From positions 1 to 64,000 of the forward strand of contig NZ_SNZE01000006.1 of assembly GCF_004363775.1 (NCBI RefSeq): 64,000 bases of DNA, in the 5' to 3' direction. How positions within the stretch are numbered: position 1 is the stretch's first letter; every line of letters starts with the position of its first letter. Position numbers and translations under genes: made by a program. Below are positions 1 through 64,000 of this stretch, piece after piece. The notes beneath the pieces are model-generated. The model saw only the letters and a program-made list of their open reading frames with translations, searched no databases and had not been told where the DNA came from. The stretch comes from Hydromonas duriensis. Its GTDB lineage: Bacteria; Pseudomonadota; Gammaproteobacteria; Burkholderiales; Burkholderiaceae.

Positions 1-290
1 TCGATGCGACCGTCTTGTTCGATGGCGATGGTGACGGCGGAGCCGATGAGGGCTTCGACGTCCCAGTTGCTGCCAACGGCGTCGCCTGCTTGGGCGGCGG
101 CTTCGCTGATGTAGTGGTCGAGGATGCCTTGGCCGTATTCGTCACGGCTGTATACCACCACACGGTAATCAAACATTTCGTTGATGCCGTCTCGGCCTTC
201 GAGTTGGCTGAACATGATGAGGCGGGTGCCCATGATGCTGATGGGGATGTGTGCTCCCGAGATGCTGACCGTGCGGCTATTCCTTGCCAT
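1..290 (-). CDS. VgrG-like type VI secretion tip protein, N-terminal part (cut by window edge)
   Basis: The reverse strand is open from an ATG at 290 to the window edge, giving 96 codons of an incomplete protein. It begins MARNSRTVSISGAHIPIS and continues with a stretch (MFSQLEGRDGINEMFDYRVV, about residues 26-45) that matches the opening of the gp27-like domain of VgrG proteins, where a ligand-like strand is followed by a 'leader to FDYRV' motif. VgrG forms the spike at the tip of the type VI secretion tube and carries effectors. A Shine-Dalgarno GGAGA lies 5 bases before the ATG. The plus-strand reading of the same bases is its antisense shadow. The C-terminal part that would show an effector or adaptor is outside the window, so the cargo cannot be judged. 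Confidence 0.8.
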   Translation of the reverse strand, partial: MARNSRTVSISGAHIPISIMGTRLIMFSQLEGRDGINEMFDYRVVVYSRDEYGQGILDHYISEAAAQAGDAVGSNWDVEALIGSAVTIAIEQDGRI

Positions 291-412
291 GGTTTCTCCG
301 TTTTTAGTTGCTGTTGCGTTGCTTGTTGTTTGTCTTTATTTCACTCGTTGCTAAAAAACAACGATTTATATTGCTGAGAGGCGACTCTTAACTGCCAATA
401 GAGAGGTTGTTT

Positions 413-484
413 TTATCCACACCAAAGTGCCTTTAGCTGTAACCTTCGTGCATTTTTGCCATTTATCTTATATAGTGGACTCAT
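413..484 (-). CDS. Possible 23-residue small protein or leader peptide upstream of vgrG
   Basis: The ATG at 484 is preceded by GGGAGGAAGAA, an almost ideal ribosome site with 5 bases between GGAGG and the start. It lies about 50 bases downstream of the predicted transcription start of the promoter at 540-568. The peptide begins MSPLYKINGKNARRLQ, is basic, contains Trp and Cys near its end and stops at 413-415. I do not recognise it. It could be a small protein, a leader peptide controlling vgrG, or the truncated start of a lost gene. Coding status is inferred only from the promoter and ribosome site. Confidence 0.35.
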   Translation of the reverse strand: MSPLYKINGKNARRLQLKALWCG

Positions 485-539
485 TTCTTCCTCCCTACTC
501 CCGTCTTTTTTGTATCTATTGAAACAACTATCTAAGAAC

Positions 540-568
540 ATACTAGAACAGCATATTCAGGCTGTCAA
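540..568 (-). promoter_or_regulatory. Sigma-70-type promoter upstream of the vgrG leader
   Basis: On the minus strand, TTGACA (568-563) and TAGTAT (545-540) are separated by exactly 17 bases. The -35 box is a perfect consensus and the -10 box matches four of six. Predicted transcripts would run through the small ORF at 484-413 and into vgrG at 290. Confidence 0.55.
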
Positions 569-597
569 TGCTTACTTGCATTCTATTTCTATCTTTT

Positions 598-726
598 TTA
601 TGGTTGGTGTTTTGCGGTGGGAAGGTGAGCAGGAATACCCAGCGCCTTGCGCTTTTGAACAATGGTTTTACGCGAGCAGTTTAAGCGTTGTGCCAGTTGT
701 CCGTCTGTGCAAGTACCCAATAAAAT
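598..726 (-). pseudogene. Remnant of a helix-turn-helix domain in frame after the ubiA stop
   Basis: Immediately after the ubiA stop codon, in the same frame, 42 sense codons read ILLGTCTDGQLAQRLNCSRK and then TIVQKRKALGIPAHLP before a stop at 598-600. The pattern 'LLGT..D..LA..L..S...V...R..LGIP' is a recurring small HTH module at the end of proteobacterial proteins of unknown function. No start codon or ribosome site precedes it, and UbiA is already full length without it. The simplest reading is the 3' end of a gene whose 5' part was lost when ubiA was joined to this point. Read-through of ubiA is possible but unlikely. Confidence 0.45.
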
Positions 727-1593
727 TTATTTGATAAAAGCCAAGACCGTTCCGCTAAAAACCGCACATCCAAGCCAATTATTATGTAGAAAGGCTTTAA
801 AACAGGCGCCACGCTCACGGTTTTTAATCAACCCATAGTGATAAATGGCGATTATCGAAGCAATAATCAAGCCAACAAAGTAAGGTAATGACAAACCTTG
901 ACTGACGCCAACCCAAGCCATTAAGCCAATGAAAGCAGCATAGCAGCACACGACCGCCAGCACATCATATGACCCAAAAGTAATCGCTGATGTTTTAATG
1001 CCGATTTTAAGGTCATCTATCTTGTCAACCATGGCGTACTCGGTATCGTAGGCAATTGTCCAAAACACATTGGCAAGCAGTAACCACCACGCCAATGCGG
1101 GCAGTTCGCCACGAATTGCTGCGAACGCCATGGGAATACCAAATCCGAATGCAATGCCAAGATAGGCTTGCGGAATGGCAAAAAAGCGTTTGAACAAGGG
1201 ATAGCTGCCTGCGAGGAACGCGGCTACGAATGCGAGTTTGATAGACACAGCATTCAAAGTAAGTGCCAGCATACCTGCAAAAAACGTCAACACGAGGGCA
1301 ACGCCTATCGCCTCTTTTCCTGAGATGTGCCCACTGGTGAGCGGACGCGCCGCCGTTCGTTCAACATGCTTGTCAAAGTCTCTATCGGCATAATCGTTCA
1401 TGGCACAGCCCGCTGAACGCATAAGCACTGTCCCAAGAATAAACACGCTTAGCTCTTTCAGCGGTGGCATGCCTTGAGCTGCGAACCATAGCCCCCATAA
1501 AGTGGGCCACAGCAAAAGCAAAATGCCAATGGGTTTGTTGAGTCGAGTGAGTTGAATGTAAAGTTGTAATTTTTTTAACATTGGCAAGCCCAT
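727..1593 (-). CDS. ubiA: 4-hydroxybenzoate octaprenyltransferase
   Basis: This integral membrane enzyme attaches the polyprenyl tail to 4-hydroxybenzoate in ubiquinone synthesis. Both Asp-rich, Mg-prenyl-diphosphate-binding motifs are visible: [20 protein letters not shown] near residue 66 and the [14 protein letters not shown] segment near residue 185. Multiple hydrophobic helices fill the rest. At 288 residues it has the normal length. The ATG at 1593 overlaps the stop of the upstream CHMI-family gene as TGATG, suggesting translational coupling. An in-frame ATG at 1578 ([10 protein letters not shown]) is an alternative start. It is the last gene of a three-gene minus-strand unit with the Nudix hydrolase. 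Confidence 0.95.
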
Positions 1594-1949
1594 CAAAGAG
1601 TGTGTGCGCTCACATATTTAGCATAACTGGCACGGTTCATATCCATAGCTTCGACTGTGATGACTTGGGCGCATGTCACCACGTGTTGCATGCGTTTTAA
1701 AATCGAGTGTGTCAGCTTGGTTTTCTGTTCATCGCTACGACCCGATAACAAATGAATGCAAATATGAATGAAACAGTCTTGGGTATGCCCTACACGATAA
1801 TCGGCATAAGCCATTGCGCGGGTTTTGATGTCATAAGCATTTGAAAACAAGCCCGAATCCATTGCCCCTTGATGGGCGGCTTCCATCAGGGTCGAGATGG
1901 GACATTCGGCGACGATGTCTTGTGCGTACTCAATGACTATGTGCGGCAT
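1593..1949 (-). CDS. 5-carboxymethyl-2-hydroxymuconate isomerase family protein
   Basis: The 118-residue protein begins [12 protein letters not shown], typical of the CHMI branch of the tautomerase superfamily, where Pro2 becomes the N-terminal catalytic base after Met removal. It also has the family's middle section (AYADYRVGH, then [13 protein letters not shown]). CHMI acts in homoprotocatechuate (4-hydroxyphenylacetate) breakdown, but no other gene of that pathway is present here, so the substrate is uncertain. It lies 12 bases after the Nudix gene and overlaps ubiA by one base. Confidence 0.8.
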
Positions 1950-1961
1950 ATTTTCCTCTTG

Positions 1962-2549
1962 CTATGGATTGGTTTGTTGCGCCAAGTAATCTTTGAGCCA
2001 AAAAATCCCCAGCTGAGTTTTGACATCCGACACCCAGCCTTGTCGCATCCATGATTCAAGCTCGGTCAATGGCACGCGCAGCACTTGTAAAAACTCATTG
2101 TCATCCAAAGTGCCATCATGTTGTTTAACTAAGCCCTTGGCGATGTAAAAATGTATGACTTCGTCGCTGTAAGCAATCGCATTGTGAATATCGGTCACAT
2201 GCAACCACTCGGCCGCACAATAACCTGTTTCTTCCAAAAGCTCTCGTTGTCCCGTTTCTAACGGCGATTCGCCTTCATCCTTTTTGCCCGCAGGAAACTC
2301 AATAAAGACCTGATGCAACGGGTAACGGTATTGACGCTCAATCAACACATCTCCATTGTCAAACACTGGAATAACCATGACTGCGCCAGGATGCTTTAAA
2401 TACTCACGGGTAGCCATCATACCGTTGGGCAACCGCACATGGTCTTTATGCGCATCCAAAAAGCTGCCCTTGTATACGCTGGCGGTGCTCTCTGTGGTTT
2501 CAATTAAGCCCTGTGCATCTTGTAGTTGCTGCTGTGTCAATACTGTCAT
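1962..2549 (-). CDS. Nudix hydrolase, ADP-ribose pyrophosphatase-like
   Basis: The 195-residue protein carries a full Nudix box, G-x5-E-x7-REL-x-EE-x-G, at about residues 88-110 (GKKDEGESPLETGQRELLEE followed by TGY). The flanking N-terminal strands and the 'IERQYRYPL' segment resemble NudF-type ADP-ribose pyrophosphatases, which clear ADP-ribose or related nucleoside diphosphates. It is the first gene of the unit running to ubiA and starts just after the nuo operon terminator. In several Burkholderiales a Nudix gene follows the nuo operon, which fits. Confidence 0.88.
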   Translation of the reverse strand: MTVLTQQQLQDAQGLIETTESTASVYKGSFLDAHKDHVRLPNGMMATREYLKHPGAVMVIPVFDNGDVLIERQYRYPLHQVFIEFPAGKKDEGESPLETGQRELLEETGYCAAEWLHVTDIHNAIAYSDEVIHFYIAKGLVKQHDGTLDDNEFLQVLRVPLTELESWMRQGWVSDVKTQLGIFWLKDYLAQQTNP

Positions 2550-2555
2550 CTCTAC

Positions 2556-2590
2556 ACCAAAAAATAAAAGCGCGTGGATATCCTCGCGCT
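2556..2590 (-). terminator. Rho-independent terminator of the nuo operon
   Basis: The stem AGCGCG...CGCGCT (2569-2590) continues inward through a T-T mismatch into GGATATCC. On the minus strand it is followed by TTTTATTTTTT (2566-2556). It lies about 95 bases after the DUF2818 stop and just before the Nudix gene start, so it closes the long nuo transcript. Confidence 0.8.
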
Positions 2591-2684
2591 ATAAATGATT
2601 TATTAAAAGACTGATTTAGAAGAGTTCTTACTAATCCGCGTACTTCGTGCATGCAACAGAAGAACAACCTTAAAACCCTATATC

Positions 2685-2978
2685 TCAACGTTTCCACAAA
2701 TAACGCCAGATAAAAGCAGGCGCAGCAGCAACGATAAAAAATAAGGCTGTCACCGCATAAAACGCCCAGCCTTGAGTTTTAACTTGCGTCACACTGCCTT
2801 CAAGCAGACGGCCACACAACACGAATAAACCGTAAGCGCACACCAACTCAAATAAACGAAGACCCATTTTTTTGTCCTGCTTAAGCACAGGCAAACCAAG
2901 AAAGGTTTTGTCTGCAACAAAGGGCAGGGAGGCAAAAAGCAATCCCAGCAATAACAGTAACCACAAAAAGCCTGTCAT
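2685..2978 (-). CDS. DUF2818 family membrane protein
   Basis: A 97-residue protein with three predicted membrane segments (about residues 2-22, 43-62 and 70-92) and a basic end. It matches the DUF2818 proteins found directly after nuoN in Burkholderiales. The start codon follows the nuoN stop without any gap, so the two are surely co-transcribed. The function is unknown; the fixed position suggests a link with complex I assembly or membrane insertion, which is inference. Confidence 0.85.
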   Translation of the reverse strand: MTGFLWLLLLLGLLFASLPFVADKTFLGLPVLKQDKKMGLRLFELVCAYGLFVLCGRLLEGSVTQVKTQGWAFYAVTALFFIVAAAPAFIWRYLWKR

Positions 2979-4451
2979 TTACGATGCGCCTAAGCTCTTT
3001 AAAACACTATTAACAGCCATGTTGATAAGGCCTGCAGGCAACATGCCTAAAACCAACAAAGCCAAAACATTTATGCTCAAAACCACATGATGAACAGGTG
3101 AAAACGCAATGGCTTGCTCATGTTCAGGTTTATCAAAATACATCAACTTAACAACGCGCAAGTAGTAAAACGCACCGATGAGAGAGAACATAACTGCCAA
3201 TACGGATAAAAATACGTGCCCCGACTGCATTAAACCTTTAAGCACCACAAACTTAGCGAAGAACCCCGCCAACGGTGGAATACCCGCCAAGGAGAACATG
3301 ATAATCAGCACAAGAAAGGCCAACCACGGATTGCGTTTATTCAAACCTTTCAAATCATCCAGTTGGTCTGCTTCAAAACCAACGCGACTCATTGCTAAAA
3401 TCACACCGAAACTTGCCAATGTGCTAATGGCATAAATAATCACATAATAAAACGCTGAGCCCACGCCGACAAAACCAGCCAAAGCATCCGCGCCAGCACG
3501 CCCTGCTAAAAATCCAAGTAAAACAAAGCCCATGTGCGAAATGCCCGAGTACGCAAGCATACGTTTAAAGTTCTTTTGGCGAATCGCCGTCAAGTTACCC
3601 AAGGCCAAAGAAACCACCGCCATTGCAGCGAACATGCCATTCCAGTCCGCTGCACGTACTGACAAACCTTCAACCAAAATGCGCACCACCATCACAAAAG
3701 CCGCAATTTTAGGCGCAGCCGAAACCATCAGCGTAACAGGTGTAGGCGAGCCTTGATAAACGTCAGGCACCCACATGTGAAACGGCACAACACCCAATTT
3801 AAAGGCAATACCCGCCACTAAAAACACCAAACCAAACACCACAACTTGAGGGTACTGCACACCCGCTTGCATCACATTGGCTATTTCAATGATGTTCAAT
3901 TTACCGCCTGTTGCGCCGTAAATCATTGACATTCCGAATAAAATAAAACCAGATGCAATTGCCCCCAAGATGAAATATTTCATTGCCGCTTCAATTGAGC
4001 GCACATGGTCACGACGCAAAGCCACCATTGCATACAATGAAAGTGCTTGCAACTCTAACCCCATATACATGGCGATCAAGTTGTGTGAAGAAATCATCAC
4101 CATTTGACCCACCAGCGCAAATAAAGACAGGCTGTAGTACTCACCGTGCAAAAACCCACGGTCAGAGGCATAACGTTGACCATACACGAAAGTGACGGCC
4201 ACACATATGTATGAGAACATTTTGGCTAAATTCGCCAAGGGGTCAGAAACAAACATGTCGTTAAACGTGTGTACATTCACGCCAGCATGCCACATGGTCG
4301 AAGTTAAATAGCCCGCACCAGCCAAGCCCAAGAGACTCATCACGTGAATGATGGAGCGTTGAGTATCTTTCGCGCGCAGTTCAAGCAATAAAACCACTGA
4401 AGCAACTAACACCAAAAGCACTTCAGGATAGGCAATAAAAAAGTTTTGCAT
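2979..4451 (-). CDS. nuoN: NADH-quinone oxidoreductase subunit N
   Basis: A 490-residue antiporter-like membrane subunit of complex I with about 14 membrane helices. The core motifs are present, including LGLELQALSLYAMVAL (about residues 130-145, with the conserved Glu), the lysine-bearing helix KLGVVPFHMWVPDVYQGSP, and QKNFKRMLAYSGISHMGF. It pumps protons as part of the membrane arm. Length is normal. It is the last nuo gene and abuts DUF2818. Confidence 0.97.
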   Translation of the reverse strand: MQNFFIAYPEVLLVLVASVVLLLELRAKDTQRSIIHVMSLLGLAGAGYLTSTMWHAGVNVHTFNDMFVSDPLANLAKMFSYICVAVTFVYGQRYASDRGFLHGEYYSLSLFALVGQMVMISSHNLIAMYMGLELQALSLYAMVALRRDHVRSIEAAMKYFILGAIASGFILFGMSMIYGATGGKLNIIEIANVMQAGVQYPQVVVFGLVFLVAGIAFKLGVVPFHMWVPDVYQGSPTPVTLMVSAAPKIAAFVMVVRILVEGLSVRAADWNGMFAAMAVVSLALGNLTAIRQKNFKRMLAYSGISHMGFVLLGFLAGRAGADALAGFVGVGSAFYYVIIYAISTLASFGVILAMSRVGFEADQLDDLKGLNKRNPWLAFLVLIIMFSLAGIPPLAGFFAKFVVLKGLMQSGHVFLSVLAVMFSLIGAFYYLRVVKLMYFDKPEHEQAIAFSPVHHVVLSINVLALLVLGMLPAGLINMAVNSVLKSLGAS

Positions 4452-4478
4452 AACGTTTAACCCAGTAAAAAACGGTAT

Positions 4479-4528
4479 GAAAAAGTACGAGTACTTTTTC
4501 AGGTTTGACCCAATGCCGCTCCAGCGGC
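4479..4528 (-). repeat. Two hairpins in the nuoM-nuoN spacer
   Basis: The first inverted repeat is GAAAAAGTAC (4479-4488) and GTACTTTTTC (4491-4500), 10-base perfect arms. The second is GCCGCT (4515-4520) and AGCGGC (4523-4528). Loops are only 2 bases on paper, so the closing pairs would open. They lie between two genes of one operon, so they are candidates for RNA processing, stabilising or partial termination signals. Confidence 0.6.
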
Positions 4529-4534
4529 TTGAAT

Positions 4535-6037
4535 TTATTTCAATTTGCTATGAGTGACGTGTTCAAGCAGTTGGTTAACCGACACATCCATTGCGTTTGT
4601 GAAAGGCATCGGATACAAACCCATCGCCAATACGGTGATCGCCAACAAAGCCAAAATCAATAACTCTCTCGCGTTTGCATCCATCAAGTCGGCCACATTC
4701 TGATTCGCCACCGCACCAAACACAACTCGTTTAAACATCCATAACGAATAGGCCGCACCGACAATCAAGGTGGTTGCCGCAATGGCTGCAATCCAAAAAT
4801 TAAATTTGACCGCACCTAAAATCACCAAAAATTCGCCGACGAAACCGCTGGTTGCGGGCAAACCTGCATTCGCCATGGTGAAAAGCATGAAAAATGCGGC
4901 GAATTTAGGCATTGTGTTGACAACCCCGCCGTAGGCGGAAATATCTCGGCTATGCACACGGTCATACAACACACCGATACAGAAGAACATTGCAGCAGAA
5001 ATAAAGCCGTGCGAAATCATTTGCAAAATCGCACCTTGCATCGCCACACTGTAACCCATACCGTTAACATCAAACATGAAAAAGCCTAAGGTCACAAACC
5101 CCATGTGCGCAATAGATGAGTAAGCTACCAGTTTTTTCATATCAGTTTGGACCAAGGCGACTAAACCAATATAAGCGACCGCAACCAATGAAATTGTAAC
5201 CACGAAAGGCGCAAAAGCATGTGATGCATCAGGTGCAATCGGTAAAGAGAAACGCAAAAACCCATACGCGCCCAGCTTCAACATAATCGCGGCCAACACC
5301 ATAGAACCACCTGTTGGCGCTTCCACGTGCGCATCAGGCAACCATGTGTGGACAGGCCACATCGGAACTTTGACCGCAAAAGCCATAAAGAACGCAATGA
5401 ATAATAATTTTTGAGCACTTAAACTCAAAGGCAAGGCGTGCCACGCTGCGATGTCAAACGTACCCGATTGCAAATACAAGTACACGACAGCAATCAATGT
5501 CAATAATGAACCAAGCAAGGTGTATAAGAAGAACTTAAATGCGGCATAAACACGATTGGGACCACCCCAAACACCAACAATCACGTACATTGGAATCAAG
5601 GTCGCTTCAAAAAACACATAAAACAACAAACCGTCGGTCACACCAAAAACGCCCACCATCAAACCAGACAAAATCAAGAATGCGGCAAAGTATTGCGGTA
5701 CTTTTTCAGTGATGACTTCCCAGCCCGCCAACAACACCAATACAGTGATAAAAGCAGTCAATGGGACAAACCACATCGAAATACCATCCACACCCAATGC
5801 ATAGCTTGAGCCTAAAGCAGGCAACCACTCATGCTTTTCAACAAACTGCATAGCCGCTGTTGAGCCATCAAAGCCCATCATGATGGGTACGGTGACCAAA
5901 AAACCAAGAATGGCACCGACAAGCGCCACTTTACGCGCCAAACTGTCTTGACCATTGCGCCCGAGCAACAAGACTAACACGCCAAATACAATCGGAACCC
6001 AAATCGCTAAACTTAACCAAGGCATCATCAGCACCAT
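4535..6037 (-). CDS. nuoM: NADH-quinone oxidoreductase subunit M
   Basis: A 500-residue membrane-arm antiporter-like subunit of complex I. The key helices are visible: FYVFFEATLIPMYVIVGVWG (about residues 138-157, proton-channel Glu), the AFAVKVPMWPVHTWLPDAH segment near residue 228, and MKKLVAYSSIAHMGFV. The ATG at 6037 gives MVLMMPWLSLAIW. It is preceded by a 136-base spacer containing hairpins. Confidence 0.97.
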   Translation of the reverse strand: MVLMMPWLSLAIWVPIVFGVLVLLLGRNGQDSLARKVALVGAILGFLVTVPIMMGFDGSTAAMQFVEKHEWLPALGSSYALGVDGISMWFVPLTAFITVLVLLAGWEVITEKVPQYFAAFLILSGLMVGVFGVTDGLLFYVFFEATLIPMYVIVGVWGGPNRVYAAFKFFLYTLLGSLLTLIAVVYLYLQSGTFDIAAWHALPLSLSAQKLLFIAFFMAFAVKVPMWPVHTWLPDAHVEAPTGGSMVLAAIMLKLGAYGFLRFSLPIAPDASHAFAPFVVTISLVAVAYIGLVALVQTDMKKLVAYSSIAHMGFVTLGFFMFDVNGMGYSVAMQGAILQMISHGFISAAMFFCIGVLYDRVHSRDISAYGGVVNTMPKFAAFFMLFTMANAGLPATSGFVGEFLVILGAVKFNFWIAAIAATTLIVGAAYSLWMFKRVVFGAVANQNVADLMDANARELLILALLAITVLAMGLYPMPFTNAMDVSVNQLLEHVTHSKLK

Positions 6038-6047
6038 TTTCTATAAT

Positions 6048-6121
6048 CAAGAAAAACAAAATATTTGCTTTTCTTGGTTTTAAATTGAAGTTTATAAGCG
6101 AAGCAACCGCTCAAAACTTAT
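6048..6121 (-). repeat. Hairpins in the nuoL-nuoM spacer
   Basis: The segment 6048-6076 is an imperfect palindrome, CAAGAAAA-A-CAAA around ATA and TTTG-C-TTTTCTTG. A second weaker one pairs AAGTTT..AAGCG near 6090 with CGCT..AAAACTT ending near 6120. The 136-base spacer has no ORF of its own. Confidence 0.5.
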
Positions 6122-6173
6122 CTAACTCTTAAATCAAACGTAAAAAGGACTTCAAAAAAAACATCCCACGTAC

Positions 6174-8204
6174 TTATCGCATCATTGTCACAAACAAGCC
6201 CAAAAACACGATTAACCCCATAATCATCGCCAATGCGTATTGATAAATCAAACCCGACTGGAAGGTACTGACCGCATGAGCAAACACATTCACCATACGC
6301 GCTGCGCCATTAACAAAGAAGCCGTCAATCACTTTAGCATCGCCAAACTTCCACAAAAACTCACCGACTTTACGAGCACCGCCCGCAAAAACTGACTCGT
6401 TGAATTTATCAAAATAGTATTTATTTTCAAGCACTGTATTGATAAATTTAGTTTTCTCTTTGATTGCGGCTGGAATCGAAGGCTTAACCATATAGAAGAA
6501 ATAGGCAACCACAACACCTGCTAAAGCCAATAAGAATGGTAACGATGTAAATGCATGCATCGCCATCCCCCAAGCGCCATGATTTTCTTCAAACTCTTTA
6601 GCTAATTCTTCTAATGCAGGATGAGCTTCATTTGCAACATGGATGACTTGACTAAACGCGACGCCATGTTTGAAAAATTCACCATACAACATCGGCTCAA
6701 TCGCCAAATAGCCAATGATAACAGAGGGAATGGCCAATAAAATCAAAGGTAAGGTAACGACCCATGGTGACTCATGCGGCTTATCATTCGGACCTAAACC
6801 GTGGTGATGCTCGTCATGTGCATCATCGTGGTGTTGGTGTGCATGCGATGTACTCATCCAACGTTCTTTGCCATGAAACACCAAAAAATACATGCGGAAA
6901 GAATAAAATGCGGTTACAAAAACACCAGCCACAACTGAAAAATAAGCAAAACTTGAACCAAAAATTGACGAGGCGTGAACCGCTTCAATAATTGAATCTT
7001 TAGAATAAAACCCTGAGAAAAAAGGCGTACCAATCAAAGCCAAAGAGCCAATCAGCGAAGTAATCCATGTGATTTTCATGTATTTCCACAAGCCACCCAT
7101 ATTACGAATGTCTTGATCATGATGCATACCCATGATCACGGAACCCGCACCTAGAAACAAAAGCGCCTTGAAAAAAGCATGCGTCATTAAGTGAAAAATC
7201 GCGATTGGATAAGCCGATACGCCTAACGCCACAGTCATATAGCCAAGTTGCGACAGGGTTGAATAAGCCACTACTCGTTTAATATCATTTTGAATGATGC
7301 CCAAAAAGCCCATAAACAATGCGGTAATAGAACCAATAATCAGGACAAATGAGAGTGCTGCATCAGACAATTCAAACAAAGGTGACATTCTTGACACCAT
7401 AAAAATGCCTGCCGTCACCATGGTCGCAGCATGAATCAATGCAGAAATCGGCGTTGGCCCCTCCATCGAGTCAGGCAGCCAGACATGCAAAGGCACTTGT
7501 GCCGACTTACCCATTGCACCGATGAATAAGCACACACAAATGGTTGTAATGAGCATCCAACCCGTGCCAGGGAACATGGCTGCAGCCAAAGCTTCACGTT
7601 GGGCGAAAACTTCTTTGTAATCGAGAGAGCCTGTAAACGCATAAATCAAACCAATGCCAAGCACAAAGCCAAAGTCACCAACACGATTCACCAAAAACGC
7701 TTTCATATTGGCAAAAATCGCAGTCGGGCGTGTGTACCAAAAACCAATCAACAGGTACGACACCAAACCAACAGCCTCCCAACCGAAGAACAACTGCAAA
7801 AAGTTATTGCTCATAACGAGCATCAACATTGAAAAAGTAAACAATGAAATATACGAGAAGAATCTTTGATAACCTGGGTCTTCTGCCATATAGCCCATGG
7901 TATAGACGTGAACCATCAGAGATACAAACGTCACCACACACATCATCATGGTGGTCAAATTATCAATTAAAAAGCCAACTTCTAATTTTAAACCACCCAA
8001 ATTAGCCCACTGATAGACCGTACCATCAAAAGTAATTCCAGCGCGTGTCTGATTAAAAACAATCACCGAGCCGATGAAAGCAACCAGCACCCCTAAAATC
8101 GTCGCGATGGCCGATGGGATACGTCCCAGCTGTTTACCAAACAGACCTGCCAAAATGGCACCGACCAAAGGTGCTAAAGGAATCAAGACATATAGCGCTT
8201 GCAT
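6174..8204 (-). CDS. nuoL: NADH-quinone oxidoreductase subunit L
   Basis: The 676-residue distal membrane subunit of complex I. It shows LFFGWEAVGLVSYLLIGFW (about residues 138-156), GKSAQVPLHVWLPDSMEGPT near residue 233 and IKRVVAYSTLSQLGYM. The C-terminal part corresponds to the long lateral helix and final membrane anchor. A His/Asp-rich loop (SHAHQHHDDAHDEHHHGLG, about residues 450-470) is present between helices; NuoL proteins of related bacteria vary in this loop. It is the largest membrane subunit in the operon. Confidence 0.97.
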   Translation of the reverse strand: MQALYVLIPLAPLVGAILAGLFGKQLGRIPSAIATILGVLVAFIGSVIVFNQTRAGITFDGTVYQWANLGGLKLEVGFLIDNLTTMMMCVVTFVSLMVHVYTMGYMAEDPGYQRFFSYISLFTFSMLMLVMSNNFLQLFFGWEAVGLVSYLLIGFWYTRPTAIFANMKAFLVNRVGDFGFVLGIGLIYAFTGSLDYKEVFAQREALAAAMFPGTGWMLITTICVCLFIGAMGKSAQVPLHVWLPDSMEGPTPISALIHAATMVTAGIFMVSRMSPLFELSDAALSFVLIIGSITALFMGFLGIIQNDIKRVVAYSTLSQLGYMTVALGVSAYPIAIFHLMTHAFFKALLFLGAGSVIMGMHHDQDIRNMGGLWKYMKITWITSLIGSLALIGTPFFSGFYSKDSIIEAVHASSIFGSSFAYFSVVAGVFVTAFYSFRMYFLVFHGKERWMSTSHAHQHHDDAHDEHHHGLGPNDKPHESPWVVTLPLILLAIPSVIIGYLAIEPMLYGEFFKHGVAFSQVIHVANEAHPALEELAKEFEENHGAWGMAMHAFTSLPFLLALAGVVVAYFFYMVKPSIPAAIKEKTKFINTVLENKYYFDKFNESVFAGGARKVGEFLWKFGDAKVIDGFFVNGAARMVNVFAHAVSTFQSGLIYQYALAMIMGLIVFLGLFVTMMR

Positions 8205-8223
8205 AGGTTTCTCACTCTAAATT

Positions 8224-8280
8224 AAAAGCAAATTGTGCTTTTGAACATCCAATTAAAACCATGTGTGGTCATCTAACCAC
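8224..8280 (-). repeat. Hairpins in the nuoK-nuoL spacer
   Basis: AAAAGCA (8224-8230) pairs with TGCTTTT (8236-8242) across a 5-base loop, and GTGGT (8265-8269) pairs with ACCAC (8276-8280). Both lie in the 138-base gap between nuoK and nuoL, which otherwise holds nothing recognisable. Confidence 0.5.
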
Positions 8281-8342
8281 TTCATTCAGCATGAATAACA
8301 CACACAATTTAAATAAATAACATGATTTGAAGCTGTGACCCG

Positions 8343-8648
8343 TTAACCTTTGAGGTTATCCAGTTTGTCCATATCGACCGTGTCCATATTACGGAACAGA
8401 ATGACCAATATTGCCAATCCAATTGCCGACTCTGCCGCTGCGACCGTCAATATGAAAAATACAAAAATTTGCCCAGCCGTATCTCCAAGCATATGAGAAA
8501 AGGCGACAAAATTCATATTAACCGCGAGCAACATCAACTCAATTGCCATTAACAAAACAATCATATTTTTACGGTTCAAAACGACCCCGACAACGCCAAT
8601 TGCAAAAAGAGCAGAACCTAAAATCAAGTAATGAGCGTGTTCTAGCAT
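8343..8648 (-). CDS. nuoK: NADH-quinone oxidoreductase subunit K
   Basis: A 101-residue, three-helix subunit of the complex I membrane arm. The conserved Glu residues in helices 2 and 3 are visible ([19 protein letters not shown], about residues 28-46, and [16 protein letters not shown]). Length is normal. Its ATG overlaps the nuoJ stop as TAATG. Confidence 0.97.
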
Positions 8649-9325
8649 TATTTTTTCTCCTGAGCAGATGCTGCAGCTGAGTTCTCTACAACTGGAGCAG
8701 GCGGATTGGTTTGATGCGCACTCACATCGGCTTGAACCGCCACCATAGTCAAACGTTCACTTGCTTTTACTTGTGCTTGTGCCGTTGCATTCTGTGTTTT
8801 AGCATCCTTACGGTGACGCAATGTGATAATAACCGCTGCAATCAACGCCACAAGTAAAATCAACGCCGCTATTTCAAAAGGAAACGCATACTCGGTGTAC
8901 ATGACTTGACCAATCTTGCGTGTATTTGAACCGTCGACGACCAAATTTTTCCAAACATCAGCGTTTGGTTTTACGTTGAAATGATGATAAATAACCGCAC
9001 CCATTTGCAACACAACAACCCCACCCAGAGCCAAAGCCCAAGGCAGAAGTGATTTAAAACCTTTTCGAGGCTCACCCACATTTAGGTTAATCATCATGAC
9101 CACGAACAAGAACAAAATCATGACCGCGCCAACATAGACCAATATCAACAAGATGCCAAGAAACTCAGCTTGCAACATAATCCAAATGCCCGCAGCCGAA
9201 AAGAATGAAAGCATCAAAAAAAGTGCGGCATGTACAGGGTTAGGCACCGTCACCACCAATAAAGCGGAGAGCAAAAGCATACCTGCAAAAATAAAATATA
9301 AAAGGCTTTGAACGTCCATTGTCAT
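8648..9325 (-). CDS. nuoJ: NADH-quinone oxidoreductase subunit J
   Basis: A 225-residue five-helix subunit of complex I. The conserved third helix ([20 protein letters not shown], about residues 57-76) is intact. After the last helix near residue 165, a polar tail of about 55 residues rich in Ala, Gln, Thr and Lys extends into the cytoplasm; tails of this kind occur in Burkholderiales NuoJ and are probably disordered. It overlaps nuoK. Confidence 0.96.
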
Positions 9326-9356
9326 GTCTTCGTTATGTTACGGTTAATCGAGCTAA

Positions 9357-9379
9357 AAAACGAAAAAAGCTGTCGTTTT
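9357..9379 (-). repeat. Hairpin in the nuoI-nuoJ spacer
   Basis: AAAACGA (9357-9363) pairs with TCGTTTT (9373-9379) over a 9-base loop, in the 99-base gap between nuoI and nuoJ. It has the same A-run/T-run layout as the hairpins in the other nuo gaps. Confidence 0.5.
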
Positions 9380-9424
9380 CACGATTCAATTTCAGGAAAA
9401 TTTCGCCCTACTTTCCCGTGTGTA

Positions 9425-9913
9425 TTATCTGTATTTTGCGTCAGCAGCTTTATTGGCTGCAATTTCAGCCTCATATTTGTCACCAACTGCCAATAACATC
9501 TCTTTTGTGAAGTACAAATCACCGCGCTTCTCGCCGTGATATTCAAAAATATGCGTTTCAACAATCGAATCCACTGGGCACGACTCTTCACAAAAACCGC
9601 AAAAAATACATTTAGTTAAATCAATGTCATAACGAGTGGTACGGCGAGTACCATCTTCGCGCTGAGCCGACTCAATCGAAATCGCCATGGCGGGGCATAC
9701 CGCTTCACACAATTTACATGCAATACAGCGCTCTTCACCATTTTCATAACGGCGCAGTGCATGCAAGCCACGAAAACGTGGAGAAATTGGGGTTTTTTCT
9801 TCGGGGTATTGCAATGTGACTTTACGTTTAAAGAAATAACGACCCGTGAGCGCCATCCCTTGCAGCAACTCTATGAGGAAGAAACTTTTTATGAAATGTT
9901 TTAATGATGCCAT
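9425..9913 (-). CDS. nuoI: NADH-quinone oxidoreductase subunit I
   Basis: A 162-residue ferredoxin-like subunit of the complex I connecting arm that carries iron-sulfur clusters N6a and N6b. Two CxxCxxCxxxCP motifs are present: [12 protein letters not shown] (about residues 62-73) and [12 protein letters not shown] (about residues 101-112). An N-terminal amphipathic helix ([13 protein letters not shown]) docks at the membrane. It is 10 bases from nuoH. Confidence 0.97.
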
Positions 9914-9923
9914 GATATTCGCC

Positions 9924-10997
9924 TTATTTCACCCAAATGTTTAATGCTGGAATGTGCAACCAAACACCGACGACTAATAGCCAGACTAAGCACACAGGAA
10001 TGAACACTTTCCAACCCAAACGCATGATTTGGTCATAGCGATAACGAGGAAAGGTCGCGCGAATCCATAGGAAAAAGAAAATAACGGCAGCCATTTTTAA
10101 CAACATCCAGATGGGCCCTGGGATAAACGACAAGAATGCAAACGGCGCATCCCATCCACCCAAAAACATCAAAGAAGTCAAGGCGGAGATGACATACATA
10201 TTGATGTATTCTGCCAAGAAGAACAAAGCAAACCCCATTCCTGAGTACTCAATCATGTGGCCAGCAACAATCTCAGACTCACCCTCAACCACGTCAAATG
10301 GATGACGGTTGGTTTCTGCTACGCCAGAAATTAAATACACGACAAACATTGGCAACAGCGGCAACCAGTTCCACGACAAAAAGTTCATACCCATGTCGGC
10401 AAAACGACCTGTTTGCTGACTTTTAACGATATCAAAAAAGTTCAAGCTATTTGAAACCATTAAAACCACAATAATCGCAAAACCCATGGCTATTTCGTAG
10501 GACACCATTTGCGCAGAAGCGCGCATTGCGCCAAAAAAAGCATATTTTGAGTTAGAAGCCCAGCCCGCTAAAATCACACCATAAACACCAATGGACGCAA
10601 TAGACATGACGTAGAGCAAAGCAGCATTGACATTGGCTATCACCAAATCTTGCCCAAATGGAATCACCGCCCAAACAGCAAAAGCAGGCACGAGAACCAT
10701 CATCGGGCCTAAGTAATACAATGGCTTATCCGCACGTGTGGGGGTGATGATTTCTTTCATCAATAATTTGACAACGTCCGCAATCGGCTGTAACAGACCT
10801 GCAGGACCGACTCGGTTAGGTCCCAAACGACCTTGCATGAAACCAATCACTTTTCGTTCTACAAACGTTAAGTAAGCAACCGCCAACAAAATGACCACCA
10901 TCAATGGCACTATGCGTATCAATGCCCAAATCACGGGCCATCCGCCGCCAAAGGTTGCGTCGCCCCACTGGGTGAACGAATTAATCATTTCCATCAT
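9924..10997 (-). CDS. nuoH: NADH-quinone oxidoreductase subunit H
   Basis: A 357-residue membrane subunit forming the quinone chamber of complex I. Family hallmarks are visible: [20 protein letters not shown] near residue 46, [13 protein letters not shown], and the acidic loop [20 protein letters not shown] (about residues 227-246). Its ATG overlaps the nuoG stop by four bases. Confidence 0.97.
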
Positions 10998-13321
10998 GCA
11001 CGCTCCACCGACACAGAGCCAAATTGACTACCCAACTGCGCCGCTAATGTTGAACCTTGTTGAATATCCACTACGTTATCACCTAAATCTGAACGCAATA
11101 CAGCTTGCGCCTTCACTTTAAGCCCATCTTGTGTGACGATAACCCACGCAGAATCTTCAGCTAAATCTTGCAAACCCAAACTGATATAAACATTGGTTGA
11201 CAAACCAACCACCGACGCGGACTGTGCCCATTCTGTTTTCTGTAAACTTTGAGCGCGACGTGTAATCGCATCTGCACCATAGGCGGCAACACGACCACTG
11301 CGTTCCAAGCCTAATGACTCAATAGGGTTGACCTCTACGCTCACTGTATTGCTACGACCTGCTGCACCATTCAAAAGAATCGCATCTGTTAAACCGCGAA
11401 CATCAGCAATGTCATTGGCGGCGAAGCTTTTATCATTGCTTAGCCCAAATTGCTCACCCAATACCCGCAAAACCTTCCACGCGGGGCGTGATTGAGCAAA
11501 AGGCTTGGTCACAGGATTGAACGCTTGCACCCGTCCTTCAGTATTAACAAAAGTACCCGCGGTTTCAGTGAATGGTGTGACGGGCAAAATCACGTCAGCA
11601 TAATCTGCCACCGCACTAAAGTTGGCGTTCATAGCGACCACGAAGCTATTGGCTAGAGCACGCGCGGCTTGCGCAGGATTACCCGCCTCAAATTGTGGCT
11701 CAACATTCAATAAAAAGTACACATCACGAGGCTCAGCAAGCATTTGCATAGCATTTAAACTGCCATTTTTTGCCACCGCGCCCACCGCATAAGCACCCAG
11801 GGTATTTGCGCCTTCGGCTAATATTGAGAGCGTTGCGCCTGTGGTTGCCGCGATGCGGTTTAAAACAGTCAATAATTGAGCTGCTTGTGGATGATTCATG
11901 ACAGCAGAGCCAACCACAACCGACTTGTTTTTAGCACGAGCATCCGTTAAAGCACGCGCCGTCTGTGCGGTAAAAGACTTGTCGCCCGCGTCACTTGACG
12001 ATAGAGCCACTTCCACTGCTAACAATTCTTTGAGCCATTGACTTGGCGCTGTTGCTTTTTGATTGGCTACCATTAACAAATCGCCAGCATGCGCAGATAG
12101 GACATTTATTTTTGCATTGCGCTTTGCCGCTTGACGTAAGCGAGCAGTCAAAAGTGGATGCTCTTCACGCAAGTCAGTGCCCACAAACAAGCCAACGTGC
12201 AAATCATTAAACGCAGTAATCGGCATGGCCAAACAAGGTGTACCTGTTAGGGCGGATGGCAAAGCAGCATCGGACTGACGTAAATTCACATCGATATGAG
12301 AACTACCCAAACCATTCATCAATGCTTTGAGCATGTATAACTCTTCGACTGTCGACGCGTTGCTTGCCAATGCGCCCAGCTTATCTGCGCCAACGCGACC
12401 TTTGATTGTTTTCACTTGCTCAACAACATAGGCAAAAGCGTCTTCCCAACTTGCATTATGCCATTGTCCATCACGTTTAATCATTGGCTGGCTCACACGA
12501 TCTTGTGTATGCAAGCCTTCGTAAGCAAAACGGTCTCGATCTGAAATCCAGCAATCATTTACATCTACATTTTCGAGTGGCAATACGCGTTTAACTTGGT
12601 TGTCTTTAACCTGAACAATCAGATTCGAACCGAGCGAGTCATGTGCAGAGACTGTTTTGCGGCGTGATAACTCCCAATTGCGGGCGCTGTAACGGTATGG
12701 TTTTGAAGTGATTGCGCCTACAGGGCACAAGTCAATCATATTTCCCGACAATTCGGAATTGACCGTATTGCCCACGAAAGTAGTAATTTCTGCATGCTCA
12801 CCACGACCAAGCATGCCCAACTCCATAACACCAGCGACTTCTTGACCAAAACGAACGCAACGTGTGCAATGAATACAACGCGCCATTTCTTCCATTGAAA
12901 TCAATGGGCCGACTTCTTTGGCCTGAACGGTGCGCTTTTCTTCTTGATAGCGTGAGCTGCTCTTGCCGTAACCCACGGCTAAATCTTGTAATTGACATTC
13001 ACCACCTTGGTCGCAGATGGGGCAATCCAAAGGGTGGTTCAGCAACAAAAACTCCATCACATCTTTTTGTGCTGTTGCCGCTTTCGTTGATTCGACCTGT
13101 GTCCGTACAACCATACCGGGCGTCACTGGAGTGGCGCAAGCGGGTAAGGGCTTAAGTGCTTTTTCAACCTCAACCAAGCACATGCGGCACGATGCCGCAA
13201 TTGATAATTTTTTGTGATAGCAAAAATGGGGGACGTACTTGCCAACTTTTTTAACGGCGTCCATCACCATACTGCCTTCTGGCATTTCGACTTTTACGCC
13301 ATCAATTTGCATTTCAACCAT
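10994..13321 (-). CDS. nuoG: NADH-quinone oxidoreductase subunit G
   Basis: The 775-residue large peripheral subunit of complex I. The N-terminal ferredoxin domain has the [2Fe-2S] ligands ([15 protein letters not shown] and PACATPV, about residues 34-65), then the His-Cys3 motif ([17 protein letters not shown] near residue 96) and a [4Fe-4S] set (CIHCTRC...CPVGAI, residues 148-205). A molybdopterin-oxidoreductase-like domain without cofactor function follows. The ribosome site AAGGTG lies before the ATG. It overlaps nuoH. Confidence 0.97.
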
Positions 13322-13332
13322 GGTGGATCACC

Positions 13333-14634
13333 TTAAATAACGTGTGAGCTGGGCACAAGACATGACTTGTGCTCAATGTGATGGGCAAATTCATCACGGA
13401 AATGTTTGACAAAAGAACGAACAGGCATCGCAGCCGCATCACCTAAAGCACAAATCGTTCGCCCCATGATATTGGCAGCAACTGAGTCGAGTAAATCCAA
13501 GTCTTCTGGACGACCTTGACCGTGTTCAATACGATGTACCACGCGCCATAACCAACCCGTGCCTTCACGGCACGGCGTGCATTGGCCGCATGATTCTTCA
13601 TAATAAAAATAAGACAACCTTAACAACGACTTAACCATACAGCGTGTGTCGTTCATGACAATAATTGCGCCCGAACCGAGCATCGACCCAACCTTAGAGA
13701 TAGAGTCGTAATCCATATCGGTCTGCATCATGATGTCACCTGGCACAACAGGCGCAGATGAACCACCAGGAATCACTGCCTTGATTTGGCGACCGTCACG
13801 CATACCGCCCGCAAGCTCTAAAACTTTTGCAAAAGGTGTGCCCATGGGCACTTCATAGTTGCCAGGATGCGTCACATCACCAGAAATAGAGAAAATTTTA
13901 CTGCCGCCATTATTCGGCTTACCAATGTCTAAATAAGCCTGGCCGCCCATTTTCAATAAAAAAGGAACTGCGGCAAATGTCTCTGTGTTGTTAATTGTAG
14001 TTGGCTTACCGTACAACCCAAAAGACGCGGGAAATGGTGGTTTAAAACGGGGTTGACCTTTTTTGCCTTCCAAAGATTCAAGCAAGGCCGTCTCTTCTCC
14101 GCAAATGTAAGCACCGTAGCCATGATGGGCGTATAAATCAAAGCTAAAACCAGAACCTAAAATATTCTCACCCAACATACCCGCTTGTCTTGCTTGTGCC
14201 AAAGCCTCCTCAAAGCGCATGTAATCGGAAAAAATCTCACCGTGAATATAGTTATAACCTTTTGATATGCCCATCACATAAGCAGCTATCGTCATGCCTT
14301 CAATCAAAGCATGGGGATTGTAGCGAATGATGTCTCTATCTTTAAACGTGCCTGGTTCGCCCTCATCTGTATTGCAAACCAAATATTTTTGACCAGGATA
14401 CGCGCGTGGCATGAAACTCCACTTCAATCCCGTGGGAAAGCCCGCACCGCCTCGACCACGCAAGGCAGACAATTTCATTTCTGCTAAAATTTCATCTGCA
14501 GGTGTTTGCTCAGCCAGTATTTTTTTGAGTACAGAATAGCCGCCACGAGCGACGTAATCGTCTAAACCCCAATTGTTACCATTTAAACCCGCTAAGATGA
14601 CGGGGTCGATGTGTCGGTCATGCAAACAAGTCAT
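13333..14634 (-). CDS. nuoF: NADH-quinone oxidoreductase subunit F
   Basis: The 433-residue NADH- and FMN-binding subunit of complex I. It contains the FMN/NADH glycine-rich loop ([19 protein letters not shown], about residues 59-77), the acidic NADH site ([15 protein letters not shown]) and the N3 cluster motif ([15 protein letters not shown] near residue 350). Its ATG overlaps the nuoE stop as ATGA. Confidence 0.98.
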
Positions 14635-15107
14635 TGCGCCAGCTCCTGCAACAGTGCGTCGATTTTTTCAGTGCTCATGAAACTACACATTTTGTGGTTA
14701 TTATGCAAGAGTACGGGCGCATCGCCACACGCCCCCATGCACTCACCTTCTTTCAAGGTAAACAAACCGTCCGCGGTCGTTTCATTAAAATCTATATTGA
14801 GTTTTTTCTTAATGTAATCGGCAGCATCAACACCACCTGACAACGCACAAGGCAAATTGGTGCATACCGTAATCTTATGCTTGCCAACAGGTTTAAGGTC
14901 ATACATATTATAAAATGTTGCGACCTCTTGAACTGCTACGGGCGGCATATCTAAAATCGTCGCCACTTCTAACATCGTCTCTGGTGACAACCAACCTTTT
15001 TCTACCTGAGCAATGCGCAAGGCGCCCATAACCGCTGATTGTTTTTGATCGAGCGGGTATTTGGCGACTTCCGTCGCAATTTGTGCCAATGCTTGTTCTG
15101 ATAACAT
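14631..15107 (-). CDS. nuoE: NADH-quinone oxidoreductase subunit E
   Basis: A thioredoxin-like subunit of complex I that carries cluster N1a. The four Cys ligands are in CTNLPCAL (about residues 87-94) and [10 protein letters not shown] (about residues 127-136). I chose the ATG at 15107 (MLSEQALAQ) because AAGGA lies 6 bases upstream and homologs begin here. Upstream in-frame TTG/ATG codons at 15131-15126 would add eight residues and lack a ribosome site. It gives 158 residues. Confidence 0.96.
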
Positions 15108-15141
15108 GCTTTTTCCTTGCCTATTCATCAACCGTTATTGA

Positions 15142-16395
15142 TTATCGGTCAATCTCACCAAACACAATGTCTTGTGTGCCAATAATGGTCACCACGTCGG
15201 CCAGCATATGACCACGGCTCATTTCATCGAGCGCTTGCAAATGCGTAAAACCTGGGGCGCGAATTTTTAAACGATAGGGCTTATTCGCACCATCAGATAC
15301 CATATAGATACCAAACTCACCTTTTGGATGTTCAACTGCCGCATACGCCTCGGAGGCTGGGATGTGCATACCTTCGGAGAATAATTTGAAATGGTGAATC
15401 AATGACTCCATATTGCTTTTCATATCAACGCGCGATGGCGGTGCAACTTTATGGTCATCCACCATCACTGAACCCCCGTTCTTCTGAAGCCAACTGATGC
15501 ACTGCGCCATAATTTTGCAAGACTCACGCATTTCTGCAATTCGCACCAAATAGCGATCATAAGAGTCACCATTTTTACCGACAGGAATGTCAAAAGCGAG
15601 TTGTTCATACACTTCATACGGCTGGTTTTTACGCAAATCCCACACGACACCTGAACCACGCAACATTGGCCCCGTAAAACCCCACGCTTTCGCACGCTCA
15701 GGGGTCACAATGCCAATATCAACCAAACGCTGCTTCCAAATTCGATTGTCGGTCAACAATGTCTCATATTCATCAACATATGTTGGAAAGCGCTTCGTGA
15801 AGTCCTCAAGAAAATCGAGCAAGCTACCGTCACGATTGACATTCACTCGGTCAACAGACGACTGACTGCGAACCTTAGACTTTAAAAGTTTCGGCATACT
15901 GTCTGGCAAGTCGCGCGCAACACCACCTGGGCGATAATACGCTGCATGCATACGAGCACCCGAAACCGCTTCATACGCATCAAACAAATCTTCGCGGTCA
16001 CGGAAAGCGTATAAAAACGGCGTCATTGCACCCACGTCTAACGCATGCGCACCAATCCACATCAAATGATTCAAAATACGGGTAATTTCGTCAAACAACA
16101 CGCGAATATACTGTGCGCGAACGGGTACTTGAAGACCTAGCATCTTTTCAATCGCCATCACATACGCATGCTCATTGCTCATCATCGACACATAATCGAG
16201 GCGATCCATGTAAGGCAAAGCCTGAATGTATGTTTTGTGTTCAGCTAATTTTTCTGTTGCGCGATGCAACAAACCAATATGTGGGTCAGCACGTTGAACC
16301 ACCTCGCCATCCAACTCAAGTACCAAACGCAATACGCCATGCGCCGCAGGGTGTTGCGGTCCAAAGTTCAATGTGTAATTTTTAATTTCTGCCAT
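15142..16395 (-). CDS. nuoD: NADH-quinone oxidoreductase subunit D
   Basis: The 417-residue hydrogenase-large-subunit-like subunit lining the quinone site of complex I. The N-terminal loop [15 protein letters not shown] (about residues 10-24) contains the quinone-binding His, and the C-terminus ends [14 protein letters not shown] as is typical. It is separate from NuoC, as in most betaproteobacteria, rather than fused as in Escherichia. Confidence 0.98.
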
Positions 16396-16430
16396 GTTTA
16401 TCTCTCAACGTTCGCTCAGTGTTTTGCTTC

Positions 16431-17027
16431 TTAGCGCGGACCGCCGTAGCCTTCCTCACGAATGATGCGTGGCGTAATTTCACGCGAATCGATGGTTACT
16501 GGCTGATAAACAACCCGACTTTGCTCGGGGTCATAACGCATTTCAACGTAACCAGTGACAGGAAAATCTTTACGCAAAGGGTGACCAATAAAACCATAAT
16601 CAGTCAAAATACGACGCAAGTCATCATGACCTTCGTACACAATACCAAACATATCAAATGCTTCGCGCTCATACCAATCAGCTGAGGCCCACACGCTTTT
16701 GACTGATGATAGAACGGGAAAAGCATCGTCCATAGCAAAAACTCGGACACGAAGACGCTGATTATGGCTAACAGAAAGCAGGTGTAAAACCGTTGCAAAA
16801 CGCGGCCCAGTATTTGAAACGCCCGCATATTCAGAATAGTCCATGCCCGCCAAATCAACCATGATATCGAATTTCAAATCCGAATGATCGTGTAAGACTC
16901 GGCAAGTTGACAAATAATCGCCAGCGGCCACTGTCAAGGTCACTTCACCTAAAGCCTCAACGATATTTACATCAGCACCTAAAGCCAGGCGAAGACGCTC
17001 AACCAAAACGCTTTGCCATGTACTCAT
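16431..17027 (-). CDS. nuoC: NADH-quinone oxidoreductase subunit C
   Basis: A 198-residue subunit of the complex I connecting arm. The family signature ERE-x-FDM-x-G is present ([20 protein letters not shown], about residues 118-137), followed by [20 protein letters not shown]. Its ATG overlaps the nuoB stop as ATGA. A 293-codon plus-strand open frame covers nuoC-nuoB antisense and is not a gene. Confidence 0.97.
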
Positions 17028-17521
17028 ACTTCACCTCGCGTGATGGTATTAACAGATTTTTGCTTACGAATAATTTTGTTTTGCAACTGAATAATGCCGT
17101 AAATCAGCGCTTCAGCAGTAGGCGGGCAACCTGGCACATAGATATCAACAGGCACAACACGGTCACAACCGCGCACAACAGAATAAGAATAATGATAATA
17201 ACCACCACCGTTTGCGCACGAGCCCATAGAGATAACCCAGCGCGGCTCCGCCATTTGGTCATACACCTTACGCAGCGCAGGCGCCATCTTATTACACAAC
17301 GTCCCAGCAACCACCATCACATCAGATTGTCGAGGGCTGGGGCGAAAGACGATACCGAAACGATCCAAGTCATATCGAGCAGCACCCGCATGCATCATCT
17401 CAACCGCACAGCAAGCCAAGCCAAACGTCATTGGCCACAAAGAACCCGTACGCGTCCAGTTAACGAGATTTTCGGCTGTTGTTGTGATAAAGCCTTGTTT
17501 CTCAATGATTTCTTCACTCAT
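17024..17521 (-). CDS. nuoB: NADH-quinone oxidoreductase subunit B
   Basis: The 165-residue subunit holding cluster N2, the last iron-sulfur centre before quinone. The ligands are visible as the double Cys in [12 protein letters not shown] (about residues 36-47), Cys in [19 protein letters not shown] and [12 protein letters not shown]. The ATG is at 17521, after a 123-base spacer from nuoA. Confidence 0.98.
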
Positions 17522-17535
17522 GATGACCTCTTTTC

Positions 17536-17595
17536 AAAAACAGCATCGCTGTTTTTGTTCAGCGAAGACCATGTGAACAATCACGCCCATGGTCT
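17536..17595 (-). repeat. Two hairpins in the nuoA-nuoB spacer
   Basis: AAAAACAGC (17536-17544) and GCTGTTTTT (17548-17556) form a 9-base stem with a 3-base loop and a T-rich side on both strands. AGACCATG (17566-17573) and CATGGTCT (17588-17595) form a second 8-base stem. The first could act as an attenuator between nuoA and nuoB. Confidence 0.6.
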
Positions 17596-17644
17596 AAAAC
17601 ATATTTATTGTTATGATGCAGGCACAAAAAAACGCCGATGGTTT

Positions 17645-18013
17645 TTACTCCCAATCAAGCGCGCCTTTTTTCCAAATATAGATATAACCGAGCACCAGCT
17701 CAGCCAAAAACACCAGCATGAACACAAAACCCGTCCAGCCCAAATAGTCCAGAGACACAGCCCAAGGCACCAAAAAAGCAGTTTCTAAATCGAACAAAAT
17801 AAACAAGATGGCCACAAGATAATAGCGCACATCAAAACGCATGCGCGCATCTTCAAACGCTTCAAAACCACACTCGTAAGGGGACAATTTAGCCGCATCT
17901 GGTTTTCGTGGGCCTAAAATAAAACCGATGGCAACAACGAGCAAACCTAAGCCTGTAGCAGCCAACAAAAACAACAATACGGGGACGTAATTGGCTAATA
18001 TCATGGTGCTCAT
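17645..18013 (-). CDS. nuoA: NADH-quinone oxidoreductase subunit A
   Basis: A three-helix membrane subunit of complex I. The motif [20 protein letters not shown] (about residues 42-61, with the conserved Cys-bearing loop) is intact. I chose the ATG at 18013 ([15 protein letters not shown]), giving 122 residues, close to the usual 119. The ATG at 18004 is almost as likely. A longer reading from 18091 would add residues unlike the family. It is the first nuo gene, downstream of the tRNA-Leu gene. Confidence 0.95.
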
Positions 18014-18179
18014 CTGCTCTCTATGAAATTTGTTACAAACTGACATAAGGCTTTGCGCCCATACATCTCTGTTCTCACTAAAAAACAACAAGCCTTGCTC
18101 GGCTTATGTTTTGACAATGCCCCTTTAACACCTTTTATTAGGACACATTCATTGGCATTGATAACCAATTTATTTAATA

Positions 18180-18265
18180 TGGTGCCGACGGCGAGAGTCG
18201 AACTCGCACAGCCTACGGCCACTACCCCCTCAAGATAGCGTGTCTACCAATTTCACCACGTCGGC
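18180..18265 (-). tRNA. tRNA-Leu (anticodon GAG)
   Basis: The minus strand from 18265 begins GCCGACGTGGTGAAATTGG and folds as a class II tRNA of 86 bases with encoded CCA (18182-18180). The acceptor stem pairs GCCGACG with CGTCGGC. The anticodon stem CTATC/GGTAG encloses the loop TTGAGGG with anticodon GAG, a variable arm follows, and the T-arm reads GAGTTCGACTCTC. It sits between secG and nuoA on the same strand, the usual Burkholderiales arrangement, so it is probably cut from the long transcript. Confidence 0.97.
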
Positions 18266-18343
18266 TAAAACTTTTATTCTCTTAAAAACTACTTAATCAA
18301 CTTACCTAAACAACTAAACTTAAATCACAAATCATTCTTCAAT

Positions 18344-18691
18344 TTACTTTGGAATGCCATCCGTTGGCGCAGGAACCGTCGGAGCAACCGGCGTTGTCGC
18401 CGCTGGCACGGTTGGCGCCTTATCCAAGACACTACCAGAACCCACCGTTGAATTACCCGTAAAAACAAAGGCCAATAAAACAGTGCAGACGATAAACAAG
18501 GTCGCCAAGTACGCCGTGGTTCGACTCAAAAAGTTAGCAGAGCCTACAGAGCCAAAAACGCTACCCGATGCACCGCCACCGAAAGAAGCACCCGCATCCG
18601 CACCTTTACCTTGCTGCAACAAAACCAACACAATCACCCCGATAGACGAGACAACCTGCAAAATAATCAAAATCGTTTTTAAAATGCCCAC
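18344..18691 (-). CDS. secG: Preprotein translocase subunit SecG
   Basis: A 115-residue subunit of the SecYEG channel. Two membrane helices flank the conserved loop VLLQQGKGADAGASFGGGAS (about residues 23-42), and a Pro/Ala/Thr-rich tail follows as in related bacteria. The start codon is GTG at 18691 with a GGCGGA site upstream. It follows tpiA by about 33 bases. Confidence 0.95.
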   Translation of the reverse strand: MGILKTILIILQVVSSIGVIVLVLLQQGKGADAGASFGGGASGSVFGSVGSANFLSRTTAYLATLFIVCTVLLAFVFTGNSTVGSGSVLDKAPTVPAATTPVAPTVPAPTDGIPK

Positions 18692-18724
18692 TGTTTTCCG
18701 CCTTTTTTGCCCAGTTCAGCTAAA

Positions 18725-19465
18725 TCAAGAAGCCGCTGCTGCAATACTCAAAAACTCCGACGCCACCAAGGACGCCCCACCAATCAAACCACCATCAACA
18801 TCAGCCTGATTGAAAATATCCGCCGCATTGGAGGCCTTCACACTGCCTCCGTACAAAATACCAATTTGCGCCACAGCCATGTCCGCCAGCGCCACACGCA
18901 ACCAGCCATGAACTTCCTGCGCTTGCTCTGGACTTGCAGTTCGCCCCGTGCCAATCGCCCAAACAGGCTCATACGCTAAAACACATTTAGTCAGACCTTG
19001 CGCACCAACCACGTCAGCAACTGCTTTAAGTTGATTTAAAACAACCGTTTTTGCCTGACCCGCTTCGCGCTCTTCAAGCGTTTCGCCCACACAGACCACA
19101 GGAGTCAAACCAGCCGTTAGAGCCGCCCAGGCTTTGGCCGCCACAACCTCGTCGATATCAGCAAACAAGCTACGCCGCTCCGAATGACCAACCAGCACTA
19201 ATGCGACACCAAAATCTTTCAGCATTTTCGCAGAGACTTCACCTGTATACGCACCTTGCTCGAACTGACTGACATCCTGCGCCCCTAACAGCACACGACT
19301 TCCTGCCAATGCTTGCTGTGCTTGCGCCAAATAGGGAAAAGGCACACACACGGCAAGGTTCGCGCTTCCAGAAAAAGACGCAGCAACAATATCTTTTAAC
19401 AGCGCGGCATTAGCTGCCAAATCGCCATTCATTTTCCAATTGCCGATGACCCATGTGTTACGCAC
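18725..19465 (-). CDS. tpiA: Triose-phosphate isomerase
   Basis: A 246-residue TIM-barrel enzyme interconverting dihydroxyacetone phosphate and glyceraldehyde 3-phosphate. Catalytic elements seen are NWKMN (Lys near residue 11), VLVGHSERR (His near residue 94) and AYEPVWAIGTG (Glu near residue 164). The start is GTG at 19465, supported by AAGGAC 7 bases upstream. It is the first gene after the promoter at 19527-19555 and leads into secG and nuo. Confidence 0.97.
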   Translation of the reverse strand: MRNTWVIGNWKMNGDLAANAALLKDIVAASFSGSANLAVCVPFPYLAQAQQALAGSRVLLGAQDVSQFEQGAYTGEVSAKMLKDFGVALVLVGHSERRSLFADIDEVVAAKAWAALTAGLTPVVCVGETLEEREAGQAKTVVLNQLKAVADVVGAQGLTKCVLAYEPVWAIGTGRTASPEQAQEVHGWLRVALADMAVAQIGILYGGSVKASNAADIFNQADVDGGLIGGASLVASEFLSIAAAAS

Positions 19466-19526
19466 AAATATGTCCTTTTTCTGTTTTTTGGCTTTCGGTG
19501 ATGAGCTGCCCTACCAAAGCAGACGA

Positions 19527-19555
19527 ATTATACGCACTCAAACGCATACGGTCAA
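19527..19555 (-). promoter_or_regulatory. Strong sigma-70 promoter for tpiA-secG-nuo
   Basis: On the minus strand, TTGACC (19555-19550) and a perfect TATAAT (19532-19527) are separated by 17 bases. Transcription should start near 19520, about 55 bases before the tpiA GTG. No other comparably good promoter was noticed before nuoA, so this probably feeds at least part of complex I expression. Confidence 0.8.
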
Positions 19556-19616
19556 TCGCTGCGTTTGCTTTTATGCGTCTTTGATGGTGGTTGGCAACTT
19601 TGCACATGTTTTCTCA

Positions 19617-19637
19617 AATTGAGAATAACTCTCAATT
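19617..19637. promoter_or_regulatory. 21-base dyad resembling a Fur box upstream of tpiA
   Basis: AATTGAGA (19617-19624) and TCTCAATT (19630-19637) form perfect 8-base arms around ATAAC. The TGAGAAT-type half sites resemble Fur operators of betaproteobacteria. It lies about 62 bases upstream of the -35 box of the tpiA promoter and downstream of the quinone oxidoreductase gene, so it could instead be a weak hairpin at that gene's 3' end. Confidence 0.3.
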
Positions 19638-19694
19638 GCCTCTACACCCCACAGCCAACGCTCGAATCACTCCAGACATTTCAAATAGAACTCA

Positions 19695-20684
19695 TTACCA
19701 TTGAAGTACTATTTTTCCAATATGCACGTTACTTTCCATATGTTGATGCGCCAAAACCACGTCTTCAACCTTAAATATACGGTCAATGACAGCTGTAATA
19801 TCGCCTTTTTCAATCTTTGGCCAAATATGTTCACGTAATTTTTTAGCTATGCACGCCTTCACTTCTCTTGGTTGGCGACGTAAAAATGAACCTGTCAATG
19901 TAATTTCACGCGCCATAATATCTGGAATACTCACTTCTGCACGATGCCCTCCTAAAAAAGCAATCCACGCCAATCGACCACCATGCGACATCACTTTGAG
20001 ATTAAGCCCCAAACTTTCACCACCCACCATATCAAGCACCACATCGGCACCCTTTTGTTGAGTTGCGGCTAAAAACTTTTCACACCAATCCGCATTGCGG
20101 TAATCCAATGCACCTGTTGCCCCCAGTCGCACACAAGCCTCGCGCTTATCAGCAGCCCCTGCGGTCACCCACACTGTTTGCCCCATTGCGCGAGCCATTT
20201 GTATGGCGGCGACACCAATGCCACTTGCGCCTGCATGAACAAGTAATGTTTCAACCTTATCGCGCCCCAAGTGCGCACGTTCAAACACATTGAACCATAC
20301 TGTAAAAAAGGTCTCAGGCAAGCTGGCAGCCTCTGCCATCGTCCAACCTCGCGGTACAGGCAGGCATTCTTTACGCTCGGCCAACACGTATTCAGCATAG
20401 CCTCCACCATGAGTAAGCGCACACACTGAATCACCAATTTTATAATCTCCAAGGTCGCCCGCAACAATTTCACCCGCCACTTCCAGACCTAAAATTGGCG
20501 AAGCATCCGCTGGTGGAGCGTATTTTCCGCTGCGTTGCAATACATCAGGACGATTAACCCCCGAGGCATGCACCTTAATCAAAACCTGTCCAGCAAGGGG
20601 TACAGGCCGCGCCACCTCACCAAGTCGCATCACGCTGGCCTCACCTACACCATCACACAAGACGGCTTTCATCATTTCAGTCAT
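19695..20684 (-). CDS. NAD(P)H quinone oxidoreductase, zinc-free MDR family
   Basis: A 329-residue medium-chain dehydrogenase of the quinone reductase (PIG3/Qor-like) type. The N-terminal domain has SGVNRPDVLQRSGKY (about residues 45-59), and the Rossmann fold shows VHAGASGIGVAAIQMARAMG (about residues 146-165). No catalytic-zinc Cys/His set is seen. The chosen ATG at 20684 overlaps the stop of the DUF2238 gene as ATGA, which favours it over the in-frame GTG at 20693. Confidence 0.9.
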   Translation of the reverse strand: MTEMMKAVLCDGVGEASVMRLGEVARPVPLAGQVLIKVHASGVNRPDVLQRSGKYAPPADASPILGLEVAGEIVAGDLGDYKIGDSVCALTHGGGYAEYVLAERKECLPVPRGWTMAEAASLPETFFTVWFNVFERAHLGRDKVETLLVHAGASGIGVAAIQMARAMGQTVWVTAGAADKREACVRLGATGALDYRNADWCEKFLAATQQKGADVVLDMVGGESLGLNLKVMSHGGRLAWIAFLGGHRAEVSIPDIMAREITLTGSFLRRQPREVKACIAKKLREHIWPKIEKGDITAVIDRIFKVEDVVLAHQHMESNVHIGKIVLQW

Positions 20685-21286
20685 TCTATCCACCTCATTT
20701 GTTGGTTATGAAACCGTCTGAGCATGAGCATAACCAGTGCACCCATTAACGCACAGAACATATCAGACTGCGTGTCCCACACATCGCCTTGCGTACCTAA
20801 GAAAGCATCCGCGCCTTGCCCCAATGCTAAAGCGACCCACCACTCAATTAATTCATAAACGGCACTGACCGTCATCGCCACACAAACAGACATGCAGTTG
20901 GCGACTCGGAACGTGCTCACCCAACCGAGTCGTATCATCAGCTCACGTGATGCTAAAGCAGGAACAAATCCTTGCATGAAATGACCTATTTTGTCGTACG
21001 GGTTACGGCTCAATTCAAAGACCTCTTGCAGCCAAAACCCAAATGGCACTCGGGCGTAGGTGTACGCTCCTCCAATCGTTAACACCAAAGCATGTAACGC
21101 AATCAAGCCCATCAACAAAGGTGTCAAAGTAAATTGGCGGCGCGTCAACCACAGAATAGGCACAACTACAAAAATAGGCGCAACTTCCATCGCCCAAGTC
21201 ACGCGCTCGTAAGGCGCGATGGCTGAAATCGCCAAAGCCACCAATGCAATCGCCCACAATAGCCAAACAATTATTTTATCCATCAT
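20681..21286 (-). CDS. DUF2238 (YjdF-like) membrane protein
   Basis: A 201-residue protein with about six membrane helices. It shows the family's DKIGHFMQGFVPALASRELM (about residues 97-116), SAVYELIEWWVALALG and GTQGDVWDTQSDMFCALMGA segments, rich in conserved Asp, His and Glu. The biochemical role of DUF2238 is unknown. It is translationally coupled to the quinone oxidoreductase downstream. Confidence 0.88.
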   Translation of the reverse strand: MMDKIIVWLLWAIALVALAISAIAPYERVTWAMEVAPIFVVVPILWLTRRQFTLTPLLMGLIALHALVLTIGGAYTYARVPFGFWLQEVFELSRNPYDKIGHFMQGFVPALASRELMIRLGWVSTFRVANCMSVCVAMTVSAVYELIEWWVALALGQGADAFLGTQGDVWDTQSDMFCALMGALVMLMLRRFHNQQMRWIE

Positions 21287-21306
21287 TGCCTCATTTCAGA
21301 GCTTGT

Positions 21307-21331
21307 AAAAAAACCCCGCACAAATGCGGGG
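21307..21331 (-). terminator. Rho-independent terminator after the DUF1439 lipoprotein gene
   Basis: CCCCGCA (21314-21320) and TGCGGGG (21325-21331) form a 7-base GC-rich stem with a 4-base loop. On the minus strand they are followed by seven T residues (21313-21307). It lies directly after the stop at 21338. Confidence 0.92.
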
Positions 21332-21337
21332 TCATCG

Positions 21338-21895
21338 TTACCTAGGCTGCAAGGTAATTTCCAAATGGTCTTTTGCCACTTCAACTTTTTCAGGAATCCA
21401 AGTCTTGCCAGCAAAGCGCAATTTATCGGGCTCAATTTTATAGACAGGCACATCTGTACCAAATTTTTTGGCCACCATTTTTTGTGCTTGCCCCTTCACA
21501 AAACCATCCAGCATGCTGGGCGCGTTGACCAACTCAAATTTATCAACAGCCATCTGACGTAAAACCACCGCACCTTGCGCTTCATCGTAGGCAGGCACAC
21601 CCGAGACAGACATGTGCCCGTCTAATTTAACCCCTAAAACACCTGTGTCAACAAACGCATCAAAATCGGCGGCAATGCGCTGAGTATCAGGCAATAATCT
21701 TAACGTTGGCGCAGCGATGGTTACATTACTTTCCTGCAACTTCGCCGCCATGGTCGTCCAATTTTTATCCACCAGCTTTTGCAACTGTGCCTGACTGACA
21801 TTAAATGATTTCTGCGTATTTAATGCTTGGCAACCAACCAACGCCAAACCCGTTAAAACCACAAGAGCCATAACCCACTTAATCAGTTTTACCAT
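21338..21895 (-). CDS. DUF1439 family lipoprotein (YceB-like)
   Basis: A 185-residue predicted lipoprotein. The signal peptide MVKLIKWVMALVVLTGLALV is followed by G-Cys, with the lipid-attachment Cys at residue 22. The mature part resembles DUF1439 proteins, whose fold is related to lipid-binding TULIP domains; the exact role is unknown. I chose the ATG at 21895 because AAGGTG lies 6 bases upstream and the signal peptide then has normal length. Earlier ATGs at 21913/21916 touch the YkgJ stop and would give a longer leader. Confidence 0.82.
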   Translation of the reverse strand: MVKLIKWVMALVVLTGLALVGCQALNTQKSFNVSQAQLQKLVDKNWTTMAAKLQESNVTIAAPTLRLLPDTQRIAADFDAFVDTGVLGVKLDGHMSVSGVPAYDEAQGAVVLRQMAVDKFELVNAPSMLDGFVKGQAQKMVAKKFGTDVPVYKIEPDKLRFAGKTWIPEKVEVAKDHLEITLQPR

Positions 21896-21912
21896 TTCAA
21901 TCACCTTATTCA

Positions 21913-22170
21913 TCATGACGGCTGAGTATCTATTTCTAATCGTTGTAAAAAAGCCATCGCCTGACCTCGCGTCTCGCCGCACATCTCAAACGACGGCTGC
22001 AAACCCGAACACACCGCAGGGCGACTCGACTCACCAAAAAGCCGACATAAACCACGTTCATCCAACTGGACACAGGGCACACCCGCAGGCTTGCCTTGCG
22101 GCATGCCAACAATCGGCGAGCTAATCGACGGTGCAATGCAACATGCGGCACAGCCTTGGCGGCAATTCAT
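21913..22170 (-). CDS. YkgJ family cysteine cluster protein
   Basis: An 85-residue protein with the Cys pattern CRQGCAACC (residues 3-11) followed by further Cys in [15 protein letters not shown] and [15 protein letters not shown], typical of the YkgJ (UPF0153-like) zinc or iron cluster family. The function is unknown. Its stop overlaps the possible upstream ATGs of the lipoprotein gene, and it follows pncC by two bases, so all belong to one unit. Confidence 0.9.
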
Positions 22171-22172
22171 CT

Positions 22173-22727
22173 TTAAGCCTCAAGCACCTGCATCGGCACG
22201 GGCAAATTAAGCTTATTAAACTCACACACACGAATCAAGCCATCCAAAACTGTCGCAATGGCTTGCTGGCGAATCGCCGCACGGTCACCTTCGAAGCGCC
22301 GTGTCACCGTGCGCACAAAAGTTGTACCCACCCCATCACGCCAGCCCCATGCCAGACACACCGTACCGACAGGTTTTTCCGCCGTACCACCACCCGGCCC
22401 CGCAATGCCACTCACCGCAACAGCGCAATTCACGCCCAAGACGCGCAAAGCCCCGCTGGCCATTTGTCCAACCACCACTTCGCTGACCGCGCCATGCTGG
22501 AGCAAATCCTCAGTGCGCACGTTCAACACATCTTGTTTCAAAGCGTTGCTATACGCCACGATACCGCCCGTGAACCAACTGCTCGCACCCGCAAGCTCAG
22601 TCAAAGTATGCGCAATACCGCCACCCGTACACGACTCCGCCGTGCCCATGTGCCAGCCCTGTTGATTCAAGCGATCCGCAAGCGTCATCACGCGCGCAAT
22701 CATGTCAGAGGTTAAATTTAAACTCAT
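22173..22727 (-). CDS. pncC: Nicotinamide-nucleotide amidohydrolase (CinA C-terminal domain)
   Basis: A stand-alone CinA_C domain of about 184 residues that hydrolyses NMN to nicotinate mononucleotide in pyridine nucleotide salvage. The motif [14 protein letters not shown] (about residues 28-41) and [20 protein letters not shown] (with the catalytic region) are clear. I chose the ATG at 22727 (MSLNLTSDM); no good ribosome site is visible, and a longer frame upstream has no family similarity. Confidence 0.92.
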
Positions 22728-22805
22728 GCAAAAAATCTTTAATAAATAACGACATCGGCATAAAGCCGCCTGCCAACATACACCGCAAGGCAAACCACCC
22801 TGCGC

Positions 22806-23306
22806 TTAAGACGCCATCCAAATATACGCCTGCTTACCCACCGCAAACACCAGCAAAGCATAAAACGCCGCCATCACATCATCGAGCATCACGCCCAGAC
22901 CATTCGTCCATTTTTCATCAACCAAGCGAATCGGATAAGGCTTCCAAATATCAAACAAACGAAACAAACCAAAAGCTATCGCCTGTTGCCACAGCGGCGC
23001 AGGCATCACAAACAACAACACCAACCAAATCGCCCACATTTCATCAAACACAATTGACGAATCATCATGCACGCCCAGCTCTTTACCCGTCACATGGCAC
23101 GCCCACACACCGACAGGGAAAGTCACCGCCAACAACAACGGCCACGCCCAGACATAAGCCCCAAGCGACTGATTTAAAAATACAAAAACCAACCAACCGA
23201 CCAACGTTCCCCACGTCCCTGACGCAGGATGCAACAAGCCAGAGCCAACGCCCTGAGCAACAATTGCAGCTGGATGGATGAGCATCCATTGAAAACGAGT
23301 TTGCAC
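22806..23306 (-). CDS. pgpA: Phosphatidylglycerophosphatase A
   Basis: A 166-residue membrane enzyme removing phosphate from phosphatidylglycerophosphate. Family signatures are GSGLLHPASGTWGTL (about residues 21-35), the HDDSSIVFDEMWAIW segment (about residues 79-93) and a C-terminal DDVMAA. The start is a GTG at 23306 with a GGGGTC site upstream. It lies between thiL and pncC, a common proteobacterial order. Confidence 0.93.
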   Translation of the reverse strand: MQTRFQWMLIHPAAIVAQGVGSGLLHPASGTWGTLVGWLVFVFLNQSLGAYVWAWPLLLAVTFPVGVWACHVTGKELGVHDDSSIVFDEMWAIWLVLLFVMPAPLWQQAIAFGLFRLFDIWKPYPIRLVDEKWTNGLGVMLDDVMAAFYALLVFAVGKQAYIWMAS

Positions 23307-23361
23307 TATTTTGACCCCAAACTAAACAGTTAGCGACTGGCACAGCACTGTCATGCTGCCC

Positions 23362-24393
23362 TCAAGAAAAGTGATTATACCCTTGCCAATCATTCATGTG
23401 TGCCAAGCTATCCGAGGAAATCTCACTCTGCCACATCACGCGCGGTGCACCCAATGAATCGACAGGCACAACGCGACCTATCCGCGTGAGTGGCACACCC
23501 AACTCACCGACCAAGTCGGCAATCCGCGCACGCATCGACAGGGGTGCGGTGAAGCACAACTCATAATCATCCCCACCCGTTAAAGCCAAACGCCAGCGTT
23601 GCCAAGGCTGCTCAAACGTCATCAACGCAAGCGGCGATGATAAAGGCAGTGCGTCGCAATCAATTTCAGCACTGACATTAGACGCTCGCAAAATATGTCG
23701 CACATCGCCCGCCAAACCATCCGACACATCCAGCATGCTACTCGCCACCCCACGCAACGCCAAGCCCAATTCAACTCTTGCGGTTGGCATTTCTAAGCGC
23801 GAACGCAACTGCGCCAGCGTTGTACTGTCCTGCTCTGGCAATGATTCACCCGCACGCTGTCGTTGCAATAAAGCCAAAGCCAAGGCCGCATCGCCCAGCG
23901 TGCCAGACACCCAAATGTCATCGCCCACTCGCGCCCCATCTCGCCGAATCGCCGCCCCAGCGGGCACTTGACCAAACGCTGTGATATTAATCACCAAACC
24001 ATCTAGCCCACCAAGACCCGCACCCGAACCGCTTCGCGTGGTGTCACCGCCCATCAAATCACAATTGAACGAGGTCGCCAGTGCCAATAATCCACCACTA
24101 AAATCCGCCAACCAAGCCTCATCGACCGACGGCAACGCCAAGGACAAGGTAAAACCCAATGGTTCAGCCCCCATCGCCGCCAAATCTGACACATTCACCG
24201 CCAGTGCTTTATGCCCCAGCGTTCGCGCATCAACATCTGGAAAAAAATGCCGCCCCGCCACCAACATATCACTGGTGACCACGCATTGACAATTCGGCGA
24301 CACCCTAAACAATGCCGCATCGTCGCCCACACCCAAATCAGCACGCCGTGAGAGATGGGTGAAATAGGATTGGATGATTTGAAATTCGTGCAT
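23362..24393 (-). CDS. thiL: Thiamine-monophosphate kinase
   Basis: A 343-residue enzyme making thiamine diphosphate, an AIR-synthase-related fold. The metal/ATP residues are visible in GVGDDAALF (about residues 21-29), VNVSDLAAMGAEPLGFTLSL (about residues 67-86), MGGDTTRSG and LDVSDGLAGDVRHIL. No TPP riboswitch is seen upstream. It follows the inserted STAS-GHKL gene by only two bases, whereas thiL usually follows nusB. Confidence 0.95.
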   Translation of the reverse strand: MHEFQIIQSYFTHLSRRADLGVGDDAALFRVSPNCQCVVTSDMLVAGRHFFPDVDARTLGHKALAVNVSDLAAMGAEPLGFTLSLALPSVDEAWLADFSGGLLALATSFNCDLMGGDTTRSGSGAGLGGLDGLVINITAFGQVPAGAAIRRDGARVGDDIWVSGTLGDAALALALLQRQRAGESLPEQDSTTLAQLRSRLEMPTARVELGLALRGVASSMLDVSDGLAGDVRHILRASNVSAEIDCDALPLSSPLALMTFEQPWQRWRLALTGGDDYELCFTAPLSMRARIADLVGELGVPLTRIGRVVPVDSLGAPRVMWQSEISSDSLAHMNDWQGYNHFS

Positions 24394-24395
24394 CG

Positions 24396-25436
24396 CTAAA
24401 CTATCTCTAAAAAATCTCTAGAAAGCATCATTGAAGCAACCGAAGACTCAATGCACTCCCAGTTTTTGAGTTCAGATGCAATACAATATCCTTCGTTTTT
24501 AAATTTTTTAAGCTGACTCTTCAAGTCTTTCAATGAACTGGTATTTATAACCATTCTCAAAACAGTTCCACTAAAGCCTACTAAATCAAAGTTAATTTTT
24601 TGCCCTAACTTCAACAGCAGTCCAGACTTACCGCTTGCAATAAAGAACTCTCCACCCGTTCTTGCTATTCGGCTCGTCATATAAAGTCCAAACCCTGAGT
24701 TTTGCCATACATCATTATGATTTTTCTTAACACCCTTGTACATCTTTCCTGACACACCTGGCAACAACGATAATTGCAAAGCATCTCGATCACACGACAT
24801 ACTTAAATAAGGGTTATTTGAAAGAGAGTTTTTAATACCAACTCCCAAATCTAAAACAACTATTTCCACTTTATTTTTTGTAGGCCAAAATTGCGCACAA
24901 AACTCTAGAACAGATGAATTTGAGTGTTCAACAACATTTCTCATCACCTCTCTTAATGAGTAAGTAAGCGTGTCAAAAAGTTCGCCGCTATCTGCTCTTA
25001 TCAACATCCTCGCCAACGAACTTGACTTTGCCTCTATCAGGTTTCCAATTGCCTCACCTTTCTCAAAGGCCTCTTTTTTTATATCTTCAATATTTATTAT
25101 TGTTAAGGGCAAATAACTCGAGCTACCACCCGCTTGCCCAGGTGACTTACCAAAATCCAAACCAAACGCTTTAAAAAAACCCATATGTGCAAGGTAACTC
25201 TTCTCTTTATAATTCTGCGCTTTAAAACGAACACCTCGCTTAGATTGACATTTATAAACCTCGGAGATTTGACTAGAGACATATGCCATACCAAAAGGTT
25301 CAATATGCTCTAAAAATCTAAAATCAAAAACAATTTCGTCTACTTCATCAGAGATATCCCAAAAAGTATTACAAAAATCTATAGCATTTTGTAAGCTCAA
25401 GCTTCTTGGAACTGTCATCATCTTACAAAGAGCCAT
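24396..25436 (-). CDS. STAS-like plus GHKL ATPase protein (accessory, function unknown)
   Basis: A 346-residue protein. Residues about 10-75 look like a STAS domain, with EIVFDFRFLEHIEPFGMAYV as a core strand-helix. Residues about 160-300 form a histidine-kinase-type ATPase: N box REVMRNVVEHSNSS, G1 box VLDLGVGIKNS and G2 box NSGFGLYMTSRIARTGG. There is no dimerisation/His domain or receiver, so it is not an ordinary kinase; anti-sigma-like or effector-linked ATPases have this plan. Its codons are clearly A/T-richer than those of thiL and nusB on either side. A strong site, GGGGGAGG, precedes the ATG. It sits in the nusB-thiL junction in the operon direction. A defence or signalling role is inference. 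Confidence 0.7.
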   Translation of the reverse strand: MALCKMMTVPRSLSLQNAIDFCNTFWDISDEVDEIVFDFRFLEHIEPFGMAYVSSQISEVYKCQSKRGVRFKAQNYKEKSYLAHMGFFKAFGLDFGKSPGQAGGSSSYLPLTIINIEDIKKEAFEKGEAIGNLIEAKSSSLARMLIRADSGELFDTLTYSLREVMRNVVEHSNSSVLEFCAQFWPTKNKVEIVVLDLGVGIKNSLSNNPYLSMSCDRDALQLSLLPGVSGKMYKGVKKNHNDVWQNSGFGLYMTSRIARTGGEFFIASGKSGLLLKLGQKINFDLVGFSGTVLRMVINTSSLKDLKSQLKKFKNEGYCIASELKNWECIESSVASMMLSRDFLEIV

Positions 25437-25476
25437 CGCCTCCCCCTATTTTAAATTGGCTACTTTTTTTGCAATA

Positions 25477-25515
25477 AGGCCTCAATATTTTAGCAATTAA
25501 AAAATATTGAGGCCT
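25477..25515. repeat. 15-base perfect inverted repeat upstream of the STAS-GHKL gene
   Basis: AGGCCTCAATATTTT (25477-25491) and AAAATATTGAGGCCT (25501-25515) are perfect arms around a 9-base spacer, between the nusB stop and the STAS-GHKL start. No T-run follows on either strand, so a classic terminator is unlikely. It may be a processing hairpin, an operator or the scar of an insertion. Confidence 0.75.
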
Positions 25516-25548
25516 ATTCAACCAAGCCAAACTTATAAGTTTAAGTTA

Positions 25549-25992
25549 TCAGATACCAACTTCCAACGCCCTTAAACCACCCGCCAATTTATCCAGCACA
25601 CCGTTTACATATTTAAAACCATCGGTGCCACCAAAACTCTTGGTGATTTCGACGGCTTCGTTAATCACGACTTTATAAGGCACCGACAATTCGTTTTTCA
25701 ACTCATACGCCGCAACCAATAAAACACCGTGTTCGACAGGCGAGAGCTCAACCAGCGGACGGTCGACACAAGGCACCAGCGCTTCGCGCAGTTCGGCAAC
25801 TTGGGCGACCACGCCTTTTAACATTTGGGTGTAATAGGCTTCATCGGCTTTATGAAAATCAGGGGTTTCACGGATGAACACATCGGCGGCGCTTACGCTG
25901 CCCTCGCCCGTGACGAGCCATTGATACAAGCCTTGAACCACCAGCTCACGAGAGCGGCGGCGTGCACTTTTGCTGTTGGATTCTTTAGCCAT
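25549..25992 (-). CDS. nusB: Transcription antitermination factor NusB
   Basis: A 147-residue all-helical protein that with NusE binds boxA in rRNA transcripts. RRRSRELVVQGLYQWLVTGE (about residues 11-30) and the C-terminal VINEAVEITKSFGGTDGFKYVNGVLDKLA section fit the family. The start overlaps the ribH stop as TAATG, the usual ribH-nusB pairing. Confidence 0.96.
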   Translation of the reverse strand: MAKESNSKSARRRSRELVVQGLYQWLVTGEGSVSAADVFIRETPDFHKADEAYYTQMLKGVVAQVAELREALVPCVDRPLVELSPVEHGVLLVAAYELKNELSVPYKVVINEAVEITKSFGGTDGFKYVNGVLDKLAGGLRALEVGI

Positions 25993-26483
25993 TATGCGTT
26001 TTCCTCATCAGTGGTGAATCCGATAAACTCGTCCAAACCTTCATACAGGCAGGCCATTTCGATGGCAACTCGCGCCGCATCCGCGCCTTTTTCTTGGACG
26101 CGTGCAAATGCCTGTTCGTCGTTTTCAACCGTTAAAATTGCGTTGGCAATCGGCATGTTATGGTCAAGACTGACACGGGTCACGCCCGCGCCTGATTCGT
26201 TTGAAACGAGGTCAAAATGATACGTCTCGCCCCGTACCACAGCACCTAGCGCAATAAGGGCGTCAAATTCTTCGGACTGGCACATCATTTGTAAAGCCAA
26301 AGGCACTTCAAGCGCGCCAGGGACGGTGATGTACAAAATATCTTCTTCCAATACGCCTTGCGCCATCAATTCGGTGACGCAAGCATTCAACAGCGCATTG
26401 CAAATATCTTCGTTGAAACGCGCTTGGACGATACCAATACGCAGGTCTTTGCCTGAAATTTCGGGTTTAAATTGTTCAATCAT
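25992..26483 (-). CDS. ribH: 6,7-dimethyl-8-ribityllumazine synthase
   Basis: A 163-residue enzyme for the penultimate step of riboflavin synthesis. Substrate loops are visible as [12 protein letters not shown] (about residues 17-28), [12 protein letters not shown] and [17 protein letters not shown] (His near residue 90). The ATG at 26483 has GGAAAA upstream; an in-frame TTG at 26495 is less likely. It lies between ribBA and nusB. Confidence 0.96.
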
Positions 26484-26538
26484 GGTGTTTTCCAATATGA
26501 ATTAAAAAAGTGACACTTATTTGTTTTGTGGCGGGCAT

Positions 26539-27669
26539 TTACAAGGTCGTAAAGCCTGTGACTTCGAGGTCAAAGCCACCCATTGATGGCATTTTACGCG
26601 GGCTGCCTAAAAGTGTCATTTTTTGCACGCCCAAATCTTTGAGAATTTGCGCACCGATACCGTATAAGCGCAACTCAGTCGGCTGTTTTTGCACTGCACT
26701 TTGACCGCTGTTTTTCGCATTTAAACGTTGAAACTGCTCAACCAAGCGCACCGAGGACTCCTGACAGTTAAGCAAAACAGCGACGCCAACGCCTTGTTGG
26801 GCAATGTACTGTAAAGCCGCATTGACCGAGACCGAATGTGTCGTTTGCCCCACATCCAGCACATCTAACACAGACAGCGGCTCATGCACGCGCACGGGCA
26901 CAACCTCCGCGGTTTTCACATCACCTTTCACCAGCGCCAAGTGAACTTGTGCGCTGCATGCTTCTTTGTACAATACGGCGCGAAAATCGCCGTGCGCTGA
27001 TGTCATGGTGTGTTCGCCAATACGTTCGACCAGCTTTTCGCGGGCGCTGCGATACTCGATTAAATCAGCAATCGTGCCAATTTTTAGACCGTGTTGCTCT
27101 GCAAATATTTTCAAATCGGGTAAACGCGCCATTTCGCCATCGTCATTCATAATTTCACAAATAACAGATGCGGGGGTCAGTCCCGCCAAACGCGCCAAAT
27201 CGCAACCCGCTTCGGTGTGTCCTGCTCGCACCAACACGCCGCCATCGCGCGCGCGCAAAGGGAAAATATGCCCAGGCTGAACAATATCCGCAACGCCGTA
27301 TTTTGCGCTGGCGGCCACTTCAATCGTGCGGGCACGGTCGGCCGCAGAAATGCCTGTGGTGACGCCTTCTCGCGCCTCAATCGACACGGTGAAATTCGTG
27401 CCATATTGCGTGCCATTTTCACCCCCGCCGACCATCATCGGCAAATTCAGCTCATCACAACGCGCTTCGGTTAAAGTCAAACAAATCAAGCCGCGGCCAT
27501 GCTTGGCCATAAAATTAATCGCCTGCGGTGTGACAAAATCCGTGGCAAGCACCAAATCGCCTTCGTTCTCGCGGTCTTCTTCATCGACCAAAATCACCAT
27601 CCGACCCTCTTTTAACTCGGTAATAATTTCGTCAGTAGTCGCTATTTGTGTTCCATTTGTTGCTGTCAT
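26539..27669 (-). CDS. ribBA: 3,4-dihydroxy-2-butanone-4-phosphate synthase with GTP-cyclohydrolase-II-like C-terminal domain
   Basis: A 376-residue two-domain protein. The N-terminal half (about residues 1-205) is DHBP synthase, with [18 protein letters not shown] (about residues 28-45), [17 protein letters not shown] and the C-terminal acidic helix. The C-terminal half resembles RibA, but the zinc-binding Cys triad (GDxxxSxRCDC) is absent: [18 protein letters not shown] stands in its place. This matches the RibBX-type fusions of proteobacteria, in which only the RibB half is thought to be active. A separate ribA would then be needed elsewhere. The 95-base gap upstream is too short for a full FMN riboswitch. 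Confidence 0.9.
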
Positions 27670-27764
27670 GCTGCATGAATCCAGAATATTTTAAACCGCC
27701 ATTGTACGCGATTTATGTTGGGGAAAATTTGCTAATAAAAACAGCAACCTATTCAACCTACGCC

Positions 27765-27989
27765 TCAAGGCTGCTGCTCTGGATAATTTGAATCCAAACT
27801 GCTTACAAGCGCCATCAATGTCGTGCGCACCTGCTCCTCTGTGCCGCCCATGAGCACCGCATCATCAAGCATATCCTGCGCAAGCTGATGCAGCTCCTCA
27901 AGGTTTTCGTTCAGCACTTTGATTTTTTCAACACAGGCCAGCGGTGTGCCATCGGGTTTATGCCAAATAGGCGGTTTGAATGCACTCAT
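27765..27989 (-). CDS. Small conserved-type protein of unknown function
   Basis: A 74-residue acidic, mostly helical protein beginning MSAFKPPIWHKPDGTPLACV, followed by a KIKVLNENLEELHQLAQDML helix. I recall similar small proteins upstream of ribBA or near housekeeping genes in Burkholderiales, annotated only as hypothetical. No catalytic motif is visible. It has its own ATG and lies about 95 bases before ribBA on the same strand, divergent from iscR. Confidence 0.7.
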   Translation of the reverse strand: MSAFKPPIWHKPDGTPLACVEKIKVLNENLEELHQLAQDMLDDAVLMGGTEEQVRTTLMALVSSLDSNYPEQQP

Positions 27990-28113
27990 GAGCGTTTAGA
28001 CAACCATTCCATTAAAAGTGGGGATTTTAACACGCCCCGCCACTTTTAGCCCTCCCACCGCATCCTGTAATATAATGCCATACCCTTATGCGTGGTAAGG
28101 CTTTCTGTGGGTA

Positions 28114-28148
28114 ATACCCGAGTAATTTAATCGGGTTTATGTTACAAT
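28114..28148 (+). promoter_or_regulatory. IscR type-1-like operator and iscR promoter
   Basis: ACCCGA (28116-28121) and TCGGGT (28131-28136) flank AT-rich GTAATTTAA, matching the pattern of the operators bound by [2Fe-2S] IscR. A -10-like TACAAT follows at 28143-28148, with the dyad covering the -35 region. Bound IscR would therefore block RNA polymerase, giving feedback control of the isc operon. Confidence 0.75.
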
Positions 28149-28250
28149 GGCTGCACATTCGCTAAGATGTCATCACCAGATTATTTATATTTCACATTGA
28201 GCTTAATTGCCCTATAAAATCAACGACATATTTAAGAATTGGATCACACT

Positions 28251-28703
28251 ATGCGACTTACTACGAAAGGACGATTTGCGGTGACTGCACTATTAGACGT
28301 GACCTTGCGCTCGAGCGACGGTCCTGTCAACTTAGCGGCGGTTTCTGAGCGTCAACAAATATCTTTGTCTTACCTTGAGCAATTATTCGGCAAATTACGC
28401 CGCAACAAATTGGTAGACAGCGTTCGAGGCCCTGGTGGCGGCTACGTGCTGGCTCGCGCCCCAGAAACCATTTCTGTTGCTCATATCATTGTAGCGGTAG
28501 ATGAACCGTTGGACACGCGTCAATGCGAAGGTCGGGCTGACTGTCAAAACGGCCATCAATGCATGACGCACAATTTATGGAACAATTTAAACAGCAAAAT
28601 GTTTGAGTACCTTGATTCAGTCAGCTTACACGACTTGGTGCAAGACCATTTGGCGCACAATGCAGCACTCAAGTCGTCAGAGCATGTCATTCACATGCAA
28701 TAA
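28251..28703 (+). CDS. iscR: Iron-sulfur cluster regulator IscR
   Basis: A 150-residue Rrf2-family repressor that senses [2Fe-2S] cluster supply. It starts [11 protein letters not shown] and has a winged helix-turn-helix in the first 65 residues. The cluster ligands fall at Cys92, Cys98 and Cys104 with His107, the same spacing as in Escherichia coli IscR. The ATG at 28251 is preferred over an in-frame TTG 12 bases upstream because family members start here. Confidence 0.97.
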
Positions 28704-28741
28704 ATGTAATAGCAATTTTTAGACATTCGAAAGACTACCCA

Positions 28742-29950
28742 ATGAACATGCCCATCTACATGGATTACTCCGCCACCACGCCAATAGACCCTCGCGTTGC
28801 GGACAAAATGATTCCATACATCACCGAACACTTTGGCAACCCAGCCTCACGCAGCCACCCTTACGGCTGGGCGGCGGAAGAAGCTGTAGAAACGGCTCGT
28901 TCTCACGTCGCCGCGCTGGTCAATGCAGACCCTCGCGAAATCGTGTTCACTTCGGGCGCGACCGAATCGAACAACTTGGCTTTAAAAGGCGTGGCGCATT
29001 TTTACAAAGATAAAGGCAAGCACATCATCACGGTCAAAACCGAGCACAAAGCCGTCCTCGACACCTGCCGCGAGCTGGAACGCGAAGGATTCGAAGTGAC
29101 CTACCTTGATGTGCGGGACAGCGGCTTGTTGGACTTAGACACGTTCAAAGCCGCCATTCGCCCCGACACCATTTTGGCTTCGGTCATGCACGTCAACAAT
29201 GAAATTGGTGTGATTCAAGACATCGCCACGCTGGGTGAGATTTGCCGCGAAAAAGGCGTGATTTTTCATGTGGACGCCGCGCAATCAACGGGGAAAGTGA
29301 CCATTGACTTGAACGCCTTAAAAGTTGACTTAATGAGTTTCTCAGCGCACAAAACGTATGGCCCCAAAGGCATCGGTGCGCTCTACGTGCGCCGCAAACC
29401 GCGCATCCGCCTCGAAGCACAAATGCACGGCGGCGGCCACGAACGCGGCATGCGTTCAGGCACATTGGCGACTCATCAAATTGTCGGCATGGGCGAGGCT
29501 TTTCGCATCGCCAAAGAAGACATGGACAGCGACAACAAGCGCATCGGCGCACTGCGCGACCGCCTGTGGACGGGCTTTCAAAACATGGAAGAAGTGCATT
29601 TAAATGGCGACATGACCCGCCGCGTGCCACACAACTTAAATGTCAGCTTTAACTTCGTTGAAGGCGAATCATTGATGATGGCGATTAAGGATGTTGCCGT
29701 ATCCAGCGGTTCAGCGTGCACCTCCGCCTCGTTAGAACCCTCTTACGTTTTACGTGCTTTGGGGCGTTCCGATGAGCTGGCGCATTCATCGATTCGCTTT
29801 ACCGTTGGTCGTTTCACCACCGAAGCAGAAATTGACACCGTCATTGCCCTCATGCAATCGAAAATCGCCAAACTGCGTGAACTCTCACCCTTATGGGAAA
29901 TGTACAAAGAAGGCATCGATTTAAACAGTGTGCAATGGGCAGCGCATTAA
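28742..29950 (+). CDS. iscS: Cysteine desulfurase
   Basis: A 402-residue PLP enzyme that delivers sulfur from cysteine to IscU and other acceptors. It shows [13 protein letters not shown] at the start, [20 protein letters not shown] (PLP Lys near residue 206) and the mobile loop [20 protein letters not shown] (active Cys near residue 326). It is of IscS type by length and motif. Confidence 0.98.
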
Positions 29951-29966
29951 ATAAGAAGGACATGAT

Positions 29967-30260
29967 ATGAAAAAGTTGATTTTATGGGCTGTACTGCTGG
30001 GCTTTAGCGTACTCACTGCGATTGCCGTTGCTTCTCATGGCGTCATCGGTATTTTTCAATACCAACTGGCGAACGCTGCGGGCTTACAGGTGCTGGTTGA
30101 CTTAATTATCGCTTCGGCTTTTTTCTTGGTTTGGATGTGGCACGACACGCAAAAAAGAGGGGTTAGCCCTTGGCCTTGGCTGATATTAACCCTAGTAGCT
30201 GGCTCATTTGGACCATTAATTTATTTCATTGTGCGTGAATACAAGGCGCAAAACAACTAG
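29967..30260 (+). CDS. DUF2834-like small membrane protein
   Basis: A 97-residue protein with three hydrophobic segments (about residues 3-24, 42-58 and 68-88) and the pattern VWMWHDTQKRG then PWPWLILTL, typical of DUF2834 proteins. AAGGA lies 7 bases before its ATG. It sits between iscS and iscU, where these genes are usually adjacent. A role in iron-sulfur assembly is not known for this family. Confidence 0.75.
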   Translation: MKKLILWAVLLGFSVLTAIAVASHGVIGIFQYQLANAAGLQVLVDLIIASAFFLVWMWHDTQKRGVSPWPWLILTLVAGSFGPLIYFIVREYKAQNN

Positions 30261-30292
30261 CTCGAACAACTGGCTCAAAACGGAGAAACATC

Positions 30293-30676
30293 ATGGCTTA
30301 CTCAGACAAACTAATGGATCACTACGAAAATCCGCGCAATGTCGGCGCGTTTGACAAGGGCGACGACAGCGTGGGCACGGGCATGGTCGGCGCACCCGCC
30401 TGCGGTGACGTGATGAAGCTGCAAATCAAGGTCAACGAACAAGGCATCATCGAAGACGCTAAATTCAAAACCTACGGTTGCGGTTCAGCCATCGCCTCAT
30501 CGTCACTGGTGACCGAATGGGTCAAAGGCAAAACCGTAGACCAAGCCTTAGACATCAAAAACTCACAAATTGCTGAAGAATTGGCTTTACCTCCCGTCAA
30601 AATTCACTGCTCAATTCTCGCGGAAGATGCGATTAAAGCCGCGGTGGCGGATTACAAAGCCAAACACTCTAGCTAG
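30293..30676 (+). CDS. iscU: Iron-sulfur cluster scaffold protein
   Basis: The 127-residue scaffold on which clusters are built. The three ligand Cys are present in [13 protein letters not shown] (Cys37), [13 protein letters not shown] (Cys63) and [16 protein letters not shown] (Cys106), with the LPPVK motif recognised by HscA. It is preceded by a GGAG ribosome site. Confidence 0.98.
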
Positions 30677-30692
30677 ACAAGGAGAACACATC

Positions 30693-31016
30693 ATGGCAGT
30701 CTCAATGACCGCGGCGGCAGCGCAACACGTACAAAGCTTCTTGACCAAACGCGGCAAAGGCATTGGTCTTCGCCTTGGTGTGCGCACCACAGGCTGTTCG
30801 GGCATGGCGTACAAATTGGAATACGCCGACAACCTCGAACCTGAAGACAATGTATTTGAAGCGCATGGCGTGAAATTGCTGATTGACCCAAAAAGTTTAG
30901 CGTATTTGGACGGCACAGAACTGGACTACACCCGCGAAGGTTTGAACGAAGGTTTTAAATTCAACAACCCCAACGTCAAAGACGAATGCGGTTGCGGCGA
31001 GTCATTCCACGTATAA
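30693..31016 (+). CDS. iscA: Iron-sulfur cluster assembly protein IscA
   Basis: A 107-residue A-type carrier protein. The conserved Cys are in [13 protein letters not shown] (about residue 35) and the C-terminal DECGCGESF (about residues 99 and 101). AAGGAG precedes the ATG at 30693. It follows iscU by 16 bases. Confidence 0.97.
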
Positions 31017-31057
31017 ACCGATCAACCCCGCTAAACAATCCATGCACACCCCTATTT

Positions 31058-31516
31058 ATGCTCAACTTTCTGAATATCCGCATTTACCCTTTGTTGCTCA
31101 TGGCGATTTTGCTATTGGCGCAATTGATATTCGGTCGTTTTATTAAATTCTCACTCGCCTTGGCGAATGCCTCAGGCATGACCGCCTTGGCGCTGTTGCT
31201 CATCGGGGTCGTGTTGATTATGTGGGCAGGTTTACAATTTCGCATTCACAACACCAGCGTCAACCCCAGCAAAACCGCAACCACCCTCGTCACCACATGG
31301 CTCTTTCGCCTCTCGCGCAACCCCATGTACTTGGGCATGTTGTTGATTTTAATGGTTCAACCCTTACTTGCCCTGCGGCCGCACCTCTTGATATTCACCG
31401 CTGTATTTTTCATCATCATGAACTACCTTGTGATTCCACGCGAAGAGCGCATGATGCTCAACACCTTTGGCGAACACTACCAAAACTACTGCGCCCAAAC
31501 CCGTCGCTGGATTTAA
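31058..31516 (+). CDS. Isoprenylcysteine carboxyl methyltransferase-like membrane protein
   Basis: A 152-residue protein with about four membrane helices and the signature LFRLSRNPMYLGMLLILM (about residues 85-102) followed by PREERMMLNTFGEHYQNYC, typical of ICMT/PEMT-type methyltransferases. The substrate is unknown. The ATG at 31058 is the most plausible start, although no clear ribosome site is visible; the open frame extends upstream over iscA in another frame. It lies between iscA and hscB, which are normally adjacent, with 3 bases before hscB. Confidence 0.8.
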   Translation: MLNFLNIRIYPLLLMAILLLAQLIFGRFIKFSLALANASGMTALALLLIGVVLIMWAGLQFRIHNTSVNPSKTATTLVTTWLFRLSRNPMYLGMLLILMVQPLLALRPHLLIFTAVFFIIMNYLVIPREERMMLNTFGEHYQNYCAQTRRWI

Positions 31517-31519
31517 CTC

Positions 31520-31996
31520 ATGAAACAAAACTACTTCGAGCTATTTCAACTGCCCGTACAATTTGACCTCAACCTCGCCGACCTCACAGAACGCCACCGC
31601 ACCATTATCAACAAAGTTCATCCCGACCGCTTCGCCGCCGCCAGCGCGATGGAACAACGCCTTGCGTTGCAGTGGTCGACATTCGCCAACGAAGCCTACC
31701 AAGCCCTGCGCGACCCCATCGCTCGCGCCACTTACCTGCTGCAACTGCACGCGCCCGAACTCACGGGCGAAGCAATGCGAGTACAATTGCCACAATATTT
31801 TTTAATGCAACAAATGGAATGGCGCGAAGCCCTTGAAGACGGCAAAGTTGAACAAGTGCGCGCAGAAGTCGATGCCATCCATGCGCAGAACTTAGAATAC
31901 TTGGCGCAAGCATGCGCCGCTCAAAACTGGTCTCAAGTGCAAACGGTCATTGCGCAGTGCCAGTTTGTTGAGAATTTTTTGAAGCAGTTGCCATAA
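31520..31996 (+). CDS. hscB: Fe-S cluster co-chaperone HscB
   Basis: A 158-residue J-domain co-chaperone that presents IscU to HscA. It begins MKQNYFELFQLPVQFD and has the HPD motif in INKVHPDRFAAAS (about residues 30-42). The C-terminal three-helix IscU-binding domain is present (MEWREALEDGK). HscA normally follows directly, but here the AbiH gene lies between. Confidence 0.96.
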   Translation: MKQNYFELFQLPVQFDLNLADLTERHRTIINKVHPDRFAAASAMEQRLALQWSTFANEAYQALRDPIARATYLLQLHAPELTGEAMRVQLPQYFLMQQMEWREALEDGKVEQVRAEVDAIHAQNLEYLAQACAAQNWSQVQTVIAQCQFVENFLKQLP

Positions 31997-32019
31997 ACAG
32001 GTAAATAAAGAGAAAAACG

Positions 32020-33078
32020 ATGGAAAGAATTTTAATCATTGGAAATGGCTTTGACTTAGATTTGGGTTTAAAGACTTCGTATCAAGACTTTCTAAGGTCA
32101 GAGTCAAAGTCTTTTGAAAACCTGATAGCAACACAAAATGTGTTGGCTCGTTATTTAAATTATAAAAATGAAATTCAAAACTGGGTAGACGTTGAGCATG
32201 AGTTAAAAAATTATGCTAATGATTTATACAAAAAACCCGATGCACTTCAAAACTTTTTAAAGCGAGAAAAATATATAACTGAAAATATAACTTCGGGGGC
32301 GACGTACTATCGTATTAACGATGCCATTTTTCCAGAAATCGATTCTGTTTATAACCTTTATCTCTTATTTAAAACCAACCTAAAAAAAGAGTTTGTAGCA
32401 TTAAAAGAGGCTTTATGTACGCATTTAACTGAAGCACAAAGACAACAAAATGACAGTAAATCAAATGCTTATAGAATATTAAAATACGGGACTTTATTTA
32501 ATGACAATGGCTCATATCACGACTTTAACTTTCCAGACGAAATAGAACAAAAAAAATTTGACTCAATCTATTCGTTTAACTATACCAATAGCCTTAAAGA
32601 TTACACAGGTCGAACAGATGGAGGACACGCTGTAGAACCATTTTTTATTCACGGCTCTTTAAATCAAAACAACATCGTTTTTGGCGTTGAGGATGATTCA
32701 GTACCTGAGGAGTGTAATTTTTTACTTAAATCAGACCATGCGGCATTTGGGTTTGCACCAGATTTATTGCTCAACATTTTTTCAAATGAACCCAATGAGT
32801 TTCATTTTTTTGGTTGCTCGCTAGGTGACACCGACAACATACATTTTGAAAACTTTTTTTCTGCGTTAACCAAAAGATGGGATGCCACAAACATATTAAT
32901 ACCCAAACATCATCTATTCTTTTACGTCTACGACAAATCAGGCTATCAAGCCATAAGAAATCGAATTTTGCGTTTAACCAAAGGTCAACTTGCCGCCTTT
33001 AAAAAGAACAACAAAGTGATTTTTTACGACATAAAAAGTAACGTAATGATAGACCAAAACTACTTGAACCAACTTTGA
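32020..33078 (+). CDS. AbiH-family abortive infection protein
   Basis: A 352-residue protein. It opens MERILIIGNGFDLDLGLKTS, the nucleotide-binding-like N-terminus of the AbiH family. It also has FDSIYSFNYTNSL (about residues 184-196), FFIHGSLNQNNIVFGV (about residues 208-223) and FHFFGCSLGDTDN, all hallmarks of the family. AbiH was described as a phage abortive infection protein in lactococci; its mechanism is not settled. The gene is markedly A/T-rich compared with hscB and hscA, which it separates, in the same orientation with a 23-base and a 21-base gap. It must be read from the isc transcript unless it has an unseen promoter. Lateral transfer is inferred. Confidence 0.88.
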   Translation: MERILIIGNGFDLDLGLKTSYQDFLRSESKSFENLIATQNVLARYLNYKNEIQNWVDVEHELKNYANDLYKKPDALQNFLKREKYITENITSGATYYRINDAIFPEIDSVYNLYLLFKTNLKKEFVALKEALCTHLTEAQRQQNDSKSNAYRILKYGTLFNDNGSYHDFNFPDEIEQKKFDSIYSFNYTNSLKDYTGRTDGGHAVEPFFIHGSLNQNNIVFGVEDDSVPEECNFLLKSDHAAFGFAPDLLLNIFSNEPNEFHFFGCSLGDTDNIHFENFFSALTKRWDATNILIPKHHLFFYVYDKSGYQAIRNRILRLTKGQLAAFKKNNKVIFYDIKSNVMIDQNYLNQL

Positions 33079-33099
33079 ACAGATTGATGCAAAGCAAAT

Positions 33100-34989
33100 A
33101 TGGCACTCCTCCAAATCTCCGAACCCGGTGAATCCACCCTCCCCCACCAACATCGTTTAGCGGTAGGCATTGACTTGGGCACCACCAACTCTCTCGTGGC
33201 GACCGTTCGCCATGGTTTTCCTACTGTTTTAAGCGACGAAGACGCGCGCGCGCTCGTGCCGTCGGTCGTGCATTATGCGCCCGATGCGACGACGGTGGGC
33301 TACGCGGCGAAAGCCTTACAGACCAACGACCCGAGAAACACCATCGCTTCGGTGAAACGCTTGATGGGGCGCGGCTTTGTCGATGCCCGTGCCTTGCCTG
33401 ATGCGGGTTATTGTTTGGTCGATACACCAGGCATGGTCAGCGTAAAAACCGCACAGGGAGTCAAAAGCCCTGTTGAGGTGTCTGCCGATATTTTGAAATT
33501 TTTGCACGCGCGAGCCACTGCAAGCCTTGGCGATGAGCTGGTCGGTGCGGTCATCACTGTACCTGCGTATTTTGATGAGGCGCAACGCCAAGCGACTAAG
33601 GATGCGGCGCAACTCGCGGGGCTGAATGTGTTGCGTTTATTGAATGAACCAACGGCGGCCGCCATTGCGTACGGTTTGGATAATGCCGACAACATCGCGA
33701 AAGAAGGGGTGTTTGCGGTGTATGATTTAGGCGGCGGTACGTTTGATGTGTCGATTTTAAAATTATCCAAAGGTGTGTTTGAAGTCTTGTCTACGCACGG
33801 CGATACGGCTTTGGGCGGTGATGATTTTGACCACCGCGTGTATTGTTGGATTTTGGAGCAGGCGAATTTAATCGGTTTGCATGCCAATTTATCCACACAA
33901 GACGTGCGCTTATTACAGAGCAAAAGCCGTTGGGCGAAAGAGCATTTGACCACCAACGGCGTGGTGAGCATTCGCGCCACGTTGTCTGATGAACATCAGG
34001 TTAATTTAATGCTCAGTCAAGCGCAGTTCTTTGAGATGACCAAAACTTTGGTTGATAAAACCATTGGCGTATTGGATGAGGCTTTGGCTCAGGCTCATGT
34101 CAGCAGCAGCGATTTGCAGGGTGTCGTGATGGTGGGCGGTGCGACGCGGATGGTGCACGTTCAGCGTGCTGTGGCGGCGCATGTGGCTTGCCCCGTATTG
34201 AATGACCTTGACCCTGACCAAGTGGTCGCGCTCGGCGCAGCGATGCAAGCCAATTTATTAGCGGGCAACCGTTCGGATGATGACTGGTTGTTGCTGGATG
34301 TGATTCCGCTGTCGCTTGGTGTCGAAACCATGGGCGGCTTGACGGAAAAAATCATCCCGCGCAACAGCACGTTACCGTTGGCGCGTGCGCAAGAGTTCAC
34401 AACGTTCAAAGATGGACAAACCGCCATGGCACTTCATGTCGTGCAAGGCGAACGCGAGCTGGTGAGCGAGTGTCGCTCGCTTGCGCGTTTTGAATTGCGC
34501 GGCATTCCGCCGATGGTCGCGGGCGCGGCGCGCGTGCGTGTGACGTATCAAGTCGATGCCGATGGCTTGCTCACGGTTTCGGCGCGTGAAATCAATTCAG
34601 GCGTATCCGCTGAAATCACGGTGAAGCCCTCTTATGGATTGTCGGACAACGACATTGCCAAGATGCTCACGGATGGCAACAGCCACGCCAAAGACGATAT
34701 GCAGGCTCGCGCATGGCGTGAAGTGCTTGTCGATGCACAGCGCATTGTGCTGGCGGTCAACAGCGCCATCAGCGAAGACGGCGAATTGCTTACTGAAGAT
34801 GAACGTAGCGACTTGCTCAAGCACATCAAAATCATTGATGATTTAATTCAAGCGAATGATGTGAGCCAAGCCGATGCCTTGCGCGCCGCCAGCGACGGGC
34901 TTGCCCATGCTTCAGAAGAGTTTGCCGCTCGTCGCATGGACAAAGCCATTGCGCACGCCTTGGCAGGTCAGTCGATTGACACGTTATAG
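33100..34989 (+). CDS. hscA: Fe-S assembly Hsp70 chaperone HscA
   Basis: A 629-residue Hsp70 specialised for IscU. The ATPase domain shows [13 protein letters not shown] (about residues 23-35), the [19 protein letters not shown] segment, [13 protein letters not shown] and [14 protein letters not shown] (about residues 207-220). A substrate-binding domain and a C-terminal lid follow. Length and order identify HscA rather than DnaK. It is separated from hscB by abiH. Confidence 0.96.
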
Positions 34990-35056
34990 GCTACAAACAC
35001 GCCTTTAAAACATTCACCTACATTTTTTGAAACTTACATTTTTTTGAAAAACAACC

Positions 35057-35398
35057 ATGCCAATTATTAAAGTACGCCCTCATGAGACCATTTGCCCCAA
35101 TGGCGCTGAATTTGAAGCCCAGCAAGGCATGTCTATTTGCGACAATTTGCTGCAACATCATATTGACATTGAACACGCGTGTGAAAAAGTCGCGGCCTGC
35201 ACCACCTGCCACGTCATTGTGCGAAAAGGCTATCAATCGCTCAATGAGATTGGCGACCAAGAAGAAGATTTGCTCGACATGGCTTGGGGGCTAACCGCTC
35301 AATCTCGCTTGTCGTGCCAAGCCATCGTTGCAGACGAGGACTTAGAAATTGAAATGCCGAAGTACACGAAAAACCACGCCAGCGAAGGTTCGCATTAA
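35057..35398 (+). CDS. fdx: ISC-type [2Fe-2S] ferredoxin
   Basis: A 113-residue adrenodoxin-type ferredoxin supplying electrons to cluster assembly. The four ligands are in HACEKVAACTTCHVIV (Cys42, Cys48 and Cys51) and SRLSCQAIV (Cys87). It closes the isc operon. An iscX gene, which often follows fdx, is absent, and a terminator comes next. Confidence 0.96.
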   Translation: MPIIKVRPHETICPNGAEFEAQQGMSICDNLLQHHIDIEHACEKVAACTTCHVIVRKGYQSLNEIGDQEEDLLDMAWGLTAQSRLSCQAIVADEDLEIEMPKYTKNHASEGSH

Positions 35399-35424
35399 AC
35401 TTTTGGTTTTCGTGTGCAACACAC

Positions 35425-35458
35425 AACCAACTTTAAAACGAGCTGAAAAGTTGGTTTT
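35425..35458 (+). terminator. Probable terminator of the isc operon
   Basis: AACCAACTTT (35425-35434) and AAAGTTGGTT (35447-35456) form a 10-base stem with a 12-base loop, ending in a short T-run TTTT at 35455-35458. It lies 27 bases after the fdx stop and overlaps the -35 region of the dapD promoter. Confidence 0.65.
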
Positions 35459-35484
35459 CACATTCCATTGAACAACTATATAAT
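35457..35484 (+). promoter_or_regulatory. Promoter of dapD
   Basis: TTCACA (35457-35462) and a perfect TATAAT (35479-35484) are 16 bases apart. Transcription should start near 35491, leaving a leader of about 30 bases with AAGGAC before the dapD ATG. Confidence 0.7.
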
Positions 35485-35520
35485 GTTGCGATTATTTTAA
35501 ACACTGACACAAGGACTAGA

Positions 35521-36351
35521 ATGAGCATGAGCCAACTCGAACAATTCATTAACGACGCATGGGAACAACGCGCTGAATTCACACCAAAAAATGCACCTGC
35601 AGACGTGCGTGAAGCCGTCGACAGCGTCATTGCACAACTCGACTCGGGTGCCATTCGCGTGGCCGAAAAAATCAATGGCGACTGGCATGTCAACCAATGG
35701 ATTAAAAAAGCCGTGCTATTGTCATTCCGTCTTGAAGACAACGCCGTGATGGGCGCGGGTGGTTTTACTCAGTTCTATGACAAAGTCCCGAGCAAATTCG
35801 CCAACTACACCGCAGAAGACTTTGCCAAAGGCGGCTTTCGCGTCGTACCGCCCGCCGTTGCACGTCGCGGCTCATACATTGCTAAAAACACGGTATTGAT
35901 GCCGTCTTATGTCAATATTGGCGCGTATGTGGATGAAGGCACCATGGTCGACACTTGGGCAACGGTTGGCTCGTGTGCTCAAATCGGTAAAAACGTGCAT
36001 TTATCTGGCGGTGTCGGCATCGGCGGCGTACTCGAACCCATGCAAGCCAACCCGACCATCATCGGCGACAACTGCTTTATTGGCGCGCGCTCTGAAGTGG
36101 TTGAAGGCGTTATTGTTGAAGACAACTGCGTGATTTCAATGGGCGTGTACATCGGCCAATCGACCAAAATTTTCGACCGCGAAACAGGTGAAGTCACTTA
36201 CGGTCGCATCCCTGCTGGCTCGGTCGTCGTTTCAGGCAACTTGCCCTCAAAAGATGGCTCATACAGCTTGTACTGCGCCGTCATCGTCAAAAAAGTTGAC
36301 GCTCAAACCCGTTCAAAAACCAGCATCAACGAACTGTTGCGCGGCGTGTAA
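35521..36351 (+). CDS. dapD: Tetrahydrodipicolinate N-succinyltransferase
   Basis: A 276-residue left-handed beta-helix acyltransferase in the lysine/diaminopimelate pathway, using succinyl-CoA. Hexapeptide repeats run from about residue 110 to 240, including [20 protein letters not shown] and [19 protein letters not shown]. The length matches proteobacterial DapD. Confidence 0.97.
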
Positions 36352-36380
36352 TCCAACGCCAATCGCATAGACTTCGCTAA

Positions 36381-36414
36381 CAAGAGCATTGATGTGGCGT
36401 ACATCATGCTCTTG
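36381..36414. repeat. Long hairpin between dapD and the putAbiC-like gene
   Basis: CAAGAGCAT (36381-36389) pairs with ATGCTCTTG (36406-36414). After a one-base T bulge, GATGT (36391-36395) pairs with ACATC (36401-36405), leaving a GGCGT loop. No T-run follows, so intrinsic termination of dapD is uncertain. Confidence 0.6.
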
Positions 36415-36512
36415 GGCGGCATGCAACGTGCCGCAAACCAAGTGCTGTCAATCCACATTCAAACACGATAAAGCATTGGGCGACTCAAGGCATTGCCTAG
36501 ATAGGAGATTTG

Positions 36513-37511
36513 ATGGTGTACCCCATATCATGCATTTTCTTGAAACTACTTGTTTTGTTTATATCTGTGACAGTTTTTTGTGTATTGTCTATTGCTACGC
36601 TGCATTTTTTACCTAATTTTTTAAAAAAATTTATGAGTCATAAGAACATGAAAGCAAAAGTTAAAAACATAATTTGTGACTTAGTAAAATTAATCGCGAT
36701 ATTATTGGTTGGCTTGATTATCTTATGGCTAGTTTATAAGTATGGTTGGCTCAATAAGTCACGGGCTTTTGAGTTCCCCTCAAGTTCAGCAGAACGCGGT
36801 CAGTTTGGCGATTTTTTTGGTGGTGTATTTAATCCAATTATTGGCTTGTTCTCAGCCTATTTCGTATATCGAGCTTTTAAAGCGCAGATTGACGCTAATG
36901 AAAAAATCAGAGAACAGTTTCAAATTGAGCATTTAGAAGCTGGCATTGCAAGTTTGTATGGGTTTCTTGAAAAGAATATTGAAAGTTTTAGCTTTAAATC
37001 TTTACCACCTTCTTATCTAAAGACAAAAGAAGAAATGGATGAAATTTTATCCAGTCCAAAATACCGATATTCAAGTGCTAGGAATGAAGACAAAATCGAA
37101 GCTTACAACTGTGACACACTAGAAGATATTGAATCTAGCGAAGGCGGAGCTGCAATACATAAACTAATTTGTCAAATTATCTGCGAACCTCATGCATCAG
37201 AATCAGAACTTCAAGATGAAGATTCTGTTCAACAATTAATCAACATCCTAGAAACATTTTTGGAGTTACTTATTCGCATTAAAGATTGTGAAAATAAAAT
37301 GTCTTCAAAAAACACCGAGCACAAACATGCATATCGCTTACTTTTAGAAAGTTTATTCAAGTATCAAATTGCCAAAAATCACTCTGATTATGACCTTTGC
37401 AGTCATCAACATGGTCTGCCTGAAAAATTGAGCAATACATTTTCAAGTATTCAAGACGAACTTAGGATTGCAAGAAGTAATAAGATCGTGCCCAATGTTG
37501 AAAATACTTAA
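36513..37511 (+). CDS. putAbiC-like phage abortive infection membrane protein
   Basis: A 332-residue protein with two N-terminal membrane segments (about residues 7-30 and 51-75). The motif GQFGDFFGGVFNPIIGLFSA (about residues 91-110) then leads into a third hydrophobic segment and a long helical cytoplasmic part. This motif block is the signature of the putative AbiC phage-infection family (PF16872-type). AGGAG lies 6 bases before the ATG at 36513. The gene is A/T-rich compared with dapD. It stands between dapD and a small zinc protein in the same direction. The defence role is by family name only. Confidence 0.75.
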   Translation: MVYPISCIFLKLLVLFISVTVFCVLSIATLHFLPNFLKKFMSHKNMKAKVKNIICDLVKLIAILLVGLIILWLVYKYGWLNKSRAFEFPSSSAERGQFGDFFGGVFNPIIGLFSAYFVYRAFKAQIDANEKIREQFQIEHLEAGIASLYGFLEKNIESFSFKSLPPSYLKTKEEMDEILSSPKYRYSSARNEDKIEAYNCDTLEDIESSEGGAAIHKLICQIICEPHASESELQDEDSVQQLINILETFLELLIRIKDCENKMSSKNTEHKHAYRLLLESLFKYQIAKNHSDYDLCSHQHGLPEKLSNTFSSIQDELRIARSNKIVPNVENT

Positions 37512-37530
37512 CGAATATTGAACAAAAACA

Positions 37531-37764
37531 ATGTCCATTAAATTACCCAAATTCACACCACAAGCCGCTCAGCTATGGAGCTTGCTACCGATTGACGATA
37601 AAAAGAATGTCTTAGAAAACGTCTATTGCAGCCACTGCAAAGATGTCACGACGATGTTTAATGCCACGGGCAGGGCAGAAAAAGGCAGCTTGATACTGAA
37701 CGGGCAATGCGCCGTGTGCATGAACCCAGTGGGTCGTTATATTGAAGCTGATGCGTTTAGATAA
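37531..37764 (+). CDS. Small zinc-ribbon protein of unknown function
   Basis: A 77-residue protein with two CxxC pairs, CSHC (about residues 33-36) and CAVC (about residues 59-62), separated by beta-rich sequence. This is a plausible zinc ribbon. Similar small proteins are annotated as hypothetical and occur in accessory regions. It lies 19 bases after the putAbiC-like gene, so the two may be co-transcribed. The 252 bases downstream, up to the convergent monooxygenase gene, hold nothing I can support. Confidence 0.65.
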   Translation: MSIKLPKFTPQAAQLWSLLPIDDKKNVLENVYCSHCKDVTTMFNATGRAEKGSLILNGQCAVCMNPVGRYIEADAFR

Positions 37765-38016
37765 TCGCATGAACTTTTTTATGAATTAAAAATCGTACAA
37801 AAACTCATATAAATCCAGCAATGGATTGATATGAGTCTTACAGTCAGAAACCGAGCGGGCGATGTGCTTGTACCGTCCATTCCATCTATTCTCGGCAGAC
37901 TGTTTCAAATAGCTTTTTTAACCACGCCAAAAATAGCCCCCCACTCAACGATACCAACGACTAATTACATTGCTGGCATGACTCATGTACATCTCGCTGT
38001 TACGCTCGCTGTCATT

Positions 38017-39249
38017 TTATTTAATCCAAGCATATAAGTCCTTATCAGCCAAATGCCCTTGCAACCACCCCGTTTTTGAACCGACCAAAGTTTCAACGGA
38101 TTGAGTTCGACCCAGTTGAGTGTGGCGAGTAGTGACAAGCACCACATCTCGCACTGCGCCAAAAATTCGACTATGCGATTGAAAAAGAGGCGTGAGCAAC
38201 CGACTGGCTTGTCGATAATACGTCAAATGATTTTTACGCATCTTTGAGTAATGCAAGAACGCATTTCTAATATCATCATTGTTCTGCGCCTGACAGACTC
38301 GGCTCAAAACCAACGCATCGACCAACGCCATATTTGCCCCTTGCCCTAATTGTGGACTCATTGCATGAGCACAGTCTCCTAAAGCGATAACGCGTTCATC
38401 ATGCCAAACGTGCATCCGAACATCGGCATAGCGTGCCAGCATCAATTGTTCTGGGGCGTTAATCATCGCTAAAAACGGCTCGGCTTCGGGCGATAGCTGC
38501 AGGACTTGTTGCTTCCATGCCTCTAACCCTTCCTCTTGCCAGCGGCCAAATTCATCTATTGGCAAACTCCAAAACAGGCTGGTCAATTGTTGTGTTGGCT
38601 TATCAAAGGTTGACCCCGTGGGCATCAAACCAAACATTTGACGCGAGCCGCGATACCATTGGCGCAAGTCTCGGTTGTTTTGTTGTTGCAAAGGCGTGGG
38701 TAAAATCGCCCATAAAGCCCCCCACGGGTAAGGCTCTATTTTTTGTTTAACGCGCATTTTTGAGCGCAACTGTGAACGTGTGCCATCCGCTAAAATCAGA
38801 GCGTCAAATTCACCCAGCATGCTTTGCTGAGTAAACAAACGAACCCTTTGTTCGTTTTGCTCAAAACGGTCAACTTCAACACCCGTTTTCACCACTATGT
38901 GTTCGCATTGAGCCACGTGTTGTAGCGCGTGCATCAACACCCCACGGTGTATTCCCATGCCAACGCTACCAGTACGCCAATCATCATATTTTGTATTCAA
39001 AACCACGCGCTGACCGCTTGTGCCATACAAACGCTCAATCGGAGCTGCTAATCGGGCACACGCTTCTAAAGCACCCAATTCCGATAATGCTGCCATACCC
39101 GATGGTTGCAATAAAATACCTGCGCCTACCGCTTTCAATTCAGGTACACGTTCAAACACCGTGACGGCATGCCCCTGACGAGCCAATAAAATAGCAGCAG
39201 CCAAGCCAGCTGTACCTGCACCAATAACTGCAAAAGACTGTTTTCTCAT
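38017..39249 (-). CDS. FAD-dependent monooxygenase (salicylate hydroxylase/UbiH type)
   Basis: A 410-residue flavoprotein aromatic hydroxylase. The N-terminal FAD loop is IGAGTAGLAAAILLARQGHA (about residues 8-27), followed by ERVPELKAVGAGILLQPSG. The middle DG motif is ADGTRSQLRSKM, and the second FAD motif is ALGDCAHAMSPQLGQGANMA (about residues 291-310). The aromatic substrate is not evident. It follows the MocR regulator by 22 bases on the same strand. Confidence 0.88.
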   Translation of the reverse strand: MRKQSFAVIGAGTAGLAAAILLARQGHAVTVFERVPELKAVGAGILLQPSGMAALSELGALEACARLAAPIERLYGTSGQRVVLNTKYDDWRTGSVGMGIHRGVLMHALQHVAQCEHIVVKTGVEVDRFEQNEQRVRLFTQQSMLGEFDALILADGTRSQLRSKMRVKQKIEPYPWGALWAILPTPLQQQNNRDLRQWYRGSRQMFGLMPTGSTFDKPTQQLTSLFWSLPIDEFGRWQEEGLEAWKQQVLQLSPEAEPFLAMINAPEQLMLARYADVRMHVWHDERVIALGDCAHAMSPQLGQGANMALVDALVLSRVCQAQNNDDIRNAFLHYSKMRKNHLTYYRQASRLLTPLFQSHSRIFGAVRDVVLVTTRHTQLGRTQSVETLVGSKTGWLQGHLADKDLYAWIK

Positions 39250-39271
39250 TATTTTTAATTGATGTATAAAT

Positions 39272-40753
39272 TTATTTCAAATAGTTTTTTAACCACGCCA
39301 AAAACTCATCCGTTGTCCGCGCCACATTCAAACGCATAAACGTTGATACGCCTTGGTTGGGCGAGAATAAGCCGCCAGGCGCGACCAACCAGCCGTCGTT
39401 CATGGCGGCGATGGCGAGCGCGTTGGTGTCAACGCCTGTATCCACCCAGACAAAAAGCCCGTCTTGTGTGAGCGGTGGATAGCTCAAGCCCACTTTAGGC
39501 AAGGCTTCTCTTAGATGTACGTGTGCATTGCTGATGCGTTGGCGCAAGCGTTCGAGGTGACGGCGATGTTGTCCGTCGGCGAGGAGGCGATGAACGATGC
39601 GTTCGTTTAATTCTGGGCTGACCATATTCGACAGCATTTTTCGCCCGACCATGCCTTGCACATGTTCTGTTGGGCAGCAGAGGACTGCAACGCGAACATC
39701 GGCGGCTAAACTTTTAGCAAAACCCGCGACATAAAACACGCGCTTAAATTGATCCAAAGCGGCGTAACGGAGCGCGGGCGCACCTTTCGCCACACCCGCG
39801 TGAAAGTCACCATAAATATCGTCTTCCAACAAGTAGGCATCGTGTTCATCCAACAAACGCAAGACTTGATACGCACGGGCAGGCGATACGCCCCACGAGG
39901 TGGGATTATGCAGCACGCTGTTGGTCACATACAGTTTGGGCTTGTCGTGCGCCATGATACGCGCCATCACGTCAATATCAGGCCCGTCCGCGTCGCGAGG
40001 CACGCCAATCACACGTAAACCTTGCGCACGCAAACTGCCGTATAACCAAAACCAACTTGGGTCATCGACCAGCACCGCATCACCCGCGCGTAAAAAATAG
40101 CGTGCGACCAAGTCAATCGCAGCCGACACGCCTTGCGTGGTCATCATTTGTTCGGGACGTGCCATCATGCCGATTTTATGCAACTGCACCACCATTTGCT
40201 CGCGCAGGGGCAAATAGCCTTGTACATTGCCATAATCATAAATCTGCGCATCATACGCGCGCACCACAGCTCGCACGGCGATACCCACCCGTTCATTTTC
40301 TAGCCAAGATTGAGGCAACAAGCCACTGCCTGGTGAGCGGTCGTCAGGCACTCGTGAAAAAATATGCCGCATCAACCATGTGGTGTCGAGCGCGCCCACA
40401 TTGTCTTTTTCGGTCGGCGCATCGGTTTCTGGCGCGCGCTTAGACAGCTCGCTGCTGGTCGAAGCCACGTAAAAACCCGAACCCGCGCGCGATACCAAAA
40501 CCCCCGCCGCGACCAATTTGTCATACGCATGGACGATGGTGAAACGGCTCACACCCAAGCGTTCCGCAAGTTGGCGCACCGATGGCACGCGCGCACCAGG
40601 CGCATAAAATCGCATGTCAACGCGCTCGCCCATCCACGCGACCACTTGGTCGACTTTGTTAAAACCCGCTTCCAGACCTTTGCTGGTGATGGGTTGAATG
40701 CCCAAGTCGTCCTGCCCCGTTGCCCCAGTGTTGAGAATTGTATCGTTGTTCAT
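39272..40753 (-). CDS. MocR/PdxR-type transcriptional regulator with aminotransferase-like domain
   Basis: A 493-residue GntR-family regulator. An N-terminal winged helix (about residues 45-110, with RVPSVRQLAERLGVSRFTIV) is fused to a fold-type I aminotransferase domain. The PLP region has the LEDDIYGDF segment (about residue 305) and FAKSLAADVRVAVLCC with the Lys near residue 343. MocR proteins sense PLP or amino-compounds. I chose the ATG at 40753 (MNNDTILN); a longer frame to 40840 lacks support. It is divergent from paiB, with repeated GTACAG sites between. Confidence 0.9.
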   Translation of the reverse strand: MNNDTILNTGATGQDDLGIQPITSKGLEAGFNKVDQVVAWMGERVDMRFYAPGARVPSVRQLAERLGVSRFTIVHAYDKLVAAGVLVSRAGSGFYVASTSSELSKRAPETDAPTEKDNVGALDTTWLMRHIFSRVPDDRSPGSGLLPQSWLENERVGIAVRAVVRAYDAQIYDYGNVQGYLPLREQMVVQLHKIGMMARPEQMMTTQGVSAAIDLVARYFLRAGDAVLVDDPSWFWLYGSLRAQGLRVIGVPRDADGPDIDVMARIMAHDKPKLYVTNSVLHNPTSWGVSPARAYQVLRLLDEHDAYLLEDDIYGDFHAGVAKGAPALRYAALDQFKRVFYVAGFAKSLAADVRVAVLCCPTEHVQGMVGRKMLSNMVSPELNERIVHRLLADGQHRRHLERLRQRISNAHVHLREALPKVGLSYPPLTQDGLFVWVDTGVDTNALAIAAMNDGWLVAPGGLFSPNQGVSTFMRLNVARTTDEFLAWLKNYLK

Positions 40754-40757
40754 TTCA

Positions 40758-40823
40758 GTACAGTTGTTTAATTGTTTGAATGATTGTATCGGTACTGTAC
40801 TGCACGTTTGGAGTAAAGTACAG
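40758..40823. promoter_or_regulatory. Candidate MocR operator: repeated GTACAG sites
   Basis: GTACAG occurs at 40758-40763 and 40818-40823, and its inverse CTGTAC at 40795-40800 within GTACTGTAC (40792-40800). All lie in the 138-base divergent gap between the MocR-type gene and paiB. MocR regulators commonly bind repeated sites in such gaps, so this is the likely operator; assignment is inference. Confidence 0.5.
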
Positions 40824-40891
40824 AAAAAATTGTTGAACAATAATCACTTTATATTCAGCCATTTAAACCCGCTCTTAACATTGAGAACGCT

Positions 40892-41536
40892 ATGTACACA
40901 CCCGCCCAGTTTAATGAAGCCAATCCTTTAATTCTGCGTGAATTGATGCGTCAGCATCCGTTGGCGATGTTGGTCACGTTAACGGATGAGGGGTTAAATG
41001 CGAATCCCATTCCATTGATTTGGCAGGATGACGGTTCAACTCATGGCGTCTTGCGTGGTCATGTCGCGCGAGCCAATCCGCTGTGGCAAGACTTTGATGC
41101 CGCAGTTGAAGCCTTGGCTATTTTTCAAGGGCCGACGGCTTATATTTCGCCCTCATGGTATCCCACCAAAGCGCAGACCCATAAAGTCGTGCCGACCTAC
41201 AATTACGCCACCGTCCAAGCGCATGGCGCATTGAGCGTGCATGATGATTCGACATGGGTGCGCCAACAAATCAGTGATTTAACCACTCAACAAGAATCGG
41301 CTTTTGACGCGCCGTGGCAAGTGACAGATGCGCCAGAGGACTACATCACGGCCAATGTGAGGGCAATCGTTGGTATTGAAATTCGCATCAGTCGCCTCGT
41401 TGGAAAATGGAAAGTCAGCCAAAATCAACCCGCTAACAATCAACGCGGCGTTTATGAGGCACTGCAACAACGGGACAATCAAACCATGGCGGCCTGCGTT
41501 CACGCTCATTTTAAAATGCCTGAGGAGAAAGCATGA
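40892..41536 (+). CDS. PaiB-type FMN-binding protein
   Basis: A 214-residue protein of the PaiB (FMN-binding negative regulator) family. It has MYTPAQFNEANP, LMRQHPLAMLVTLTDEGLNA (about residues 17-36), the HVARANPLW segment and SWYPTKAQTHKVVPTYNYAT (about residues 88-107). In Bacillus, PaiB was described as affecting protease and sporulation genes, but the molecular role is uncertain. It heads a four-gene unit opposite the MocR regulator, and its stop overlaps the racemase start. Confidence 0.9.
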   Translation: MYTPAQFNEANPLILRELMRQHPLAMLVTLTDEGLNANPIPLIWQDDGSTHGVLRGHVARANPLWQDFDAAVEALAIFQGPTAYISPSWYPTKAQTHKVVPTYNYATVQAHGALSVHDDSTWVRQQISDLTTQQESAFDAPWQVTDAPEDYITANVRAIVGIEIRISRLVGKWKVSQNQPANNQRGVYEALQQRDNQTMAACVHAHFKMPEEKA

Positions 41537-42270
41537 CGCCAATAAACACACTCAACACCATCGGCTTACTCGGCGGCATGAGCTGGGAATCTTCATTGTT
41601 GTACTATCAACAAATTAACCAGCACATCCGCGTTGCGTTGGGCGGTTTACACTCCGCCCCCATCATTTTAGACAGCGTTGATTTTTCAATCATCGCGGCA
41701 TGGCAACAAACAAACGAATGGGATAAGGCCTCAATCTATTTAAGCCAACGCGCCCAAAAACTCGAAGCGGCTGGCGCGAGCTGCGTGGCCATCGCCACGA
41801 ACACCATGCATAAAGTGTACGATGCCATCGCCAGTTCAGTGAGCGTGCCTGTGCTGCACATTGCCCAGCCGACCATTGCCGCATTGCACGATGCGGGGAT
41901 TCAGCGCATCGCATTTCTCGGCACGCGTTACAGCATGACTGAAGATTTTATTCGGAGTCGATTTGCACAAGCGGGCATTGACGTGCTCGTGCCAGAAGCG
42001 ACCGATTGTGATTGCATACACAACGTGATTTTTGACGAGTTATGCCAAGGCCTTGTGCGCCGACACTCTAAACATCAATATCAACACATCGTCAGCAAAT
42101 TAACGCAACAAGGGGCGCAAGGCGTTGTGTTGGGTTGCACTGAAATTGGTTTGCTTTTGACGCAAAACGATGTGGATGTGCCCCTATTTGACACCACCGC
42201 ATTACACACACGGGCATTGGCTGACGTGGTGTTGCATGGCACTCAGCCCATCAATACATTACAACAATAG
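41533..42270 (+). CDS. Aspartate/glutamate racemase family protein
   Basis: A 245-residue PLP-independent racemase-type protein. It has IGLLGGMSWESSLLYYQQIN (about residues 10-29), ATNTMHKVYDAI (about residues 86-97) and VVLGCTEIGLLL (about residues 197-208). The first catalytic Cys of aspartate racemase is Thr here (TNTMH), as in YgeA-like broad-spectrum members; the second Cys is kept. It overlaps paiB by four bases. Confidence 0.9.
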   Translation: MTPINTLNTIGLLGGMSWESSLLYYQQINQHIRVALGGLHSAPIILDSVDFSIIAAWQQTNEWDKASIYLSQRAQKLEAAGASCVAIATNTMHKVYDAIASSVSVPVLHIAQPTIAALHDAGIQRIAFLGTRYSMTEDFIRSRFAQAGIDVLVPEATDCDCIHNVIFDELCQGLVRRHSKHQYQHIVSKLTQQGAQGVVLGCTEIGLLLTQNDVDVPLFDTTALHTRALADVVLHGTQPINTLQQ

Positions 42271-42282
42271 AAAATTAAAACA

Positions 42283-43245
42283 ATGCCGACATCGAATGAA
42301 AATAAAAGTTTTTGGCTGGGCTTTACCGCCGTAGCGATATTTGCCATCACCTTGCCGATGACCAAATGGGCGATGGGTTATCGCCCTGATGGGTCGTTTG
42401 AAGCCGCATTCTCGCCGTTGTTCATCGCTTTTGGTCGTGCGGCGGTGGCGGGAGTTTTATCGGTGGTCTACTTATTTGCAGTCAAAGCCAAGAAACCCAC
42501 AGCGGCTCAAATACGCATCTTGTTCGTGATGGCATTGGGGAATGTGTTTGGCTTTCCTATTTTTCAGACTTTGGGACTTTTATACGTCACATCGGCACAC
42601 GCTGCTGTTTTCAACGGCATATTACCTTTACTCACGGCGATTTTATCCGCGCTCATCTTTCGGCAAAAACCCTCTTTTGGATTTTGGTTGTGTGCCACCT
42701 TGGGTGGCGCGTTGGTGATGTCTTTTGCGTTGTTTCGCACGGGAACAATCGTATTGCATTGGGGCGATTTTTTAATTTTACTCGCGATATTGTTGTGCGC
42801 AATGGGTTATGCTTTTGGTGCCAAACTGTCGCAAACCATGCCCGCACCTGAAGCATTGTGTTGGATGTTGACCCTTTCGCTTCCCATCACCGTACCCGCA
42901 AGTTTTTTGACTTGGCCTGAGCACTCAATCAGCGCAACGGCATGGTCAGGCTTTGCCTACTTATCCATTTTTTCTATGTGGTTTGGCATGATGGTCTGGT
43001 ACCACGCACTCACCCTCGGCGGCGCAGTGCGCGTATCCCAAGTGCAGTTATTGCAATCGTTTATGTCAATTGCACTGGCGGCCCCTCTTTTAAATGAAAC
43101 GATTGATGGCATGACCATTGTGTTCGCCTGTGCTGTTGTCTCTGTGGCATTTATCGGTAAAAAAATGCCCTTGCAAACCAAAACAAAACCCCTGCCCGAC
43201 AGTCAAACCAATCACACAATAAACCCCTCTCTCAAAAAGCCCTAA
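42283..43245 (+). CDS. EamA/DMT-family transporter
   Basis: A 320-residue membrane protein with ten predicted helices in two EamA repeats (about residues 10-145 and 160-295). It is of the RhaT/YedA type, which exports amino acids or metabolites. The last 20 or so residues are polar. The LysE gene follows immediately, so the unit carries two exporters beside an amino-acid racemase under a MocR-type regulator, suggesting amino-compound export. Confidence 0.88.
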   Translation: MPTSNENKSFWLGFTAVAIFAITLPMTKWAMGYRPDGSFEAAFSPLFIAFGRAAVAGVLSVVYLFAVKAKKPTAAQIRILFVMALGNVFGFPIFQTLGLLYVTSAHAAVFNGILPLLTAILSALIFRQKPSFGFWLCATLGGALVMSFALFRTGTIVLHWGDFLILLAILLCAMGYAFGAKLSQTMPAPEALCWMLTLSLPITVPASFLTWPEHSISATAWSGFAYLSIFSMWFGMMVWYHALTLGGAVRVSQVQLLQSFMSIALAAPLLNETIDGMTIVFACAVVSVAFIGKKMPLQTKTKPLPDSQTNHTINPSLKKP

Positions 43246-43246
43246 C

Positions 43247-43885
43247 ATGAATGAATTATTCCATTTCTCCATCGCCAGTTTAAGCGCGTTGATGATGTTC
43301 GCCTTTGTCTCCTCCATCACGCCAGGGCCTAACAACCTGATGCTGCTTTACTCTGGCGCACGGTTTGGTTTTCGCCACAGTTTGCCGCATCTACTTGGCG
43401 TGAGTTTGGGCTTTGGCTTGATGTTGCTGTTGTGTTGTTTGGGTGTTGCGGGGCTTTTTTGGAAAATACCGCATGCACAAGATGCCCTAAAAATAGCGGG
43501 CTGCGCATACATGCTTTGGCTCGCCTATAAATTATGGCTCAACGGCGCGTTGCCCCGCGATGGCGATTTGCCCACAGCACAAAACAAAGGGAGCGCCCGC
43601 CCGATGACTTTTGTGCAAGCCTCACTGTTTCAATACGTGAACCCAAAAGCATGGGTCATGGGCTTGACCGTGCCCGCCGCATTTTTACCAAACGATGGGC
43701 ATTTACTCATCAGCACTTTGGTTGCAACCATCATTTTCGTGTGCATTAACTTATTGTGTTGCGGCTCTTGGGTGCAGGGCGGCGCGTTGCTACAAAAACT
43801 GATGCATAAACCAACATTAGCCCGCCTCATCAACGGCGTCATCGTGGTGATGACGGTGTACTGCGCCGTGGCGGTTTGGTTGTAA
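43247..43885 (+). CDS. LysE-family translocator
   Basis: A 212-residue protein with about six membrane helices. The family signature SSITPGPNNLMLLYSGARFG (about residues 22-41) is clear, and the FVQASLFQYVNPKAWVMGLT segment follows. LysE/RhtB proteins export amino acids. The ATG is one base after the EamA-type gene's stop. Confidence 0.93.
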   Translation: MNELFHFSIASLSALMMFAFVSSITPGPNNLMLLYSGARFGFRHSLPHLLGVSLGFGLMLLLCCLGVAGLFWKIPHAQDALKIAGCAYMLWLAYKLWLNGALPRDGDLPTAQNKGSARPMTFVQASLFQYVNPKAWVMGLTVPAAFLPNDGHLLISTLVATIIFVCINLLCCGSWVQGGALLQKLMHKPTLARLINGVIVVMTVYCAVAVWL

Positions 43886-43972
43886 ATAAAACAACAGCTG
43901 ATTTGAAAAACTGCTTTTACAATGACTTTTATAATTTAAATGCCCCTTGCTTAAAAACCATAAGGAATCAAA

Positions 43973-45172
43973 ATGAATCCCGCTTATTTGACCCACTTGA
44001 ACGACACATTGGCGAGCATCCACGCGGATGGCTTTGAAAAACCCGAGCGCATCATTGCCACACCACAAGGCTCGCACATTCGATTATCCGACCAGCGCAC
44101 TGTTTTAAATTTTTGCGCCAACAATTATCTAGGACTTGCCGATGATGCACGCCTCATCGCCGCAGCCAAGCAAGGTTTAGATGATTATGGCTATGGTTGC
44201 GCATCGGTTCGTTTTATTTGTGGCACGCAAACCATCCATAAGCAGCTTGAAAACCGAATTTCACAACTTTTAGGCACAGAAGACACCATTTTGTATTCAA
44301 GCTGCTTTGATGCAAATGGCGGCGTGTTTGAAACTTTACTCAACGAACAAGACGCGGTGATTTCAGACGAGCTGAACCACGCATCAATTATCGACGGCAT
44401 ACGCTTGTGCAAAGCAGCGCGCTATCGTTATAAAAACAACGACTTAACCGATTTAGAAGCACAACTTAAAGCGGCTCAAAGTGCAGGCGCGCGCTTCACA
44501 TTGGTGGTGACGGACGGGGTGTTTTCGATGGATGGCAGCATTGCCAATTTGCAAGGCATCGCCGAATTGACACAACGCTATGGCGCATTGCTCATGGTCG
44601 ATGATTCTCATGCCGTTGGCTTCATTGGCGCAACGGGTGCGGGCACGCCCGAATGGTGCGGCGTATCCGACGCGGTCGATATTTACACTGGCACACTGGG
44701 CAAAGCACTCGGCGGCGCATCGGGCGGCTATGTGTCGGCTAACGCCGCCATCGTCAAGCTGCTGCGTCAACGCTCGCGCCCATATTTATTCTCCAACTCG
44801 CTCGTGCCCGCAATTGCGGCCGCCAGCTTAAAAGTCTTGGATATTTTATCCTCGGACGAAGGAGCGGCTTTACGCGCACAACTGACACGCAACGCCAACC
44901 AATTTCGCTCCGCCATGAGCGCGGCGGGTTTTGAACTACTGGCGGGTTCACATCCCATCATCCCCGTCATGCTCGGCGATGCCAAGCTCGCCGCCGACAT
45001 GGCAGCCGAGTTGCTCAACGAGGGCGTATACGTCATCGGTTTTTCATTCCCCGTGGTGCCCAAAGGGCGCGCACGCATTCGCACACAAATGTCCGCCGCC
45101 CACACCAGCAAAGACATCGACCAAGCCGTGGCCGCATTCATCAAAGTCGGGCGCAAGCTGGGCGTGATTTAA
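43973..45172 (+). CDS. kbl: Glycine C-acetyltransferase (2-amino-3-ketobutyrate CoA ligase)
   Basis: A 399-residue PLP enzyme cleaving 2-amino-3-ketobutyrate with CoA to glycine and acetyl-CoA. [15 protein letters not shown] (about residues 48-62), [15 protein letters not shown] and the PLP Lys in [16 protein letters not shown] (about residue 245) are present. It forms the threonine degradation pair with tdh 38 bases downstream. Confidence 0.97.
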
Positions 45173-45210
45173 ATATTTGCCATACCCATTTTCAAACAAG
45201 GATAAAAAAC

Positions 45211-46236
45211 ATGAAAGCACTCGCCAAGCTCACTCGAGACAAAGGTCTGACGTTGACCGACGTACCGATGCCCGAAGTCGGTCACAACGATTTGCTGATT
45301 AAAATCACTAAAACCGCGATTTGCGGCACCGACATGCACATTTGGAACTGGGACGAATGGGCGCAAAAAACCATTCCCGTACCGATGCACGTCGGTCACG
45401 AATACATTGGCGTGGTCGCGGACATGGGGCAAGAAGTGACTGGGTTTAAAATTGGCGACCGCGTGTCGGGCGAAGGCCACATCACCTGCGGTCACTGCCG
45501 CAATTGCCGTGCGGGGCGACGACATTTATGCCGCAACACCGTTGGCGTCGGCGTCAATCGTGCAGGTGCATTTGCTGAATATTTAGTCATTCCCGCATTC
45601 AACGCTTTTCCAATTCCAGCCGAAATCCCCGACGACCTCGCCGCAATTTTTGACCCGTTCGGCAATGCCGTTCACACCGCGCTGTCATTCAACCTCATCG
45701 GCGAAGACGTCCTAATTACAGGCGCAGGGCCAATTGGCATCATGGCAGTCGCCATTGCCAAACACGTCGGCGCACGCCACGTCGTGATTACCGATGTCAA
45801 CGAATATCGACTCGACTTGGCACGACAAATGGGCGCAACCCGCGCCGTCAACGTCATGCAACAAGACTTAAAAAGCGTCATGTCGGAGCTGCACATGACC
45901 GAAGGTTTTGACGTTGGATTGGAAATGTCAGGCAACCCAATCGCTTTCCGACAAATGCTTGAACAAATGAACCACGGCGGCAAAGTCGCCTTACTCGGCA
46001 TTCCGCCCGCCGATACATCAATTGACTGGAATCAAGTGATTTTTAAAGGACTGGAAATTAAAGGCATATATGGTCGAGAAATGTTTGAAACGTGGTACAA
46101 AATGGTTGCGCTGATTCAATCAGGCTTGGACATCAGCCCATTGATTACCCATCATTTCAACGTCAATGATTTTGAACAAGGTTTTGCCGTCATGGGTTCG
46201 GGGCAGAGTGGGAAGGTGATTTTGGATTGGCGATAA
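45211..46236 (+). CDS. tdh: L-threonine 3-dehydrogenase
   Basis: A 341-residue zinc MDR enzyme oxidising threonine to 2-amino-3-ketobutyrate. The catalytic zinc site starts at [17 protein letters not shown] (Cys38), followed by GHEYIGVV. The structural zinc lobe is [19 protein letters not shown] (about residues 90-108). The NAD motif is [16 protein letters not shown] precedes the ATG. It works with kbl and ltaE. Confidence 0.97.
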
Positions 46237-46285
46237 AACACGCCACATACCAAACTTATAGAAAAATCAATACATTGGGCGTGTT

Positions 46286-46975
46286 ATGAAACTATTTGAA
46301 AATGAAGACTCACGATTATTTTCGTATGTTGTTAAGGACGACTTTGGATGTGCGCCAAATCCGTACAATGGTTATTGTACTTTAGCCATATGTAAACCCG
46401 CCATCAGACGCATCGCTAAAAAGGGCGATGTTGTGGTTGGTTTAGATTGTAAGTCAAGCGGCAACAAAAGGAGAATTGTCTACTGCATGATTATTGACGA
46501 CGTCCTGACATGGAGTGAGTACATTAACAAATGTAAGACAGAACTCCCGTTTAATAATCGAATCCCAAAAAATAATCGCGACACGGGAGATTGTATTTGG
46601 ATTGACATCGCAGACGATAAAACCAAACGGGCTTTACCATCGCTGTCTGGGCATAATGGTGATGCTGACTTCGCTTCCGATATTGAACGTGGCAAGAATG
46701 TGCTCATCAGCCAAAGGTTTTGGTACTTTGGCACAGGCAATGAATATAAAGTGGTATTGCCTGATGATATCGATATTATCCCAGCTCGGAACCACAGGTC
46801 AAAAACAAATCACGGCTTCAGGGATAAATTTGAAGACTTTATTGTAAAAAAAATGGATGAACTTAAAATAAGCGGATACGGAAAACACGGAAATCCAAAG
46901 CCCCCACCAACTCATAAAGCCAATCAAAACAGTTGCACGCAATGTCAAAGCAAACCTAAAAAAACGCGCTGTTGA
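46286..46975 (+). CDS. Nmad2-like protein (nucleotide modification associated domain 2)
   Basis: A 229-residue protein. The block LFSYVVKDDFGCAPNPYNGY then CTLAICKPAIRRIAKKGDVV (about residues 11-50) is characteristic of the Nmad2 family. That family was predicted computationally to be linked with modified nucleotides in phage and bacterial DNA; no enzyme activity is established. YINKCKTELPF, a DTGDCIWIDI segment and SQRFWYFG also fit. The end is basic with Cys pairs (SCTQCQSKPKKTRC). The gene is A/T-richer than tdh and ltaE on either side and has no partner modification gene nearby. Confidence 0.75.
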   Translation: MKLFENEDSRLFSYVVKDDFGCAPNPYNGYCTLAICKPAIRRIAKKGDVVVGLDCKSSGNKRRIVYCMIIDDVLTWSEYINKCKTELPFNNRIPKNNRDTGDCIWIDIADDKTKRALPSLSGHNGDADFASDIERGKNVLISQRFWYFGTGNEYKVVLPDDIDIIPARNHRSKTNHGFRDKFEDFIVKKMDELKISGYGKHGNPKPPPTHKANQNSCTQCQSKPKKTRC

Positions 46976-47045
46976 TTTAACAGAAAAGCAAACCAAAAAG
47001 TAGGCTTCTTTAAAAGCAGCCCCTTATTAAACAAACCGAGGATTT

Positions 47046-48089
47046 ATGCACTTCCAGTTTTACAACGATTATTCAGAAACCGCTCATCCTGCGTGCATGG
47101 CCGCTTTAGCACACGAACCCACACAACAGCTCGCGGGTTATGGCTTGGATGACGTGAGCGCACAGGCGGCGGACGCCATCCGCGCGGTGTGCAAATCTCC
47201 AAAAGCCGCCGTGCATTTTGTCAGCGGCGGCACGCAGGCCAACTTGACGATGCTTGCGGCGATGCTGCGTCCTTTTGAAGCCATTATCGCGGCGCAGACT
47301 GGGCATATTTACAGCAACGAAACAGGCGCGATTGAGGCCACTGGGCATAAAATCATTGCCATGCCTGCCACTCAAGGCAAGCTGACACCTGCGAGCATCG
47401 AGGCGGCGGTCGCGGCGCATCCTTGGGAACACACCGTGCGGGCGCGGGTGGTCTTCATTTCGCAAGCGACTGAGTTGGGGACGGTGTATTCGCTCGCGGA
47501 GTTGCGTGCGTTGCGCGCTTGCTGTGATACGCATGGCTTGTATTTGTACATGGATGGTGCGCGTTTAGGTGCGGCGTTGATGAGTCACGATGCGGATTGG
47601 GATTTAGCAGACATCGCTGCATTGGCCGATGTGTTTTATATCGGTGGCACAAAAAATGGGGCGGTGCTCGGCGAGGCGATTGTGATTGTTCATCCTGATT
47701 TGCAAGTTGATTTTCGTTATCACCTCAAGCAGCGCGGCGCTTTGCTCGCCAAGGGGCGGGTGGTGGGCAGTCAATTTTTGGCATTGTTCAGCAATGACTT
47801 GTTTCAATCGCTTGCGGCACATGCGAACGCTTGCGCAGAGCGGTTACAAAATGGCTTATTGGCAATGGGTGTTGCTTTTGAAACATTATCTTCAACTAAC
47901 TTAATTTTCCCTACTTTACCGAATCATGCCGTTGAGCAACTACAACAACGTTATGGTTTTCATATTTGGAAAAAAGTATCGGATACACATCAAACCATTC
48001 GTTTGGTAACGTCATGGGCGACGCCTATGGATAAAGTAGATGATTTTTTAAATGACACCCGCCTCGCGCTCGCTGAAGGAAACTCATGA
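47046..48089 (+). CDS. ltaE: Low-specificity L-threonine aldolase
   Basis: A 347-residue PLP enzyme splitting threonine or allo-threonine to glycine and acetaldehyde. It shows FYNDYSETAHPACM at the start, LYLYMDGARLGAALMSHDAD (about residues 165-184) and the PLP Lys in FYIGGTKNGAVLGEA (about residue 206). The family member here is of the bacterial beta-eliminating lyase-like type. Its stop overlaps the PhzF gene. Confidence 0.92.
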   Translation: MHFQFYNDYSETAHPACMAALAHEPTQQLAGYGLDDVSAQAADAIRAVCKSPKAAVHFVSGGTQANLTMLAAMLRPFEAIIAAQTGHIYSNETGAIEATGHKIIAMPATQGKLTPASIEAAVAAHPWEHTVRARVVFISQATELGTVYSLAELRALRACCDTHGLYLYMDGARLGAALMSHDADWDLADIAALADVFYIGGTKNGAVLGEAIVIVHPDLQVDFRYHLKQRGALLAKGRVVGSQFLALFSNDLFQSLAAHANACAERLQNGLLAMGVAFETLSSTNLIFPTLPNHAVEQLQQRYGFHIWKKVSDTHQTIRLVTSWATPMDKVDDFLNDTRLALAEGNS

Positions 48090-48928
48090 GTTCAACTGTC
48101 CTTAATTATGCCATTGTGAATGTATTTGCAGAAACCGCATGGGGCGGCAACCCGCTCGCCATCGTGCCCAATGCCGACGCGTTAGACAGCACGACCATGC
48201 AATTGATTGCTCGACAATTTAACTTGTCTGAAACGGTGTTCATCAGCCACGCCGATACCGATGCGGCTCGGCTGCGCATCTTCACGCCCGACCATGAAAT
48301 GCCATTCGCAGGTCACCCGACCATTGGGGCTGCTTGGTGGTTGCACACACACCATCATCTGCCCGACACGTTCAGCCTAAGCACCCAAGCAAAAACCGTT
48401 CAGATTACGCATGACGATGGCATTTATCGTTTACAAATTTCGGGTTACGAGAGCCAGCCCCCGTCATTGAGCAACGAGGGTTTGGCCGATGCTTTAAACA
48501 TCTCAATGGCTGATTTGGGCGCACCCGCGCGTTGGATGAATTCGGGCACATGGCAACTCGTTGTTCCGTTAAACAGCGCAGAGGCCGTTCATCGCGTGCG
48601 CCCGCAGCTTGCGGCTTTAGTGGATGACACCGTCAGTGCGGCGCATTTAAATGTTTATGTGTGGCACGAGGTGGATAATCAAGTCACTTCGCGTTATTTT
48701 TTCAATATCGACAACGCTGTTTTAGAAGACCCTGGCACAGGCTCGGCGTGTTGCAACCTCGGGGCATGGGCGCATGAGGCGGGACGAGCACCGCTCGCAT
48801 GGCACATCACTCAAGCGGAAAGCATCAACCGTCCAAATCATTTGTATCTCGAGGTCAATCACACGGGTGACATTACAGTGGGCGGGCGCGTCATGCCATT
48901 TTCCACAGGGCAATTGAACCTTCCATAA
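48086..48928 (+). CDS. PhzF-family isomerase
   Basis: A 280-residue protein with the diaminopimelate-epimerase-like fold of PhzF. NVFAETAWGGNPLAIVPNAD (about residues 12-31), FTPDHEMPFAGHPTIGAAW (about residues 71-89) and EDPGTGSACCNLGAW are the conserved blocks. The catalytic Glu in SETVFI is kept. No phenazine pathway is present, so its substrate is unknown. It is coupled to ltaE by an ATGA overlap. Confidence 0.92.
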   Translation: MSSTVLNYAIVNVFAETAWGGNPLAIVPNADALDSTTMQLIARQFNLSETVFISHADTDAARLRIFTPDHEMPFAGHPTIGAAWWLHTHHHLPDTFSLSTQAKTVQITHDDGIYRLQISGYESQPPSLSNEGLADALNISMADLGAPARWMNSGTWQLVVPLNSAEAVHRVRPQLAALVDDTVSAAHLNVYVWHEVDNQVTSRYFFNIDNAVLEDPGTGSACCNLGAWAHEAGRAPLAWHITQAESINRPNHLYLEVNHTGDITVGGRVMPFSTGQLNLP

Positions 48929-48981
48929 TTTTTATTCGCTCGATGTTTAGCTTCTTTTTTGGTGCAAGAAGACTGGAGAAC

Positions 48982-49062
48982 ATGAGCGAACCATCCTCAC
49001 CTTTAACGTTGTTAATATGCACACTTCTTCATCGACCCCGCGCCTCACATGGGCGCAGATAA
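48982..49062 (+). CDS. Possible 26-residue upstream ORF overlapping the benE start
   Basis: The ATG at 48982 has GGAGAAC before it and opens a 26-codon frame (MSEPSSPLTLLICTLLHRPR...) that ends at 49062, 46 bases inside benE in another frame. The benE ATG itself has no visible ribosome site. This could be a coupling leader peptide. Alternatively, it marks the real N-terminus with a frameshift or sequencing slip between the two. Confidence 0.3.
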   Translation: MSEPSSPLTLLICTLLHRPRASHGRR

Positions 49063-50240
49063 AACGCGACCAATCAACCACCGCCCTAACTGCCGCGTTT
49101 ATTGCAATTTTGGCAGGATATGGCGGGCCGCTCGCCATTGTCATCCAAGCCGCGCAAGCGGGACAGCTCAACGAAGCACAAACGACTTCGATGTTGTGGG
49201 CGTTGTGTTTTACTTTTGGTTTTGCGGGTTTTGTCTTGAGCTACGTGACTAAAGCACCGATTATCACGGCATGGAGCACGCCAGGGGCGGCCTTCCTCAT
49301 TTCTGCATTACCGAACACGCCTTATCCAGAAGCCATTGCGGGCTTTGTGGTGGCGGGTGCAATCATCTTTTTAATTGGCATTTCGGGCGCGTTTGATTCG
49401 GTCATGCACCGCATACCCAAAACCATTGCAGCGGCTTTGCTTGCGGGGATTTTGTTTCGCTTTGGCATCAACACCTTCATGACACTTTCGACCGACACAA
49501 CACTCATGCTGCTGATGCTGACCACGTACATCATCGGCAAGCGTTTATTTGCGCGCTATGCCATTTTGGCGGTCTTGTTTGTCGGCTGCGTGTACGTCTT
49601 TGGTATCCAAGGTCACGCGGTTCCGCATGTGCCATTGCATGTCGCCCCCCCACTATGGACCACGCCAGAATTCACATTCAAAGCGTTGTTCAACATCGGC
49701 CTACCCCTCGCGTTAATCACGTTGACGGGTCAACAAATGACGGGCATTGCCGTGTTGCGCGCATCGGGCTTCAGTGCAGCACAAGCCCCTGCCAAACCCT
49801 TAATCAGCCTAACGGCTTTCCTGTCGCTGATTAGCGCACCGTTTGGCAATTTTGGCATCAACCTCGCTGCTATTACCGCCGCGATTTGTACCGAAAAAGA
49901 GTGTCACCCCGACCCAAGCAAGCGATACATCGCAGGATTGTGGTGCGGCGTATTCAGCATGATGCTGGGTACATGCGCGGGCGTTTTGGTTTTATTTTTC
50001 TTAGGCCTGCCCAAGGTGCTCATCACCATACTGGCTGGACTGGCCTTGCTCGGTGCAATTCTGAACAGCATCAGTAACGCCACTTCCACCCAACATTCGC
50101 CCAGTGAACGAGAAGCGGCTTTAATTACCTTTATGACCTGCGCTTCAGGCGTGACTTTGTTTGAGCTGGGCAGCGCATTCTGGGGCATCGTGTTCGGTTG
50201 CATCGCCCACGTTATATTGACTTACACAAAAAAATCATAA
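49017..50240 (+). CDS. benE: BenE-family benzoate/H+ symporter
   Basis: A 407-residue membrane protein with about 12 helices, homologous to BenE transporters, which carry benzoate in with protons. PIITAWSTPGAAFLISALPN (about residues 81-100) and FGNFGINLAAITAAICTEKE (about residues 279-298) are the family blocks. No benzoate dioxygenase genes are nearby, so the physiological substrate is uncertain. Its start overlaps the upstream ORF at 48982. Confidence 0.9.
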   Translation: MHTSSSTPRLTWAQIKRDQSTTALTAAFIAILAGYGGPLAIVIQAAQAGQLNEAQTTSMLWALCFTFGFAGFVLSYVTKAPIITAWSTPGAAFLISALPNTPYPEAIAGFVVAGAIIFLIGISGAFDSVMHRIPKTIAAALLAGILFRFGINTFMTLSTDTTLMLLMLTTYIIGKRLFARYAILAVLFVGCVYVFGIQGHAVPHVPLHVAPPLWTTPEFTFKALFNIGLPLALITLTGQQMTGIAVLRASGFSAAQAPAKPLISLTAFLSLISAPFGNFGINLAAITAAICTEKECHPDPSKRYIAGLWCGVFSMMLGTCAGVLVLFFLGLPKVLITILAGLALLGAILNSISNATSTQHSPSEREAALITFMTCASGVTLFELGSAFWGIVFGCIAHVILTYTKKS

Positions 50241-50371
50241 ACTGCTGCCATCATGCAGCAAACCGATAAACATCGTTGCGTCAACCAAACGCATCATTGA
50301 GATGTTTTAGCCATTGAGTTGTTTTATAATGGCGAACGTAGGTCAAACCATACATTTTAAAAGGAAGTTAA

Positions 50372-51358
50372 ATGAGTAAGCTTTTGAAAAATTTGCTAAT
50401 CGCCGCCTTGGTCGCACCGACCATCGCCATGGCACAACATGTGAATTTGGACAGCGTGGTCGCCACAGTGGCAGGTGAACCCATCACAGCACAAGAAGTA
50501 CAAGAGCAAATCACCACCAACATTGGTATTCTTACCCAGCAAGCACAAGCCAGCAAAAAGAAATTAAATTTAACTAAAGCCCAAGAAGAAGAAATCAAAC
50601 AAGACTCGTTTAACGAAGTCATCCAGAACCGTTTGATGGTTAATAAAGCGAAAAATTTAGGCATCAATATTTCTGACGCTGATGTGAACCAAGCACTGAA
50701 CAACATTGCACAATCACAAGGTGCTACGCTCGAACAGTTCAAACAAAACGTCATCAAGCAAGGTGGCGAAAAAGGCTGGGCGGCATTGAACCGTGACTTG
50801 CGCACAGACATGATTAAAAGCGCCTTAATCAAACGCGAAGTCGAGGACAAAGTCACGGTGACTTCAGCAGAAGTGGACGCACTTTTAAGCAAACAAAAAT
50901 TGGGCAAGGACAACCCCATCCCAAGCACCAAGGGCGTTGAAGCCAGCCATATTTTTGTCGCGGGCAACACCGCCGCCGCCAAGAAAAAAATTCAAGGCGC
51001 AAAAGCAAGACTTGATAAAGGCGACGCTTTTGAAACCGTTGCTCGTGAAGTCTCTGAAGACCCAAACACTTCTGTAAATGGCGGCAAAGTGCCCGTTATC
51101 ACTTTTGACAATGGCGTTGACCCTGCGGTCAGAAAAGCGGTTGAAAATGTCAACAGCGGCACCACCACGGACATTGTCCCTACAAAAAATGGCTTCCACA
51201 TTTTCAAAGTAGGTCAACCAACTGAATTGACTTTCAGCCTGCAAGACCAAGAAAAAATGGCTCGCGCTGCGTTGATGGAGCAAAAGCTGCCAGCCGCGTA
51301 TGACGCTTGGATGAGAAATTTAATGGAGTCAAGCAAAGACTTGGTGCAAATTAAATAA
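50372..51358 (+). CDS. Periplasmic parvulin-type peptidyl-prolyl isomerase, SurA-like
   Basis: A 328-residue secreted chaperone/isomerase. A signal peptide (MSKLLKNLLIAALVAPTIAM then AQ) is followed by a SurA-like N-terminal helical region (about residues 25-180). One parvulin domain follows (about residues 190-285, with ASHIFVAGNTAAAKKKIQGA and TKNGFHIFKVG). SurA usually has two parvulin domains and more than 400 residues, so this is a short form or a PpiC-type relative. Position before pdxA and rsmA is the SurA place. AAGGAA precedes the ATG, and a TATAAT lies at 50325-50330. Confidence 0.85.
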   Translation: MSKLLKNLLIAALVAPTIAMAQHVNLDSVVATVAGEPITAQEVQEQITTNIGILTQQAQASKKKLNLTKAQEEEIKQDSFNEVIQNRLMVNKAKNLGINISDADVNQALNNIAQSQGATLEQFKQNVIKQGGEKGWAALNRDLRTDMIKSALIKREVEDKVTVTSAEVDALLSKQKLGKDNPIPSTKGVEASHIFVAGNTAAAKKKIQGAKARLDKGDAFETVAREVSEDPNTSVNGGKVPVITFDNGVDPAVRKAVENVNSGTTTDIVPTKNGFHIFKVGQPTELTFSLQDQEKMARAALMEQKLPAAYDAWMRNLMESSKDLVQIK

Positions 51359-51383
51359 ACACATCAACGAACAGGCTCCACAC

Positions 51384-51418
51384 AAAAAGCTGCATTGTCT
51401 TGGCAATGCAGCTTTTTT
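51384..51418 (+). terminator. Rho-independent terminator after the SurA-like gene
   Basis: AAAAAGCTGCATTG (51384-51397) and CAATGCAGCTTTTT (51404-51417) form a 14-base stem with a 6-base loop and a final T-run to 51418. It separates the isomerase gene from pdxA. Confidence 0.93.
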
Positions 51419-51503
51419 ATGTCTCTTTTTTCACCTGTCCTTTCGCCTGTTTTGATTGCCTTTTAAACACGCCTTCACACAAGGCAAGTGGTAAAATACG
51501 CCA

Positions 51504-52535
51504 ATGAACGCGACCCCATCACTCCCATTGGCAATTACAACTGGCGAACCTGCAGGCATAGGTGCTGAAATCAGTTTACGCGCCGCCTCCGAATGGCTCA
51601 ATCGCCCATCCCAAAACAACCACAGCCAAACGCCCGTGGTCTTGGTTGGCGACCTAGATTTCTTAACACAGACAGCGCATGACCTATCGTTAAGTCTACA
51701 ACTGCGCCGTTACGACCCGCTCAACGCGGCCACTCCCAATACGCTGGATGTCGTCCACATCCCATTACACGCGCCTGTGACTTTAGGGCAGCTTAATGTG
51801 GCCAACGCACCTTACGTATTGAAATTGCTCGACACGGCGGTGATGGGCATTACGAAACAATTTTTTTCAGGCATGGTCACCGCCCCAGTGCATAAAGGCA
51901 TCATCAATGAGGCGGGCATTGCCTTTACAGGGCACACCGAATATTTAGCAGAGATGACCGAAACTGAACAAGTGGTCATGATGCTCGCGGGAGGGGATTT
52001 ACGTGTGGCGTTAGCGACCACCCACTTGCCTTTGAGTCAAGTACCTGCGGCCATTACACAGCCATCTTTAGCCAAAACGCTTTCCATATTGTTAAATGAT
52101 TTAACAAGTAAATTCAATCTTGCATCGCCACGGGTATTGGTCACGGGACTTAACCCACACGCGGGCGAAAATGGTCACATGGGACGCGAAGAAATCGAGG
52201 TCATCACGCCCGTGATTCAACAGTTTCAAGCGCAAGGCCACGATGTGCGAGGCCCTTACCCTGCCGACACACTCTTTCAACCCCGTTACCTGCAAGACGC
52301 GGATGCCGTGTTAGCGATGTATCACGACCAAGGGCTGCCTGTGCTCAAATACGCCAGCTTTGGACAAGGCATCAACATCACTCTGGGTTTACCGCTCATT
52401 CGCACCTCGGTTGACCACGGCACGGCCTTAGATTTGGCGGGCAAAAATCTCGCTCACTCGGGCAGCATGCTCGCCGCCATTCAATGCGCACACACCATGG
52501 TCTGCGCCCGCTCAAACACACAAGGAAACATCTAA
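51504..52535 (+). CDS. pdxA: 4-hydroxythreonine-4-phosphate dehydrogenase
   Basis: A 343-residue enzyme of pyridoxal phosphate synthesis. It opens with [20 protein letters not shown] (about residues 7-26). The metal-binding His are in [20 protein letters not shown] (about residues 129-148) and [12 protein letters not shown] (about residue 274). The stop overlaps the rsmA start as TAATG. No ribosome site is visible, and a TAAAAT lies 6 bases before the ATG, so a leaderless message is possible. Confidence 0.96.
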
Positions 52536-53329
52536 TGTCTACCCACATTGCCCGCAAACGCTTTGGACAAAATTTTTTACATGATGATGGTGTCATTGCT
52601 GACATCGTGCGGGCGATAGACCCTCAAGCAAGTGACTGCCTGACGGAAATTGGGCCAGGTTTGGCGGCTTTGACCGCACCGTTGTTGGAGTACATGCCCC
52701 ACATGCATGCTGTTGAGCTTGATCGTGATTTGGTGACTCGTTTGCAACAGCGTTTTAAACCCTCGCAACTCACGATTCACAGCACTGATGCGTTGAATTT
52801 TGATTTTTTAAGCATTCCCGCCGCAGAGACAGCGCAACGTAAAGTCGTGGGCAACCTGCCCTATAATATTTCCAGTCCACTGTTGTTTCACCTCGTCGAA
52901 TTTGCACCCCACATTGACATGCAAGTGTTTATGCTGCAAAAAGAAGTGATTGAGCGCATGGTTGCCTCGCCGAGTGATAAAGCATATGGTCGCTTATCGG
53001 TCATGTTGCAATATCGCTACGAGATGGAGCACCTGTTTGACGTGCCACCGCACGCGTTCACCCCTGCACCCAAAGTCACTTCAGCGATTGTGCGCATGTA
53101 CCCCAAGCCCGTGAGCGCGCGCCACGCGACTGATGAAAACCACTTGTCGAAATTAGTGGCTCAAGCCTTTAGCCAACGCCGAAAAATGTTGCGCAACACC
53201 CTAGGCGACATGGTGTCGCTCGACCAAATGGCCGCGTGTGACATTAAGCCCACCGCGCGGGCAGAAGAACTGTCGCTTGAGCAATTCGTACAACTTTCTA
53301 ATTTTTTACTGGCTCATCCTGACCATTGA
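52535..53329 (+). CDS. rsmA: 16S rRNA (adenine1518/1519-N6)-dimethyltransferase
   Basis: A 264-residue methyltransferase (KsgA) that dimethylates two adenines in helix 45 of 16S rRNA. It starts [20 protein letters not shown] and has the SAM loop EIGPGLAALTAPLL (about residues 38-51) and the catalytic NLPYNISSPLLFHL (about residues 108-121). The pdxA-rsmA pairing is typical. Confidence 0.97.
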   Translation: MSTHIARKRFGQNFLHDDGVIADIVRAIDPQASDCLTEIGPGLAALTAPLLEYMPHMHAVELDRDLVTRLQQRFKPSQLTIHSTDALNFDFLSIPAAETAQRKVVGNLPYNISSPLLFHLVEFAPHIDMQVFMLQKEVIERMVASPSDKAYGRLSVMLQYRYEMEHLFDVPPHAFTPAPKVTSAIVRMYPKPVSARHATDENHLSKLVAQAFSQRRKMLRNTLGDMVSLDQMAACDIKPTARAEELSLEQFVQLSNFLLAHPDH

Positions 53330-53334
53330 ATATT

Positions 53335-55560
53335 ATGACCCAACCTTCTGCACCGCACCGCCTGTCTGACATTCGCCTTCGCCTTGGCGGTGTGGCGTGT
53401 GTCGCTTGTACGGACTTAATCGAACGCGACTTACAGCATGTCGATGGTGTATACAACGCCCAAGCCAACTACACGTTACGACGCGCATTTTTACAACTAG
53501 ACCCCACAAAAATCACAACAAACGATGTCATCAAACGCATCGAAAAACTCGGTTACCACGCTTTTGAAGAGCAAGCCAACACCATCAGCGAGGCAGAGAA
53601 AAAACAACAACGCAGTGAGCTGTTTCGCCTACTCGTGGCGATATTGCTCATGATGCAAAGCATGATGTTTATGTACCCTTTTTACGCCAGCAATGAAGCG
53701 GACATGGGTGCGGACATGGCTCATCTCATGAAATGGGCAAATTTTGCATTGACCCTGCCCGTCATGTTTTTTTGCGCCACACCGATTTTCAAAGGCGCGT
53801 GGGCAGAGATTCGCATGCGACAACTGGGCATGGACACGCCCGTTGCATTCGCGCTCATGGTCGCCTTCATCGCCAGCGTCTACGCCACGATAACCAATGT
53901 CGGCCATGTGTATTACGACTCCATCACCATGTTTGTCGGATTTTTGCTGAGCGCACGATACATTCAATTTCGCGCCTTAAACAAAGCCGCGACTTACCTG
54001 AATGACGTGTTGCAACACAAACGTTTATACGCAGAAAAAGTCCGTAACTACCCCGCCGATAAAAACATTCAACTCACGCCCGCCGATGAGTTGGCAATGG
54101 ATGACGTGGTTTTTATCGCCAGCGGTGAAATCATTCCCGCCGATGCCATATTGATTGAAGGGCGCACCAGCTGCTCTCAAGCCCTGCTCACTGGCGAATC
54201 ACAGCCAATTAACAAAGTCGTCGGCGATGCACTACTCGCAGGCTCGACCAACATCGAACAAGGCATTTATGCCCGCATCACCGCCGCCCGCGGCGCAAGC
54301 GAACTCGACACCATTGAACGCCTTGCCCAACAATCCGCCATGCACAAACCCGCGCTCGCTCGACTGGCCGAGCGCATGGCACGTTATTTTTTGTATGGGC
54401 TTTTAACCGTATGTGCCCTCTCTGCCGCATACTGGCTGATGCACGACAGCAGCCGCATTGTGCCTGTCGTCGTTGCCATTCTCATCATCACTTGCCCATG
54501 TGCCCTTGCCCTCGCCGTACCCACGGTATTAACCGCCGCAACCAGCGCGCTAGCGAAACATCATGTGCTTGTGATACAACCCCAAGCCTTGGAAAACCTA
54601 GCCAATGTGGATATGTATGCGTTTGACAAAACAGGAACCCTCACCGAAGACGTACAAACGCTAGAACACATCGAACTGACCGATGCCGCCCGAGCGATTG
54701 ATTTCTCAACGAATGACGCGCTACAAATCGCCGCCACTCTCGAAACCGCCTCACGTCACCCCATCGCCCTCGCCCTGCGCAAATCGTTACAAGAACTCAA
54801 GCTGCCCGAACGCATGAACGATGTTGAGGCCATGAGCCTCATGGTCGGTCAAGGCGTCACTGGAACAATTTCAGGCTATAACTATCGCATCGGCAAACCT
54901 CGCTTCGCCGCCGAGCGCGACCTCGCAACGCACGAATTACCCAAACACATCGAGGGCAAAAGTGTCGCCCTGCTCTGCTCCGATGGTGAATGTCTCGCGT
55001 GGTTCATTCTCAGCGACAAAACCCGCGCCAATGCCACGAACTTAATCCAGCATTTACAGGCATCAGGCTGCCAAGTCGCACTGGTCAGCGGCGACAAAGC
55101 AGACGTCGTCATGCCATTCGCCGCGAGCTTAAACATCCAAGATGTGCATGCCAACGCCACCCCCGCCGACAAATTGGCACGCATCCAATCATGGCAAGCA
55201 CAAGGCAAGATTATCGCCATGACAGGTGACGGCATCAACGATGCGCCCGTACTGCAACAAGCCAACGTCGCCATCGCCATGGGACACGGCAGCAGCTTAA
55301 CGCAGATGCAAGCCGACCTCGTTATTCAATCAGGTGAGTTAAATGACGTATACGCCGCACACATCATCGCGCGGCGAACCAAACGGTTGATGCGGCAGAA
55401 TCTCGCATGGGCGATGATGTATAATTTAATCGCCATTCCGCTTGCGGCCACTGGCAACGTCACGCCACTTATTGCCAGTATCGGCATGGCCGCCAGCTCC
55501 TTAGTTGTCGTCTCCAATGCTTTAAGGGTATTGCGCCCCGTTCATCAATTAGGAAATTAA
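53335..55560 (+). CDS. ccoI: Heavy-metal P-type ATPase, CcoI/FixI-type copper exporter
   Basis: A 741-residue copper-transporting ATPase. An N-terminal metal-binding domain has GVACVACTDLIE (CxxC, about residues 20-23). After it come LLTGESQPI, the transmembrane CPC motif in IITCPCALALAVP (about residue 387), the phosphorylation site AFDKTGTLT (about residue 433) and MTGDGINDAPVLQQANVA. The directly following ccoS gene shows that this is the copper-supply ATPase for cbb3-type cytochrome oxidase. The ATG at 53335 is preferred over a TTG at 53326. Confidence 0.9.
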   Translation: MTQPSAPHRLSDIRLRLGGVACVACTDLIERDLQHVDGVYNAQANYTLRRAFLQLDPTKITTNDVIKRIEKLGYHAFEEQANTISEAEKKQQRSELFRLLVAILLMMQSMMFMYPFYASNEADMGADMAHLMKWANFALTLPVMFFCATPIFKGAWAEIRMRQLGMDTPVAFALMVAFIASVYATITNVGHVYYDSITMFVGFLLSARYIQFRALNKAATYLNDVLQHKRLYAEKVRNYPADKNIQLTPADELAMDDVVFIASGEIIPADAILIEGRTSCSQALLTGESQPINKVVGDALLAGSTNIEQGIYARITAARGASELDTIERLAQQSAMHKPALARLAERMARYFLYGLLTVCALSAAYWLMHDSSRIVPVVVAILIITCPCALALAVPTVLTAATSALAKHHVLVIQPQALENLANVDMYAFDKTGTLTEDVQTLEHIELTDAARAIDFSTNDALQIAATLETASRHPIALALRKSLQELKLPERMNDVEAMSLMVGQGVTGTISGYNYRIGKPRFAAERDLATHELPKHIEGKSVALLCSDGECLAWFILSDKTRANATNLIQHLQASGCQVALVSGDKADVVMPFAASLNIQDVHANATPADKLARIQSWQAQGKIIAMTGDGINDAPVLQQANVAIAMGHGSSLTQMQADLVIQSGELNDVYAAHIIARRTKRLMRQNLAWAMMYNLIAIPLAATGNVTPLIASIGMAASSLVVVSNALRVLRPVHQLGN

Positions 55561-55709
55561 TGGAAACCTTATATTTACTCATCCCATTGTCTGTTGTTTT
55601 GGTGTTCGTCATCATCTGGGGTTTATGGTGGGCGGTGCATCAAGGGCAATTTGACAAACTAGAAAAGCAAGGTCGCAGCATCTTTGAGGATGAAGACCAA
55701 ACGGAATAA
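55560..55709 (+). CDS. ccoS: cbb3-type cytochrome oxidase assembly protein CcoS
   Basis: A 49-residue protein: METLYLLIPLSVVLVFVIIW forms a single membrane helix, and the tail has WAVHQGQFDKLEKQGRSIFE followed by an acidic end. This is the typical CcoS plan (helix, then WAv..GQfddle..., then acidic tail). The ATG overlaps the ccoI stop as TAATG. CcoS helps insert cofactors into cbb3 oxidase. The structural ccoN-P genes are not in this window. Confidence 0.92.
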   Translation: METLYLLIPLSVVLVFVIIWGLWWAVHQGQFDKLEKQGRSIFEDEDQTE

Positions 55710-55732
55710 AACGGTTCAGCCTTTTGAATATT

Positions 55733-55763
55733 AAAAAAAGCCAGTCAAATGACTGGCTTTTTT
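55733..55763. terminator. Bidirectional terminator between ccoS and ppsA
   Basis: AAAAAGCCAGTCA (55735-55747) and TGACTGGCTTTTT (55750-55762) form a long stem with A- and T-runs at both ends. It stops ccoIS transcripts on the plus strand and ppsA transcripts on the minus strand. Confidence 0.92.
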
Positions 55764-55788
55764 ATGAGGCAACCGCTTGTACAGTGGT

Positions 55789-58155
55789 TTAGACAGCGAG
55801 GTCTTTCCACGTGCGCATAACGGTGTCGGGATTTAGAGAAATCGACTCGATGCCTTCTTCGACCAACCATTTGGCAAAGTCCAAGTGGTCAGAAGGGCCT
55901 TGACCGCAGATGCCGACATATTTACCCATGCGGCGGGCGGTGCTGATGGCGCGTGAGAGCATGAACTTAACAGCGGGGTCGCGCTCATCGAAGTCTTTAG
56001 CGAGCAGCTCCATCCCTGAATCACGATCCAAACCTAGGGTCAGTTGCGTTAAGTCATTCGAGCCAATTGAGAAGCCGTCAAAAATCTGCAAAAACTCTTC
56101 TGCCAAAATCGCATTGGATGGCACTTCACACATCATGATGATGCGCAGGCCGTTTTCACCTTGTTTAAGACCTTTTTCAGCCAGTAACTCAATAACGCGA
56201 CGACCTTGTTCTAAGGTGCGGACGAACGGCACCATGATTTCAACATTGGTCAAGCCCATGTCGTCGCGGACGCGTTTCATCGCTTCGCACTCCATCGCGA
56301 ATGCTTCGGCAAAATCTTCTGAAATATAACGCGAAGCCCCACGGAAGCCGAGCATTGGATTTTCTTCATCGGGCTCGTAACGTGAGCCGCCAATGAGTTT
56401 TTTGTATTCATTGGATTTGAAGTCGGACAGACGGACGATGACAGGTTTTGGATAGAATGCCGCACCAATGGTGGCGACACCTTCAGTGACTTTATCAACG
56501 TAGAATGCGCGTGGGTTGGCGTGCCCACGAGCCACCGATTCAACCGCCTTTTTCAAGTCAGAATCAATATTGGGGTATTCCAAAATCGCTTTTGGATGTA
56601 CGCCGATATTGTTGTTGATGACAAATTCTAAACGCGCCAAGCCTACGCCTTTGTTTGGAATTTGGCAGAAGTTGAATGCGAGTTGCGGGTTGCCGACATT
56701 CATCATGATTTTGGTTTTGATTTCAGGCAACTCACCACGTTCAACTTCAGACACTTCCATGTCTAAAATGCCGTCATAAATTTTGCCTTCGTCACCTTCG
56801 GCGCAAGATACGGTAACGAGCATGCCGTCTTTGAGTACGTCAGTGGCGTCTGTACAACCCACCACCGCAGGCACACCCAACTCTCGAGCGATAATCGCGG
56901 CGTGGCAGGTGCGTCCACCCCGATTGGTGACAATCGCGGCGGCGCGTTTCATGACGGGTTCCCAGTTGGGGTCGGTCATGTCGGCGACGAGGATGTCTCC
57001 AGGTTGGACGCGCTCCATTTCAGATGGATCCATGATAACGCGCACTGCACCTGTGCCAATTTTTTGACCAATGGCGCGCCCTGTTGTGAGTACGGATGCG
57101 CTGCCTTTGAGCGCGTAGCTCATTTCGGCTTTATTGCCTTGTTGACTTTTAACTGTTTCGGGGCGTGCTTGCAAGATGTAAATTTTGCCGTCACGACCGT
57201 CTTTGCCCCATTCGATGTCCATTGGGCGGCCGTAGTGCTTTTCAATGATGACAGCGTATTTCGCCAACTCGTTCACATCTTCGTCTGTAATGGAGTAACG
57301 ATTGCGCTGTTCTAAAGGCACGTCCACGGTTTTGACACGACCTTCTTCGCCCGCCTGTGTGAATTCCATTTTAATGAGCTTAGAGCCAATCGAACGGCGT
57401 ATGATGGCTTCTTTGCCTTGCGCTAAGGTGGGCTTAAATACATAAAATTCGTCGGGGTTGACCGCGCCTTGAACGACGGTTTCGCCCAAGCCATAGCTTG
57501 AGGTGATGAAGACCACTTGGTCAAAACCCGATTCGGTGTCGATGGTGAACATCACACCTGATGAACCAACATCGGAGCGCACCATGCGCTGTACGCCCGC
57601 TGACAAAGCAACTTCGGCGTGAGTAAAGCCTTTGTGTACGCGGTAGGCTATGGCGCGGTCGTTGTACAGTGAGGCGAAGACGTGTTTGATTTTGTCCAGT
57701 ACGTCATCGATGCCCGCGACGTTGAGGTAGCTTTCTTGCTGACCTGCGAATGAGGCGTCGGGCAAGTCTTCGGCGGTGGCTGATGAGCGCACGGCGAATG
57801 AGGCATCGGCGGCATCATTTTTTGTTAATTCGGCGAATGAGGTGCGAATGTCTTGTTCTAACGCGGGTTGCAACGGTGCTTCTACAACCCATTGACGGAT
57901 GTCTGCACCTGCGGCGGCCAACGCACGCACGTCCTCAATGTCCAAGCCTTCTAAACGCTCTGCAATTTTTTGCGTCAAGTTGTTGTGTGTCAAGAAGTCT
58001 CGAAAGGCTTGTGCCGTGGTCGCAAAACCAGTTGGCACGCGCACGCCCGCAGTCGCGAGCTGAGAAATCATTTCGCCTAAAGAAGAATTCTTACCGCCGA
58101 CCGAATCGACGTCTTCTTTGCGTAATTGCTCAAACGGCAATACATTGTGGTTCAT
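55789..58155 (-). CDS. ppsA: Phosphoenolpyruvate synthase
   Basis: A 788-residue enzyme making PEP from pyruvate and ATP for gluconeogenesis. The N-terminal ATP-binding domain has [11 protein letters not shown] (about residues 19-29) and [20 protein letters not shown]. The swivelling domain carries the catalytic His in [14 protein letters not shown] (about residue 416). The C-terminal barrel has [23 protein letters not shown] lies 6 bases from the ATG at 58155; the ATG at 58158 is the alternative. It is divergent from ppsR. Confidence 0.97.
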
Positions 58156-58177
58156 CATAAGCTCCAAAAGTTAAAAG

Positions 58178-58252
58178 GTTAGGCAAACAATCGAAGGGCG
58201 ACATTACGCGTGACATGGCGGTGACGCCGAGGATGTTGATTGTTTGCCTAAC
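58178..58252. promoter_or_regulatory. Paired 15-base inverted sites in the ppsA/ppsR divergent region
   Basis: GTTAGGCAAACAATC (58178-58192) and its exact reverse complement GATTGTTTGCCTAAC (58238-58252) are 45 bases apart in the 250-base gap between ppsA and ppsR. One copy faces each gene. They look like a symmetrical operator or duplicated control site. The remaining part up to 58406 holds no recognised element beyond A/T-rich -10-like sequences. Confidence 0.65.
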
Positions 58253-58406
58253 ATTTCAGTCGAAAGCGAGCACAGGCGAGCAAATTGCTGAACATTTTAC
58301 CGCGTTAAATCGCTTCATGCACCTGTTTTATAACGATTTTTGCGCGTACAATGATGGCGATTCTTTGTATTTTTCTGTCGACTTTTACTTTTCATTCAAA
58401 ACAACC

Positions 58407-59225
58407 ATGAGCACAACACTTCGCAACGTCATCATTGTCTCGGATGGCACGGGCATCACCGCCGAGAACTTCGCCCATTCATTATTGGCGCAGTTTGAAA
58501 TCACCATTAAAGACCATCGCATTCCGTTCATCGACTCGGTCGAAAAGGCGCATCAAGCCGTGCAAAAAATCAAGGACATCGCGGCTCATTCCGTTGCGCG
58601 TCCAATGGTGTTCACAACTTTGGTCAATGAGGACATTAACCGTGTGGTGCACTCGTGCGAGCAGGCTTATTTCATTGATTTGTTCACCACTTTTGTTGCG
58701 CCTTTGGAGCAGGAGTTGGGCTTAAAATCGAACCACAGCATCAACCGTTTACACCACAACGCCGATTCAAATGCGTACCGCGACCGCATTGAAGCGATTA
58801 ATTTTTCGCTGGCGCATGACGACGGTCAGACGTATAAAAGCCTTGATGAGGCGGATGTCATTTTGGTGGGCGTGTCTCGCAGCGGTAAAACACCAACCAG
58901 CTTATATTTAGCGATGCAATATGGCATTAAGGCGGCGAACTGTCCGTTGATTCCAGAGGATTTTGAGCGCGGCAGCCTACCAAGTAATTTATTACCGTAT
59001 CGCCATAAGTTATTTGGCTTGTCGATTGAGCCGCAACGCTTGTCTGAAATTCGCAACGAGCGTCGCCCTGGCAGTAAGTACGCATCGATTGAAAATTGTC
59101 GTTATGAGGTCAATGAAATTGAAAAGATGATGAAGCGCAATGGCATTCCGTCTTCATCTTCGACCCATAAGTCGATTGAAGAAATCGCCACGACTATTTT
59201 GCAAGAAGTTAAAATTGAACGCTAA
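58407..59225 (+). CDS. ppsR: PEP synthase regulatory protein (kinase/pyrophosphorylase)
   Basis: A 272-residue bifunctional enzyme that inactivates PpsA by ADP-dependent phosphorylation and reactivates it by pyrophosphorolysis. The start MSTTLRNVIIVSDGTGITAE and the nucleotide loop VGVSRSGKTPTSLYLA (about residues 151-166) are typical. The open frame extends upstream to 58215, but the family begins at this ATG. It is paired with its target gene across the divergent region. Confidence 0.95.
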   Translation: MSTTLRNVIIVSDGTGITAENFAHSLLAQFEITIKDHRIPFIDSVEKAHQAVQKIKDIAAHSVARPMVFTTLVNEDINRVVHSCEQAYFIDLFTTFVAPLEQELGLKSNHSINRLHHNADSNAYRDRIEAINFSLAHDDGQTYKSLDEADVILVGVSRSGKTPTSLYLAMQYGIKAANCPLIPEDFERGSLPSNLLPYRHKLFGLSIEPQRLSEIRNERRPGSKYASIENCRYEVNEIEKMMKRNGIPSSSSTHKSIEEIATTILQEVKIER

Positions 59226-59269
59226 CCTTGCCGCATCGATAACACTTTCCACATAGAACGATTGAGATT

Positions 59270-60559
59270 ATGAACCAAAACCAAATCCTTTTTGACCGCG
59301 CCAGTAAAACGTCACCAGGTGGTGTCAATTCGCCTGTTCGCGCGTTTCGCTCTGTCGGCGGCACGCCCCGCTTCATCAAACGCGCACAAGACGCTTATTT
59401 TTGGGATGAAAACGATGTGCGTTACATTGATTACATTGGCTCATGGGGGCCAATTATTGTTGGGCATGCGCATCCTAACGTGGTTAAAGCCGTGCAAGAA
59501 GCAGCGGCAAAAGGCTTGGGCTTCGGCACGCCCACTCGCGCTGAAGTCGAGATGGCTGAATTGTTATGCGACATGTTGCCCAGCCTTGAACAGGTGCGCT
59601 TAGTCTCGAGCGGGACGGAAGCAACCATGAGCGCGATTCGTTTGGCGCGCGGCTTTACGGGACGTGATGTGTTGGTGAAGTTTGAGGGCTGCTATCATGG
59701 GCACTCCGATAGTTTATTGGTTAAGGCGGGTTCGGGCTTGTTGACATTGGGCAATCCAAGTTCGGCGGGCGTGCCTGTCGCCGTTTCCAAAGACACGTTG
59801 GTATTGCCTTATAACGATGTGGATGCGCTCAAAACTTTGTTTAAAGACAAAGGCGATACACTCGCGGCGGTGATTCTCGAACCGATTGCGGGGAATATGA
59901 ATTTTGTGCGGGCGCGACCTGAGTTCATGCGCACTTTGCGTGAGTTATGCACCGAATATGGCACTGTGCTCATCATTGATGAAGTCATGACGGGCTTTCG
60001 CGTTGGGGAACAATGCGCTCAAGGCGTATATGGCGTACAAGCTGATTTAACCACATTGGGCAAAGTCATCGGCGGTGGCATGCCCGTTGCGGCATTCGGT
60101 GGCCGCGCTGACATCATGGCGCACATGGCTCCTCTGGGTGGCGTTTATCAAGCGGGCACCTTATCGGGCAACCCTGTCGCTGTCGCCGCAGGTTTAGCCA
60201 CTCTGAATATCGTGCGTCAAGATGGCTTTTTTGACAACTTGCGTCAAAAAACCACCGCCCTACTCGCTGGCTTTAGCGCGGCAGCGCATGATGCGGGCGT
60301 TCCGTTTTCAACTGAAATGGAAGGCGGTATGTTTGGCTTGTTTTTCAGCAACCAAGCACCACAAAGCTATGCTGAAGTCATGGCTTCACGCGTAGACTTG
60401 TTCCCCGCCTTTTTCCACGCGATGTTGGATGAAGGCGTTTATTTAGCACCGAGCGCATTCGAGGCGGGCTTCATGTCTGCTGCGCACACGGATGAAGACA
60501 TCGCATCAACTATCGCCGCGGCTCGTAAGGCATTTGCCGCCATTTCCCATTTGGTTTAA
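59270..60559 (+). CDS. hemL: Glutamate-1-semialdehyde 2,1-aminomutase
   Basis: A 429-residue PLP enzyme making 5-aminolevulinate for haem synthesis. It has [19 protein letters not shown] (about residues 15-33), the [13 protein letters not shown] segment (about residue 240) and the PLP Lys in [18 protein letters not shown] (about residue 267). Length and motifs are normal. Confidence 0.98.
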
Positions 60560-60578
60560 GATTTAAAAGGTTTAAGCC

Positions 60579-61334
60579 ATGAATACGAACACTAAAGTCC
60601 TCCTCATTACAGGTGCATCAAAAGGCATCGGCGCGGCGACAGCACGCCGTGCGGCTCAAGATGGCTGGTCGGTTGCCGTGCATTATCACCAAGATGCTTT
60701 TTCAGCGGCTGAAGTGTGTTCAAGAATCATGATGAATGGCGGTCAGGCTCATCCTTTTTCTGCGGATTTGCGTGATGAATATGCAATTGACCAATTATTC
60801 AGAGACGTGCTGTCGCATTTTGGACAACTCAATGGCTTGGTGAATAACGTTGGCATCACTCCTGTTTTTGGGCGCGTTGACGACATGAATGCACAACGCT
60901 TGAATGAGGTGTTTTCAACCAATGTCACTGCGGCTTTTTTGTGCGCAGGTCAGGCGGTCAAAGCCATGAGCACGCGCTATGGTCACGCTGGCGGCGTCAT
61001 TGTCAACATCAGTTCTCGTGCAGCGATACTCGGCTCGGGGCACCGATATGTCGATTATGCCGCCTCTAAAGCCGCATTAGACGCGCTCACCGTTGGTCTG
61101 GCAAAAGAAGTGGCTGAAGAGGGCATCCGTGTCAATGGCGTGCGCCCCGGCATCATTCGCACAAGCATTCATGACAAAAATGGCGGCGATGCCATGTTAC
61201 AAATAGGGCAAGCCAGCATCCCCATGCAACGCATTGGCGAGCCTGAAGAGGTGGCTGAATCGGTGGTGTGGCTGCTATCAAATGCCTCGTCTTACATGAC
61301 GGGTAGTTTTTTAGACGTGTCGGGCGGGCGTTGA
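60579..61334 (+). CDS. Short-chain dehydrogenase/reductase
   Basis: A 251-residue classical SDR. The cofactor loop is ITGASKGIGAATARR (about residues 10-24), NNVGI lies near residue 90, the catalytic Ser is in VNISSRAAI, and Tyr/Lys are in YVDYAASKAALDAL. The C-terminal PGIIRT and SSYMTGSFLDVSGGR are typical. The substrate is unknown. It lies 20 bases after hemL. Confidence 0.92.
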   Translation: MNTNTKVLLITGASKGIGAATARRAAQDGWSVAVHYHQDAFSAAEVCSRIMMNGGQAHPFSADLRDEYAIDQLFRDVLSHFGQLNGLVNNVGITPVFGRVDDMNAQRLNEVFSTNVTAAFLCAGQAVKAMSTRYGHAGGVIVNISSRAAILGSGHRYVDYAASKAALDALTVGLAKEVAEEGIRVNGVRPGIIRTSIHDKNGGDAMLQIGQASIPMQRIGEPEEVAESVVWLLSNASSYMTGSFLDVSGGR

Positions 61335-61404
61335 ACAGCAAATAAAATACGTTAAAATACAATCATATCACTACAACTTCGTTTATCTTTAAAAACAAAC
61401 TCGC

Positions 61405-61433
61405 TTTAACCTTCGCACGTGCCTTGTTACAAT
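61405..61433 (+). promoter_or_regulatory. Possible bioF promoter giving a leaderless message
   Basis: TTTAAC (61405-61410) and TACAAT (61428-61433) are 17 bases apart. The bioF ATG is at 61440, so transcription would start at or next to the start codon. No ribosome site precedes the ATG. The -35 match is weak. Confidence 0.35.
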
Positions 61434-61439
61434 GCGTGC

Positions 61440-62624
61440 ATGAGTTCAACTTCACATTTTCACACACTGCACACACAGTGGGCCAAACGCCTTGAGCAAC
61501 GCGATGCGACGCAACAGCGTCGTCGCTTGCGTGCGCCTTTGGCGATTGATTTTTGCTCAAACGATTATTTGGGTTGGGCGAGGCGCGAAGACAGTCTTTT
61601 AGCAATATCCCGCACTGCGCCGAACCTTAAAAACCTTGAGCTGAACCAGCAAGGGGCAACAGGTTCTCGCTTGCTTTCGGGACAAAGGCAAGCGATTAGC
61701 GACCTCGAAACGCGGATTGCGCAATTTCACCAAACGCCTGCGGCGTTGCTCTTCAATTCTGGTTTTGATGCCAACATCGGTACGCTCGCCGCTATTTCAA
61801 ATCGCCATACGGTTTTTATCTATGATGAATTGGCGCACGCCAGCCTCATCGACGGCATGCGGCTGTCGATGAGTCGTCATCGATATAAATTTCGTCATAA
61901 TGACGTGTCGCATTTGGCTCAACTGTTGAGGCAACATCAAGACAAACCGTTGTGCGTGGTGGTCGAAAGTATTTATTCAATGGATGGCGATGCCGCACCA
62001 TTGCTGACGATTGCTGCGCTGACGAAGCAATTTAATGCGTGCTTAGTGGTGGATGAGGCGCACGCAACGGGCATTTTTGGCGTGAATCAGAATAGCGGTG
62101 AGGGCTTGGTGCAACGACTTGGGCTGGAACGTGCCGTGGATGTGCGCATTCACACTTTTGGCAAAGGTTTGGGCTGTCACGGTGCAGCCGTCGTTGGCTC
62201 ACAGTTGCTCATTGACACACTGATTAACTTTGCACGGCCTCTGATATACAGCACCGCCTTACCGCCTACCAGTTACGCGGCGATTGCTCGGGCGTATGAT
62301 GCGCTGGCTCATCCTAATTTTTCAAATGCAGAACTGCACGCGTTGATTGCATCATTCCGAGCGCGTATTGAAGCGATGAATTGGTCTGAACATGGTGTCC
62401 GTTGGTTGGATTCAAGCTCACCGATTCAAGGCTTAATCATCGGCGATGTGGCGCGCACCCTTGACATGGTCGACACCTTGCGCGCGCAACAACTGGATGT
62501 ACGGCCGATTTTTTCGCCCACAGTGCCTGCAGGTAGCGAGCGTTTGCGCATTTGTTTACATGCGTTCAATACAACCAATGAATTGGATATATTGGTTCAA
62601 ACCTTATGGCGTGCCGTTCAATGA
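61440..62624 (+). CDS. bioF: 8-amino-7-oxononanoate synthase
   Basis: A 394-residue PLP enzyme joining pimeloyl thioester and alanine in biotin synthesis. FCSNDYLGWARREDSLLAIS (about residues 38-57), YDELAHASLIDGMRLSMSRH, VDEAHATGIFG and the PLP Lys in HTFGKGLGCHGAAV (about residue 243) are present. I chose the ATG at 61440 (MSSTSHFH); an in-frame GTG at 61419 is less likely. It overlaps bioD as ATGA. Confidence 0.95.
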   Translation: MSSTSHFHTLHTQWAKRLEQRDATQQRRRLRAPLAIDFCSNDYLGWARREDSLLAISRTAPNLKNLELNQQGATGSRLLSGQRQAISDLETRIAQFHQTPAALLFNSGFDANIGTLAAISNRHTVFIYDELAHASLIDGMRLSMSRHRYKFRHNDVSHLAQLLRQHQDKPLCVVVESIYSMDGDAAPLLTIAALTKQFNACLVVDEAHATGIFGVNQNSGEGLVQRLGLERAVDVRIHTFGKGLGCHGAAVVGSQLLIDTLINFARPLIYSTALPPTSYAAIARAYDALAHPNFSNAELHALIASFRARIEAMNWSEHGVRWLDSSSPIQGLIIGDVARTLDMVDTLRAQQLDVRPIFSPTVPAGSERLRICLHAFNTTNELDILVQTLWRAVQ

Positions 62625-63271
62625 CATCACATACACCACTCGCCCTCGTTGGCATCCACACTGACATTGGCAAAACCATCACCGGGGCGGTGTTGACACA
62701 AGCCCTAGGTTGCGATTATTGGAAGCCCGTGCAAGCGGGTGGCTTGTCGCACACCGACAGCGATGTGCTGCGCGAATGTGTGTCCAATCCGCGCAGTCGG
62801 ATTTACCCAGAAGCATTCCGATTAACAACAGCGGCCTCACCTCATGTGGCGGCGCGTTTGGACAACATCAACATTCACATCGCGGATGTACAGCCCCCCT
62901 CAAGCGACTGTTTATTGATTGAAACGGCGGGCGGGGTCATGTCACCCATGACCAGCACTGAGACCGTGGCGGACGTCGTTGCGCATAACAGCTGGGCTTG
63001 TATGTTGGTGGTGCAGCATTACTTAGGCAGCATCAGCCATACCTTGAGCGCGGTCACCGCTCTGCGTAGTCGAGGCATTACGCCCCTCGGTCTCATCATC
63101 AATGGCGAGCGTCAGCCCGATAGCGAACAATTTATCTGCGACTATACGGAGTTACCCATTCTGGCGCACATCCCCCATTTTGAACAACTCACGCCTCACT
63201 TCATTGCCCAAGCGGCACAGCAATTGCGCCTGCAATTACCCGCAGCTTTTTCTCCTTGGATGCGCCCATGA
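62621..63271 (+). CDS. bioD: ATP-dependent dethiobiotin synthetase
   Basis: A 216-residue enzyme closing the ureido ring in biotin synthesis. The P-loop is VGIHTDIGKTITGAVL (about residues 10-25), YWKPVQAGG carries the substrate Lys, and IETAGGVMSPM contains the second metal/substrate motif. The ATG at 62621 overlaps the bioF stop. Confidence 0.94.
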   Translation: MTSHTPLALVGIHTDIGKTITGAVLTQALGCDYWKPVQAGGLSHTDSDVLRECVSNPRSRIYPEAFRLTTAASPHVAARLDNINIHIADVQPPSSDCLLIETAGGVMSPMTSTETVADVVAHNSWACMLVVQHYLGSISHTLSAVTALRSRGITPLGLIINGERQPDSEQFICDYTELPILAHIPHFEQLTPHFIAQAAQQLRLQLPAAFSPWMRP

Positions 63272-64000
63272 CGCCAACACCCAACATCAGCCAACGTGAT
63301 ACAGCACACATTTGGCATCCGTACACCCCGATGAAATTACGCCCGAATGCGCTGGCCATCGTCCGTGGCGAAGGGGCGTTGTTATTTGATGAACAAGGTC
63401 AATCGTACATCGACGCGGTGTCGTCATGGTGGGTGAACTTGCATGGACATGCGCACCCCGCCATTGCCGAATCCATTTATAAGCAAGCCAGCACGTTGGC
63501 GCACTGCATGTTTGCAGGTTTGACACACGAGCCCGCCGTTGAACTGGCGGAGCGATTGCTTGAGGTTCTGCCACGCAATATGTGCAAAGTGTTTTATTCA
63601 GACAATGGCTCTTGCGCAACAGAAATTGCCATCAAAATGGCATTGCAAGCGTTTCACAATCAACAACAAACACGCCGCACCATTGTCGCCCTAGAGGGCA
63701 GTTATCACGGCGATACCTTTGGCGCGATGGCGACCAGCGCGCGCGGGCTGTTCACCAAACCATTTAATGACAAGTTATTTGAAGTCGTCTTTATTCCTGT
63801 ACCGACGCGTGACAACGCGCAAAAGAGCTTGGACGCATTGACCCAAATTTTGGCTCAACAAGAAGTGGCCGCGCTCATTGTCGAACCTTTGGTTCAGGGC
63901 GCGGCGGGGATGCAGATGCACGATGCGCAGGCTTTGAATGCTTTATTTAAGGCGGCGCATGCGCATGGCGCGTATGTGATTGCAGATGAGGTCATGACGG
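63268..64000 (+). CDS. bioA: Adenosylmethionine-8-amino-7-oxononanoate aminotransferase (cut by window end)
   Basis: The first 244 codons of an aminotransferase that makes 7,8-diaminononanoate in biotin synthesis. IWHPYTPMKLRPNALAIVRG (about residues 13-32), YIDAVSSWWVNLHGHAHP (about residues 46-63), FYSDNGSCATEIAIKMA and ALEGSYHGDTFGAM identify BioA. The frame is open to the window end in VIADEVMT, before the PLP Lys. The ATG overlaps the bioD stop as ATGA, so bioF-D-A form one operon. Confidence 0.95.
   Translation, partial: MTPTPNISQRDTAHIWHPYTPMKLRPNALAIVRGEGALLFDEQGQSYIDAVSSWWVNLHGHAHPAIAESIYKQASTLAHCMFAGLTHEPAVELAERLLEVLPRNMCKVFYSDNGSCATEIAIKMALQAFHNQQQTRRTIVALEGSYHGDTFGAMATSARGLFTKPFNDKLFEVVFIPVPTRDNAQKSLDALTQILAQQEVAALIVEPLVQGAAGMQMHDAQALNALFKAAHAHGAYVIADEVMT

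Follow-up and report, generated by a model that had tools for sequence, protein, structure and literature searches.

An abiH gene inside an isc operon: the hscB-hscA junction of Formosimonas-type bacteria as an apparent slot for accessory genes

The isc operons of E. coli and P. aeruginosa, as described in the available part of PMC3899308, have the gene order of the cluster analyzed here and carry a type-1-like box before iscR; the IscR type-1 consensus and the repression model used below were also taken from that part. AbiH of Lactococcus lactis (Pfam PF14253; PADLOC PDLC02345) belongs to a single-gene family, as does the gene reported here. According to the available text of PMC12322248, an AbiH system inhibits one phage genus in Streptococcus thermophilus and its action is listed as unknown, and a relationship of AbiH to Sir2 was predicted earlier in the portion of PMC3506569 that was at hand. 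Core-gene hotspots were described to have rapid turnover; for those that lack mobile elements, recombination at the core genes on either side was proposed, and the same partial text states that new genes seldom land inside operons (PMC5635113). In the available parts of that paper and of a report on core defence hotspots of P. aeruginosa (PMC10250203), the hotspots have fixed core flanks and variable cargo, as was observed here, often without a mobile element and, in the P. aeruginosa case, with low GC.

The window, which means the whole 64-kb stretch of DNA that was analyzed, came from a freshwater-type bacterium akin to Formosimonas in the Burkholderiaceae. It contained a complete isc cluster on the forward strand in the order iscR-iscS-iscU-iscA-hscB-hscA-fdx. 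The products of iscS (28742..29950, TIGR02006), iscU (30293..30676, TIGR01999), iscA (30690..31016, TIGR02011), hscB (31520..31996, TIGR00714), hscA (33100..34989, TIGR01991) and fdx (35057..35398, TIGR02007) each exceeded the cut-off of the TIGR model, while IscR (28251..28703) reached 201 bits with TIGR02010, just short of its cut-off of 207.6. Unlike the isc operons of E. coli and P. aeruginosa, this cluster had extra genes, all on the same strand, at iscS/iscU, iscA/hscB and hscB/hscA. The first one (29967..30260) encoded a DUF2834 membrane protein (PF11196, 1.5e-06), for which tblastn against the isc regions of 12 relatives found nothing. The second one (31055..31516) encoded a membrane protein similar to PEMT/isoprenylcysteine methyltransferase (ICMT) (PF04191, 2.6e-11), and it was also found in two of the same 12 regions (G001 and G026).

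The third extra gene was abiH. The earlier note had described a 352-codon AbiH gene with about 20 bases on each side, and the position proved exact: in the ORF list of the window, an ORF of 352 aa lies at 32020..33078 on the forward strand, 23 bases behind the end of hscB at 31996 and 21 bases before the start of hscA at 33100. It was the sole ORF of 60 aa or more in the gap. The protein matched the Pfam AbiH family PF14253 with an E-value of 1.6e-24 and 87.8 bits (cut-off 30.9) over residues 4-285, and the PADLOC AbiH model with 4.1e-07 over residues 3-230; a search against NCBIfam at 0.001 matched zero families. An AbiH with 72% identity was found in the same hscB-hscA junction of Formosimonas limnophila KCTC 32501 (G001), on contig NZ_BMZG01000001.

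To see how unusual the insert is, HscA matches were paired with matches to the C-terminal domain of HscB (HscB_C) in a sample of 150 genomes of the order, and the spacing was counted from the end of the HscB domain match. There were 103 HscA places, and 96 of them could be paired with an HscB match that lay on their strand and no more than 5 kb upstream; the remaining 7 were left out. When the window genome was excluded, the median spacing of the other 95 pairs was 61 bp, and 93 of these pairs lay within 488 bp, in agreement with the earlier statement that hscB and hscA are nearly always adjacent. The best 30 hscA loci (L002-L031) included 25 from outside the genus, with gaps of -1 to 458 bp. 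The two pairs above 488 bp belonged to G126 and G043. The gap of G126 (L060) contained a 434-aa protein, a 67-aa ORF and one further ORF, which we take to be HicB-like from reading rather than from a profile search. In G043 (L061), a transporter, presumably LysE-like by the same kind of reading, lay between hscB and hscA, and hscA was split into two overlapping frames, which inflated the distance.

Within the genus, six genomes were searched and five gave both hscB and hscA; G004, which is 85% complete, gave neither. All five had an insert of 1013 to 1811 bp at the junction, and the sister genus genome G026 had a gap of 50 bp. Inserts in 5/5 genus pairs against 2/95 others gave a Fisher p of 3e-7, where the five cases are related and not independent. 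The five inserts carried four unrelated cargoes, all in the direction of the operon, with AbiH in the window genome (G000) and G001; searches of G002-G005 did not find abiH. In the junction of G002, a PD-(D/E)XK-like protein of 155 aa (PF11645 with E 0.0017, under the cut-off) was accompanied by palindromic repeats and by a GIY-YIG gene with an out-of-frame start. GIY-YIG and repeats were also present in G003 and G005, together with proteins of 209 aa and 246 aa, respectively, both membrane-type by eye and both without a Pfam match over the cut-off or a PADLOC match. Resemblance to defence genes was clear for AbiH, weak for the nuclease and absent for the others. Because relatives carry different foreign-looking genes at this position, the hscB-hscA junction looks like an accessory-gene slot of a swap-in type inside the isc operon.

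The pair of close relatives G002 and G005 was the most direct case. Most of the operon, the GIY-YIG gene and the spacer after it aligned between them at 87-92%. The alignment was interrupted in the iscS-iscU gap, across roughly 100 bases that directly follow hscB and throughout the cargo, and it restarted 12 bases into hscA. This pattern of alignment around the cargo but not in it indicated that cargo is exchanged at the junction between the two. Since the GIY-YIG and palindrome DNA is common to three of the five inserts, we do not count five separate insertion events and take the number of cargo changes to be four or more. In the genus tree, support was weak (24-54) except for G002+G005, and the sister genus genome G026 was placed inside the genus. 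Palindromes with the core ATTCCCGCCTNNGCGGGAAT clustered with the GIY-YIG gene (L036 4140-4700, L037 6690-7810 and L038 7950-8460); counted genome-wide by the strict pattern, 2 of 7 copies in G002, 5 of 19 in G003 and 2 of 8 in G005 lay inside the hscB-hscA junction. None of these ATTCCCGCCTNNGCGGGAAT-type palindromes was found anywhere in the 64-kb window, and a mobile element at the window junction was rejected, as there were neither palindromes like those of the relatives nor, at 60 aa or more, any ORF besides abiH. The PD-(D/E)XK-like cargo had one match at 60%, on a plasmid of Acidisoma, and no relatives of the 209-aa and 246-aa proteins were found in viral contigs or plasmids.

We then compared the two abiH genes with their surroundings. 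Between G000 and G001, abiH showed 83% nucleotide identity with a dS of 0.41, whereas the seven isc genes compared all had a dS of at least 0.89 (iscA the lowest with 0.89; hscA 1.9; hscB, iscR and fdx saturated); these values came from a simple counting method on one genome pair, and the low GC narrows synonymous choice. Because abiH occurs in only one genome pair, the divergence test consists of a single comparison. The GC content of abiH was 33%, against 53-55% in hscB and hscA of this genome, and less than 0.1% of windows of abiH size in the 64 kb had GC as low. Therefore abiH, AT-rich and less diverged synonymously than its isc neighbours, has probably spread laterally. At both of its edges the insert had an identity of 0.95 to 0.97, non-coding bases included, and in hscA this dropped to about 0.7. 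Windows of 40 bases inside abiH had values between 0.55 and 0.97 on the two sides of a gap, where the F. limnophila protein lacks about 30 residues of the window AbiH, thus a transfer would not be of very recent date. All five genus genomes had similar first codons in hscA, so the high identity of the downstream edge carries little information and the upstream edge alone is telling. In the first part of hscA, identity at synonymous sites was just modestly raised (0.68 vs 0.50), so that the 5' end of hscA was weakly supported as a recombination anchor and was not retained as one.

The source of abiH was also searched. A match to abiH was obtained in 2 of the 101 genomes searched, the window genome included, and the AbiH family was matched in 4 of 369 sampled genomes of the class, 2 of them above the cut-off. 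Family members were located on plasmids and viral contigs. In the search for a donor, phage records gave no match, one of 72,556 plasmid records matched at 28%, and a search of viral contigs with the single sequence gave none. There were 36 candidate stretches for abiH, and the one named genome among them was F. limnophila. Unlike most relatives retrieved, which lay on plasmids or viral contigs, the window gene was inside a chromosomal isc operon.

We conclude, with a probability of about 0.68, that the hscB-hscA slot of this clade holds a laterally spread abortive-infection gene, abiH, whose product is predicted to have a SIR2 fold and which is probably read from an IscR-controlled promoter. 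The analysis itself gave the position and neighbours of abiH, the diversity of the cargo, a synonymous divergence of abiH below that of its neighbours, the conserved box and -10 element and the modelled fold. The mechanism that we infer includes a lateral route, recombination, co-transcription, control by IscR, NADase activity and protection from phage. In the Formosimonas-type clade, accessory genes would land at this junction time and again, and the AT-rich abiH would occupy it here and in F. limnophila. It would probably be transcribed by read-through from the isc promoter, with AbiH at a basal level that would rise under iron or oxidative stress, and HscA downstream would still be expressed despite the insert. 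On sensing of phage, the SIR2-fold protein would most likely destroy NAD+. On the sequences compared, the isc operon looks like a ride for the cargo and not a designed partner. A defence gene in a core-gene hotspot is of a known kind, and the unusual part is the position inside a conserved operon; unlike the hotspots described before, the slot takes one or a few genes at once. Among the matches listed for a literature search on isc operon, insertion and defense, this arrangement was absent from titles and the openings of abstracts.

A more far-reaching form of this conclusion, which we regard as rather doubtful, is that the junction is a defence slot in a housekeeping operon, where single-gene effectors, in this genome a SIR2-fold NADase, are swapped in and out, owe their promoter and their stress-dependent control to IscR and are shielded from silencing because lost read-through would also cost HscA. 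More generally, a slot in one of the most conserved operons illustrates a way in which defence genes of small size could use an existing promoter and avoid being lost, and gaps between operon genes that are normally adjacent are a simple hunting place for new defence genes.

Evidence on expression came from the region upstream of iscR. An IscR type-1-like box, the palindrome ATACCCGAGTAATTTAATCGGGTTT, was found at 28114..28138 on the forward strand, with its first base 137 bases before the ATG of iscR; it agreed with the E. coli consensus at 22 of 25 positions (3 mismatches), where the available part of PMC3899308 reports identities of 68 and 76%. At 3 or fewer mismatches this was the one IscR-type box in the 64-kb window, and 100 shuffles gave none. 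Boxes with 3-5 mismatches were present 107 to 141 bases ahead of the iscR reference point in all five genus genomes with the cluster, although boxes with 5 mismatches are unspecific (some outgroups had more than one match, and one had three at this level or better). Directly behind the box, at 28140..28148 on the forward strand, was the extended -10 element TGTTACAAT, which we propose as the isc promoter. An extended -10 stood at this place in all five genus genomes, as TGTTACAAT in G000, G001, G002 and G005 and as TGCTAGAAT in G003; it was TGTTAGAAT in G026. The promoter scan left the proposed element at 28140..28148 unflagged. In the translation from the ATG at 28251, IscR retained the four cluster ligands C92, C98, C104 and H107. 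As the box and the extended -10 precede iscR, expression of abiH from the isc promoter by read-through is likely, and hscB, abiH and hscA would be co-transcribed.

The earlier note had gone further and proposed that control by IscR couples a protein of phage abortive infection to iron-sulfur status. The control itself is plausible with this box and -10 element, and if IscR truly drives abiH, immunity would track iron and oxidative stress. A purposeful coupling was not favoured. It would mean that abiH was kept because derepression by IscR under iron-sulfur damage, infection included, raises AbiH. The conserved box and -10 upstream, the shared position of abiH in both species and a dN/dS of 0.36 in abiH, below 1, would agree with such selection, but the three other genus genomes have a similar promoter with unrelated cargo in the slot, and, as noted above, G002-G005 gave no abiH. 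Because the other cargoes are unrelated, purposeful coupling is not favoured over hitch-hiking, and we consider it improbable.

To the same degree improbable is that abiH is a transcriptionally separate tenant that has its own promoter and is merely seated between hscB and hscA. A promoter-like match inside abiH (32450-32477), a terminator-like match (32129-32145) and the similarity of the gene together with its non-coding edges in both species would fit a self-contained unit. Such a unit would, however, have flanks of just 23 and 21 bases, and over 27950-35700 both kinds of sites were at the level of shuffled sequence, with 10 promoter-like matches vs 9.4 expected and 12 terminator-like matches vs 11.2 expected. 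Therefore nothing above chance in the scan isolates abiH, as an internal promoter and terminator, named in the earlier note as a refuting result, would do, and read-through from the isc promoter is the simplest reading.

What AbiH does was approached through its conserved residues and fold. In an alignment of 41 sequences, G8-N9-G10-F11-D12, W55, E59, N187, Y188, G265, S267 and D272 were invariant and H211-G212 nearly so; in a set of 14 sequences, W and E of the WxDxE motif were invariant and D was nearly so. The window protein has every family motif (GNGFD, WxDxE, NYT, HG and GxS...D), and the conserved N and H presumably stand in the order expected of a SIR2 active site. The AlphaFold2 model from the 41-member alignment had a mean pLDDT of 81 and a pTM of 0.82; a single-sequence model was discarded with a pLDDT of 36. 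Foldseek with the model gave nothing at E <= 0.001, the best match being KomBC at 0.042, and the AbiH profile, searched against sequences of solved structures, hit four entries, all weak and seemingly unrelated, with E 0.38 at best. VIA-align, with 997 chains aligned, gave Z of 13.2 to 9.1 for the 50 rows listed, and 49 of these 50 titles named a protein of SIR2 type or a complex that contains such a protein, a tally of entry titles in which the matched chain within a complex is not told apart. The top row (Z 13.2, rmsd 3.7, 235 residues aligned) had a title that names only HerA. SIR2-HerA, ThsA, KomBC, DSR2, SPARSA, AVAST5 and sirtuins were among the titles that we took, partly from our own recognition, to be of SIR2 type.

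AbiH is thus predicted from the model to have a SIR2 fold, like the SIR2-family antiphage NADases SIR2-HerA/Nezha, ThsA, DSR2, KomBC, SPARSA and AVAST5, with Z up to 13.2. Unlike these, the window AbiH had no partner gene in the junction, and its NADase activity is a prediction. Given the SIR2-type structural matches, the earlier prediction of a Sir2 relationship and the inhibition of some phages by an AbiH in S. thermophilus, destruction of NAD+ is its most likely action. A role other than defence, in which a SIR2-like protein was co-opted for housekeeping or iron-sulfur work, would suit a gene that sits in a housekeeping operon, and family membership is no proof of function. Against it, a match in just 2/101 genomes, a synonymous divergence below that of the neighbours, a low GC and family members on plasmids and viral contigs make this role still less probable than the two explanations above.

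An artefact of assembly or binning, to which the 77 contigs of the genome might point and which the earlier note had named as able to overturn the arrangement, is ruled out because F. limnophila KCTC 32501 carries AbiH at the same junction, and the window itself lies inside a 117-kb contig.

A second AT-rich gene in the window, of 346 aa at 24396-25436 on the reverse strand, splits nusB from thiL. Its product had a weak match to HATPase_c_2 (0.0013) and a DrmA-like match in PADLOC (9.9e-09, residues 49-229). The nusB and thiL matches lay 21 to 194 bp apart in G001, G003, G004 and G005, and G026 had 33 bp between them; a nusB match was absent in G002, and the two genes were not neighbours in G006, G027 and G028. 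Since this gene also splits an operon pair, operon insertion may be a habit of the lineage rather than specific to isc, which is an argument against AbiH having been tied to iron-sulfur status for a purpose.

Some further accessory ORFs were observed. Behind dapD, at 36510-37511 on the forward strand of the window, was an AT-rich ORF of 333 aa with N-terminal membrane stretches by eye; PADLOC at 0.1 gave no match to this ORF and no Pfam family passed its cut-off, and we take it to resemble putative Abi membrane proteins. The iscS-iscU junction was variable too: where the window has the DUF2834 gene, a secreted-looking protein was present in G001 (by eye; L035, about 4905-5296) and in G005 (L038, reverse complement, 3843-4226), and the gap was 141 bp in G002 and 123 bp in G003. 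Between hscA and fdx, G002 and G005 both had an ORF of 83 aa (L036 7366-7617; L038, reverse complement, 9004-9255), which we assume to be TfoX C-terminal-like.
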